The notes under the pieces: model-generated | Database searches by the model: none | What the model was told of the DNA's origin: nothing | Seen by the model: the letters and a program-made list of their open reading frames with translations, nothing else | NCBI GenBank assembly: GCA_018700895.1 | Contig: JABIUV010000049.1 | Coordinates: forward strand, 1-44,597 | Length of the DNA: 44,597 nucleotides | Direction of reading: 5' to 3' | From: Bacteroidota bacterium | Lineage (GTDB): Bacteria > Bacteroidota > Bacteroidia > NS11-12g > UBA9320 | Part shown: piece by piece, positions 1-44,597 of the stretch | Layout: every line of letters begins with the position of its first letter | Numbering within the stretch: position 1 is the stretch's first letter | Translations under genes and position numbers: made by a program

Positions 1-919
1 CATCACCGTCAATAGTATCAGTACCATTTATAAGTACCCAATCCCAGTAAGTAGGTCCGTTAGTACTAAGATCGATTAAGTTAATAGGAACAAATATTTC
101 AACTATATTCTTATCAGAAACAAAGTTAGAAACTGGAACAGCGGTAGGTGCAACTACAACTACAGATTTTGTAGTAGAGTCTTTTCCTAAACAGTTCTCA
201 CTTACCAACTTAGCTGAATATGTACCCGCCGTAGCAAATATTGTCTCAACGTTAGTAGTAGAATAAGAATTACCATTGATAGTCCAATCGTGAGAGATGT
301 ATCCTGTTTGATTACTATTCACGAAATTCACTATAGAACCTATAAAAACAGTATCAGCAACAAAGAAGTTAGAAGATAATCCTCCTGAAGGAGAAAGTAA
401 TTGAACTGTATAGTCTTCAGTTTCACCCCAAGTATAGTTGCCACAAGAAGCAGTTAATGAACCACCTTGCTCTACAACTTTAACTCTCATGCGAGTGTTA
501 CCTGCAACAGCGTTACAAGGAACAGTAAAGTTAATAGCGTTCACGCCAGTTCCATTACCAGGACTTAGCATTTCTCCTGGATCAGTGAAATCACCGTCGT
601 TGTTGAAATCTATCCAAGCATTTGATCTTCGGGTATAGTTGCCACCACAAGTACCTTGTGTTATTGTAACTGTATAGTTACCTCCAGGAGCCAAATCAGC
701 AGGAGCCACAGAAGTATTGTCAGTATACTGTTGGCAACCTGCAGCTGATGAATTCTCATCAATGGTTACAGAACTTCCTACCAGGACCACGCGGTCGCAC
801 TTAGAATCAAATTGGCTCGCAGCCTGTGATGTGCAATACGTTTGTGCACTTGCCCAACCTGCTATTGAGAATAGCATTAGGGACATTATACCTCTAATTA
901 AGTAATTGTTTTTTGTCAT
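1..919 (-). CDS. Secreted GEVED/PKD-domain surface protein, 5' part only
   Basis: An open frame runs leftward from an ATG at 919-917 and leaves the window still open after 306 codons, so only the N-terminal part is visible. Residues 1-26 form a signal peptide (basic start, hydrophobic core, cleavage near ASAQ). Residues about 96-174 match a GEVED domain: the WIDFNNDGDF stretch near residue 102 and the closing GETEDYTV near 166 are its hallmarks. A PKD-like Ig fold follows at about 183-258, with a second beginning near 262. In Bacteroidota this architecture belongs to large cell-surface adhesin-like proteins exported by the Sec and type IX systems; a C-terminal sorting domain is expected beyond the window but not seen. 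Family level is solid; the function beyond surface exposure is unknown. Confidence 0.85.
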   Translation of the reverse strand, partial: MTKNNYLIRGIMSLMLFSIAGWASAQTYCTSQAASQFDSKCDRVVLVGSSVTIDENSSAAGCQQYTDNTSVAPADLAPGGNYTVTITQGTCGGNYTRRSNAWIDFNNDGDFTDPGEMLSPGNGTGVNAINFTVPCNAVAGNTRMRVKVVEQGGSLTASCGNYTWGETEDYTVQLLSPSGGLSSNFFVADTVFIGSIVNFVNSNQTGYISHDWTINGNSYSTTNVETIFATAGTYSAKLVSENCLGKDSTTKSVVVVAPTAVPVSNFVSDKNIVEIFVPINLIDLSTNGPTYWDWVLINGTDTIDGD

Positions 920-1052
920 GTTACGTTGATTATTTTAAAATATTAGAAACAAATTTCTAAAAAGGTTGCAGTTTTCCAAGTCATTTTTTAAAAAAAGACA
1001 AAATACCTCTTGTAATTACGCGGCTATTCACCCACTTTAGCACCTCAATATT

Positions 1053-4000
1053 ATGACATTTGAAGAAGTATATCAAGAATTAAACCCCAATCAAAAAATA
1101 GCTGTAGACACCACAGAAGGTACGGTGATGGTGGTAGCCGGTCCGGGCACTGGTAAAACACAGGTATTGGGTGCACGTATAGCAAGCATTCTGAAACGAA
1201 CGGATGTGAATCCAGAAAACATTCTGTGCCTTACATTTACAGAAGCAGCCACAACTGCATTGCGAAAACGCTTAAATCAATTTATGGGTGCTGAATCGTA
1301 CAAAGTAAGTGTATATACATATCACGGGTTTTGCAACACGGTGATTCAAGAAAACAGGGACTTATTTGGAATTCAAGACCTAGACCCTGTATCTGAGCTG
1401 GAGGTAAGGGAAGTAATGCGTGAAATCGTAAACGAATTACCACACGATAGTAAAATTAAACGGTATGTGGGTGACGTGTATTACGATATCAGAGATTTAC
1501 TCAAGGTCTTTGGTCTGATGAAAAAAGATAATTTGACATCTGCCGCCTTAGTGAAGAAGGTAGATGATAAACTTCAGGATATGCTTACGGATGAAGCGTA
1601 CTTATTCAAAACCAATTCACGAGGCAACAAAAAGGGTGATTTAAATCCGCGATTGTACAACAAAGACAAAACTCCTTTAGAAAAGCTAAGAGAAGCGGCC
1701 CTGTTGCTAGATGTGTATGATGCTAAGCTGCGTGAGCGTAAGCGGTATGATTTTAATGACATGATAGCTTGGGTACTCGAGGCACTTCATACCAACGAAG
1801 ATTTACTACTTCATTATCAGGAGCAGTACCAGTATTTTTTGGTAGATGAATATCAAGATACGAATGGTGCTCAAAATGAATTGCTCTATACCCTGATTAA
1901 TTATTGGGAAAATCCCAATGTTTTTGTGGTAGGCGATGATGACCAATCAGTATATAAATTTCAGGGAGCTAATGTTGAGAATATTCACGAGTTTTATACT
2001 AGGTACCAAAAGGGTATTAAACTGGTGGTGTTAGACCAAAATTATAGGTCGAGTCAAAATATATTAGACGGTAGCAATGCTATTATAAAACACAATAACG
2101 AGCGACTGGTGGGCAAGGTACCCAATCTTAATAAAGATATCGTAGCATCTAATCCTGCTGTGGCAGACATTCCACAAGCACTAAATATCGTAGAGTACCC
2201 GAATACTTTTCAAGAAACCGTAAGTATTACTGCGAAGCTAAAAAAGCTAAAGAAGGATGGCGTACCACTAAAAGAGGTCGCTATTATGTATAGACAGCAT
2301 AAGCAGAGTGACGACCTTATTAAATACCTAGAGGCCGAAGGGATAAGCTATAATGTGGCCAAAACCCAAAATGTGTTGGAGGTGCCTATTGTTCATCAAC
2401 TTAATAATTTTCTCAACTACATTAGTCTAGAAAGTACAAGTTTGGATACAGGTCAACATCTGCTTTTTGAAATTTTACATTATCATAATTTCAAGCATCT
2501 TTCGGCTTTTGATATAGCACGAATGAGTCAAGCATTTAGTAAGAAGTGGGGGGTAGGTTGGCGAGAACAGCTCAATACCACTGCCCAAGAATTGGAAATT
2601 GACAAAAAAGCCAGTAAGGAGCTGAGAGCATTTTTGGCAGATATAGAATATTGGCTAAAGGAGATGCATAACGTCGCGCTGCAAACATTGGTAGAAGGTA
2701 TAATGTCAAAAATAGGTTTTGTATCGCGAGCATTATCAGCCAAAGATGCTACGTTCCAAATCCAATGTTTGAAGACGTATTATAATTTTCTAAAGGAAGA
2801 AACCGCAAGAGATCCATACTTAAGTCTTAGTGCTTTTTTGCATAAGATTGAGCTACTTACACAGCATAACCTCGGACTGAAATTAAATAAAATAGTACAC
2901 GGAATAGACGGGGTGAATCTGATGACAGTTCATGGGTCTAAGGGACTTGAGTTTGACTATGTTTTTTTGATAAATTGTAATGAGGCTAAGTGGGAAAAGG
3001 AGAAAACAACATTACCCTACAAGCTAAACTTACTTTTGCCCGGTGAGCCACAAAAAGCTATGGAAGAAGAGGCAAGACGCTTGTTTTATGTAGCACTCAC
3101 CAGAGCACGAAAAAACATAGAAGTAAGTTACCCGCTCAAAGATGAGAAAGATAAGGACATCACCAAAAGCCTATTTGTAGTAGAGCTAAAAGAGAGTGGT
3201 GCAGCAGCTGTGCACAAGGAAGAAGCAGACAACGAAGAAATTCTTCACTTCTTGGACTTTATGATGAAGCAAAAGAATGAGGAGTATACCGATTTAATAA
3301 AACAAGATTTTGTAAAAAAAGAGGTAGAAAACTTCAGACTTAGTGCAACCAATCTGAATAGTTACTTGAGATGTCCTGTTTCGTTTTTTTATCAGAATAT
3401 TTTGAGGGTGCCTTCGGCCAAAGGAGAAAGTTCTACATTCGGTACTGCCGTGCATTCAGCACTAGATGGACTATTTAAAAACCTATCAACTTTTGAAAAT
3501 GATAAGATGGCTGTTGAATTTATGAAAAATAGATTTATGTCAGCAATGCATCATAGTAAAGAAGCTTTTACCAAGGAGGGCTTGGAGCGGAGGTTACATT
3601 ATGGTCAAAATATTTTAGAAAAATATTATAATGAGTATTCTGATAAGTGGACTAGCGTTGGAGAAATCCACACAGAACTTCATTTGAAAAATTGCGAAAT
3701 AGATGGAGTGCCAATTCGTGGTCAAATAGACAAAGTAGTCATAAACGACGGTACGGCTCACGTTGTAGATTTTAAAACGGGACAAGTGAAATATGGCAAA
3801 TCCAAAGTGAAGCCGCCAGTTGTGCTGGAAGACAATGAAGACGAGAAAAATCACGAAAAGCGACATGGGGGAGATTACTGGCGACAGGTCATGTTTTACA
3901 AGGCGCTCATAGAAAGTGATAAGACTCAGAATTTGAAAGTGATTTCTGGGGAAATAGACTTTATCGAACCAGAGAATGATGAGTTTAAAAAGATCAAAAT

Positions 4001-4202
4001 TATGGTTTCCAACGAAGAGTATGTGTTTGTAAGAAAGCAAATTAAAAACACGTTCGAGCGTATTCAGAATCTTGAATTTGATGAAGGTTGCGAGAGTGAC
4101 GATTGTCAATGGTGTAATTTTAATAAGCACTACGCAGACAATAGACAGTTCAACAGCTCCGACTTATTGTCCAAAGATTCAGACGAAATGGACGAAACAT
4201 GA
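1053..4202 (+). CDS. UvrD/Rep-type DNA helicase fused to PD-(D/E)XK nuclease
   Basis: A 1049-residue superfamily 1A helicase with a C-terminal RecB/AddB-like nuclease. Walker A (GPGTGKT) lies at residues 30-36, the Walker B/motif II VDEYQDT follows near 267, motif V near VHGSKGLEFD and motif VI near RRLFYVALTRAR. The nuclease is marked by D893 and the D906-x-K908 pair. Four cysteines, C774 before the nuclease and C1013, C1018, C1021 after it, follow the one-plus-three layout of iron-sulfur nucleases such as AddB, Cas4 and Dna2, so a 4Fe-4S cluster is likely. The expected role is end processing in recombinational repair. It stands alone: no addA/recC-like partner lies next to it. The ATG at 1053 opens the helicase fold directly. 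Confidence 0.9.
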   Translation: MTFEEVYQELNPNQKIAVDTTEGTVMVVAGPGTGKTQVLGARIASILKRTDVNPENILCLTFTEAATTALRKRLNQFMGAESYKVSVYTYHGFCNTVIQENRDLFGIQDLDPVSELEVREVMREIVNELPHDSKIKRYVGDVYYDIRDLLKVFGLMKKDNLTSAALVKKVDDKLQDMLTDEAYLFKTNSRGNKKGDLNPRLYNKDKTPLEKLREAALLLDVYDAKLRERKRYDFNDMIAWVLEALHTNEDLLLHYQEQYQYFLVDEYQDTNGAQNELLYTLINYWENPNVFVVGDDDQSVYKFQGANVENIHEFYTRYQKGIKLVVLDQNYRSSQNILDGSNAIIKHNNERLVGKVPNLNKDIVASNPAVADIPQALNIVEYPNTFQETVSITAKLKKLKKDGVPLKEVAIMYRQHKQSDDLIKYLEAEGISYNVAKTQNVLEVPIVHQLNNFLNYISLESTSLDTGQHLLFEILHYHNFKHLSAFDIARMSQAFSKKWGVGWREQLNTTAQELEIDKKASKELRAFLADIEYWLKEMHNVALQTLVEGIMSKIGFVSRALSAKDATFQIQCLKTYYNFLKEETARDPYLSLSAFLHKIELLTQHNLGLKLNKIVHGIDGVNLMTVHGSKGLEFDYVFLINCNEAKWEKEKTTLPYKLNLLLPGEPQKAMEEEARRLFYVALTRARKNIEVSYPLKDEKDKDITKSLFVVELKESGAAAVHKEEADNEEILHFLDFMMKQKNEEYTDLIKQDFVKKEVENFRLSATNLNSYLRCPVSFFYQNILRVPSAKGESSTFGTAVHSALDGLFKNLSTFENDKMAVEFMKNRFMSAMHHSKEAFTKEGLERRLHYGQNILEKYYNEYSDKWTSVGEIHTELHLKNCEIDGVPIRGQIDKVVINDGTAHVVDFKTGQVKYGKSKVKPPVVLEDNEDEKNHEKRHGGDYWRQVMFYKALIESDKTQNLKVISGEIDFIEPENDEFKKIKIMVSNEEYVFVRKQIKNTFERIQNLEFDEGCESDDCQWCNFNKHYADNRQFNSSDLLSKDSDEMDET

Positions 4203-4213
4203 CCAAGAGAGAC

Positions 4214-4243
4214 TTGAAAACTAGCAAACTATACCTACCTTTG
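4214..4243 (+). promoter_or_regulatory. Promoter of the Nfu gene
   Basis: TTG at 4214-4216, a 19-base spacer and TACCTTTG at 4236-4243 match the Bacteroidota -33/-7 promoter (TTG, TAnnTTTG). The start codon lies 18 bases further on, which fits the short leaders common in this phylum. Confidence 0.65.
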
Positions 4244-4260
4244 AAACGTTATAAGTAGCA

Positions 4261-4824
4261 ATGGAATTAGAAGACGTAATCACCGTATACTCAGAAAAAA
4301 CTCCTAACCCGGAGTCGATGAAATTTGTGGCAAACAAGATGATATTGCCTAATGATAGTATCGATTTCAGAACCAAGGAAGGTTTAGATGAGAGTCCTAT
4401 GGCTAAAGAGTTATTCGGATATGACTTTGTAAAGGGAGTTTTTATTATGAATAACTTCGTGTCGGTAACTAAGAAGCCGGATTATGAGTGGTTTGACATC
4501 ATTCCTCAACTGAAAAAATTTGTTCAAGACTACCTAGAGGCCGAAAAGCCAATAGTGGTGGTAAAAGAAAATCTTACCCAAGAGGAAGAATCTGAAGTTA
4601 TTACCAAAATAAAGCAGTTACTCGAAGACCATGTAAGACCAGCCGTAGAGATGGATGGTGGAGCGATAGACTTCAAGAGTTTTGAAGAAGGCATAGTTAC
4701 CGTAACCATGAAAGGATCGTGTAGCGGTTGCCCGAGCAGCACGCTTACGCTGAAAGCAGGAATAGAAAATTTATTAAAAAGAATGATACCAGAGGTAGAG
4801 GCTGTAGAGGCCGAAGCCGCATAA
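4261..4824 (+). CDS. Nfu-type iron-sulfur cluster carrier with N-terminal Nfu_N domain
   Basis: The 187-residue protein has the two-domain layout of eukaryotic NFU1 and its bacterial relatives. Residues about 8-95 form the Nfu N-terminal domain (TPNPESMKF near 14-22). Residues about 110-185 form the NifU C-terminal domain with the cluster-binding C154-x2-C157 in the GSCSGCPSS motif. The family accepts 4Fe-4S clusters and passes them to client enzymes in the cytoplasm. It has its own promoter, and a small T9SS protein follows after 12 bases. A second, single-domain Nfu protein lies at 40828, next to Mrp. Confidence 0.92.
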   Translation: MELEDVITVYSEKTPNPESMKFVANKMILPNDSIDFRTKEGLDESPMAKELFGYDFVKGVFIMNNFVSVTKKPDYEWFDIIPQLKKFVQDYLEAEKPIVVVKENLTQEEESEVITKIKQLLEDHVRPAVEMDGGAIDFKSFEEGIVTVTMKGSCSGCPSSTLTLKAGIENLLKRMIPEVEAVEAEAA

Positions 4825-4836
4825 ATAAAGAATAAT

Positions 4837-5505
4837 ATGATTAAAAAAATTACCCTATTAGTTGCTCTTGTAGCATTCACATTCAATTCATTTGCTCAGA
4901 TATCTTTTGATATCAAAGATTCGTCTGCTTGGTCATTGAATACAAAATTTGATTTTAACCTCACCTCTTACCTTACCAATAATACTACAAGCGAAGCTGA
5001 CTCTGTTTTCGAATGGTACGTTTCAGGATTGGAGAAGCCTAGCGATTGGGATGTAACGGTATGTAGTGGTGCTCTATGTATTCCAAACCCAACGGGTACT
5101 TATGAAGTGAACATTGCCAAGGGTAAGAAAATGGATTTCAAATTGGGTTTCTCGTTTTATAATGTCACAGGAGATGGAAGTGCTTGGGTTGTAGCTCGTT
5201 CGGTAAGTAACCCACTAGCCATTGATTCTTTCCGATTACAAATTAGGGGCGGTACTGCTTCTGTAGAGACAAGTGCTAAAGAAACTTTTAAGGCTTATCC
5301 TAATCCAGTAGTAGATAATGTTACTGTTAGTTTCCAAAACGGAGGAGCTCATAAAGTTATGATATACGATATTTTAGGTAGCTTAAAAACATCAGAAGTA
5401 ATTAATTCTGGAGCCAGCATTAATCTATCTAACTTAGCTAAAGGAATATACGTCATGAAACTAGAAGGAGATAATTCATTCTCTAAAGTGATTCATAAGC
5501 TTTAA
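4837..5505 (+). CDS. Small secreted protein with T9SS type A sorting domain
   Basis: A 222-residue exported protein. Residues 1-21 are a signal peptide ending in FAQ. The middle (about 22-140) is a beta-rich domain of no family I recognise, with two cysteines near residue 75-85. The C-terminal 75 residues form a type A T9SS sorting domain: AYPNPVVDNVTV near 153, then MIYDILG, LAKGIYVMKL, and a basic end (KVIHKL). Such domains direct cargo across the outer membrane and are removed on attachment. The 12-base gap to the Nfu gene suggests cotranscription, with a terminator directly after. Function of the mature domain is unknown. Confidence 0.88.
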   Translation: MIKKITLLVALVAFTFNSFAQISFDIKDSSAWSLNTKFDFNLTSYLTNNTTSEADSVFEWYVSGLEKPSDWDVTVCSGALCIPNPTGTYEVNIAKGKKMDFKLGFSFYNVTGDGSAWVVARSVSNPLAIDSFRLQIRGGTASVETSAKETFKAYPNPVVDNVTVSFQNGGAHKVMIYDILGSLKTSEVINSGASINLSNLAKGIYVMKLEGDNSFSKVIHKL

Positions 5506-5530
5506 AGCTTATATCCATTACAATATTGGA

Positions 5531-5563
5531 AATGCAAATCGTTTGATCGGTTTGCATTTTTTT
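5531..5563 (+). terminator. Rho-independent terminator after the T9SS cargo gene
   Basis: AATGCAAA at 5531-5538 pairs with TTTGCATT at 5551-5558; two further pairs (one G.U) extend the stem, the loop is 8 bases and a run of seven T (5557-5563) follows. Confidence 0.8.
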
Positions 5564-5603
5564 GTGCCTTTGGTTTTCCAGAAATCATAGGGAAGAGCTA
5601 AAT

Positions 5604-5638
5604 CAAAAAAGCTGCACAATCAGAGATTGCACAGCTTA
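5604..5638 (-). terminator. Terminator of the accBC-containing lipid operon
   Basis: Read on the minus strand, a 12-bp stem (two central G.U wobbles) with a short loop is followed by six U. On the plus strand these two pairs become C.A mismatches, so the hairpin is designed for the leftward transcript ending after accC. Confidence 0.78.
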
Positions 5639-5663
5639 TATTTATATGATTTATGGAAATCAG

Positions 5664-7004
5664 TTATTTATTAATATCAAAAGTCTCCATAAACTTGGTG
5701 GTGAAATTACCTGCCTTGAAATCAGGGTCACGCATAAGCTTGAGATGCAGAGGTATGGTCGTCTTAATACCTTCTATGGTAAATTCAGACAATGCTCTTT
5801 CCATTTTCAATATACACTCCTCTCTAGTTTGAGCAGATACAATTAGCTTGGCTATCATAGAATCGTAGTGTGGTGGAATAGCGTATCCTGCGTATATATG
5901 AGAATCTACACGCACACCGTGTCCTCCCGGCTTGTGTAGCACTGTAATCTTACCTGGGCTAGGTCTATAATCATTAAACGGATCTTCAGCATTTATTCTG
6001 CACTCTATCGAGTGTTTTTGAGGTAAATGATTTTGTCCGCTAATAGGATGTCCAGCCGCAAGTTTAATTTGTTCCTTTATAAGGTCAAAATTGATAATCT
6101 CCTCTGTTACAGGATGCTCTACTTGTATACGAACATTCATCTCCATAAAGTAGAATTGCTTATGCTTATCTACTAAGAATTCCACAGTACCTACTCCCTC
6201 GTAGTTTATGGCTTCACCCGCCTTAATTGCCGCATCTCCCATACGAGTTCTGAGGTCTTCATCCGCAAACGGAGATGGAGCTTCTTCTATCAGTTTTTGA
6301 TGTCTTCTCTGTATAGAACAATCCCTCTCGGACAAGTGACATACTTTGCCATACTGGTCACCGGCTATTTGTATCTCAATGTGTCGAGGCTCTTCGACAA
6401 ATTTTTCGAGGTACATGGCATCGTTACCAAATGCTGCTTTGGACTCGGTACGAGCACTATTCCAGTGATCCTCAAACTCTTCCTCATTCCAGATAAGTCG
6501 CATACCTCTTCCGCCGCCACCAGCGGTAGCTTTGAGCATCACAGGGTAACCTACTTTTTCGGCTTCAGATTTTGCCTCTTTCAGGCTTTTGAGAGTGCCT
6601 TCAGATCCAGGTACACAAGGGACGCCGGCAGCAATCATGGTAGCTTTAGCATTGGCCTTGTCACCCATAGCGTCTATCATCTCTGGGCTAGCACCTATAA
6701 ATTTAATACCGTGGTCTCTACACATTTCTGAGAATTGTGCATTCTCGGAGAGGAAACCATAACCCGGATGTATTGCGTCAGCATTGGTTATCTCTGCAGC
6801 AGCAATAATGTTAGGCATACTCAAGTATGACTTAGGGCTAGGTGCAGGACCTATACAAACGGCCTCGTCTGCAAATTTTACGTGAAGCGAATCTTTATCG
6901 GCAGTGGAATATACCGCCACTGTAGCTATACCCATCTCCTTGCAGGTACGTATAATACGTAATGCAATTTCGCCCCTGTTGGCGATTAATATTTTCTTAA
7001 ACAT
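5664..7004 (-). CDS. accC: Biotin carboxylase subunit of acetyl-CoA carboxylase
   Basis: The 446-residue protein carboxylates the biotin of AccB with ATP and bicarbonate, the first half reaction of malonyl-CoA synthesis. The N-terminal domain starts [12 protein letters not shown]; the ATP-grasp domain carries the glycine loop GGGGRGM at 162-168 and the [14 protein letters not shown] stretch near 290; the C-terminal cap follows from about 335. The length is normal for AccC. It sits 6 bases after accB and is the last gene of a leftward operon that ends in the terminator at 5604-5638. The carboxyltransferase subunits are not in the window. Confidence 0.96.
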
Positions 7005-7010
7005 TTGAGA

Positions 7011-7490
7011 TTAACTAGGTTCTACCAAGAATAATGGCTGATCATATTCTACAGGTTGAGAATCATCTACCAATACTTTAACAATCTTGCCACTCACCTC
7101 GGATTCTATCTCATTAAATAGCTTCATGGCCTCTATAATGCAGATTACTTGTCCTTTCTCTACTGTATCGCCTACCTCCACAAAGTTTGGTTTGTCAGGG
7201 GATGACTTTCTGTAGAAAGTACCAATCATTGGTGATTTTATTTCTTCTCCTTTTGGCTGTTCGGGTGCTGCGGGTGCCGCGGCTGTCTCTGTTTTGGCAA
7301 CTGGAGCGGGTGTCGGAGCTATGGCCGCTGGGGCAGGTGCAGTTACTGCAGCCGGTGCAGCCACTACTGCAGTTCCAGATGGAAGATTTCTTCTGATTTT
7401 AATCTTGAAATCTTTTTTCTCGATAGAAACTTCATCTACCTTAGAAGATGAAATGAATTTTATAAGTGTTTGAATTTCTTTTAAGTCCAT
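7011..7490 (-). CDS. accB: Biotin carboxyl carrier protein of acetyl-CoA carboxylase
   Basis: A 159-residue carrier with a charged N-terminal segment (1-35), an Ala/Pro-rich linker (about 40-80) and a biotinyl domain (about 83-158). The biotin-accepting lysine is K123 in EAMK. The linker lets the biotin swing between carboxylase and transferase. It lies between fabH and accC on the minus strand; the 43-base gap to fabH shows no terminator, so cotranscription is likely. Confidence 0.95.
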
Positions 7491-7533
7491 ATCTTATTAT
7501 CTGTTAAACGAAAGTACTATAATTAGTTGAAGT

Positions 7534-8517
7534 TTATGAATTGTAAGCCCACTTAAGGTACACAGAACCCCAAGTGAAACCTCCACCAAAAGCGGCAAGA
7601 ACGATGTTGTCACCTGCTTTAAATTTATTTTCAAAATCGGAGAAGAGAAGTGGGATTGTACCTGCCGTAGTATTGCCATATCGCTCTATGTTGATGAGAA
7701 CTTTGTCATCATTCAGCTCCATACGTCTAGCTGTGGCATCTATTATTCTCAAGTTTGCCTGGTGTGCACATAGATAGTCTACGTCGTCTCCGGTAAGGTT
7801 ATTACGATCCATTATCTCTCTACTTACCTCTGCCATATTGGTTACAGCAAATTTAAATACCGTTTTACCTTCTTGGTGAACGTAGTGCTCACGGGCGTCT
7901 ATTGTTTCGTGGGTAGGTGGTTTCAGTGAGCCTCCTGCTTTTTGATGTAAAAATTCTTCACCTGAGCCATCGGACTTGAGTACACTGTCTATGATACCAT
8001 TATCGTCTTTACTCGGCTCTAATAGAACTGCTCCTCCACCATCGCCAAATATTACGCAAGTGTTTCTGTCTTGGTAATCTACTATGGCCGACATTTTATC
8101 AGCCCCGCATACGATTATTTTTGTGTGCTTACCTGCTTCTATAAATTTACTTCCTGTTTCTAGAGCGTATAAGAAACCAGAGCACGCAGCACTTATGTCA
8201 AAACTCCACGCGTTAGTTGCACCTACTTTGTGTGACACAATGTTAGCTGTGGAAGGGAAAACACGATCAGGCGTTACCGTGGCTACGATGATAAGGTCTA
8301 TTTCATCTGCAGTTATTCCTCGTTTTTTAAGAAGTTGATTTATGGCTTTTTCACAGATGTCACTTGTGGCTTCACCTGCGGGCATTATATGTCTTTCTTT
8401 TATGCCTGTTCGTGTTTGTATCCACTCATCAGATGTGTCTACAAGTTTTTCGAGATCCTTATTGGTAAGTACTTTTTCGGGCACATAGCCACCTACTGCG
8501 GTAATTGCTGCTCTCAT
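7534..8517 (-). CDS. fabH: Beta-ketoacyl-ACP synthase III
   Basis: The 327-residue enzyme condenses acetyl-CoA with malonyl-ACP to start fatty acid synthesis. The catalytic triad is readable: C112 in DISAACSGF, H252 in AHQAN and N282 in YGNTTAG. The start (MRAAITAVGGYVPE) is the usual FabH N-terminus. It lies 20 bases after plsX in the classical plsX-fabH order and before the acetyl-CoA carboxylase subunits that supply its malonyl substrate. Confidence 0.96.
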   Translation of the reverse strand: MRAAITAVGGYVPEKVLTNKDLEKLVDTSDEWIQTRTGIKERHIMPAGEATSDICEKAINQLLKKRGITADEIDLIIVATVTPDRVFPSTANIVSHKVGATNAWSFDISAACSGFLYALETGSKFIEAGKHTKIIVCGADKMSAIVDYQDRNTCVIFGDGGGAVLLEPSKDDNGIIDSVLKSDGSGEEFLHQKAGGSLKPPTHETIDAREHYVHQEGKTVFKFAVTNMAEVSREIMDRNNLTGDDVDYLCAHQANLRIIDATARRMELNDDKVLINIERYGNTTAGTIPLLFSDFENKFKAGDNIVLAAFGGGFTWGSVYLKWAYNS

Positions 8518-8537
8518 TTGGTTTATACTTGATGGGC

Positions 8538-9485
8538 TTAACTGCTTGTGGCCTCTGAAAAAGACCTTTCTATTTTGGAAATTAGATCAGACTCAACCAC
8601 ATTCTTGGCAAGTCTGATCATGTTTCTAAATGTTTTTTCTTTGGTGATTCCGTGTCCTATGATCACTGGTTTTTTGATGCCGAGTATAGGAGTTCCTCCG
8701 TAGTGTTCAAAATTGAATTTGGTCAGAAAACCATCTTCTACTCCTCTTTTCAGTAAGTTAAAAAAGAATCCTTCGCAAGTTTTTACAATAACATTTCCGG
8801 TAAAGCCGTCACATACTGCTACATCCACTACATCGTTAAAAAGATGTCTTCCTTCTACGTTACCTATGAAATTTATTCCAGTTTGCTCTTTGAGCAACGG
8901 GAAAGCTGCTTTGGTGAGCAGATTACCTTTTTCTTCCTCTTCGCCTATGTTTATCAGTCCTATTCGTGGGTTTTCTATTCCATATACAGCTTTTGCATAT
9001 TCGCTGCCGAGTATAGCAAATTTAGCAAGAGTTTCAGGCTTAACTTCACTATTTGCTCCTACATCTAGTAATACACCAGTAGTGCCGCTTTGTTGCGGGA
9101 GTACGGATGATAGTGCAGGTCTGTCTATACCATTTATAGTTTTTACTTGATACAGGGCAGATACCATCATAGCACCAGTATTACCAGCTCCTAAGAAAGC
9201 GTCTATTTGTCCTTTGGCCAAATAAGCTGTACCAACATTTATACTTGACTCTTTTTTAGAGGCGACTGCTTTGGTGGCGTGATCGCCCATTCCAATACTC
9301 TCACCAGTGTGTACAACGGTGATGTTTGAGTGGTCTAAGTTTTGAGCAAAGGGAACCAATGCGTTTGGTTCGCCAAACACAAAGTATTGTGTATCACAGT
9401 CTGGCAGATTTGCCTCTGTGATAACTGCTTTTAAACATTCTTCGGGTGCAAAATCGCCTCCCATGGCATCAATGCCAATTCTCAT
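8538..9485 (-). CDS. plsX: Phosphate acyltransferase PlsX
   Basis: A 315-residue enzyme that makes acyl-phosphate from acyl-ACP for phospholipid synthesis at the membrane. The N-terminus MRIGIDAMGGDFAPEE, the GESIGMGDHATKAV region and the central GANSEVKPE stretch are family signatures. It follows rpmF by 8 bases, the order rpmF-plsX-fabH being widely conserved. Confidence 0.96.
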   Translation of the reverse strand: MRIGIDAMGGDFAPEECLKAVITEANLPDCDTQYFVFGEPNALVPFAQNLDHSNITVVHTGESIGMGDHATKAVASKKESSINVGTAYLAKGQIDAFLGAGNTGAMMVSALYQVKTINGIDRPALSSVLPQQSGTTGVLLDVGANSEVKPETLAKFAILGSEYAKAVYGIENPRIGLINIGEEEEKGNLLTKAAFPLLKEQTGINFIGNVEGRHLFNDVVDVAVCDGFTGNVIVKTCEGFFFNLLKRGVEDGFLTKFNFEHYGGTPILGIKKPVIIGHGITKEKTFRNMIRLAKNVVESDLISKIERSFSEATSS

Positions 9486-9493
9486 AAGCCTAT

Positions 9494-9679
9494 TTATTCG
9501 GCGTTATTAGGTTCTATAACTTGAACTCCGCGGTACATACCTGTTTCAAGATTAAGTCTGTGGTAAAGGTGTACTTCGCCAGTAGACTCATCTCTATGGA
9601 GTTGTCTGTTACCTAATTTGTAATGAGTTCTTCTTTTGTCTCTTCTTGTTTTGGAAATCTTACGTTTAGGATGTGCCAT
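9494..9679 (-). CDS. rpmF: 50S ribosomal protein L32
   Basis: A 61-residue basic protein starting [21 protein letters not shown], the standard bL32 N-terminus. The paired zinc cysteines found in some L32 proteins are absent, as in other zinc-independent forms. It lies 3 bases after the DUF177 gene and 8 before plsX. Confidence 0.95.
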
Positions 9680-9682
9680 TAT

Positions 9683-10177
9683 TTATTTTATTAATTTTTT
9701 AAGTTCTGACCACCGTTCATCTACCACATCTTCATCAGCAGTTTCCGAATGGTCTATTTCGCATTGTTTATTGGTTAAAGAATTTTCGCAAATTAATCGG
9801 GTAGGCATACTCAAACATATTTCCTCGTAAAGAGAGTCGTATGTCGAATATACTTGATTATTAACACTCAGATAGTTCTCCTCCTGAAGCAAATCTTCAT
9901 TAGAAGTAAGCTTGAGTACCTCGTTTCGAGTCGAATCTAAAAGTAGTTTGATTTCGCTTAAACAGCGTTCGCAACTGGAAAAGACGGTTCCTATTAAGGT
10001 ATAATCTAATACCAAGGTGTTGTCGTTTTTGAGGCAATCTATCTTGGCGTCTATATCACATCGGTCATATAGGCTATTTTCTTTTAACTGAAAGAACGTA
10101 TCATTCAATTTGAAAGTAAAGGTGTCTTTCTCGTTTTTAAACTTTATAAATTCTATATCAAAGTCGGACAACTTCAT
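9683..10177 (-). CDS. DUF177 (YceD) protein
   Basis: A 164-residue protein whose position directly before rpmF and the C-x2-C at CERCLSE near residue 92 identify the YceD/DUF177 family, which is linked to 23S rRNA maturation in plants and bacteria. A second cysteine pair (ICENSLTNKQC) lies near 130-140. It is the first gene of the operon that runs through accC, and a -7 element lies 13 bases in front of its ATG. Confidence 0.85.
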   Translation of the reverse strand: MKLSDFDIEFIKFKNEKDTFTFKLNDTFFQLKENSLYDRCDIDAKIDCLKNDNTLVLDYTLIGTVFSSCERCLSEIKLLLDSTRNEVLKLTSNEDLLQEENYLSVNNQVYSTYDSLYEEICLSMPTRLICENSLTNKQCEIDHSETADEDVVDERWSELKKLIK

Positions 10178-10190
10178 CTCAAAAAGTCTG

Positions 10191-10198
10191 CAAAGGTA
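10191..10198 (-). promoter_or_regulatory. -7 promoter element of the DUF177-rpmF-plsX-fabH-accBC operon
   Basis: On the minus strand the bases read TACCTTTG, an exact TAnnTTTG match placed 13 bases before the DUF177 start codon. A clear -33 TTG at the usual distance is not seen, so the element is called on the -7 box and position only. Confidence 0.5.
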
Positions 10199-10234
10199 TT
10201 GTTTTTAGTTATAAACTAGTTATTAAGAGTAAAC

Positions 10235-11311
10235 TTATCTCAGATTGGGCAAACCAATGCTAAACTTCTCGCGTCGGTGATCTCTGAAGTCTAACTGTTG
10301 TACGCTTGTGTCGTAATAAGCCAAACGATTGCGGTGTATTTTATTAATAAGGTACAGAGCATTGATAAAGGAAGCTGAATCTGCTACTCCTTTACCGGCA
10401 ATATCATAGGCTGTTCCGTGGTCGGGTGATGTACGTATGATAGGTAAGCCAGCAGTATAATTTATACCATCTGCAAAAGCTACTTGCTTGAAGGGAATGA
10501 GTACTTGATCGTGATACATACCCAGTATGCCGTCAAAGTTGTCTGCATTGGCAGATCCAAAAAATCCATCGGGAGGATAAGGGCCTATAGCCAATATGCC
10601 TTTATCTTGTGCCTGCTTTACTGCTGGTTTAATATGGTCTATCTCTTCGGTGCCTATAAGTCCATCATCACCACCGTGAGGGTTTATGCCCAATACTGCA
10701 ATTTTGGGCTTTGTGATGCCGAAGTCAGCTTGTAAATTTTGATGGAGTGTTTCTATCTGTTCCAAAACATTTTCACTGGTGATACGCTCGGCAACCTCAT
10801 TAAGAGCATTGTGTCCTGTAACCATGGCTACACGCATATCATCATTGAGCAGTATCATTTGTGCAGCACTACCAAATTCATAGGCAAAGTACTGCGTATG
10901 CCCATTAAAGGATAAGCCTGCATCAACAGTCGATTTTTTATCGATAGGTGCAGTAAGGATATTTTCTATAATTCCATCTTTAATATCTTGTACGGCAAGT
11001 TGTAGTGCATCATATGCAAATTTGCCTGCTGATGTGCTAGGTGTGCCAGGTGTTATTTCTATGCGGTCATTGCCGCATACTCTCAGGTTTAGTTGACCTT
11101 CTTTTATGTCGTTAGCATTCCTTACGATGTTAAAGTTGAGCAGGGGCATCTCAAGTAATTCGGTGTAAAACTTAAACACGTAAGTATTGGCATATACTAC
11201 TGGCGTACAGTAGTTTAGCACCAATTCATTGCTTAGTGTTTTAATGATTAGCTCAGGCCCTACTCCGTTGTAATCTCCTATTGTTATTCCTATACAAGGT
11301 TTTTTACTCAT
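10235..11311 (-). CDS. pdxA: 4-hydroxythreonine-4-phosphate dehydrogenase
   Basis: PdxA oxidises 4-phosphohydroxy-L-threonine in the pyridoxal phosphate pathway. The start at 11311 gives MSKKPCIGITIGDYNGVGPE, the usual family N-terminus; an in-frame ATG 33 bases upstream would add eleven residues without homology and is disfavoured. Further hallmarks are NGHTQYFA, the metal-binding region AVLGINPHGGDDGLIG and the GMYHDQVLIPFK and RTSPDHGTAYDIAGKG stretches near the C-terminus. The 57 bases behind it carry the promoter of the next operon. Confidence 0.94.
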   Translation of the reverse strand: MSKKPCIGITIGDYNGVGPELIIKTLSNELVLNYCTPVVYANTYVFKFYTELLEMPLLNFNIVRNANDIKEGQLNLRVCGNDRIEITPGTPSTSAGKFAYDALQLAVQDIKDGIIENILTAPIDKKSTVDAGLSFNGHTQYFAYEFGSAAQMILLNDDMRVAMVTGHNALNEVAERITSENVLEQIETLHQNLQADFGITKPKIAVLGINPHGGDDGLIGTEEIDHIKPAVKQAQDKGILAIGPYPPDGFFGSANADNFDGILGMYHDQVLIPFKQVAFADGINYTAGLPIIRTSPDHGTAYDIAGKGVADSASFINALYLINKIHRNRLAYYDTSVQQLDFRDHRREKFSIGLPNLR

Positions 11312-11440
11312 AGATAAGGCAAAGCAACGGTTTTTTTTTAACAAAAGTGAATATTACTGCTTATGTTGTGTATGGTATGATTCAAAGTATTCGTATTCAG
11401 AACCTTTAAGCCGAAAGAAGTGTAAGCCTCATTCCGATGA

Positions 11441-12484
11441 TTACTGACTCTGTTTGGTAGACTTAAGCCAGGCAGGGAATACCAACAAACCAGCAAATAA
11501 GTAGGGCCAGTAGCTAAGTAATCGCCATAAGAAGGCGGTAGTACTTGTAATTTGACCGTGGGCGAAATAATTATTCATAAAACCCTTAAACAACCATTCG
11601 GCCATACCAGCAGCACCAGGTGTGGCTGGTATCATCAGTGCAGCCCACATCACTAGTTGTTTTCCAAAAATTTCGGCAGCAGCAACACCATTACCTAAGG
11701 CTAATATTAGACAATTGACCAACATAAATCTGCTAATCCACGCAATGCAAGTTGCACCAAATGCTTTTATCCAGTAGGTAGATGATTCTGTTCTGAAGGC
11801 CTTGGCGGCTTGTATCATGTTTTCGCCCCAAGTAGCAACTTTATCCTCAAAACGTTTGAGTAAGGGTAAACGGGTAAATAGCATCACAAACTTTGAAATT
11901 GCCTTAGGTTTGAAGAATAGACCAAAACCAATGAGCAAGCACCATAACAAAAATATGGTATATATCGTAGTAAAGTATTTCCAAATGGTCTCACGAGTGA
12001 GGTAACCTATTTCTAAAGGAATAATCTCTGTTTTTTGAACCCATATAAACATAAAAGGAACAGCTAGCACGTAGAAGAGAACATCCAAAAAAGAGGTGAC
12101 TAGTACAATAGCAGTTCCTCTACCTGCGTCTATATTTTTTTCTCTAGCGAGAAGTAGTAAAGCGGCTGCGGTTCCACCTACTATGCCTGGAGATATAGCG
12201 GAAGAAAACTCCCAGAGCACGATAATCTGAACGGCTCGCAACCAGCTAACTTGCCCATTAGATAAAACCTTGATACGATACGCGTAGCCCAATATGCGGG
12301 TCACAACAGTGAGCAATGCCACGCATAGCCAAAAAGAAACTGTCGCGGTCCACGAGATGCTGTTATATGCATCTACATCATAATCTTGGAGAAAAAAGTA
12401 AAGAGCCGTAGCAATGCCTATTAGCAGTGGTATTATTATTTTTCTACCGCTGAAATAGCCAGCTATTTGGTCGGTAGTGCTCAA
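11441..12484 (-). CDS. UPF0104/lysylphosphatidylglycerol synthase transmembrane-region protein
   Basis: A 347-residue integral membrane protein with about eight hydrophobic segments. It resembles the flippase-like integral membrane part of MprF (UPF0104 family) without the catalytic cytoplasmic domain. Visible family features are SPGIVGGTAAALLLLARE near residue 97-115 and the MIPATPGAAGMAEW stretch near 284-297. The substrate is unknown. Its ATG overlaps the end of the isocitrate dehydrogenase gene by four bases, so the two are translationally coupled, which says nothing obvious about function. Confidence 0.78.
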   Translation of the reverse strand: MSTTDQIAGYFSGRKIIIPLLIGIATALYFFLQDYDVDAYNSISWTATVSFWLCVALLTVVTRILGYAYRIKVLSNGQVSWLRAVQIIVLWEFSSAISPGIVGGTAAALLLLAREKNIDAGRGTAIVLVTSFLDVLFYVLAVPFMFIWVQKTEIIPLEIGYLTRETIWKYFTTIYTIFLLWCLLIGFGLFFKPKAISKFVMLFTRLPLLKRFEDKVATWGENMIQAAKAFRTESSTYWIKAFGATCIAWISRFMLVNCLILALGNGVAAAEIFGKQLVMWAALMIPATPGAAGMAEWLFKGFMNNYFAHGQITSTTAFLWRLLSYWPYLFAGLLVFPAWLKSTKQSQ

Positions 12485-13941
12485 CTCAATGCGTTCACCT
12501 TTTGCCCTTGAGCGAGTGAGTACTTTCGTTCGCCATCTATGGTAAGCAGCATCTCCACAGAACTTACGGTAAGGTGATCATATACTCTCATTGCCTGCTC
12601 CATAAATTTCTTTTTCTTAATTTCAGCAGTAGTGTTCTTTTCTATTCGTACTACGTAGGTATCCACAAGGTCTGTAAATACAGATCCTTCCGGCCATACT
12701 TGCGTGCCTCTATTGGTAATAGTAGTTACCTCCATATCGGCATCTAAGTTGGCTTGAACAATGGCGGCTATATTATCCGCCTGCTGTTCAGATTCTATGA
12801 AAATATCTATACCTACGGTTTCGATAGTTTCGTCGCTAGATATCATCATTCTATTGTTTGCCAATTGTGTAGGCTTATGGTATTTCTCTGGGTCACTGTC
12901 GGTGATTTTACTTAAATCTAGTTCCGCTATAATAGCATCGGCAAACTCTTGTGTCCCAACTGATTTAGCTCTGTCTTCACCAAAATCTCCTGTATGTACT
13001 CCATTATCTATGGCTGCAAGTAATGCGTTGCGTATTGCACTACCATAATGTTCTAGTCCCATTTGATTAAGCATCAAAGTGCCACTGAGAAGAAGTGATG
13101 TTGGGTTAGCTAAATTTTGACCAGCAATATCAGGTGCGGTACCGTGTACTGCCTCAAATATTTTAATATGATCTCCTAGATTTGCAGATGGGGCAAATCC
13201 AAGTCCGCCTACTAATCCCGCACATAGGTCTGATACGATATCACCTTGCAAGTTAGTCAGTACTACGCACTCAAATTGTTGTGGAGCGTAAACCAGTTTC
13301 ATACAAAGAGCATCCACTATTACATCTTCGGCTTTGAGTTGAGGGTATTCTTTGGCTATTTCATAAAAGGTGTCTAAAAACATCCCATCAGTTAGCTTCA
13401 TGATATTCGCTTTGTGGCCACAAGTTACAGTTTTATAACCTTCTTTGATGGCTGTTTCAAAAGCAGAGCGAATAACCTGCTCACTGCCCGGACGTGATAT
13501 GATTCTGCGGCTTACTGCCACGTCTTTTGTCATATAATGTTCTATCCCTCCGTAGGTGTCTTCTATGTTTTCACGCACAATTGTCAGGTTTATGGGAATG
13601 CCTGCCTTGCTAAAAACGGTATCTACCCCTTTTATGGTTTGAAATTTCCTAATATTAGAATGTGTGTTCCAAGTTTTACGTGCTGTGACGTTAATGCTTT
13701 TCACTCCGCCGCCCTTTGGTGTTTCCATCGGACCTTTAAAAAGTATACCTGTAGCCTCTACACTTGCTTTGGCATCATCTGTCATTCCTGTAGTATATCC
13801 GCGGTCGTAGACACCTTTGCCCATGTCAATAAATTGGTATTCTAACGGAACTTGTGCTGCTTCAAAAATTCGCAATACTGCGTCCATTATTTCTGGTCCG
13901 ATGCCGTCTCCCTTTGCTACTGATATCTCAACGTTGCTCAT
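12481..13941 (-). CDS. icd: NADP-dependent isocitrate dehydrogenase, long form
   Basis: A 486-residue member of the isocitrate/isopropylmalate dehydrogenase family that oxidises isocitrate to 2-oxoglutarate in the TCA cycle. KGDGIGPEIMDAV (10-22) opens the fold; the substrate-binding REN motif (IVRENIEDTYGG) lies near 125 and the metal and cofactor regions DIAGQNLANP and VHGTAPD near 265-285. About 140 extra C-terminal residues follow the catalytic fold, as in the Thermus and Rickettsia type enzymes rather than the E. coli one. Cofactor choice is inferred from family. Confidence 0.93.
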   Translation of the reverse strand: MSNVEISVAKGDGIGPEIMDAVLRIFEAAQVPLEYQFIDMGKGVYDRGYTTGMTDDAKASVEATGILFKGPMETPKGGGVKSINVTARKTWNTHSNIRKFQTIKGVDTVFSKAGIPINLTIVRENIEDTYGGIEHYMTKDVAVSRRIISRPGSEQVIRSAFETAIKEGYKTVTCGHKANIMKLTDGMFLDTFYEIAKEYPQLKAEDVIVDALCMKLVYAPQQFECVVLTNLQGDIVSDLCAGLVGGLGFAPSANLGDHIKIFEAVHGTAPDIAGQNLANPTSLLLSGTLMLNQMGLEHYGSAIRNALLAAIDNGVHTGDFGEDRAKSVGTQEFADAIIAELDLSKITDSDPEKYHKPTQLANNRMMISSDETIETVGIDIFIESEQQADNIAAIVQANLDADMEVTTITNRGTQVWPEGSVFTDLVDTYVVRIEKNTTAEIKKKKFMEQAMRVYDHLTVSSVEMLLTIDGERKYSLAQGQKVNALS

Positions 13942-13961
13942 TATTTAAATAGAGTATAGTG

Positions 13962-13994
13962 CAAAGGTATTATTCTTTCACCCATAACGGGCAA
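13962..13994 (-). promoter_or_regulatory. Promoter of icd
   Basis: The minus strand reads TACCTTTG over 13969-13962 with TTG over 13994-13992, a 22-base spacer, close to the Bacteroidota -33/-7 promoter. The -7 box is 20 bases before the icd ATG. Confidence 0.55.
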
Positions 13995-14068
13995 TTAGGC
14001 ACACTTTTTGCTGCATACAAAAGTCATGCATGGGTTATATTTTTACGGCTTTTTTTGGTCACTAATAT

Positions 14069-14076
14069 TACCTTTG
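14069..14076 (+). promoter_or_regulatory. -7 promoter element of rpoD
   Basis: TACCTTTG is an exact TAnnTTTG match 37 bases before the rpoD ATG. No convincing -33 TTG lies at the standard distance. Confidence 0.5.
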
Positions 14077-14113
14077 TACAAACTTTAAACTAAGAGATAG
14101 TAGAAGGAAATAA

Positions 14114-14977
14114 ATGAGACAACTTAAAATATCAAAACAGTTTACCAATAGAGAGAATAAATCATTGGATAAGTACCTCAACGAAATTAGTAAGGTATCC
14201 ATGATTGATGCTCAAGAGGAGGTGGTTTTAGCTGGTAGAATACGTGAAGGTGATCAGGCAGCTTTGGAAAAATTAGTAAATGCAAACTTACGTTTCGTAG
14301 TATCGGTATCTAAGCAGTACCAAAATCAAGGTTTAACACTTGGTGATTTGATAAATGAAGGAAATCTCGGTCTGATAAAAGCGGCAAAACGTTTTGACGA
14401 GACACGTGGATTTAAATTTATATCATATGCCGTATGGTGGATACGTCAGTCTATTCTTCAAGCATTGGCAGACCAATCGCGTATCGTACGCTTACCGCTT
14501 AATAAAGTAGGTAGTATAGGTAGAATAAGTGCTGCAGCAGCTCGACTAGAGCAATTGCAAGAGCGTGAACCAACTCCTGAAGAGATAGCGAAAGAGCTGG
14601 AGATATCTGTTACGGAGGTAGAGAATGCATTTAAGTCTTCAGGTAGACATATGTCTATAGATGCTCCGCTGATAGAGGGAGAGGACAATAGCTTACTTGG
14701 TGTATTGGACAATAACGATGAGCCAAATCCAGATCAACCATTAATGGATGAGTCGCTTCGTAAGGAAATAAACCGTGTAATCTCCACCCTGTCTGAAAAA
14801 GAAAGAGATGTACTAAAGTACTACTATGGCCTAGATGGCGGCCCTGCACATACGTTAGAAGATATTTCTGATAAAGTAGGCCTAACACGTGAGCGTGTAC
14901 GTCAAATTAAAGAAAAAGCACTTAGAAGACTTCGTAAGTCTAGCAAGAGCAAAATATTGAAATCGTACTTAGGTTAA
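14114..14977 (+). CDS. rpoD: Primary RNA polymerase sigma factor (RpoD/SigA, Bacteroidota short form)
   Basis: The 287-residue protein has sigma regions 1.2 to 4.2: [10 protein letters not shown] (1.2), [15 protein letters not shown] and [34 protein letters not shown] (2.1-2.4, about 80-117), a region 3 with [15 protein letters not shown], and region 4.2 [20 protein letters not shown] near 252. Region 1.1 is missing, as is normal for the Bacteroidota primary sigma. This factor reads the TAnnTTTG promoters noted across the window. It is transcribed away from icd and ends in its own terminator. Confidence 0.94.
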
Positions 14978-15001
14978 TCCTGAACTTAGAATATTCTTTA
15001 G

Positions 15002-15029
15002 AAGGTCGTCCGTGAGGATGTCCTTTTTT
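15002..15029 (+). terminator. Terminator of rpoD
   Basis: AAGGTCGTCC at 15002-15011 pairs with GGATGTCCTT at 15016-15025 with one U.U mismatch and one G.U; the loop GTGA is a GNRA tetraloop, and six T (15024-15029) follow. Confidence 0.75.
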
Positions 15030-15307
15030 GGTTTTGAAAATCACTTCAACTTTAGCCGGCTTACCTCTAAGGGTAAAAGAGTAAGCATATTAAAACTTTG
15101 AGTAAAGCCCACCTAGGTGCAATTCACTGAAAATATTGAACACTGATTCGTCGCGGTTAACGGATTAGGTTGATATACGCAGCTCTTTTTTGATTAAAAT
15201 CAAAAAACAACTCCTTTATACTTAGCTAGGCTTTACCATAAAACCTTTACCTATGACAAAATACCTGCGGGAATTTTGTGTCTGTATTGTAAAAGAGCTA
15301 AGTTTTT
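15030..15307. other. Non-coding region with several long inverted repeats, possible structured RNA
   Basis: No plausible gene lies in these 278 bases. Pairings visible are GCTTACCTCT (from 15059) with AGAGTAAGC, one bulge; 15102-15117 with 15221-15236, 14 of 16 positions paired including one G.U; TTTTTTGATT at 15186-15195 with AATCAAAAAA at 15198-15207; AGCTCTTTT at 15181-15189 with AAAAGAGCT at 15291-15299; CTTAGCT at 15221-15227 with AGCTAAG at 15296-15302; and ACAAAAT with ATTTTGT near 15256-15279. A run of seven T at 15303-15309 follows the last partner on the plus strand. Some pairings exclude each other. It does not look like tmRNA, RNase P or SRP RNA. A small RNA is an inference. Confidence 0.35.
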
Positions 15308-16000
15308 TTAAGAAGATAAGCTACGACCTATTTTTACTCTCTCATACACCACATAGCAAATGCCATACATTAGGAAATAGTAGAGGTAATCTTCTATGGG
15401 AATGGTAAGAAAGCGTATGCCCAAGTTTTCGGCATTGTTATACCATACTATCGGCTCTGGGGTGAAGTAGCCAGTGAGTATGCCGTTTAAGATGCAAAAA
15501 GGGATAAGAATAATTACATAGCTCAGATAAAAAATACCGCGATCGGGCGGATTGAGTTTTATCATTATCAAGGTAAAGATGATAACAAGTACTGAGACGG
15601 TAGTAGTATATATATTCCCAAACCCTGCAATGAGATATACGGAGGCAAGTGCCACAAAAAAGTAGTCTAGGTACTTTTCTATGGGCTTTAATAAGTTCTT
15701 TACTTTAAGTATCACTAGCTGATCATACAAAAACATAAAGGCATATGGTATACAGAAGAAAAACAACCACTCTTCTAGCGGTAGATGCAGAAATGTAGGA
15801 CCGAGTAGGTATTGCTCATTAAAACCCCACACGCCTAAAACAGCAAAAAGCACATCCCATGAGATGATACAAACGCACATTACCGCTATGGAGATAAAAA
15901 GATACTTCCATCTACGGTAAAAGTGACCCAGTTTATTAAAACTGAGGATAAATGGAAAGAAGATGGCTCCGAGGTTTACCCAGAGGTATAGACTGTCCAT
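15308..16000 (-). CDS. crtY: Lycopene beta-cyclase, fused CrtY-cd type
   Basis: A 230-residue membrane protein with six to seven hydrophobic segments made of two tandem lycopene cyclase domains, the fused form of the heterodimeric CrtYc/CrtYd enzyme. Each half carries the family motif: PLEEW at 74-78 (followed by LFFF) and PIED at 201-204 (followed by YLYYF). It closes beta-ionone rings on lycopene to give beta-carotene in the membrane. Its ATG shares one base with the crtZ stop codon (TAATG), so the two are coupled, and it is the last gene of the carotenoid operon. Confidence 0.9.
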   Translation of the reverse strand: MDSLYLWVNLGAIFFPFILSFNKLGHFYRRWKYLFISIAVMCVCIISWDVLFAVLGVWGFNEQYLLGPTFLHLPLEEWLFFFCIPYAFMFLYDQLVILKVKNLLKPIEKYLDYFFVALASVYLIAGFGNIYTTTVSVLVIIFTLIMIKLNPPDRGIFYLSYVIILIPFCILNGILTGYFTPEPIVWYNNAENLGIRFLTIPIEDYLYYFLMYGICYVVYERVKIGRSLSS

Positions 16001-16455
16001 TACTTAGCTTCTTTGATATACTTAGGCGGCACTACCAGCATCCCAAAGCATTCGCCATTATCGGGGCCTAAGTGCTTATGATGCACCTTATGTGCCTTGC
16101 GTATGGCTTTTAGATACTGGTTCTTAGTACGGGTAAATATTTTGAACCGCTGATGAATAAAAATATCGTGCACCAAGAAATAAGCTAATCCATACAATGA
16201 TATGCCCACACCTACAAAAAAGAGTGGAAACATACCTGCCACAGCACTACCTAAGATGTAGCAAGCCGCACTAGGTATCGCAAATATGAGAAAGAATGCA
16301 TCATTCTTTTCCCAGAAACCGGGATCGTGCTGGTGGTGGTCCTTATGTAAATACCATAGGAAACCGTGCATTACGTATTTATGAGCAAACCAAGCTACAA
16401 ACTCCATAGCCAAGAAAGTGCCAAGCGTAATGAGTATATAAATAAGTATCATCAT
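16000..16455 (-). CDS. crtZ: Beta-carotene 3-hydroxylase
   Basis: The 151-residue di-iron membrane enzyme adds hydroxyl groups to the beta-ionone rings, turning beta-carotene into zeaxanthin. The histidine clusters of the fatty acid hydroxylase superfamily are intact: HKYVMH near 25-30, HKDHHQHD near 38-45, HDIFIHQRF near 115 and HKVHHKHLG near 137. Four hydrophobic segments are visible. It starts 6 bases after crtB ends; a second ATG one codon downstream is an equally possible start. Confidence 0.92.
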   Translation of the reverse strand: MMILIYILITLGTFLAMEFVAWFAHKYVMHGFLWYLHKDHHQHDPGFWEKNDAFFLIFAIPSAACYILGSAVAGMFPLFFVGVGISLYGLAYFLVHDIFIHQRFKIFTRTKNQYLKAIRKAHKVHHKHLGPDNGECFGMLVVPPKYIKEAK

Positions 16456-16461
16456 AAGATA

Positions 16462-17304
16462 TTATAAAAAGTATGCACCCATTGCTAGTCTAGCTTTGGA
16501 GGTAAATAGTAATCTAAACTTGGTAGAATTAGGGACTCGCAATCGTTTGGTAAATAACTCTTCAAAACTAGCATTTTCTAATTTTCTAAAAAGTTTGAAG
16601 TAATATCGATATGCAGTATACACACCATACTTGGAGTTAGCGGGTAATCTATTAATAGCTTCTAAGGCGTGTTTGAAATCCGCGGCAATATCTTTTTCTA
16701 TGGCAGCTTTGAGTTCTGGAGTCCATTCTTGCACATTCATCCCTGGGAAGTATAGACGACCAAGGTTATCTTTATCTGCCTTGAGATCGCGTAGAAAGTT
16801 TACCTTTTGGAACGCAGACCCTAAACTCATTGCTCCATCTTTTAGACTCTCATATTGCATATTGTCACCATTGCAAAATACACGTAGACACATCAAGCCT
16901 ACTACTTGAGCACTGCCGAGTATGTATTTTTCGAAAGTAGCTTGATCGTATGTCTGCTCCTCTAGGTCCATCTCCATACTATCAAAGAAAGCATCTATCA
17001 ACCATTGGTCTATCTTATAGTAATTTACCGCGTGCTGAAAACTATTGAGGATAGGGTTTAAGCTTATATTATGCTCAATGGCCTCTACAGTTTGTTTACG
17101 AAAATCTGTAATTAAGGCTTCTTTGTCGTAGCCTTCAAAAGAATCTACAATTTCGTCAGCAAAGCGTACAAATCCGTAAATAGCGTACACCGGTTCGCGT
17201 ACAGATTCGTGTAACATTCTGATGCCTAGCGAAAAGGAGGTGCTGTAGGCATTAGTTACCATTTTACTAGCCTTTAGAGATACGGTATCAAATAATGCTT
17301 TCAT
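16462..17304 (-). CDS. crtB: Phytoene synthase
   Basis: A 280-residue squalene/phytoene synthase that joins two geranylgeranyl diphosphates head to head. The two aspartate motifs that bind Mg-diphosphate are present: DEIVD at 50-54 and DLKAD at 173-177, the latter followed by NLGRLYFP. YAIYGFVRFAD just before the first motif is typical. Its start overlaps the end of crtI by 17 bases. No GGPP synthase (crtE) lies in the window. Confidence 0.94.
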   Translation of the reverse strand: MKALFDTVSLKASKMVTNAYSTSFSLGIRMLHESVREPVYAIYGFVRFADEIVDSFEGYDKEALITDFRKQTVEAIEHNISLNPILNSFQHAVNYYKIDQWLIDAFFDSMEMDLEEQTYDQATFEKYILGSAQVVGLMCLRVFCNGDNMQYESLKDGAMSLGSAFQKVNFLRDLKADKDNLGRLYFPGMNVQEWTPELKAAIEKDIAADFKHALEAINRLPANSKYGVYTAYRYYFKLFRKLENASFEELFTKRLRVPNSTKFRLLFTSKARLAMGAYFL

Positions 17305-18769
17305 GGGTGTTTTGTTCTTGTGTGATAAGGTGTGAAACTATTTTGCCAGAGATTATGCTTGGCGGCACGCCCGGACCAGGCACCGTAAGTTGTCCTATGT
17401 AGTAGAGGTTATCTACCTTCTTGTTTTTGCACTTGGGTTTTAAGATGGCGGTTTGCTTGAGCGTATTGGCCAAGCCGTATGCATTTCCTTTGAAACTATT
17501 ATACTCTCCCACAAAATCAGAATGAGCAAAGCTCTCGTATACTTCTATGTGAGGCCGTATATCGTGACCGGTGTGTTTTTGTAGTCTATCGCATATCATA
17601 CTAAAGTAGCGTTCCTTGGTTGCTTCGTCATCTTTTAACTCGGTAGATACTGGCACTAAAAAAAATAAATTTTCCTTTCCGTCAGGTGCTACAGTAGTAT
17701 CTGTTTTGCTCGGGTTACAAATATAGAACAATGGAGCTTTGGGCCACTGATGTGTGTCGTATATTTCTACTGCGTGGTGATCAAAACTTTCGTCGAAAAA
17801 GAGATTGTGGTGTTTTATACCATCTAGCTGCTTATTAAGCCCAACGTAATACAATAAACTACTTGGAGCCATTGTACGCTTGTCCCAGTACTTTTGGTCG
17901 TAATTGCGGTACTCCGGTGCGAGGAGTTTTTGCTCGGTATGGTGATAATCGGCACCACTCACTACCACGTCTGCGGTATGGAGCTCTCCATCTACTTGTA
18001 TTCCTACGGCAGCCCTGCCAGTGGTTACTATTTCGGTTACGTTAGCGTTGGTATGAAAGGTTACACCTTGCTCTTTAGCTACCGATACCATAGCTTCTAC
18101 AATTTTGTTCATACCACCCATCGGATACCATGTACCTAAAGCCATATCGGCATAATTCATCAGGCTATACAGCGAGGGTGTATTTTGTGGCTTAGCACCC
18201 AAAAATAGGACAGGAAACTCCAAGAGTTCTATTAACTTAGGATGTGTGAAAAACTGGCGAATGTGTTTACTTATGGGTTTAAATAAATCGAGCGAAAGGC
18301 CTTTGCGAGCAGTATCTATACTCAAAAACTCGGTGAAGGAGAGTGAAGGCTTGGTGACAAAATCGCCCATACCTACCTCATACTTCATTTTGGCTTCAGT
18401 TAAAAATTGTTCTAATTTTTTACCTGAGCCTTTTTCATAAGACTCGAAATAAGCCTTGAGCTCTGTCATAGATGCTGGAATGTCATCTGGTGCATCTGGC
18501 CAAAACACTCTGTAGCTTGGGTCTATTCTTCGTAGGTCGTAAAAATCGCTTACTTTTTTACCAAAATCAGCAAAGAAATCTTCGAACACATCGGGCATCC
18601 AGTACCAACTTGGCCCCATGTCAAAGGTGAAGCCATCTATTTCTTTGGTGCGTGCTCTACCGCCTAATGTGCTGTTTTTTTCAAAAACGTGCACTTCGTG
18701 ACCTTGTTGGGCCAAATAGCAAGCATTTGATAATGAGGAAAACCCCGATCCGATTATTGAAACTTTCAC
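17288..18769 (-). CDS. crtI: Phytoene desaturase
   Basis: The 493-residue FAD enzyme introduces the double bonds that turn phytoene into lycopene. The dinucleotide fold opens VSIIGSGFSSLSNACYL (3-19), with Ser where most relatives have Gly in the loop. GRARTKEIDGFTFDMGPSWYWMPDVFE near 42-64 and the C-terminal PGPGVPPSIISGK FAD motif near 462-474 are family hallmarks. It is the first gene of the crtI-crtB-crtZ-crtY run, starting 51 bases after the MerR gene ends; that gap contains repeats described separately. Confidence 0.95.
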   Translation of the reverse strand: MKVSIIGSGFSSLSNACYLAQQGHEVHVFEKNSTLGGRARTKEIDGFTFDMGPSWYWMPDVFEDFFADFGKKVSDFYDLRRIDPSYRVFWPDAPDDIPASMTELKAYFESYEKGSGKKLEQFLTEAKMKYEVGMGDFVTKPSLSFTEFLSIDTARKGLSLDLFKPISKHIRQFFTHPKLIELLEFPVLFLGAKPQNTPSLYSLMNYADMALGTWYPMGGMNKIVEAMVSVAKEQGVTFHTNANVTEIVTTGRAAVGIQVDGELHTADVVVSGADYHHTEQKLLAPEYRNYDQKYWDKRTMAPSSLLYYVGLNKQLDGIKHHNLFFDESFDHHAVEIYDTHQWPKAPLFYICNPSKTDTTVAPDGKENLFFLVPVSTELKDDEATKERYFSMICDRLQKHTGHDIRPHIEVYESFAHSDFVGEYNSFKGNAYGLANTLKQTAILKPKCKNKKVDNLYYIGQLTVPGPGVPPSIISGKIVSHLITQEQNTHESII

Positions 18770-18770
18770 C

Positions 18771-18791
18771 TTTGTTTAAATTTTGTTCAAC
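18771..18791. promoter_or_regulatory. 11-bp direct repeats before crtI, possible operator
   Basis: TTTGTTTAAA at 18771-18780 recurs as TTTGTTCAAC at 18782-18791, 11 bases apart, and a related inverted copy (GTTAAAC) lies at 18806-18812. The repeats sit between merR and crtI, directly before the crtI ATG. CarH-type regulators are known to grip direct repeats with an 11-bp pitch; linking these repeats to the neighbouring regulator is an inference. Confidence 0.35.
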
Positions 18792-18820
18792 TTGTAGCGT
18801 GTAAAGTTAAACAAGCTTTT

Positions 18821-19696
18821 TTACAAAAGGTTTTTTAAGTCTTCTATTTTACGTAAAAAATGAAAGTTTTTGGTACTTAGCTGATAACCGATATCCTCAG
18901 TTATGCCGTGTATCATTACCCGTTGAGGACCGAATGTTTCGGCCATTTGCTTAGTATATTTTTCAAATACTTCAATGTTACGTTGAATGGTAAATGCACA
19001 CAGTACCGTGGTAGCATTGGCATTGGCACAACACTCGCCTACATCATTAAGTGGCACACTAGGGCCGAGGTATACACACTCGTGTCCTGCTTTTTTGATG
19101 AGGTAGTAGGAGTATAACAAACCTATCTCGTGGTCTTCATTCTCAGGTAGGTATAATACAAATCGCTCTTCGCTCTTGACCATAGGCAGTCTATCTATCG
19201 CTGCAAATAGTTTTTGTCTAACCATCTGGCTTGCGAAGTGCTCTTGTGCAGGGTTGAGCTTACTTACACTCCACATTAGGCCTATACGCACAAGTAGCGG
19301 TGATATAATATCTTCTACACACTGCTCTAAGGTGTATTTGCTAGCATAAGAACGATACGTGTTTTCGAAGGCCACAACATCACACATTAGCGTAGCGACG
19401 ATAAGGTCATTGATGATAATCTTACGGGCAGAGTCTAAATTCTCTTGCTGTAAAAGCTCTATCTCATGATTGAGTTCTTCGGAAGTTAAGGAACTTACCT
19501 TGCTGATTTTCATCCCGTGGTCTAAGACGGAGGCAATATTTAAAAGCTTCTTTAAATCATCATTACTGTACAAGCGTATGTTAGTTTCCGTACGATCGGG
19601 ATCGAAAATTGCGTGACGCTTTTCCCACATCCTTATGGTATGGGCTTTTATGCCACTCAGATTTTCTAAATCTTTTATACTTAAACCTTTATTCAT
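18821..19696 (-). CDS. MerR regulator with cobalamin-binding domain (CarH/LitR type)
   Basis: Residues 1-70 are a MerR winged helix (SIKDLENLSGIKAHTIRMWEKRH near 6-28). Residues about 85-165 form the four-helix cobalamin cap and 178-291 a B12-binding Rossmann domain. The CarH photoreceptor signature is complete: W142, nine residues, E152-H153, then E187-x-H189, H189 matching the lower axial ligand. In this family adenosylcobalamin holds a DNA-bound tetramer in the dark, and light splits the Co-C bond and releases the promoter. The residue after W142 is Ser; as I recall, Thermus CarH has a His there that caps cobalt after light. The gene heads the carotenoid cluster, so light-induced carotenoid synthesis is inferred. 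Confidence 0.88.
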   Translation of the reverse strand: MNKGLSIKDLENLSGIKAHTIRMWEKRHAIFDPDRTETNIRLYSNDDLKKLLNIASVLDHGMKISKVSSLTSEELNHEIELLQQENLDSARKIIINDLIVATLMCDVVAFENTYRSYASKYTLEQCVEDIISPLLVRIGLMWSVSKLNPAQEHFASQMVRQKLFAAIDRLPMVKSEERFVLYLPENEDHEIGLLYSYYLIKKAGHECVYLGPSVPLNDVGECCANANATTVLCAFTIQRNIEVFEKYTKQMAETFGPQRVMIHGITEDIGYQLSTKNFHFLRKIEDLKNLL

Positions 19697-19756
19697 GTAT
19701 GTACAATATTATTGCTAAGTGTATAAAACATAAAAGCTGAAATTGTTTTAAAACAA

Positions 19757-19790
19757 AAAAGCGGAGTGGCAAATTTGCCACTCCGCTTTT
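19757..19790 (-). terminator. Terminator between the LTxxQ protein gene and merR
   Basis: AAAAGCGGAGTGGCAAA and its exact complement form a perfect 34-base palindrome; on the minus strand it is followed by further T. It ends transcripts coming from the gene at 19820-20515 and isolates the merR-crt unit. Confidence 0.85.
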
Positions 19791-19819
19791 ACGGTACGCA
19801 TATTATAACGTGTTGCTGG

Positions 19820-20515
19820 TTAGACTTCCATGAGTAAGAACCAACAGGCAAATGCGTTTTTATCTTTCTTTTTCTTAGGGTTGCTACTTTCTGCGTTCTC
19901 AGGTAATGAAGCCTTTACTTTCTCTAATTCTGTTTTGTGAGCTTGTACAATGGGCTTTAATAATCCACGTATTTCTTTTTGTTGTTTTTTTCGAGCCTCT
20001 TTCTGCTCAACTGTAAGAGCTTCTCTTGCTTCTTTACCTTTTATTCGCTCTGGTTGTAGAGCTCGTGCTTGTGCTATCACCGCTTTTTCATCGGCAGTAA
20101 GTACAGGTTCAAATGCTCTACGTTTCTCAACCAAGGCATTTTTGGTTGCTTTGCGTTCTTCGCGTTTAGCCTTCTTCAGGGCTTTATCTGGTCTGTTAGC
20201 TGCCCGTTCCTTGCGAGCCTCTTTCAGTTTAGCCTGTTGCTCGTCTGTGAGTATTTCTTGCAGCTGCTCACGTTCTGTGGACTTCAATTCTTTGCGTAGT
20301 TCGGGAGTTAATTTCTCCTCTTCTCTAAGTTGCATAATTTGCTCGGTAGATAATTGTATTATCGCCGTTACTTTTTCCTTTTGTTCTGAGGTTAGCTCTA
20401 CCTGTTGGTCCAATCGTTCTACTTGTTTAGCTACTATTTCTGCTGCTGATTTTGTTTGTGCTACCGCTGCCTGGCAGAAGATAAGCATCATTAGTGTGAT
20501 TTTAATTACTTTCAT
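19820..20515 (-). CDS. Periplasmic LTxxQ-repeat protein, Spy/CpxP-like
   Basis: A 231-residue exported protein: signal peptide 1-20 (ending AVAQ), then almost pure charged helix. The LTxxQ-like motif recurs: LTSEQKEKV, LTPELRKEL, LTDEQQAKL, LTADEKAVI and LTVEQKEAR, spaced roughly 20-45 residues apart. That motif marks the Spy/CpxP family of periplasmic stress proteins and chaperones, but the charge density and repeat number here exceed Spy, so a chaperone role is only a suggestion. It is transcribed alone. Confidence 0.68.
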   Translation of the reverse strand: MKVIKITLMMLIFCQAAVAQTKSAAEIVAKQVERLDQQVELTSEQKEKVTAIIQLSTEQIMQLREEEKLTPELRKELKSTEREQLQEILTDEQQAKLKEARKERAANRPDKALKKAKREERKATKNALVEKRRAFEPVLTADEKAVIAQARALQPERIKGKEAREALTVEQKEARKKQQKEIRGLLKPIVQAHKTELEKVKASLPENAESSNPKKKKDKNAFACWFLLMEV

Positions 20516-20608
20516 TTGGTATTATTTAGGTTAAAGAGTCCAAGAGTCAAGCCATTTAGCTCTTGTTATTTCATTGACGACAAGTATCGAGCAAATCCTT
20601 CGAATTGT

Positions 20609-20631
20609 AAATAACTGTATTTCAGTTATTT
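20609..20631. repeat. AT-rich 9-bp hairpin in the 216-base gap
   Basis: AAATAACTG at 20609-20617 pairs with CAGTTATTT at 20623-20631. No T run follows on either strand, so it is not a clear terminator. The rest of 20516-20731 shows no gene. Confidence 0.35.
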
Positions 20632-20731
20632 ATGAACATATTTAATTTTAACGTGGCGAAATATGTGTGAGAATCACTTGAGGAATTTTGGTTTACCGTA
20701 TAGGCTATAAAACAAAGATGTATAGTATTAT

Positions 20732-20860
20732 TTACATCCAACCCATCTCTACTCGCTGCTTACCCTTGGTTTTACAATTCTTGGATGATCTGCAAGCACC
20801 TAATAATAGAGTAAGGCTCACAAGCACTAGGAGTATTTTGAGTGATTTGTTTTTGTGCAC
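20732..20860 (-). CDS. Very small lipoprotein, 42 residues
   Basis: From a GTG at 20860 the frame encodes a basic start (VHKNKSLK), a hydrophobic core (ILLVLVSLTLLL) and a lipobox GAC, followed by a short tail rich in Cys, Lys and Gly ending RVEMGWM. The lipobox cysteine would be residue 23, leaving a mature peptide of 20 residues. The frame stays open upstream to an ATG at 20980 inside the next gene, but that extension is antisense-like and would bury the signal. Small lipoproteins of this shape occur in Bacteroidota; function unknown. The non-ATG start lowers confidence. Confidence 0.5.
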   Translation of the reverse strand: MHKNKSLKILLVLVSLTLLLGACRSSKNCKTKGKQRVEMGWM

Positions 20861-20898
20861 GGTATTATGATTAACGTGTAATGGTAAATAAATGTTGC

Positions 20899-21999
20899 TT
20901 AATCCAGTTTTTTTAGTGCATTGAGATACCGTTGCGGTGTGTCTCCATTTGCCGCTTCTAAATAGTCGTGGTAGGTACACGGAACGGTAATACGCTTATC
21001 AATGTTTTCTGGATAAGCAGGATGCTCTATCTGCATCCACCATCGTCCGGTACGCTTACTTTTAATAAAAAGTATAGGAACATCTTCATTGCTGAAATCG
21101 CAGCGATACTTGGTAAACTCTGTATGTAATTGTGGTGTATCTTGTTTTCTGCTCAGCACACCATCGGCTAAGTACCATATTATCTGAGCACAAAGTGCTG
21201 CGGTGAGTTCAGTGTGATCTTTATCAGAGTGATAACCCAACAGAGCAAAGCTTTGTAAAGTGTCACTCGCTCCGGCGTATCTTGCTAGTTGGCAAGCTTG
21301 TTCGGCGGTGAGTCCATTGGCTTGCACTTGTTGAGTAGCGGGTGCATCAGTATGTTTTACAGCATTGAGGTCAAATAAGGTAAGCGAAGCATTTCTGAGA
21401 TAGAGTTCAGCATCATCTATTTGGTTGTTTACTTCACCCAGTCGATAGTGGTCAAAGTTGAGGTTCTCTAGTAGCATCATCGCTTTGGGAGGTATGTGGT
21501 GCGATTGAAACCCAATTGCACTTAGGTTCTGGAGGTAGTTAGGCTCGTGTGCAATTATTCTGTGGAGTAGCTCATACTCCAGTAAAGGTAAATGTGCGGA
21601 TATCCATGCAAGTTCTATCTGCTTGTTTGCCGATTCAAACGCTTGGTATAGGGCCTGTCCCGAATCTACGCTATGTGTGAGCAGCACAGGAATAATGCCT
21701 TTGCTCATCAATTCTAGAGCTACGGTATATATGGCTGAGTTCGTATCTGCGGGTGTCTCTCCAGCGGGTATATCACCTAGGTCTACTAATATATTTTCTA
21801 GAGCAGCGTTACTGGCTAGGTTATACAAGTGGGTGCGTACGGCGTGTTGGTTATTTACTTCACCTCTTATAGCAAAGAGGGCAATTCTCTTAGTTGCTAA
21901 ATCGGGAAATAAGGAGGCGTAACGTGCAATAGAACTACCTATGTGATAGGGTTTATATTCGGTGTTATCTTTTATTGGAGTAAAATATTCTTGCAGCAT
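20899..21999 (-). CDS. Formimidoylglutamase/arginase-fold protein with degenerate metal site
   Basis: The 366-residue protein follows the Bacteroidota formimidoylglutamase-like family along its whole length (RLGEVNNQIDDAELYLRNA, the QACQLARYAGASD region, RWWMQIEHP near the end). The metal-binding motifs of active ureohydrolases are gone: LLTHSVDSG replaces GGDHS, ISAHLPL replaces DAHxD and FDLNAVK replaces the DxD motif. Hydrolysis by a Mn pair is therefore unlikely and a scaffold or binding role more plausible. The start at 21999 is chosen because a TATTTTTG box lies at 22019-22026; the longer frame from 22032 would begin upstream of that promoter. Confidence 0.75.
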   Translation of the reverse strand: MLQEYFTPIKDNTEYKPYHIGSSIARYASLFPDLATKRIALFAIRGEVNNQHAVRTHLYNLASNAALENILVDLGDIPAGETPADTNSAIYTVALELMSKGIIPVLLTHSVDSGQALYQAFESANKQIELAWISAHLPLLEYELLHRIIAHEPNYLQNLSAIGFQSHHIPPKAMMLLENLNFDHYRLGEVNNQIDDAELYLRNASLTLFDLNAVKHTDAPATQQVQANGLTAEQACQLARYAGASDTLQSFALLGYHSDKDHTELTAALCAQIIWYLADGVLSRKQDTPQLHTEFTKYRCDFSNEDVPILFIKSKRTGRWWMQIEHPAYPENIDKRITVPCTYHDYLEAANGDTPQRYLNALKKLD

Positions 22000-22018
22000 T
22001 AAATATATTCGTAGCATA

Positions 22019-22026
22019 CAAAAATA
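22019..22026 (-). promoter_or_regulatory. -7 promoter element of the arginase-fold gene
   Basis: The minus strand reads TATTTTTG, an exact TAnnTTTG match 19 bases before the ATG at 21999. It lies in the 40-base gap shared with the divergent SDR gene. No good -33 TTG was seen. Confidence 0.45.
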
Positions 22027-22039
22027 AACCAACTACAGC

Positions 22040-23038
22040 GTGACTTTTGCCATAACCGGAGCCAATGGATTTTTAGGTGTACACATTATACATCATTTAC
22101 TGAAACAAGGTCATGTAGTATGTGCTATCATACGACCGGGGGCATCGCTTGCAGAGTTTGAGTTGGTAAGGGAATATTACCAACTGGATAATGATTTGTA
22201 TGCTAACTTATCGTGGGAGGAGTGTCATCTATATGATGTGGGGGGCTTAGAAGATTTGTTTGCGGACAAGGACTATGTAATGCATCTAGCAGGAGTGATA
22301 TCATATCTCCAACGAGATTTGCCTATGCTCATGGAGGTCAACCAGCAATATACGGCCAATGTGGTAAATGTGGCCAAAGATGCTAAGGTAAAAAAACTAT
22401 TGTACTGCAGTAGTATTGCCGCTATAAGTAAGAATACAAAAGGTGAACCTATCACAGAAGACACGGAGTGGGACGATGAGATAGCACACAGCAATTACGG
22501 TTATACCAAATATTTGGGAGAGTGTGAGCTATGGCGGGGTAAGGAAGAGGGGCTTGTTACCGTAGCTATCAATCCCGGGATAATATTGGGTTACGGTGAT
22601 TGGACGAAGGGAAGTAACAAACTCTTTGGCAATGCACAAAATGCTTTTCCGTTTTATAGCCGGGGCATAACAGGATGGGTAGGAGTACAAGATGTAGCTC
22701 GGATAGCCGAGCAGCTTTGCCTTTCAGATATTAGCGGAGAGCGTTTTATCGTAGTGAGTGAAAATAAGAGTTACAAGCAGGTGGCAGATACCATGTGCAC
22801 GGCCTTGGCCACCAAAAAACCACGCATCGAGATCAAAGGACTGCTTTATAGGTTTGCTTATGGTATTATCGCTCTCAAAGAAATCTTAGGACTGGGAGGA
22901 ATGCTCAGTAAAGAAACGGTAAGAGCCAGTGTGGCTGTGAATCATTTTGATAACACCAAGGTCATAGAGGCATTGGGTATTGAGTTTGAGCAGATGGATA
23001 AAGTGATAAAACGAGCAGTGATGGTAGTCCCGAAATGA
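22040..23038 (+). CDS. NAD(P)-dependent epimerase/reductase of the extended SDR family
   Basis: A 332-residue Rossmann enzyme. TGANGFLG at 6-13 binds the cofactor; the catalytic Y153-x3-K157 and the upstream serines in YCSSIAAIS complete the SDR active site. The closest feel is the dihydroflavonol reductase/3-beta-hydroxysteroid dehydrogenase branch, but the substrate cannot be told. The GTG at 22040 is the only start that keeps the N-terminal strand. It is divergent from the arginase-fold gene. Confidence 0.85.
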   Translation: MTFAITGANGFLGVHIIHHLLKQGHVVCAIIRPGASLAEFELVREYYQLDNDLYANLSWEECHLYDVGGLEDLFADKDYVMHLAGVISYLQRDLPMLMEVNQQYTANVVNVAKDAKVKKLLYCSSIAAISKNTKGEPITEDTEWDDEIAHSNYGYTKYLGECELWRGKEEGLVTVAINPGIILGYGDWTKGSNKLFGNAQNAFPFYSRGITGWVGVQDVARIAEQLCLSDISGERFIVVSENKSYKQVADTMCTALATKKPRIEIKGLLYRFAYGIIALKEILGLGGMLSKETVRASVAVNHFDNTKVIEALGIEFEQMDKVIKRAVMVVPK

Positions 23039-23053
23039 ACCCACTCAAAACCA

Positions 23054-23443
23054 CTAAATAAAAGCATACCTTATTTTCCAGTAGTTAACCCTAGCAGTAT
23101 TCATGTCAAACATCAACTGGCGGTAAAATCGCTTTGCTTCGAGATATTGGTCTATCGTCAATTTACCTGCTTCGTATAAATCGGCTATTCTTTGTGATCT
23201 TTTTTGTGCTAAGGCTATAGATTGCTCTGTGTATCGAATGGTATTTTGTGACTGACGAGCTTGGCTGAGTATGCTCTTTACTTGTGTCGTAATATTCTGT
23301 TGGGTAATTACCTCCTGAAGGTCCGCTTGCTCTAGGCTATTTTTAGCCAGTAGTTGGTTGTATTTGGCTTGACCACCATCCAGTATAGGCGCAGTTATGC
23401 TTATGGTTCCCATTTGTCTATCCAGTGGATTTTTGTATATACC
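23054..23443 (-). pseudogene. 3' remnant of a TolC-type outer membrane efflux protein
   Basis: About 129 codons encode only the C-terminal part of an OEP/TolC subunit: SITAPILDGGQAKYN followed by long amphipathic helices (QLLAKNSLEQADLQEVITQ) and the RIADLYEAGKLTIDQYLEAKR stretch, then a normal stop. The family is usually more than 400 residues, and everything before the second beta-strand is missing. Upstream of about 23443 the same frame turns into antisense of an OmpA-domain remnant, so the breakpoint is sharp. No start codon or promoter is left. Confidence 0.8.
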
Positions 23444-23450
23444 CGATAGA

Positions 23451-23600
23451 GTACGTAAACACTTAATTGACAAGGGCATAGATGGTAGTTGGATTATAAC
23501 TGAAGGTTTTAACTGTAGCAAGATACTATATCCTATTACTAGTGGAGAAGATCTATTAACGCTCAATCGTAGAGTGGAAATAGTAGTTATGAATTACTAA
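23451..23600 (+). pseudogene. 3' remnant of an OmpA-family peptidoglycan-binding domain
   Basis: About 49 codons encode the end of an OmpA C-terminal domain: RVRKHLIDKGID, a divergent G-x-G region, and the family-ending LNRRVEIVV just before the stop. The remainder of the domain, with the peptidoglycan-contacting TDxxG motif, is absent. The segment abuts the TolC remnant head to head within about ten bases. Confidence 0.75.
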
Positions 23601-23681
23601 TATTTACTGTTAATTTTAGTATAGATCCTAAAGCAATAATTGCAATTGGAAATAGTTGTGTTTTTGTTACATACGCACAAA

Positions 23682-23710
23682 AAAACCCTTCCGCATCGCG
23701 AAAGGGTTTT
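23682..23710 (-). terminator. Terminator of the prs-rplY operon
   Basis: AAAACCCTT at 23682-23690 pairs with AAGGGTTTT at 23702-23710; on the minus strand more T follow. It lies 20 bases after the rplY stop. Confidence 0.8.
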
Positions 23711-23730
23711 GAATAATACTTAAATGTGAA

Positions 23731-24342
23731 TTACTCAGCAGCTTCTTCAGCGGCTTCTTCTTCTCCTTCGGCAGCACTAGCACCTGCAGCACTCTTAGCA
23801 GCTCTAGTTACTATACAAGATACGATTGAGTTATTCTCAGAGTCAAGTAGTGTAAGGTTATCTACCGATATCTCACCTACTTTTACACTTTTACCTATCT
23901 CTAATGCATCTATGTTTACCTCTATAAACTCAGGAAGATCTCCTATTAATCCAGAAACGTTCAGTTTCTTGATTTTTAACTGTAGCTTACCACCAGCCCT
24001 TACACCTGGTGAGTTTCCTACTACCTTTACTGGTACAGCAATAGATACTGGACTTTCTCCGTCTACTTCGTAAAAATCTGCGTGCAGAATATCTTCTGAA
24101 GTTGGGTGAAACTGTAGCTCCTGTATTTTAGCGAGCTTGGTAGCACCATCTATATTGAGTTGTACCAAGTATGTATTTGGTGTGTATACTAGATTTTTGA
24201 AATCTGCTTGGTATACAGCGAAGTGAGTATTTTCTCCTTTACCATAAATTACGCAAGGTACCTGCCCTTGGCTTCTCAGTTGTTTGTTGGCAGATTTACC
24301 TACTCGGTCTCTTACCGCACCTTTTAATGCAATTACTTTCAT
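23731..24342 (-). CDS. rplY: 50S ribosomal protein L25 (Ctc form)
   Basis: A 203-residue bL25 protein of the long CTC type: the 5S rRNA-binding domain covers about 1-95 (GKSANKQLRSQGQVPCVIYG), the TL5-type beta domain about 100-180, and an acidic Ala/Glu tail ends it. It binds 5S rRNA in the large subunit. It follows prs by 37 bases, a common pairing, and is closed by the terminator at 23682. Confidence 0.95.
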   Translation of the reverse strand: MKVIALKGAVRDRVGKSANKQLRSQGQVPCVIYGKGENTHFAVYQADFKNLVYTPNTYLVQLNIDGATKLAKIQELQFHPTSEDILHADFYEVDGESPVSIAVPVKVVGNSPGVRAGGKLQLKIKKLNVSGLIGDLPEFIEVNIDALEIGKSVKVGEISVDNLTLLDSENNSIVSCIVTRAAKSAAGASAAEGEEEAAEEAAE

Positions 24343-24379
24343 GTTATTGTTTTAAAAAAATTGTTGTTTTAAATATATG

Positions 24380-25351
24380 TTAAATTAACTCGCCTTGATA
24401 CGAGTCTGATATGTTGAATAATGAGCTTATTGATCCAAATTCACTCACGTTTCGTATGGCGTTGGCAAATAGTTTGTCTACGCTCAATACTTTGATTTTT
24501 TTGTAGTTCCCTGGTTTGAGTGGAATGGTATCACATAGGATGATCTCCTCCAATACAGAGTTTTCTAAATTGTCATAAGCCTTACCACTAAGTACAGGGT
24601 GGGTACATACTGCTCGTACAGATTTCGCTCCTTTTTCTTTGATTAGAGCTGCTGCCTTACATAGGGTATTGGCTGTATCGCATATATCATCTATAAGTAC
24701 TACGTCTCTTCCTGTTACGTCGCCTATGATGGTCATACTGGCTATCTCATTAGCACGCTTACGTGCTTTGTCGCATATTACTATCTCTACACCCAAAAAC
24801 TTAGCAAACTCACGCACACGCTTGGTTGCACCGACATCAGGAGCTGCGAGTAACAAGTTTTCTGTTTGTATGCTTTTGATGTATGGAATGAATATGACGG
24901 TAGAATCAAGATGGTCTACCGGGATATCAAAAAATCCTTGAATTTGCGGAGCGTGTAAGTCCATGGTCATTACTCTATCTGCACCCGCTGCTGTGAGTAT
25001 ATTGGCCACCATCTTAGAACTTATAGGAACACGTGGCTTATCTTTTCTATCTTGACGTGCAAGACCGAAATAAGGAATAACAGCTACCACTTTGTGAGCC
25101 GAAGCACGTTTAGCTGCATCTACGAGCATAAGAAGCTCCATCAGATGATCAGCAGGCGGCATTGTACTTTGAATGATGAATACATCACAACCTCTTACTG
25201 TTTCGTCTATACACGGCTGAAACTCACCGTCACTAAATATATTGACAGTTACAGAACCTAAGGGTTGACCATAAGAAGCAGCAATTTTTTCGGCCAATGG
25301 CTTTGAACCAGACCCAGCAAAGATTTTTACTTTGTTTATAAAAGATGGCAT
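24380..25351 (-). CDS. prs: Ribose-phosphate pyrophosphokinase
   Basis: The 323-residue enzyme makes PRPP from ribose 5-phosphate and ATP for nucleotide, His and Trp synthesis. Visible are IFSDGEFQPCIDETVRG (38-54), the flexible loop YFGLARQDRKDKPR near 113-126, MDLHAPQIQGFFDIP near 150 and the PRPP loop VVLIDDICDTANTL near 240. Both domains are complete and the length is normal. Confidence 0.96.
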   Translation of the reverse strand: MPSFINKVKIFAGSGSKPLAEKIAASYGQPLGSVTVNIFSDGEFQPCIDETVRGCDVFIIQSTMPPADHLMELLMLVDAAKRASAHKVVAVIPYFGLARQDRKDKPRVPISSKMVANILTAAGADRVMTMDLHAPQIQGFFDIPVDHLDSTVIFIPYIKSIQTENLLLAAPDVGATKRVREFAKFLGVEIVICDKARKRANEIASMTIIGDVTGRDVVLIDDICDTANTLCKAAALIKEKGAKSVRAVCTHPVLSGKAYDNLENSVLEEIILCDTIPLKPGNYKKIKVLSVDKLFANAIRNVSEFGSISSLFNISDSYQGELI

Positions 25352-25479
25352 ATTTTATGTTTTACTTTCACTCTGCTCCTTGCAGAATTATCATAAACTT
25401 AAGGTGCTCATAAAACACCTCTTGTTATATATTTTAAAAGGGAAAGAGAATGTTAAATTCTGCTTTCCCTTTACGCTTG

Positions 25480-25552
25480 TTGGCCGACCAGGGCTCGAAC
25501 CTGGACTCTTCTGTACCAAAAACAGACGTGTTGCCAGTTACACCATCAGCCA
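25480..25552 (-). tRNA. tRNA-Gln, anticodon TTG
   Basis: The minus strand folds as a full cloverleaf: acceptor TGGCTGA with TCGGCCA (one G.U), D arm GTGT/ACAC, anticodon stem TCTGT/ACAGA with loop TTTTGGT (anticodon TTG), variable loop of five, and T arm CCAGG/CCTGG around TTCGAGC. The discriminator is A and CCA is not encoded. It lies between recQ and prs on the same strand. Confidence 0.96.
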
Positions 25553-25580
25553 TTTTCACTGCAAATTTACAATGATTATT

Positions 25581-27773
25581 TTAATTTGCAACATCACTCA
25601 TAAATTGAATTTGAAATATTTTCATCTCTTCGTGAGTGAACTCCCCTTCAAATTCATTTACAGCGTTATCTATATTACCAGTTTGCTCTTCTTTGAAGAA
25701 ATCATAAATCTCCTCCGCACCTTCAGGGTCTATAAGTTCATCTATATGATATTCCAAATCTACGGCGGTCCCAGAATATACGATGGCCTCTAATTCTTCT
25801 AAGAAATCTACAAAATCCATCCCTTGTCCTTTGGCTATATCTTCCAATGGAACTTTTTTGTCGATGTTCTGAATGATGTGAATTTTCTTAGCACTTTTGT
25901 TTACAATAGACTTGAGAACTAAATCATCTGGACGTTCGATGTTGTTCTCCTCTACGTATTGGGCAATAAGCTCAATAAATGGTTTACCGAATTTCTTGGC
26001 TTTATTCTTTCCAACACCTATGATGTTTTCCATCTCCGGCATAGAAATAGGATACTTATAGGCCATATCCTCGAGTGACGGTTGCTGGAAAATGACGTAA
26101 GGAGGAAGCCCCATTTCTTTGGCTACTTCTTTTTGTAATTCCTTTAGCTTACCAAAAAGTTTCTCGTCATATACCGCCTCTATCTGTATGTTGTCAAAGT
26201 CGGCATCACTTATGGGTTCAAACTCACGGTCTTGTGAGATATGTACTGGTGTTGGTTTTGCTAGGTAAGCCAAGCCTTCTTCGCTAATGCTAAGCAGTCC
26301 GTATCGCTCTATGTTTTTGATAATCAGATTGTTAATCTGGCCGTAGCGTATTAATGTTTTCCAGTAGTTTTCGCCTTCTTCTTTTCCGTGACCAAAGAGT
26401 TTAAAGGTGTTGTGCTTATAAGCCTTCACCTCGGGCGAGGCTGTGCCCGTAATAATATTTACAACGTGCTTGAGTGCTACCTTACCACCTGTGTAGTCTA
26501 TGGTTTTGAGTGCGAGTATGAATTGTTCTGTAGCTTCTGTTGTTTCTTTAGGATTGCGACAGTTGTCACACATCTTATTGCATCCATCAGAGTCAAAAGT
26601 TTCTCCGAAGTAGTGGAGCAGTGATTTTCGTCTACACTGAGAAGACTCCGCAAAGTAGGCCATCTCAGATATGAGTTGGGTACCTATCTCACGCTCGGCT
26701 ACTGGTTTATCTTTCAGAAATTTCTCCAGTTTTTCGGTGTCCTTGGGATTGTAGAATAGCACACAATCGCCGTCTAGCCCATCTCTACCTGCTCTTCCTG
26801 TTTCTTGGTAATACCCTTCTAGTGATTTAGGTACATCATAATGTATCACAAATCGTACGTCGGGTTTATCTATACCCATACCAAAGGCGATGGTTGCACA
26901 TATTACATCGCAATCTTCCATCAGAAACGCGTCCTGATTACCCGCTCGCGTTTTGGCGTCTAATCCTGCGTGGTAAGGCAATGCATTTATCCCATTGGCT
27001 TGTAATATTTCAGCTACGTCTTCGGTCTTCTTTCGGCTAAGGCAATAGATGATTCCACTTTTCCCTTTGCGCTTATTTACAAAGGATATGAGGTCTTTCA
27101 TCGTTTGAGCCTTACTGCCCTTGGGCATTACCTCATAGTATAGGTTGTCCCTGTTAAACGATGATTTGAATACCTTAGCATCCAGCATATTCAGACTTTT
27201 TTGGATATCCATTTGCACCTTGGGTGTAGCTGTAGCTGTGAGAGCTACCATAGGTACGTCATCTATTTCTTTTACAATTTGCTTTATACGTCTGTACTCC
27301 GGTCTGAAATCGTGTCCCCATTCAGAGATACAGTGTGCCTCGTCTACCGCAACGAAACTTACTTTTACCGAGCGTAAAAAGTCGATGGTTTCATCTTTTT
27401 TGAGTGTTTCGGGTGCTACGTATAGCATTTTTGTTCTTCCTTCGCTTACGTCATTTTTTACACGTTCGGTTTGTGTTTTGGTAAGTGAAGAGTTCAAGAA
27501 ATGAGCAATGGAGTCACTTTCGCCAAATCCTCTAATGGCGTCTACCTGGTTTTTCATCAGAGCGATGAGTGGTGATATAATAATAGCGGTGCCACCACTT
27601 ATGAGTGCGGGTAATTGGTAGCAAAGTGATTTTCCCGCTCCTGTAGGCATAATTACAAAGCAGTCATCTCCTTGCATAATAGTTGAGATCACCTCTTCCT
27701 GCATCCCTTTAAACGAGTCGAAACCAAAAAACTCCTTTAAACTCCTTCTTAAATCCACAACGTTTGCTGCCAT
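25581..27773 (-). CDS. recQ: ATP-dependent DNA helicase RecQ
   Basis: A 730-residue 3'-5' helicase of recombination repair. Walker A is MPTGAGKS near 42-49 and motif II VDEAHCISEWGHDFR near 138. Motif VI is QETGRAGRDGL. The RQC zinc site is formed by QCRRK and CNKMCDNC near 380-405, followed by the winged helix and an HRDC domain (about 535-610). A C-terminal extension of about 110 acidic residues follows. The start MAANVVDLRRSLKEFFG matches family practice. Confidence 0.95.
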   Translation of the reverse strand: MAANVVDLRRSLKEFFGFDSFKGMQEEVISTIMQGDDCFVIMPTGAGKSLCYQLPALISGGTAIIISPLIALMKNQVDAIRGFGESDSIAHFLNSSLTKTQTERVKNDVSEGRTKMLYVAPETLKKDETIDFLRSVKVSFVAVDEAHCISEWGHDFRPEYRRIKQIVKEIDDVPMVALTATATPKVQMDIQKSLNMLDAKVFKSSFNRDNLYYEVMPKGSKAQTMKDLISFVNKRKGKSGIIYCLSRKKTEDVAEILQANGINALPYHAGLDAKTRAGNQDAFLMEDCDVICATIAFGMGIDKPDVRFVIHYDVPKSLEGYYQETGRAGRDGLDGDCVLFYNPKDTEKLEKFLKDKPVAEREIGTQLISEMAYFAESSQCRRKSLLHYFGETFDSDGCNKMCDNCRNPKETTEATEQFILALKTIDYTGGKVALKHVVNIITGTASPEVKAYKHNTFKLFGHGKEEGENYWKTLIRYGQINNLIIKNIERYGLLSISEEGLAYLAKPTPVHISQDREFEPISDADFDNIQIEAVYDEKLFGKLKELQKEVAKEMGLPPYVIFQQPSLEDMAYKYPISMPEMENIIGVGKNKAKKFGKPFIELIAQYVEENNIERPDDLVLKSIVNKSAKKIHIIQNIDKKVPLEDIAKGQGMDFVDFLEELEAIVYSGTAVDLEYHIDELIDPEGAEEIYDFFKEEQTGNIDNAVNEFEGEFTHEEMKIFQIQFMSDVAN

Positions 27774-27872
27774 TTTCTGTATATAATAATTCTGTTAATT
27801 CTTAATTGGATGACTAATATAATACTCTTTGGTTCACTTGAAGAAATAAATTTTTAATTTGCACATAAAATT

Positions 27873-28838
27873 GTGCTCAATCTCACCCAAATACTACAAA
27901 TAGCAAAAGATACTTTGCTCCTCGAAAGCCAAAGCTTGTTGAGTTTAACAGAGAAACTAACGCCTAGTTTTGCTGAGATTACTATGGCAATTCTTGAGTC
28001 GAAAGGGAGGGTAGTAGTAACAGGCATTGGCAAAAGTGCCATAATAGGCCAGAAAATAGTTGCAACTTTTAATAGTACTGGAACACCTTCCTTATTTATG
28101 CACGCGGCAGATGCCATCCACGGAGATTTGGGTATGGTACAGCGTGATGATGTCGTTATTTGTATTTCTAAGAGTGGCAATAGTCCGGAGATTCAAGCCT
28201 TGGTGCCACTTATACTAAAAGGAGGAAACAAGCTTGTAGGTATTACAGGTAATTTGAATTCGTATCTAGCCGAGCATAGTCATTACATATTGGACACGAC
28301 CGTATCTAAAGAAGCGTGCCCCAACAACTTGGCACCTACTACCAGTACTACCGCACAAATGGCCATGGGTGATGCACTTGCCGTTGCATTGATTAAGTGC
28401 AGAGATTTTCAATCGCAAGATTTTGCTAAGTATCATCCGGGAGGAGCGTTGGGCAAACGACTGTATCTCACCCTTGCTGATGTTGCCAAGCAGAATACTA
28501 TACCACAAGTAGCGATAGATGCTAAGTTGCCGGAATGCATTGTGGCTATGACCAAGGGAAGGATGGGAGCTGTTTTGGTGATAGAGAATAAAGGGTTAAA
28601 AGGAATCATTACGGATGGTGATTTGCGTAGAATGTTAGCCAAACACTCCAATATAGGAGATTTTAATGCTGAAATGATAATGACGCCCAATCCAAAGACC
28701 AAGAAACCAGGAGTGCTAGCAACAGAAGGTGTGGCATTTATAAAAGAACATAAAATAAATCATATCATATTGGCAGAAGATGGTGCCCCATTAGGCGTTA
28801 TACATATACAAGATTTGATAAAGGAGGGATTGATTTGA
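27873..28838 (+). CDS. kdsD: Arabinose-5-phosphate isomerase (KpsF/GutQ family)
   Basis: A 321-residue protein with a SIS sugar-isomerase domain (about 30-185; VTGIGKSAIIGQKIVATFNSTGTPS near 48-72) and two CBS domains (about 205-321). It converts ribulose 5-phosphate to arabinose 5-phosphate, the first step to Kdo of lipopolysaccharide. The GTG at 27873 is the only start in place. Its TGA overlaps the start of the next gene by four bases. Confidence 0.92.
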   Translation: MLNLTQILQIAKDTLLLESQSLLSLTEKLTPSFAEITMAILESKGRVVVTGIGKSAIIGQKIVATFNSTGTPSLFMHAADAIHGDLGMVQRDDVVICISKSGNSPEIQALVPLILKGGNKLVGITGNLNSYLAEHSHYILDTTVSKEACPNNLAPTTSTTAQMAMGDALAVALIKCRDFQSQDFAKYHPGGALGKRLYLTLADVAKQNTIPQVAIDAKLPECIVAMTKGRMGAVLVIENKGLKGIITDGDLRRMLAKHSNIGDFNAEMIMTPNPKTKKPGVLATEGVAFIKEHKINHIILAEDGAPLGVIHIQDLIKEGLI

Positions 28839-29920
28839 AAATATTAAAAAATACATATGCGGTAATACTCGCGGGAGGAATAGGAAGCAGGTTTTGGCCA
28901 GTGAGTCGTAAGGATAAACCGAAACAGTTCATTGACATATTGGGCACAGGAAAAACGCTCATTCAGCAAGCTTGTGATCGCTACACCAAACTGGTGCCTA
29001 AGGAGAATATCATCGTCATAGTAAATGAGGATTACGTCCCTTTGATAAAGGAACAACTCTCGGAATTAGCAGACACTCAAATACTGGGAGAACCGATGGG
29101 TAAAAATACTTCTGCTTGTGTGGCTTACGCAGCCAACAAGATCGCAGACCTCAATTCTGAGGCGGTTATCATCATTGCCCCTAGTGACCATCTCATTCAA
29201 AACGAAGGTGATTTTATACAGCAAATGCACCTTGCACATCGATTTGCGAAGGAGAATGATGCACTTATTACGCTCGGTATAAAACCTCATCGACCAGATA
29301 CGGGCTACGGTTACATTCAATATAACAAAGAAGAAACTAGTAAGGGCGTAAATAAGGTGATTACATTTACCGAAAAACCTCCTTTGGAAATGGCAGAAAA
29401 ATTCTTGGAAAGTGGTGATTTTCTGTGGAATAGTGGAATGTTTGTGTGGAGTGCTAAGAGCATATTAACTGCTCTCGATGAACATTTGCCTGAGTTGAAT
29501 CTCACCTTTGCCGAAGGAAAAGGAGCATACAACACGCCCCTGGAGAAGCAGCACATAGACCGTATTTATACGGAAATACAGAGCGTTAGTATAGATAATG
29601 GTCTGCTCGAAAAAGCCGACAATGTATACGTATTGCCATCAGACTTCGGGTGGAGCGACCTAGGTACTTGGAAAAGTGTATATGAACAACTGCCAGCAGA
29701 TGGAGATAATAAGGTACTCAATGCGGACTTAGAAGCTATAGAATCTACCAATAACTTAATCGTAAGTGACAAAAATAAGCTGGTAGTTATCAAAGACTTA
29801 GAAGGTTATTTTGTGGTAGACACGGAAGATGCCCTCTTGATATGCAAAATAGACCAAGAGCAAGAGGTGAAAAAAATAGCATCTCACGTGCAGAAAAAAT
29901 ATAACGGACGTTATAGTTAA
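28835..29920 (+). CDS. manC: Mannose-1-phosphate guanylyltransferase
   Basis: A 361-residue nucleotidyltransferase that makes GDP-mannose. The N-terminal LAGGIGSRFWPVSRKDKPKQF (14-34) holds the GTP-binding signature; the FTEKPP motif lies near 178 and FLWNSGMFVW near 196. The C-terminal isomerase domain of bifunctional ManC is absent. It starts with TTG at 28835, preceded by a strong AAGGAGG at 28821-28827, and overlaps the kdsD stop. It supplies mannose/fucose-type sugars for the surface polymers served by the neighbouring genes. Confidence 0.92.
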   Translation: MKILKNTYAVILAGGIGSRFWPVSRKDKPKQFIDILGTGKTLIQQACDRYTKLVPKENIIVIVNEDYVPLIKEQLSELADTQILGEPMGKNTSACVAYAANKIADLNSEAVIIIAPSDHLIQNEGDFIQQMHLAHRFAKENDALITLGIKPHRPDTGYGYIQYNKEETSKGVNKVITFTEKPPLEMAEKFLESGDFLWNSGMFVWSAKSILTALDEHLPELNLTFAEGKGAYNTPLEKQHIDRIYTEIQSVSIDNGLLEKADNVYVLPSDFGWSDLGTWKSVYEQLPADGDNKVLNADLEAIESTNNLIVSDKNKLVVIKDLEGYFVVDTEDALLICKIDQEQEVKKIASHVQKKYNGRYS

Positions 29921-29921
29921 A

Positions 29922-31070
29922 ATGAACAAGCTGGTTCTCATATTTCTTTGTGTCGTATCTATTAGTTTTAGATATCATCAGCAGATTAGCATTCAGCAAA
30001 CGGACATTCAGAATGTAGAAACACTCGAACCTTTTTATGCTCAACTGAGAGCAATACCTACAGACAGCAACACCGTAAGCATTGTGCATATAGGTGATTC
30101 GCATATTCAATCCGATTTTTTAACGGGAATGGTACGCAATAAGATGCAAACTACCTTTGGAAATGCCGGTAGAGGGTTTGTATTTCCGTACCGCATTGCT
30201 CACACAGGCGGAGCTTTAGATGTAAAATTTGACCACAGCGGAGAATGGAGTTATTGTACCGTGAAAAACAACTACTCTACTTGCAACCTGGGTGTATCTG
30301 GATTTAGTGCTATATCAGGTATGGGTTCTGATTTTCGCTTTAGGGTACGCACGTGGGATAGCGTAGATAGGTCGTTTACCAAACTCAAAATCCTGGATAA
30401 GAGCGGTGATTTTTTGCCGAAGGAATGTACAGGAAACTACATTCACGACAAAGAAAATGAGCACACTACTATCTACTTTGACATCGCCCAAGATAGTATA
30501 GAGTTAGCTCCTTTTAACGAAGGGAGTAGCTTAGCCGAAATACAGGGATTAGTATTGGAAAATGAACAACCGGGTGTACTATATCATGCTATGGGTGTGA
30601 ATGGCAGTACCGTTTCTCAATATTTGCGAAGCACGGGATTCGAAGAACAAATAAATGAACTAAACGCGTCACTTGTTATTATCAGTTTTGGTACAAATGA
30701 TTGCTACACACGAAGCTCACGCTACTGCTCTAACTGTGTAAAAGAAAATTATCGAACGTTGATAAAAAGGATACGAGCACAGAACCCTGATGTCTCCATT
30801 CTAATCGCCACACCACCAGATCATTATGTATATCGTAAGTATCCGAGTAAATATCTAGGTGCGTTAGTAAACGACTTACTCATCTTAGCAGCCGAAGAAA
30901 ATGTGGCTATCTGGAATCTGTATGAAGCTATGGGAGGTAAAAATTCGATAGTCAAATGGAGAGATAATGGGTTAGCGGGGAGAGATTTAATACATTTTAC
31001 TATATCAGGATATGAGCTACAGGGAGAGATGCTGTACGAAGCATTAATGCGTGGTTATAGCCTAAACTAA
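29922..31070 (+). CDS. Exported SGNH/GDSL hydrolase, probable O-acetyl-transfer partner
   Basis: A 382-residue protein with an N-terminal hydrophobic signal/anchor (1-17). SGNH blocks are complete: HIGDSH with nucleophile S60, SFGTNDCY for block III, and D355-L-I-H358 for block V. An N-terminal lectin-like extension separates blocks I and III. The gene is followed after four bases by an MBOAT acyltransferase. Such pairs (PatA/PatB, AlgI/AlgJ-X) acetylate cell-wall or extracellular polysaccharide: the MBOAT exports the acetyl group and the SGNH protein transfers it. The exact polymer is unknown. Confidence 0.8.
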   Translation: MNKLVLIFLCVVSISFRYHQQISIQQTDIQNVETLEPFYAQLRAIPTDSNTVSIVHIGDSHIQSDFLTGMVRNKMQTTFGNAGRGFVFPYRIAHTGGALDVKFDHSGEWSYCTVKNNYSTCNLGVSGFSAISGMGSDFRFRVRTWDSVDRSFTKLKILDKSGDFLPKECTGNYIHDKENEHTTIYFDIAQDSIELAPFNEGSSLAEIQGLVLENEQPGVLYHAMGVNGSTVSQYLRSTGFEEQINELNASLVIISFGTNDCYTRSSRYCSNCVKENYRTLIKRIRAQNPDVSILIATPPDHYVYRKYPSKYLGALVNDLLILAAEENVAIWNLYEAMGGKNSIVKWRDNGLAGRDLIHFTISGYELQGEMLYEALMRGYSLN

Positions 31071-31074
31071 AGGA

Positions 31075-32583
31075 ATGTTTAACTGGGAAGATATCATAAG
31101 CTACTCGGCCGATAAGCCTCTACTGTTTAATCAGTATATTTTCCTTTTCCTGTTTACCGCCATCTTTGCAGGATATACCTTCATCCACAAACAGGTACGT
31201 ATTCGAAACATCTATTTACTCGCATTTAGCTTGTTTTTTTATTACAAGTGTAGTGGGTTTTACTTTTTACTATTACTATTCAGCACAGCGGTAGACTACG
31301 TTCTTGGTTTCTTAATTCACAAAACTAAACCAAAGTGGAAAAGGCAGCTACTGCTCACCATAAGTCTGATAGTAAATCTTGGACTGCTCGGATTTTTCAA
31401 GTATTCCTACTTTATTGTAGATAGCATTAACAACTTAGCAGACACTTCTTTTCAAGCAATAAATTTTTTAGCAGTATTTGCAAATGGAAGTTTCGGAACG
31501 GCGTATGACATTTTTGATATTGTTCTTCCCGTAGGTATTTCTTTTTATACGTTCCAAACTCTGAGCTACAGCATAGATATATACCGTAAGAAGATAGAAC
31601 CTTGTCAAAACATTTTTGATTTTGCCTTCTTCGTTTCCTTTTTTCCTCAGCTGGTAGCAGGACCTATCGTGCGTGCAGCAGATTTTTTACCTCAGATAAG
31701 AAAGCCGTACTACTTGAGTAAGGCCGGTTTTGGCGAAGCCGTATTTCTAATTATCTCTGGGTTAATAAAGAAAGTCGTCATAAGCGATTATATCAGCATC
31801 AACTTTGTAGATCGTGTATTTGAGGCTCCAGAGTTATACAGTGGTTTCATGAATCTGATGGCAGTGTACGGGTATAGCATTCAGATCTATTGTGACTTTT
31901 CGGGCTATTCTGATATTGCGATAGGCTTAGCTGCGTTACTTGGTTTTACGCTGCCCATTAACTTCAATGGACCATACAAATCTCAGAGTCTTACCGATTT
32001 TTGGCGGAGATGGCATATATCACTTAGCTCGTGGCTTAGAGACTATTTGTACATTTCCTTAGGAGGAAATCGCAAGGGAACTATTCGCACTTATTTCAAC
32101 CTATTTATGACGATGCTCCTGGGTGGACTATGGCACGGAGCGGCACTCAAGTTCATTGTGTGGGGAGCGTTGCACGGAGTTGGTTTAGCGATACACCGTG
32201 TATGGTCGCGATGGTTTAACATTGGGGTAAATATCTTCGGTAAAGTAATATCTGTACTCATTACCTTTCATTTTGTTGCGTTCTGTTGGATGTATTTCAG
32301 AGCGGCAGATATACATACGGTGGCTTTAATGCTGAAGACTATCTTTACTAATTTTGATTGGGGAGGCATTGTCCCTCGTGTATTGGGTTATTGGAAAGTA
32401 TTCTCATTTATGACCCTAGGTTATGTCGTACATATGCTACCTAGTCGGATTAAAAATAATATTAAATCGTGGTATTCCGATGCTCACATCATTACCAAAA
32501 TCTTGGTTTTTGTTGGAGTTGTATTTTGTATTTATCAAGCTAAGAGTGCTGATATACAGCCGTTTATATACTTTCAGTTTTAA
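31075..32583 (+). CDS. MBOAT family membrane O-acyltransferase
   Basis: A 502-residue protein with ten or more membrane segments. The catalytic histidine is H354 in GGLWHGAALKF, the DltB/AlgI motif; FPQLVAGPIVRAADF near 196 and SLTDFWRRWHISLSSWLRDYLY near 305-326 are also conserved in that branch. It passes acyl groups from the cytoplasm to an exported acceptor. It forms a tight pair with the SGNH protein upstream, in a run that begins with kdsD and manC. Confidence 0.93.
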   Translation: MFNWEDIISYSADKPLLFNQYIFLFLFTAIFAGYTFIHKQVRIRNIYLLAFSLFFYYKCSGFYFLLLLFSTAVDYVLGFLIHKTKPKWKRQLLLTISLIVNLGLLGFFKYSYFIVDSINNLADTSFQAINFLAVFANGSFGTAYDIFDIVLPVGISFYTFQTLSYSIDIYRKKIEPCQNIFDFAFFVSFFPQLVAGPIVRAADFLPQIRKPYYLSKAGFGEAVFLIISGLIKKVVISDYISINFVDRVFEAPELYSGFMNLMAVYGYSIQIYCDFSGYSDIAIGLAALLGFTLPINFNGPYKSQSLTDFWRRWHISLSSWLRDYLYISLGGNRKGTIRTYFNLFMTMLLGGLWHGAALKFIVWGALHGVGLAIHRVWSRWFNIGVNIFGKVISVLITFHFVAFCWMYFRAADIHTVALMLKTIFTNFDWGGIVPRVLGYWKVFSFMTLGYVVHMLPSRIKNNIKSWYSDAHIITKILVFVGVVFCIYQAKSADIQPFIYFQF

Positions 32584-32595
32584 AATTTCAGCCCA

Positions 32596-33186
32596 TTGGC
32601 AAAGCAAGCTTACCATCCCCATGATGACAAGGCCCGCTGCGAATGGTGCCTAAAGGATGAGCTATATGTAAAGTATCATGATGAAGAGTGGGGAATTCCA
32701 GTACATGATGATGCATTGTTGTTTGAGTACCTTCTATTAGAGACTTTTCAGGCTGGGTTGAGTTGGCATACTATTCTCAAAAAACGCGAAGGGTTTCGCA
32801 TGGCGTTTGATAATTTTGATGCAGATTGTATTGCAAATTATGGTAATACGGAAATTGATATTTTAGTAAATAATCCAGGCATCATACGCCACAGAGGTAA
32901 GATAGAAGCCGCTATTATTAATGCTCGAGTATTTCTCAGATTGCAACACGAGTATGGATCATTTGACAACTACATTTGGCAGTTTACAGATTATAAGACA
33001 ATAAACATAGCTGTAAAAACGTGGGCGGACGTACAAACCAAAACGCCCCAAAGTGACGCTATGAGTAAATCCCTAAAGAAAGAAGGGTTCAAATTTGTAG
33101 GCAGTACAACGTGTATGGCATTTATGGAGGCTGTAGGAATGGTGAGTGACCATTTTGAATACTGTTGGAGAAATAATTCGGCGTAG
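32596..33186 (+). CDS. tag: DNA-3-methyladenine glycosylase I
   Basis: A 196-residue base-excision enzyme removing 3-methyladenine. The structural zinc ligands are in place: C15 and H28 near the start (CEWC, KYHDEEWG) and H186-x3-C190 at the end. ETFQAGLSWHTILKKREGFR near 49-68 is the family core. The TTG at 32596 is the best start, because an ATG later would remove the first zinc ligand. It follows the MBOAT gene by 12 bases but has no evident functional tie. Confidence 0.92.
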   Translation: MAKQAYHPHDDKARCEWCLKDELYVKYHDEEWGIPVHDDALLFEYLLLETFQAGLSWHTILKKREGFRMAFDNFDADCIANYGNTEIDILVNNPGIIRHRGKIEAAIINARVFLRLQHEYGSFDNYIWQFTDYKTINIAVKTWADVQTKTPQSDAMSKSLKKEGFKFVGSTTCMAFMEAVGMVSDHFEYCWRNNSA

Positions 33187-33203
33187 GAACACATTTTAGG
33201 TTG

Positions 33204-33232
33204 CAGGAACTTGCCTATAAGGCGAGTTCCTG
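33204..33232 (+). terminator. Strong hairpin after tag, weak terminator
   Basis: CAGGAACTTGCC at 33204-33215 pairs with GGCGAGTTCCTG at 33221-33232 (one G.U) around a five-base loop. No real T run follows, so termination is possible but not certain. Confidence 0.45.
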
Positions 33233-33238
33233 TGTGAA

Positions 33239-33270
33239 TTTGTAGAATTTTCACTATCCGTTTACCTTTT
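33239..33270 (+). promoter_or_regulatory. Probable promoter of the RnfD-like/DUF2330 pair
   Basis: TTTG at 33239-33242, 20 bases, then TACCTTTT at 33263-33270, one mismatch from TAnnTTTG. The ATG lies 26 bases further on. Confidence 0.45.
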
Positions 33271-33296
33271 CAGGTTGAGGTGTATTAACCACCTCA

Positions 33297-34148
33297 ATGA
33301 TACAAAAAGTACTCTCCGATATGAGCAACGAGGCACGAGACCCTCGTTATTTTCAGATTTTATTCTTAGGTACATTTTTACTATACGGTGTATCGTATCT
33401 GGGTTGGCAAAATGAGACAAGTAAGTACATAGCCTTACTTGCCTCAGTCGTAGTCACACAACTTGCTTTTACACACTACACCACTAGGAGGTATAGCTCC
33501 ATAAAAAGTGCGTTGATTACAGGATTAGGACTATGCCTGTTGCTCAGGACAGGGAGCATTCATACCGCTATTCTAGCTGCGGCAATAGCCATCAGCACCA
33601 AGTTTCTTATCAAGGTGAAAAACAAACATATTTTCAATCCAGCCAATGTGGGCATTATTGCAGCTATGCTGCTTACCAACGATGCGTGGATAAGCCCAGG
33701 CCAGTGGGGAAGTAGTGTGTTGCTGTGGTTTTTTGTGGGGGCTGCAGGACTTATGATGATACTCAAGGTAGGCAGGTTAGACACCTCATTTACGTTTATT
33801 CTCACTTTTGGTGTATTGCTATTTGCTCGGCAAGTGCTGTACTTGGGTTGGGAGCCCAGTGTGTGGCTGCATCAAATGAGCAACGGTACACTACTGCTTT
33901 TTACTTTTTTTATGATAACCGATCCTATGACGACACCCAATCATAAGTATGCTCGCGTATTGTGGTCCTTGGTATTGGCCGTAGGGCTCTTTGTAGCTTC
34001 TAATTTCTTTTATATGCAGACGGCGGCGATATGGCTTTTGGTCATTTTTAGTCCATTTACTCCCTTGTTCGACAAGCTCTTTGTCGCACGCAAATTTGAG
34101 TGGGAAGGCATTCCGCTAGAAAGAAATGACACCGTAATAATCAAATAA
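33297..34148 (+). CDS. RnfD/NqrB-like integral membrane protein
   Basis: A 283-residue protein with about eight membrane segments. The KHIFNPANVG stretch near 108-118 and FFMITDPMTTPNHK near 203-216 resemble the conserved loops of RnfD/NqrB, the flavin-carrying membrane subunits of Na+/H+-pumping electron transport complexes. The SGAT motif that binds FMN covalently in those proteins is not visible, and no other rnf or nqr gene is near. It is followed after 16 bases by a DUF2330 protein. Electron transfer is therefore an inference; the family resemblance is firm. Confidence 0.75.
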   Translation: MIQKVLSDMSNEARDPRYFQILFLGTFLLYGVSYLGWQNETSKYIALLASVVVTQLAFTHYTTRRYSSIKSALITGLGLCLLLRTGSIHTAILAAAIAISTKFLIKVKNKHIFNPANVGIIAAMLLTNDAWISPGQWGSSVLLWFFVGAAGLMMILKVGRLDTSFTFILTFGVLLFARQVLYLGWEPSVWLHQMSNGTLLLFTFFMITDPMTTPNHKYARVLWSLVLAVGLFVASNFFYMQTAAIWLLVIFSPFTPLFDKLFVARKFEWEGIPLERNDTVIIK

Positions 34149-34164
34149 ATAACTAAATAATAAT

Positions 34165-35619
34165 ATGAAAAAAATAGTTTTATTACTAATGGCCGTATGT
34201 TCTATGGGCCAAGTAGCATTAGCCTTTTGCGGGTTTTATGTTGCCAAAGCAGGAGCAGATTTATACAACAACAAGAGCGAGGTGATACTGGTAAGAGATG
34301 GTAACAAAACAACCATCACCATGAGCAATGATTTCAAAGGGGACGTGAAAGACTTTGCCATGGTAGTACCCGTACCCAATGTGCTGGCTCGTGAAGATAT
34401 CCGAATAGCAGACCGCTCTGTATTTAGTATGCTAGACGCTTACTCAGCTCCACGACTAGTGGAGTACTACGACCAAAACCCGTGTGAGCCTGTGTATGAG
34501 GTGGAAGAAGACATGATGCTAGAAAATATAGCCGTGGCCGAAAGCACCATGAGTAGGGTACTCAGAGATAAAGTAAAATATCGAGTGACCATAGAGGCTC
34601 AATATAAGGTAGCGGAGTATGACATCGTGCTGCTAAGTGCCAAAAAATCGGGTGGGCTGAAACAATGGCTCCTAGACAACGGATATAGTATACCAGCCAA
34701 GGCAGAGCAGGTATTAGAACCGTATATTAAAAGTGGATTGAAATTTTTTGTAGTAAAAGTAGACCTAAATAAGTATAACCCAACGGCCAATGGTGGTTTC
34801 CTCAGACCGCTCCAAATCACCGTAAAGTCAGATAAATTTATGCTTCCCATACGCTTAGGAATGGCAAATAGTAAAGGAGAGCAAGATATGATTGTATATG
34901 CATTTTCCAAAACAGGAAGGGTAGAGTGCAGTAACTACCGTACGGTTCAAATGCCAACGAATAAAAAAGTTCCAACCTTCGTGAAACCAAATTTTGCTAA
35001 TTTTTATACCGATGTATTCAGAAATCAGCATAGCCAACAAGGAAGAAATGCCGTGTTTTTGGAGTATGCGTGGAACGTAACTCCTACGTGGAGTGGCGTG
35101 AAGTGTGACCCCTGCGTTGGCAATCCGCCTTATGCCCGTGAGTTTTTGATGGCGGGTGTACCGTGGGCCAATGCCAATGGAACGACCACTTACTTCACAC
35201 GTATGCATGTGCGTTATACGTTAGATAAGTTTCCAGAAGATTTGTTTTTCATAGAAACACCCAATAAAGAGCACTATCAGGCAAGATACGTTATCACGCA
35301 CCCCGCGTATGGCGATTTGTCCTGTGCCGAAGGCAAACGATATGTGCAGCGACTAAAGCTTCGCAGACAACAAGAACTGCGTTTGCTGGCTACGCTATCA
35401 CAGTGGGATACTAAGGAGTTTTATGACTACGTGGCCAATGGTACAGACAAGGTGAGAATAGAAGAAGAGAGCGACCAAAATGAGTTGTTTGTAGTAGGTG
35501 GTGGCAATGGCAGCGAGGGCGGCCCACCAAGGGCGTTGTTTTTTGGATTTGCAGGCTTATTAATATTATACGCAGCAAGGAGGGTTTATAGTTTAGCTGA
35601 TTCATTTACTTTTAGTTAG
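34165..35619 (+). CDS. DUF2330 exported protein with C-terminal membrane anchor
   Basis: A 484-residue protein. Residues 1-21 are a signal peptide; mature sequence begins CGFYVAKA, the hallmark of DUF2330, continuing into VILVRDGNKTTITMSNDFKGD and FAMVVPVPNVL near 65-75. A Cys-containing middle (CDPCVGNPP near 318) and a glycine-rich linker lead to one membrane segment near the end (ALFFGFAGLLILYAARR), so it is probably periplasmic and anchored. Its function is not known. Pairing with the RnfD-like gene suggests a joint system. Confidence 0.82.
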   Translation: MKKIVLLLMAVCSMGQVALAFCGFYVAKAGADLYNNKSEVILVRDGNKTTITMSNDFKGDVKDFAMVVPVPNVLAREDIRIADRSVFSMLDAYSAPRLVEYYDQNPCEPVYEVEEDMMLENIAVAESTMSRVLRDKVKYRVTIEAQYKVAEYDIVLLSAKKSGGLKQWLLDNGYSIPAKAEQVLEPYIKSGLKFFVVKVDLNKYNPTANGGFLRPLQITVKSDKFMLPIRLGMANSKGEQDMIVYAFSKTGRVECSNYRTVQMPTNKKVPTFVKPNFANFYTDVFRNQHSQQGRNAVFLEYAWNVTPTWSGVKCDPCVGNPPYAREFLMAGVPWANANGTTTYFTRMHVRYTLDKFPEDLFFIETPNKEHYQARYVITHPAYGDLSCAEGKRYVQRLKLRRQQELRLLATLSQWDTKEFYDYVANGTDKVRIEEESDQNELFVVGGGNGSEGGPPRALFFGFAGLLILYAARRVYSLADSFTFS

Positions 35620-35651
35620 CTACAGGATTTTTTATTATAAATTTTTTTTCT

Positions 35652-35721
35652 AAGATGAGTGCTTATTCTTTCAAAGCATTTAGAATAAAATAGATTCAAT
35701 TTTCAAGTAACAACTCATCTT
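35652..35721. repeat. Nested inverted repeats in the gap before the small membrane protein
   Basis: AAGATGAGT at 35652-35660 pairs with ACTCATCTT at 35713-35721; inside, TTATTCT at 35663-35669 pairs with AGAATAA at 35682-35688. No T run follows. It may be a structured leader or the end of the DUF2330 transcript. Confidence 0.35.
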
Positions 35722-35804
35722 CATTATCAACCTGTTTGGTCTTTTTTTATGCTTTCTTTGCCGTCGTGCAAGCAACGCTTAGATTTTACAAATTTGGAGG
35801 TTTT

Positions 35805-36242
35805 ATGCTCACCTTTATTACCGCATTTATGGCGGTGAGTAACTATAGTTCATACAGCAATCCGAGTGAGGTGGCACAGTTACAAGAGTCTATTTCTGTT
35901 GCCATCCAAGAGCAAGAAAAAAGCTTTGGAACCGAGGAGACCACAGATGTATACGTGGGATTTAAAGAGAATCTTACGACCTACCTTACCGAGCTCCGTT
36001 ATGCCAAAAGTTCGTTATTGAAGATAATAGGGAGCTTCATCGCCTTAATAGGAAGCGTATTTATCCGACGCAAACAAAAAATCGGGATTCACCTCTTTTT
36101 AGGAGGAATGCTATTTGGGATATTAGGTACGTTTTATTATCATAGTTTAGGTGTAAGTGGATGGTCCCTAGCTACTTGGCCTATACTCTTCACCGCTGTG
36201 GTAGGCTTTTTCGTTTACCGTAAACGTGAGGTATTTACGTAG
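35805..36242 (+). CDS. Small membrane protein of unknown family
   Basis: I do not recognise the family. From the ATG at 35805 it has 145 residues: an N-terminal hydrophobic segment, a polar stretch (about 20-65) with EVAQLQESISVAIQEQEKSF that could form a coiled coil, and three hydrophobic segments to the end (LLKIIGSFIALIGSVFI, IHLFLGGMLFGILGTFYY, and WPILFTAVVGFFVY). A GGAGG at 35796-35800 supports this start; an alternative TTG at 35736 would add 23 mostly hydrophobic residues. It ends 4 bases before the radical SAM gene, so cotranscription is likely. Confidence 0.6.
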   Translation: MLTFITAFMAVSNYSSYSNPSEVAQLQESISVAIQEQEKSFGTEETTDVYVGFKENLTTYLTELRYAKSSLLKIIGSFIALIGSVFIRRKQKIGIHLFLGGMLFGILGTFYYHSLGVSGWSLATWPILFTAVVGFFVYRKREVFT

Positions 36243-36246
36243 TGCC

Positions 36247-37272
36247 ATGGTAAGCAAAGCACAACTCATAGACGGATTGGTATACCTCAAGACCTTAGGG
36301 CCCAGACGCTTGTGGAACGCTCTTAAGATTTTCACGTCTTATCATCTGAGTAAAATGACCAAGCGTAATTATCATCGAGGATATCCCATTTCTATATCGC
36401 TAGAACCTACTACGAGTTGCAACTTACGTTGTCCGGAGTGCCTCAGTGGATTAAGAGCATTTAGCCGGCCCATTGGTATGTTGGAGCCAGAGCTTAATAA
36501 GTCTATTATCGACCAACTACACAAGGAGCTCACGTATATCACCTATTATTTTCAAGGCGAGCCTTATCTGAACAAGGATTTTACCCAGATGGTGGGCTAT
36601 GCGAGTAAGCATAATATATATACGGCTACGAGTACCAACGCCCATTACCTCACAGATGACAACTGTAAAAAGACCATAGGCAGTGGACTAAGTCGACTCA
36701 TAATCTCCATAGACGGAGTGAAACAAGAGAGCTATGGTAAGTATAGAATAGGAGGGAAACTAGATAAGGTAATAGAAGGCACCAAAAATATGGTACGCTG
36801 GAAAAAGGCATTGGGTAGCAAGACACCCTTCATCATTTGGCAATTTATTGTATTTGGTCATAATGAAGGGGAGATAGAAGAAATACGAGAGCTAGCCAAA
36901 GAGGTAGGGGTAGACCACTTGGCCCTGAAAACTGCCCAAATCTATAATTTTGAGGGAGGGAGCGACCTCTTACCCCAAAGTCCCAAGTATGCGAGATACG
37001 AAAAAGATGGATTGAGATATAAGATTAAAAACGGATTACTGAGCCACTGTTGGCGTATGTGGCAAGGCTGTGTGGTGACTTGGGATGGCAAGGTTGTACC
37101 ATGCTGTTTTGACAAAGATGCCACTTATAGATTAGGTCAGCTTGAAAATATGACATTTCATAAAATTTGGGGAGGAGCGGAGTATAATCGCTTTAGAAGA
37201 CTAATACTTAAGAGCCGCAGTAATATAGATATCTGTAAAAACTGTAGCGAGGGCACCCAAGTTTGGAGTTAA
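36247..37272 (+). CDS. Radical SAM/SPASM domain protein
   Basis: A 341-residue iron-sulfur enzyme. The radical SAM cluster motif C-x3-C-x2-C is CNLRCPEC near residues 54-61, and a C-terminal SPASM domain (about 250-341) holds extra cysteines: CWRMWQGC, VPCCFDKD and ICKNCSEG. SPASM enzymes often modify peptides, but many act on other substrates, and no precursor peptide gene is visible nearby. The start at 36247 is preferred over a GTG at 36226, which overlaps the upstream gene. Confidence 0.85.
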   Translation: MVSKAQLIDGLVYLKTLGPRRLWNALKIFTSYHLSKMTKRNYHRGYPISISLEPTTSCNLRCPECLSGLRAFSRPIGMLEPELNKSIIDQLHKELTYITYYFQGEPYLNKDFTQMVGYASKHNIYTATSTNAHYLTDDNCKKTIGSGLSRLIISIDGVKQESYGKYRIGGKLDKVIEGTKNMVRWKKALGSKTPFIIWQFIVFGHNEGEIEEIRELAKEVGVDHLALKTAQIYNFEGGSDLLPQSPKYARYEKDGLRYKIKNGLLSHCWRMWQGCVVTWDGKVVPCCFDKDATYRLGQLENMTFHKIWGGAEYNRFRRLILKSRSNIDICKNCSEGTQVWS

Positions 37273-37353
37273 AGGCTAAAAAATATTTTTAAGATTTGTC
37301 AATTTAGTGTAATATTGCTTACTCAAATACCATAATAACCAATCAATACAATT

Positions 37354-38856
37354 ATGAATAGAAAAATACAAACATTAATTTTATCGCTATTTATTTTTAG
37401 TGCTACCTCATTTGCTCAGTCTTATGATAAGAAGTTTGGCATAGAGATAAATGGCGGACTAAAAGAATACCATGGTGACTTAGGTTCAGCATTATATTTC
37501 AAAAATAGTCCTGACTATCAAGGTATTGGCGGTGCATTTGGCATTTATCTGAACCCATCCTTTGATGCTAATCTTTATGGATCAACAGGAGATGTAGGAT
37601 TTTATAAAATGGAATATAATGAGCGTCTTGCAGAGACCGTGAGAGTTGGTTTCCGCTCTAGAGTATTGCAAGGAATGTTAGGTGTCACTTATAAATTTGC
37701 AAACGGGTACTTACTAGCCGAAGATGCACGATTTAAGCCTTTCCTTAGAGCTGGTTGGGGTGTAACACAGTCTATCTCTAAATTTACAGAGTATAGCGTT
37801 TTGCCAGACTACTCTCAAAACAGAACGTGGATATCATCAGCATGGAATGCAGGTGGTGGATTCAAGTTTGGTTTGACAGATGCTTTAGATCTCGTAGTTA
37901 GTGAGCAATTAAACTATACGTTTGATGATAACTTTGACGCTGCACCTTGGTCCATAGCAGGAGCTAGACTTAATGTAGCCCAAGAAGGTAATAAGCCATT
38001 ACACGATATGTTCTTATACCACTCTATTGGTTTTGCTTATAACTTTGGTAGCAACGGAGCTTCATACAAAATTAAAGATTCTGATGATGATGGTATTTCT
38101 GATGACTTTGATGTATGTCCAAACACTCCAGAAGGATATGAAGTAGATACTGCAGGTTGCCCATTGGATAATGACAAAGATGGCATAGTGAATGAGGAAG
38201 ATAAATGTCCAAATGTGAAAGGTGTAGCTGCTTTTGATGGTTGTCCAGATTCAGACGGAGACGGTATAGCAGATGCTGAAGATAAATGTCCAGATGTACC
38301 AGGTTTAGCTGCATTTGCAGGTTGTCCAGATTCAGACAAAGATGGTATACAAGACAGTGAAGATAAGTGCCCACTTAAATCAGGTAGTAAAGAAGGAGAA
38401 GGTTGCCCAGACAGTGATGGTGACGGTGTGTATGATCACAAAGATGTGTGTCCTGCAAATCCTGGTGCTGCAACTAACAAGGGTTGTCCAGAAATAAAGG
38501 AAGAAGTAAAAGAGCAAATAGCATTAGCTGCTAAAGGTATTTATTTTGAGAGTGGTAGGGATATGATAAAAGCGGAGTCTTTTGCTAGCCTTGATCAACT
38601 TTCTAAAATACTACAAGAGTATGATAAAGCTAAAGTTACGATAGAAGGTCATACAGATAGCCAAGGTGAAGCGGATGCTAACCAAGCTTTATCACAAAAA
38701 AGAGCAGATGCTGTAAAACGTTATCTAACATCTCACGGTATATCTGCAGCTAGAATGACGGCTATAGGTTATGGGCAGTCACAACCTCTAGTAGACAACA
38801 GTACTGCTGCTGGTAGAGCACTCAACCGTAGAGTAGATTTCAAACTAGTATACTAG
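37354..38856 (+). CDS. OmpA-family outer membrane protein with TSP3 repeats
   Basis: A 500-residue outer membrane protein: signal peptide 1-21 (ending SFAQ), a beta-barrel (about 25-235, alternating pattern, ending LYHSIGFAYNFG), five thrombospondin type 3 calcium repeats (about 242-385; DSDGDG...DKCP units), and an OmpA peptidoglycan-binding domain (about 392-500) with the GHTDSQGE motif and closing ALNRRVDFKLVY. It links the outer membrane to the cell wall. It is closed by a strong terminator. Confidence 0.92.
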   Translation: MNRKIQTLILSLFIFSATSFAQSYDKKFGIEINGGLKEYHGDLGSALYFKNSPDYQGIGGAFGIYLNPSFDANLYGSTGDVGFYKMEYNERLAETVRVGFRSRVLQGMLGVTYKFANGYLLAEDARFKPFLRAGWGVTQSISKFTEYSVLPDYSQNRTWISSAWNAGGGFKFGLTDALDLVVSEQLNYTFDDNFDAAPWSIAGARLNVAQEGNKPLHDMFLYHSIGFAYNFGSNGASYKIKDSDDDGISDDFDVCPNTPEGYEVDTAGCPLDNDKDGIVNEEDKCPNVKGVAAFDGCPDSDGDGIADAEDKCPDVPGLAAFAGCPDSDKDGIQDSEDKCPLKSGSKEGEGCPDSDGDGVYDHKDVCPANPGAATNKGCPEIKEEVKEQIALAAKGIYFESGRDMIKAESFASLDQLSKILQEYDKAKVTIEGHTDSQGEADANQALSQKRADAVKRYLTSHGISAARMTAIGYGQSQPLVDNSTAAGRALNRRVDFKLVY

Positions 38857-38889
38857 AATATACCAAAAACTAAAGCTAAGTATATGATT

Positions 38890-38917
38890 AAGGGGAGCAT
38901 TTTGCTCCCCTTTTTTT
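38890..38917 (+). terminator. Terminator of the OmpA/TSP3 gene
   Basis: AGGGGAGCA at 38891-38899 pairs with TGCTCCCCT at 38903-38911 around three T, followed by seven T. Confidence 0.88.
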
Positions 38918-38979
38918 ATTTTTAATATTATGAGCATAGAAATATTAAAGATCATATTGTTAGGCTTGAGGCTTAGCTT

Positions 38980-39378
38980 GGCAGTAGGCTTATCAGTATC
39001 ATCGTCATAACCGATACTTGCACCACTTCCACATTGTGTAGCACACCCATCAAAATGGATAGACAAGGCCAGGTCAACGACACTATATTTCCTTCTGTTT
39101 GCATTACTTCGTATGACTGTAATACCCGCTTCTTGTAGTATTCGCGTAGCCTCATCTGCCACAATGGGTGTCCATTCTATGTCTTCACAGTAGGGCCCCG
39201 CCGTACTTGTAGCTCCACGTGTTCTTCCTTAGTGTCTAGCTTGTATGTATATCTGTACTCGTTCGTACTTTTGTATGCCGCCTAGTCCTATGTAATAGTG
39301 TTTTTGGAAATAACTATAGCCGAGCAGTCCAGCACCCACTAAGGTCATTGCTACTATAAGTTTCAATAAGTTTTTCAT
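38980..39378 (-). pseudogene. Decayed N-acetylmuramoyl-L-alanine amidase
   Basis: From the ATG at 39378 the frame gives a signal-anchor (KNLLKLIVAMTLVGAGLLGY), then YIQARH and a TAA at 39231-39229. The same frame continues after the stop with GRTRGATSTAGPYCEDIEW, ADEATRILQEAGITVIRSNA and DLALSIHFDGC, which together are the Amidase_3 fold including its Glu and second His. The stop falls directly after the first zinc-type His (usual context QAGH-x-G), and Arg replaces the Gly before it. Homology ends near 38980 (DKPTA), so the C-terminal part is also gone. Two inactivating changes make a sequencing error less likely. Confidence 0.75.
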
Positions 39379-39455
39379 CAGAAAAGGTATTATTGATGCA
39401 AAACGTGTATTCCAAAAACTATGTTGCACGCAACGTAGTTTTAGTATTATAAAAA

Positions 39456-39463
39456 TAGATTTG
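39456..39463 (+). promoter_or_regulatory. -7 promoter element before the DUF6787-mrp-nfu operon
   Basis: TAGATTTG is an exact TAnnTTTG match 13 bases before the DUF6787 ATG. No clear -33 TTG at the standard distance. Confidence 0.45.
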
Positions 39464-39476
39464 CAAGTATCATATC

Positions 39477-39797
39477 ATGAGATCCATCTGGGAGAAATTA
39501 AAAACAAAATGGAATGTCAATTCGGATAGGAGAATGGCGTGGATATTTGTAATTTTTGCCATTACAGGCAGCACAGTTACTTTCGTTAGACGGCCTTTCA
39601 CGAAGTTGGTTTTCGATAAAATCACCTATGGTGAGTTATATTGGTACGAACTTATTGTCACCATCGTTGCAGTATACTTCATTTATCAGTTTTTACTGTT
39701 TGGTGTAGGTACTCTGCTTGGCGAGTACAAGTTTTTCAGGTGGTTCATCCTCAAAATGAACAAACGAATATTTCCTTTCTTAAAAAACGTAGAATGA
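39477..39797 (+). CDS. DUF6787-like small membrane protein
   Basis: A 106-residue protein with two membrane segments (MAWIFVIFAITGSTVTFV near 20-37 and LIVTIVAVYFIYQFLLFGVGTLLG near 59-82). FAITGSTVTFVRRP and the closing FFRWFILKMNKRI fit the Bacteroidota DUF6787 family as I know it. The role is unknown. Its TGA overlaps the mrp ATG (ATGA), so it is translationally coupled to an iron-sulfur cluster loading ATPase. Confidence 0.72.
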   Translation: MRSIWEKLKTKWNVNSDRRMAWIFVIFAITGSTVTFVRRPFTKLVFDKITYGELYWYELIVTIVAVYFIYQFLLFGVGTLLGEYKFFRWFILKMNKRIFPFLKNVE

Positions 39798-40801
39798 CAC
39801 ACGAAGCAGTTTTAAAAGCGTTGAGCTATGTGGACGATCCAGACTTGAACAAAGATTTGGTGTCGCTCAATATGATACAGCAATTGGTTATAGAGGATAA
39901 TGTCATTTCATTTGACCTTGTACTTACCACACCGGCTTGCCCTATGAAGGATAGCATAGCCAACGCCTGCAGAGTAGCCATTAGTACGATGGTAAGTGAC
40001 ACTGCAGAGGTGGAAATCAAGATTACCTCAAACGTGCAGGTAAGCAGAGAAAATAATACCGTACTCAGTGGTATAAAAAATATTGTAGCCGTAGCTTCTG
40101 GCAAAGGTGGAGTTGGAAAAAGCACAGTGGCTATTAACCTAGCAAAAACATTAAGTAAAGCGGGAGCCAAAGTAGGCCTGCTAGATGCAGACATACATGG
40201 TCCCTCTGTCCCTACATTACTGGGCACACAAAACGATAAACCTGTTATGGATGGCAATCTGATGGTTCCTATAGAAGTAGATGGTTTAAAAACAATGAGT
40301 ATAGGCTACCTCGTAGAGGGTAAGCAGGCTTTAGTATGGCGTGGTCCAATGTTGAGTAAGGCCATCAGTCAATTTTGTACCGATGTGAAATGGGGAGAGC
40401 TGGATTATCTCTTCGTGGATTTACCCCCAGGTACAGGCGATGCCCATCTCAGTATAATGCAGCATATACCACTGAGCGGAGTAGTAATAGTAACCACACC
40501 AGAAGACGTAGCTGTAGCAGATACGCGTAAGGCAATAGACATGTTTACCAATCCGCATCTAAAGCAAGAGATACTTGGGGTGGTAGAGAATATGAGTTAT
40601 TTTCAACCTGAAGAAGATGGACAGAAGTATTTTTTATTTGGCAAAAATGGCGGGGAGGCACTATGCAAAGAATGGAACCTCGACCTATTGGGTAAGATAC
40701 CTATAAAAGAAGATAAAAGTAGCCGGAGTTTATATAGTAGCTATGTGCCAGTGGTAGGTAAAATAGTTCAAAAACTAAGTGTAATTGCTGCCAATAGATA
40801 A
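39794..40801 (+). CDS. mrp: Mrp/ApbC family iron-sulfur cluster carrier ATPase
   Basis: A 335-residue protein: MIP18/DUF59 domain at about 3-80 (VDDPDLNKDLVSLNMI), then a ParA/MinD ATPase with the deviant Walker A SGKGGVGKST at 102-111 and VDLPPGTGDAHLS near 215. The family carries and transfers 4Fe-4S clusters. The C-terminal C-x2-C that bridges the cluster in many Mrp/Nbp35 proteins is not present after ENMSYF (QPEEDG instead). The frame is open upstream to 39641, but that part overlaps DUF6787; the ATG at 39794 is the true start. A small Nfu gene follows after 26 bases. Confidence 0.92.
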   Translation: MTHEAVLKALSYVDDPDLNKDLVSLNMIQQLVIEDNVISFDLVLTTPACPMKDSIANACRVAISTMVSDTAEVEIKITSNVQVSRENNTVLSGIKNIVAVASGKGGVGKSTVAINLAKTLSKAGAKVGLLDADIHGPSVPTLLGTQNDKPVMDGNLMVPIEVDGLKTMSIGYLVEGKQALVWRGPMLSKAISQFCTDVKWGELDYLFVDLPPGTGDAHLSIMQHIPLSGVVIVTTPEDVAVADTRKAIDMFTNPHLKQEILGVVENMSYFQPEEDGQKYFLFGKNGGEALCKEWNLDLLGKIPIKEDKSSRSLYSSYVPVVGKIVQKLSVIAANR

Positions 40802-40827
40802 AAAGCGGTAAATTTGAAATTCAAATA

Positions 40828-41058
40828 ATGACAGTAGCAGAGGTTAAAATTGAAGAAGCTTTAGAAAGTATACGTCCATTCTTGCAAAAAGATGGAGGTG
40901 ATGTAGAGCTTATATCTTATGAGAATAAGGTAGTGAAATTACGGTTGCTCGGGGCGTGCAGTACGTGTAGTATTAGTCACCTCACTATGAAAGCTGGTGT
41001 AGAAGAAAGCATTAAGCATATGCTGCCAGAGGTAGAGTCCGTATTGGCAGTAGAGTAG
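40828..41058 (+). CDS. Nfu-type iron-sulfur scaffold, C-terminal domain only
   Basis: A 76-residue stand-alone NifU C-terminal domain: RPFLQKDGGDVELI at 16-29 and the cluster ligands C44-x2-C47 in GACSTCSIS. It follows mrp directly, suggesting that the two form a cluster transfer route, and complements the two-domain Nfu at 4261. Confidence 0.93.
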   Translation: MTVAEVKIEEALESIRPFLQKDGGDVELISYENKVVKLRLLGACSTCSISHLTMKAGVEESIKHMLPEVESVLAVE

Positions 41059-41075
41059 CGTACGTCTTCGTTCTG

Positions 41076-41933
41076 ATGCAACGATTACGTGGTCCAATAG
41101 CTATAATTCACTTTATAAATACGTATAGCATTCTAGTAGCCGTAGGCTCTTATAGTTGTTTCATTTTTTTTTCCAGAGCGTTTGCCGTCGAGTCTAACTA
41201 TTGGGTAGCATTAGGGCTAGCATTGGGCGTATGGTTTATTTACACACTAGACCACCTTATAGATGGCATACAGTTAAAAGACAGGGCCAAATCCTTAAGA
41301 CACAAGGTGCATTATGATTATAAACTAAGGCTCATCTATCTACTCATCTTGGTAGGAATGTTCCTCATTATGTTAGCATTCAAAATTCCAGAAATATATT
41401 TCCAATTGATAGCCCTGCTACTTGGGTTAACTGCGTTTCATTTTATAGTAAACTATGTGGTTTCTACTCGCATAAAAAGACGTATTTTCTTGAAAGAAAT
41501 ATTTATCGCTTTAGTCGTGGCTATAGGATTTTGTATTACACCAATAGTTCCGCTAGGTATGGCAGGTATATCCCCGCAGCTACTTATTCATTTTGGCTGC
41601 ATATTCTGTATCAATGTAGCCAATTTGTTTCTCTTCTCGATGTATGACAAAGAGGTAGATAGTCTGAGTGATGTATTGTCCGTAGCACAACTTACTTCAA
41701 CCCGCAACCTAAAAATTATTGCCGGTATTGCCATCATTGGTTCTGCTCTATTAAGTTTAATCGGTTTTTATAGGTATGATACATCGGTATTTATCACCCT
41801 GACTTTTGTGGTTATGCAAAGCACCTTGTTATTCATACTAAGGCATCAAAAATATTTTGCTAAGGAAGACCGCTATCGTTTTTTTGGCGACCTTATCTAC
41901 GTTTACCCGCTTGCTGTGACGCCATTCCTTTGA
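41076..41933 (+). CDS. UbiA-like membrane protein, probable prenyltransferase relative
   Basis: A 285-residue protein with about eight hydrophobic segments. Two Asp-rich sites sit in the positions typical of UbiA prenyltransferases: D59-x3-D63 with D69 (YTLDHLIDGIQLKD) and D-x3-D near 193-197 (SMYDKEVDSLSD). The first motif lacks the NDxxD asparagine of active family members, so the substrate and even activity are open. It starts 18 bases after nfu and its end overlaps the convergent tdk gene by 41 bases. Confidence 0.6.
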   Translation: MQRLRGPIAIIHFINTYSILVAVGSYSCFIFFSRAFAVESNYWVALGLALGVWFIYTLDHLIDGIQLKDRAKSLRHKVHYDYKLRLIYLLILVGMFLIMLAFKIPEIYFQLIALLLGLTAFHFIVNYVVSTRIKRRIFLKEIFIALVVAIGFCITPIVPLGMAGISPQLLIHFGCIFCINVANLFLFSMYDKEVDSLSDVLSVAQLTSTRNLKIIAGIAIIGSALLSLIGFYRYDTSVFITLTFVVMQSTLLFILRHQKYFAKEDRYRFFGDLIYVYPLAVTPFL

Positions 41934-42480
41934 TATAGCAACTCCTGCATCGCGGTTCATATTGGTCACTTTCACCTAGTTGTACTTGTCCGCCACTTTT
42001 GGTAAATCGGTAAGAGTATTGAGCTACGTCGCCACATTGCATGCATATTGCGTGTACCTTGGTAACATATTCTGCCTTAGCCATAAGCTGGGGCATTACA
42101 CCAAAGGGCTTCGCGAGATAATCCATATCCAAGCCAGCTATAATTATACGTTTACCTTTATTGGCTAACTTATCGCATATAGTGGGAAGTTCAGCATCAA
42201 AAAATTGAGCCTCATCTATACCCACCACGTCTATATCGTCTACCCAGCGAAGTATTTCACTAGATTGATCCACTGGAAAAGAGTCTATAAAGTTGGAGTC
42301 GTGTGATACTACCTTCACTTTATCATAACGAGTTTCCATCTTGGGTTTGAATATACGTACGTTCAAGTTGGCTATTTTGGCTCGCTTTACCCGGCGTATA
42401 AGTTCTTCGGTTTTGCCAGAAAACATAGAGCCGCACACTACTTCTATCCAGCCTTTGTTATTTTTCGGTTCTATGAACAT
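41893..42480 (-). CDS. tdk: Thymidine kinase, type II
   Basis: A 195-residue enzyme phosphorylating thymidine in the salvage route. Walker A GSMFSGKT lies at 17-24, the Walker B-like VVGIDEAQFFD near 87-97, and a zinc-binding C-x2-C pair at CMQCGD and CRSCYIKG near 150 and 182. The lasso and dimer parts are complete. It is convergent with the UbiA-like gene. Confidence 0.95.
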   Translation of the reverse strand: MFIEPKNNKGWIEVVCGSMFSGKTEELIRRVKRAKIANLNVRIFKPKMETRYDKVKVVSHDSNFIDSFPVDQSSEILRWVDDIDVVGIDEAQFFDAELPTICDKLANKGKRIIIAGLDMDYLAKPFGVMPQLMAKAEYVTKVHAICMQCGDVAQYSYRFTKSGGQVQLGESDQYEPRCRSCYIKGMASQQAGKRR

Positions 42481-42540
42481 TTTAAGTGTTGATAATGGAT
42501 GCCGAAAGTAATATTAAATGATTTTATTCGTACCATTATT

Positions 42541-43248
42541 ATGAGCAGAGATAGTGTACACCAACGAATAGATGAACTTTTGGGCTTAATAAGCATTCAC
42601 AACAGTCGATTGAGTCTCCATTCTGACAAATTATCTCAGTTAGATATAGATGTATTACGCAAGCATTGTATTGACTTATATGCTGAGATAAATCTGCTTG
42701 CACTGCAAGGCAAAATAAGAACAAATAAGGCTGTAGAGAGCCATAAGGTTGAGGCACCTGCTCCAAAAGTACAAGAGCCGGCACCTAGAGAAATAATAAA
42801 GGAAATTGTACAAGAGAAAACACAAACTCCTGAGCAGCCACCTGCTCCCATAGAAGTTGAGCATATAGTGGTGCCTCAAGTACCCGAGCCAACAACACCG
42901 GCGAAAGAGCCGGAACCAGTCGTACAAAGATCAACTCCAGCTCCCAATCCAAAACCTATACCTACACCCAAACCAGAAGATGAGATGCTGTCCTTGTTTG
43001 AAAAGTTCAGCAGTAACCCAATAGACAAAATTGCTAAGGGGATGTCACTTGCCAAGAGGTTTGAGTTTCAAAGTGCATTCTTTGATGGTGATAATAAAGA
43101 ATACAATAGTTTTATAAATCAGCTAGATAATGCTACCGATCGCGAAGATGCCTTTAGGGTGTATCACGAATATAAAAATAAGCACGAGTGGGATAACGAA
43201 GAGCTAAAGGATGAACTAAAAGCATTGATATATCGAAAGCACAGTTAG
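42541..43248 (+). CDS. Protein of unknown function with Pro-rich linker
   Basis: From the ATG at 42541 it has 235 residues. The N-terminus (about 1-65) is helical (RIDELLGLISIHNSRLSLHSDKL), the middle (about 70-155) is a Pro/Glu/Val-rich linker of repeated PEP and PxP units, and the C-terminus (about 155-235) is a charged helical domain with SLAKRFEFQSAFFDGDNKEY and HEYKNKHEWDNEEL. No signal peptide or membrane segment is visible. The C-terminal domain recurs in Bacteroidota proteins of unknown role, to my knowledge. An ATG at 42499 is upstream but adds residues without character. It is divergent from tdk. Confidence 0.7.
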   Translation: MSRDSVHQRIDELLGLISIHNSRLSLHSDKLSQLDIDVLRKHCIDLYAEINLLALQGKIRTNKAVESHKVEAPAPKVQEPAPREIIKEIVQEKTQTPEQPPAPIEVEHIVVPQVPEPTTPAKEPEPVVQRSTPAPNPKPIPTPKPEDEMLSLFEKFSSNPIDKIAKGMSLAKRFEFQSAFFDGDNKEYNSFINQLDNATDREDAFRVYHEYKNKHEWDNEELKDELKALIYRKHS

Positions 43249-43258
43249 TGTATAGCTG

Positions 43259-43633
43259 ATGTATGTCTGGCGACACATACCTTTACTTCGTTTCTTGTTG
43301 CCGTTCATTGCTGGTATCGTCTTTTATGAGTCGTATGCTCCACGTGTTATTTATGTTGTTATCTATGCTATAATAGGACTCCTTTCCATCTTGGGTGGTC
43401 ATATATATTTGGCCAAGGCCATACATCGCCCTGTCCAACGTGTAGTTTCTATCATAGCTTTAACCCAATTTTTTGTAGCAGGAGTGTTGCTCACTCATGC
43501 ATTAAAAGAGGTGCACTACCCTTCTCATCTTGCTCAAATAGAAAATGCTGACGAATTTCTTGTTCGCATTTGCAATTTGCCAGAAGAAAAAATAAAGTCA
43601 CTTGGATGTGAAGTAGAGCTGCTGTCGGCTTAG
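43259..43633 (+). pseudogene. comEC: 5' remnant of comEC (DNA uptake channel)
   Basis: The 124 codons match only the N-terminal part of Bacteroidota ComEC: WRHIPLLRFLLPFIAGI with the first membrane segments (about 5-75), then the start of the DUF4131 beta domain with YPSHLAQIENADEFLVRI and PEEKIKSLGCEVELLSA. A normal ComEC is about 650-750 residues, with the competence and metallo-beta-lactamase domains. Here a stop cuts it after about 124, and the following bases resume no ComEC sequence in any frame. The remnant cannot form the uptake channel. Confidence 0.72.
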
Positions 43634-43716
43634 TGATAACGTCTTGATATTGCCTTGTAGCGAAGTTTCTATATTAAATTAATCAAAATGTCAGTGTCAT
43701 TTTTTTACAATTTAAA

Positions 43717-43745
43717 TTGCCGTGCCAATAAATTTTATAATTTTG
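43717..43745 (+). promoter_or_regulatory. Promoter of the right-edge secreted protein
   Basis: TTG at 43717-43719, an 18-base spacer and TAATTTTG at 43738-43745 (TAnnTTTG). The start codon is 50 bases downstream. Confidence 0.6.
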
Positions 43746-43794
43746 GGGCTCTCAAAAGAGAATTAACATTTAAATTATTTAATTAAAGCATTTT

Positions 43795-44597
43795 ATGAAA
43801 AAAGATTACAAACGAAATTGGCGTTTCAACTTAATGAAATCACTTGCCCTTTGTGGGTTTATGGTGATTTCAGCATTAGCAACAGCACAGATGAATGGTA
43901 CTTATACTATTGATAAAAATTCTGCAGCTACTTCTACTAACTTTGTTAGCTTCACCAGTCTTTCTGATTCCCTATTGGCAAATGGAGTAAATGGAGCAGT
44001 TACCGTGAATGTGGTTGCAAACTCTGGCCCATACTCGGAATGGGTAGTTTTTGAGAAACATTCAGGAGCTAGTGCATCTAATCGTGTTACCATAAATGGT
44101 AATGGTGAGAAAATCACTCACCAAGGCAGTACCTCAAGAAGTCCAGTGATGACTTTTTCGAAAGCAGAATACATGACGGTAGATGATCTCATAATAGAGA
44201 ATACGACTACAAACTATGGACGATGCGTGCAGATAAGAGATGTTTCAAAGTACATAAACATCAATGAGTGTGAATTTAGAATGCCAAATCTTACACTTAC
44301 GTATACCGCAAGTGCTTATCTTGTTTTGGGTAATGGTTCTAATACCTCAGTCTATACATATAACAACGCAGCAGAAAATTGTATGATCACCAACAACGTA
44401 ACCAGTGGTAGCGTAAATGGTGGTCCATATTGGGGTGTTTGGATGTCTGATTTAAGACAATCTGGGGCAGATGACTACAACACATTGGACAACAATGAGA
44501 TAAAGGACTTTGCATACTATGGTATAAGAACCTATTACTGTGACGAAGGTACTGTGATAACTAATAACAAGATTCACAATACAGGTCATACAAATAA
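43795..44597 (+). CDS. Secreted right-handed beta-helix protein, 5' part only
   Basis: An open frame from the ATG at 43795 continues beyond the window (267 codons seen). A signal peptide with a long basic start spans about 1-31 (KSLALCGFMVISALATAQ). Residues from about 90 on show the rhythm of a parallel beta-helix: RVTINGNGEKI, MTVDDLIIENTTT, YININECEFRM, CMITNNVTSG, NTLDNNEIKDF and VITNNKIHNTG, each one coil. Such proteins are adhesins or polysaccharide-degrading enzymes; which cannot be told. A T9SS sorting domain is expected outside the window. Confidence 0.82.
   Translation, partial: MKKDYKRNWRFNLMKSLALCGFMVISALATAQMNGTYTIDKNSAATSTNFVSFTSLSDSLLANGVNGAVTVNVVANSGPYSEWVVFEKHSGASASNRVTINGNGEKITHQGSTSRSPVMTFSKAEYMTVDDLIIENTTTNYGRCVQIRDVSKYININECEFRMPNLTLTYTASAYLVLGNGSNTSVYTYNNAAENCMITNNVTSGSVNGGPYWGVWMSDLRQSGADDYNTLDNNEIKDFAYYGIRTYYCDEGTVITNNKIHNTGHTN

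Follow-up and report, generated by a model that had tools for sequence, protein, structure and literature searches.

A CarH/LitR-like gene at the head of a carotenoid operon

The window, that is, the whole stretch of 44,597 nucleotides analysed here, comes from a marine member of the Bacteroidota and carries a gene for a CarH/LitR-like MerR regulator (hereafter litR) that is followed on the same, minus strand by crtI, crtB, crtZ and crtY (Table 1). A sequence-only reading of this DNA had given the correct limits of litR, leaving its strand unstated, and had placed it directly before the crt genes, a position and order that we also find. litR and crtI are 51 bp apart, and the remaining crt genes have ends that overlap or leave 6-bp gaps. 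Since a terminator-like hairpin appears to close the preceding gene, litR is probably transcribed from a promoter of its own as the first gene of the operon. An Rfam search over the window matched a tRNA only, and hence no riboswitch, and a plasmid origin of the operon was considered and rejected as no DNA match was found. As to the pigment, zeaxanthin, proposed in the earlier reading, is plausible as a product, but CrtI scores 732.5 bits, above the cut-off of 640 for NCBIfam NF058655 (CrtID, bifunctional phytoene/3,4-desaturase), and the encoded enzymes may perhaps make more than zeaxanthin alone.

Table 1. Features of the litR-crt locus, with positions in the window.
Feature	Position	Strand	Basis or remark
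litR, CarH/LitR-like MerR regulator, 291 aa	18821..19696	-	ORF; Pfam MerR_1 and B12-binding_2; best PDB match Thermus CarH; AlphaFold2 model and fold match
MerR winged-helix DNA-binding domain, residues 6-71, with R22xWEKR27	19484..19681	-	Pfam PF13411; invariant residues
Four-helix B12-binding_2 subdomain, residues 96-163	19208..19411	-	Pfam PF02607 and conservation
W142	19271-19273	-	in four-helix subdomain
S143	19268-19270	-	in four-helix subdomain
E152-H153	19238-19243	-	in four-helix subdomain
Rossmann cobalamin subdomain, residues 175-291	18824..19174	-	AlphaFold2 secondary structure and alignments
Cobalt-ligand motif E187-D-H189	19130-19138	-	in Rossmann subdomain; alignments
crtI, phytoene desaturase	17288..18769	-	Pfam; NCBIfam NF058655
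crtB, phytoene synthase	16462..17304	-	PF00494, 5e-41
crtZ-like beta-carotene hydroxylase	16000..16455	-	PF04116, 1.2e-12, and position in operon
crtY-type lycopene cyclase, CarR domain	15308..16000	-	PF18916; TIGR03462
Inverted repeat AAAACAATTTCAGCTTTTATGTTTTA, predicted operator	19724..19749	-	28-53 bp before litR start; gap 13
Terminator-like hairpin GCGGAGTGGC-AAATTT-GCCACTCCGC with T run	19755..19786	-	read from sequence; ends upstream gene

Four congeneric genomes (G004, G001, G012 and G018; loci L018, L019, L020 and L021) present a different arrangement, with litR still between an arginase-like gene and rpoD, the crt operon absent from this locus and another crtI-crtB cluster, 57-58% identical, elsewhere in the genome. 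They are a natural uncoupling of the sensor from its target.

LitR matches CarH in sequence and fold

In Pfam searches LitR of the window matched MerR_1 (7.6e-14) and B12-binding_2 (1.1e-6) but not PF02310, which was matched by 33 of the 67 members of the LitR family. The closest solved sequences in the PDB are those of Thermus CarH (E ~3e-19 with the protein alone, 4e-27 with a family profile), and together with the Pfam domains and the motif conservation described below they put the MerR/B12 identity proposed earlier well above chance. An AlphaFold2 model computed from this LitR and 66 relatives (mean pLDDT 93.8) retrieved full-length CarH as its top-ranked match in Foldseek, and VIA-align superposed it on the CarH cobalamin domain with a Z of 21.7 (2.2 Å over 194 residues) and on the photocobilin and CtMerR domains with a Z of ~20 (range 18-20). 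CarH, with whose structures the sequence-only reading had proposed a comparison, is thus the best match over the full length by both sequence and fold. The AppA SCHIC domain and AerR also match this fold, at Z ~16, so that fold alone is no proof of cobalamin binding.

Thermus thermophilus CarH (PDB 5C8D/5C8E/5C8F and 3WHP) and LitR share the MerR DNA-binding domain and the four-helix and Rossmann parts of the cobalamin-binding domain over their full length, the Wx9EH motif, the E-x-H ligand and the proximity of carotenoid genes, at an identity of 22-24% in structural alignments. Unlike LitR, Thermus CarH has a His after the Trp and an operator of tandem 11-bp repeats; LitR has neither and is preceded instead by a spaced dyad.

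The cobalamin-contacting residues of CarH are conserved, its bis-His ligand is not

The W142-x9-E152-H153 and E187-D188-H189 motifs and S143, on which the earlier reading was built, are all present in the litR translation. Their conservation was assessed in two sets of sequences: set one, of 70 Bacteroidota proteins, comprises that of the window and those of its genus, family, order and class, and set two consists of 80 Bacteroidota loci (L116-L195) taken from a different collection, among which four belong to the window's genus. In set one W142 and H153 occur in 70/70, E152, H189 and G139 in 69/70 and E187 in 65/70; the corresponding counts in set two are 80/80 for Trp, E187 and H189 and 79/80 for the Glu and the His of EH. 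Wx9EH is present in 149 of the 152 rows of the two alignments, both of which include the window protein, and R22, W24, E25 and R27 of the DNA-binding domain are invariant across the 150 relatives. The position after the Trp behaves differently, with a His in just 1/70 sequences of set one and 0/80 of set two. These counts indicate that the adenosyl- and cobalt-contacting residues of CarH have been kept in the Bacteroidota proteins and its bis-His ligand has not. One relative (L073, in G103:C311) has the Glu of EH replaced by Val and the cobalt-ligand His by Asn, a possible natural loss of cofactor binding judging from its sequence.

Ser143 itself had been singled out as unusual, a view that we have abandoned. 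In set one, position 143 comes 198th when the 291 positions are ordered by conservation, and Q, T, L, S and V are among its residues; in proteobacterial relatives the Trp is followed by E, R or A; and three AdoCbl photoreceptors that were tested lack the His, with Arg in CtMerR, Gln in SasPcob and Tyr in AbDPcob (PMC11796333). Given this variability and these non-His precedents, Ser143 is ordinary for the family. The light state is nevertheless likely to differ from that of Thermus CarH in not being bis-His ligated: with no His after W142, it would probably be an aquo/hydroxo-cobalamin or a Glu-linked form, and in CtMerR a water-mediated Glu contact with cobalt does replace bis-His ligation (PMC11796333). 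By analogy with the H132A variant of TtCarH, which was mostly tetrameric in the light in one study and dissociated in an earlier one (PMC10442372), the missing His could weaken the LitR switch. CtMerR (Chloracidobacterium, 8JBS/8JBT), SasPcob and AbDPcob share the fold of the cobalamin-binding domain with LitR, although their domain context is another, and the Gly of the published GxxH signature is N186 in LitR.

LitR departs from characterised CarH in the classic B12 motif and the dimer pair

Measured against the classic B12 motif, D/ExHx2G/P-x41-SxT/V-x22-27-GG (PMC9304148), LitR keeps ExHx2G, the x41 spacing, T236 and an x26 spacing, and has A234 in place of the Ser and H263-G264 in place of GG; the motif is somewhat over-strict as a test, since CarH of T. 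brockianus (SxL) also deviates from it. Almost all Bacteroidota relatives have S, T, H, A or L at the first Gly of GG, whereas Thermus and proteobacterial relatives retain both the Ser and GG. The CarH equivalog NF052513 of NCBIfam is by far the best family for LitR, yet the score, 103.7 bits, falls well below its cut-off of 400. The SignatureFinder signature of light-responsive cobalamin-binding domains consists of GxxW, EH, GxxH and GxxxP (PMC11796333), and LitR has three of these four elements, namely G139xxW142, E152H153 and G211xxxP215, with N186 for the Gly of GxxH. In place of Arg176 and Asp201, which form a pair in the CarH dimer (PMC10442372), LitR has D188 and S213, and Arg/Asp is not among the commonest combinations at this pair in the Bacteroidota alignment. 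In a phylogenetic tree with few outgroups, all 146 Bacteroidota sequences fall into one long-branched clade (support 0.84). LitR has the MerR DNA-binding domain, the B12-binding_2 subdomain and the Rossmann fold of the CarH/LitR-like MerR superfamily and belongs to their common clade; as it departs from the full B12 motif, the NCBIfam cut-off and the CarH type of operator, we assign it to a variant of this superfamily that forms a distinct Bacteroidota clade.

These departures bear on whether cobalamin is bound at all. LitR could be a B12-independent crt regulator, as CarA of Myxococcus became, in which the fold was kept and the signal is another one (a partner protein, redox or heme). The loss of the classic Ser and GG, the absence of a PF02310 match and the presence of AppA SCHIC among the structure matches are compatible with this, as are a congener that retains litR with no detected PduO (see below) and a relative on plasmid pPP1 of Persicobacter psychrovividus (L231:3001-3870) that has neither EH nor the cobalt-ligand His. 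However, CarA, which is B12-independent, lost the Trp of Wx9EH (PMC9304148), whereas W142 is present in LitR and the W/E/H/H residues are conserved almost absolutely in 150 relatives. CarA of Myxococcus xanthus thus has the MerR and cobalamin-binding domains and the control of crt genes in common with LitR, which alone of the two has kept the Trp, and we regard a B12-independent LitR as unlikely. The Persicobacter relative, with a His after its Trp, looks from its sequence like an independent, CarA-like and cobalamin-blind branch. Bizionia MliR was considered as a characterised ortholog and rejected, being devoid of an effector domain.

A spaced dyad is predicted as the operator

The inverted repeat upstream of litR in the window is the sole match there to the pattern AAACA-n-TGT(T/A), one of two in the genome, and is common to two congeners (L006 and L007); its gap of 13 is not the modal one. 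Over the family the consensus is the inverted repeat TTAAACAAT-n-TTGTTTA (TAAACAA-n-TTGTTTA), with gaps that peak sharply at 15 and 16, lengths seen respectively in 11 and 9 loci of set one and in 19 and 8 of set two. The pattern was chosen by inspecting the litR promoters of set one, so its occurrence in 28/70 of them, against a shuffled mean of 2.4, is not a test. With the pattern fixed, it was found in set two in 25 of the 76 litR promoters outside the genus (shuffled mean 2.2, maximum 7) and in 15 of 398 other promoters at the set-two loci (Fisher p 2e-12), a significance that is overstated by the non-independence of the relatives and a possible overlap in species between the two sets, though to a limited extent because both sets span many families. 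Of those 15, four are the litR dyad counted again from a divergently transcribed gene, and another three lie before the gene next downstream of litR. About one in three relatives thus carries the spaced dyad ahead of litR, ~10x background, and LitR of the window would occupy its copy of it. Tandem 11-bp TnnACA repeats were found in 0/150 Bacteroidota litR promoters by a search that did detect them at the carH genes of T. thermophilus and T. brockianus. A TGAACA/TAAACA pair 11 bp apart between litR and crtI of the window was rejected as a tandem repeat, as it is not kept in congeners. A wider regulon defined by the exact dyad was also discarded, given one other site in the genome and counts in the genus close to those of a reversed-pattern control, and neither the photolyase/cryptochrome cluster found in the window's genome nor the crt clusters that have moved in the congeners showed a convincing dyad.

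Co-occurrence with carotenoid genes, the sigma-factor neighbour and cofactor supply

In set two, crtI or crtB lies at ≤6 kb from litR in 47/80 loci. Among 147 genomes, 109 have both litR and phytoene synthase, 8 litR only, 6 the synthase only and 24 neither; with one genome per family the corresponding numbers are 18/1/3/17, i.e. 18/19 versus 3/20 (p 4e-7). This co-occurrence holds even when the two genes are unlinked.

The genome encodes methionine synthase (MetH), acyl-CoA mutases and the cobalamin adenosyltransferase PduO, and a CobA-type adenosyltransferase was not found in it. No cobalamin-synthesis gene was identified in the annotated part of the window, and scavenging of the cofactor, put forward in the sequence-only reading, is reasonable given PduO, methionine synthase and the mutases. 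PduO is nearly universal, which makes its co-occurrence with litR uninformative as a test of B12 dependence. One near-complete congener genome (99%; G011, L011/L113) has litR, MetH and the mutases, and no PduO was detected in it. In a genome that encodes PduO and further AdoCbl-dependent enzymes, the same pocket would also serve a sensor of AdoCbl supply, which would repress when AdoCbl-bound and derepress when the cofactor is lacking, its loss in the light being incidental. Yet the target is an operon for a photoprotective pigment, and co-occurrence tracks the carotenoid synthase, while PduO does not separate genomes with litR from those without; we give supply sensing very little probability.

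LitS, the partner of LitR in Streptomyces, is an ECF sigma factor. Streptomyces LitR works with LitS and in the light promotes litS transcription (PMC12705666), and the sign of regulation in the window, repression in our reading, is on this account tentative. An ECF sigma gene, identified from sequence rather than by a family search, lies beside litR in 53/80 set-two loci, directly downstream in 47, an arrangement that resembles LitR-LitS. LitR could accordingly be a light-dependent activator, instead of or besides a dark repressor, as Streptomyces LitR is at the litS promoter. But the operon of the window's genus lacks a sigma gene, also between litR and crtI, and the dyad is placed where it could allow promoter occlusion, so that activation appears quite improbable. 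At three loci (L127, L165 and L179) a copy of the dyad also stands before the gene that directly follows litR, whose product of 169-170 aa has the size of that ECF sigma factor.

LitR as a probable AdoCbl-dependent dark repressor

We consider it probable that LitR is an AdoCbl-dependent dark repressor of its own operon, of the CarH/LitR kind, that is released by light. In the dark, AdoCbl would be held between the four-helix bundle, where W142/E152/H153 would face the adenosyl group, and the Rossmann domain, where H189 would be the cobalt ligand, and would maintain LitR in a DNA-binding assembly on the inverted repeat ahead of litR, thereby shutting off litR-crtI-crtB-crtZ-crtY. Light would break the Co-C bond, the assembly would loosen and the promoter would be freed for carotenoids to be made. 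AdoCbl binding, the light response, repression and dyad binding are all predicted here from CarH and the anatomy of the protein and locus. The CarH/LitR-type control of the crt genes by light that the sequence-only reading proposed is the best-supported account, in view of motif, fold, operon, co-occurrence, AdoCbl-making capacity and dyad, with the significance attached to Ser143 removed from it. Against it weigh the replacement of Ser and GG by A234 and H263, the missing PF02310 match, the low equivalog score, TtCarH H132A in the light, the congener with no detected PduO and the AppA SCHIC fold, and also Chryseobacterium lacus. This member of the Bacteroidota makes zeaxanthin in the light only and has the same four kinds of crt genes, which are induced by light (PMC7064467); since its authors found no car/lit operon, light-induced zeaxanthin, though documented there, supports the physiology and not the regulator.

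MerR genes at Bacteroidota crt clusters have often been annotated (e.g. PMC5887021, PMC11855829), and we found no paper with a laboratory test of any member of this branch. The type of sensor is known; what is new is that the predicted DNA site, parts of the cobalamin pocket and the dimer pair of the branch differ from those studied. More tentatively, LitR may represent a photoreceptor-repressor found phylum-wide in Bacteroidota, with a spaced dyad, another dimer interface, a changed nucleotide-tail pocket (possibly for other corrinoids) and no bis-His state. If these readings are right, these common aquatic bacteria would use vitamin B12 as a light meter and a large set of photoreceptors would switch without a bis-His state. 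The predicted dyad offers an immediate way to test them. The window's own genome also has a light-related cluster (L096, G000:C25:28000-43000) of photolyase/cryptochrome-type genes and an SDR gene, in which three ORFs match the photolyase FAD domain.
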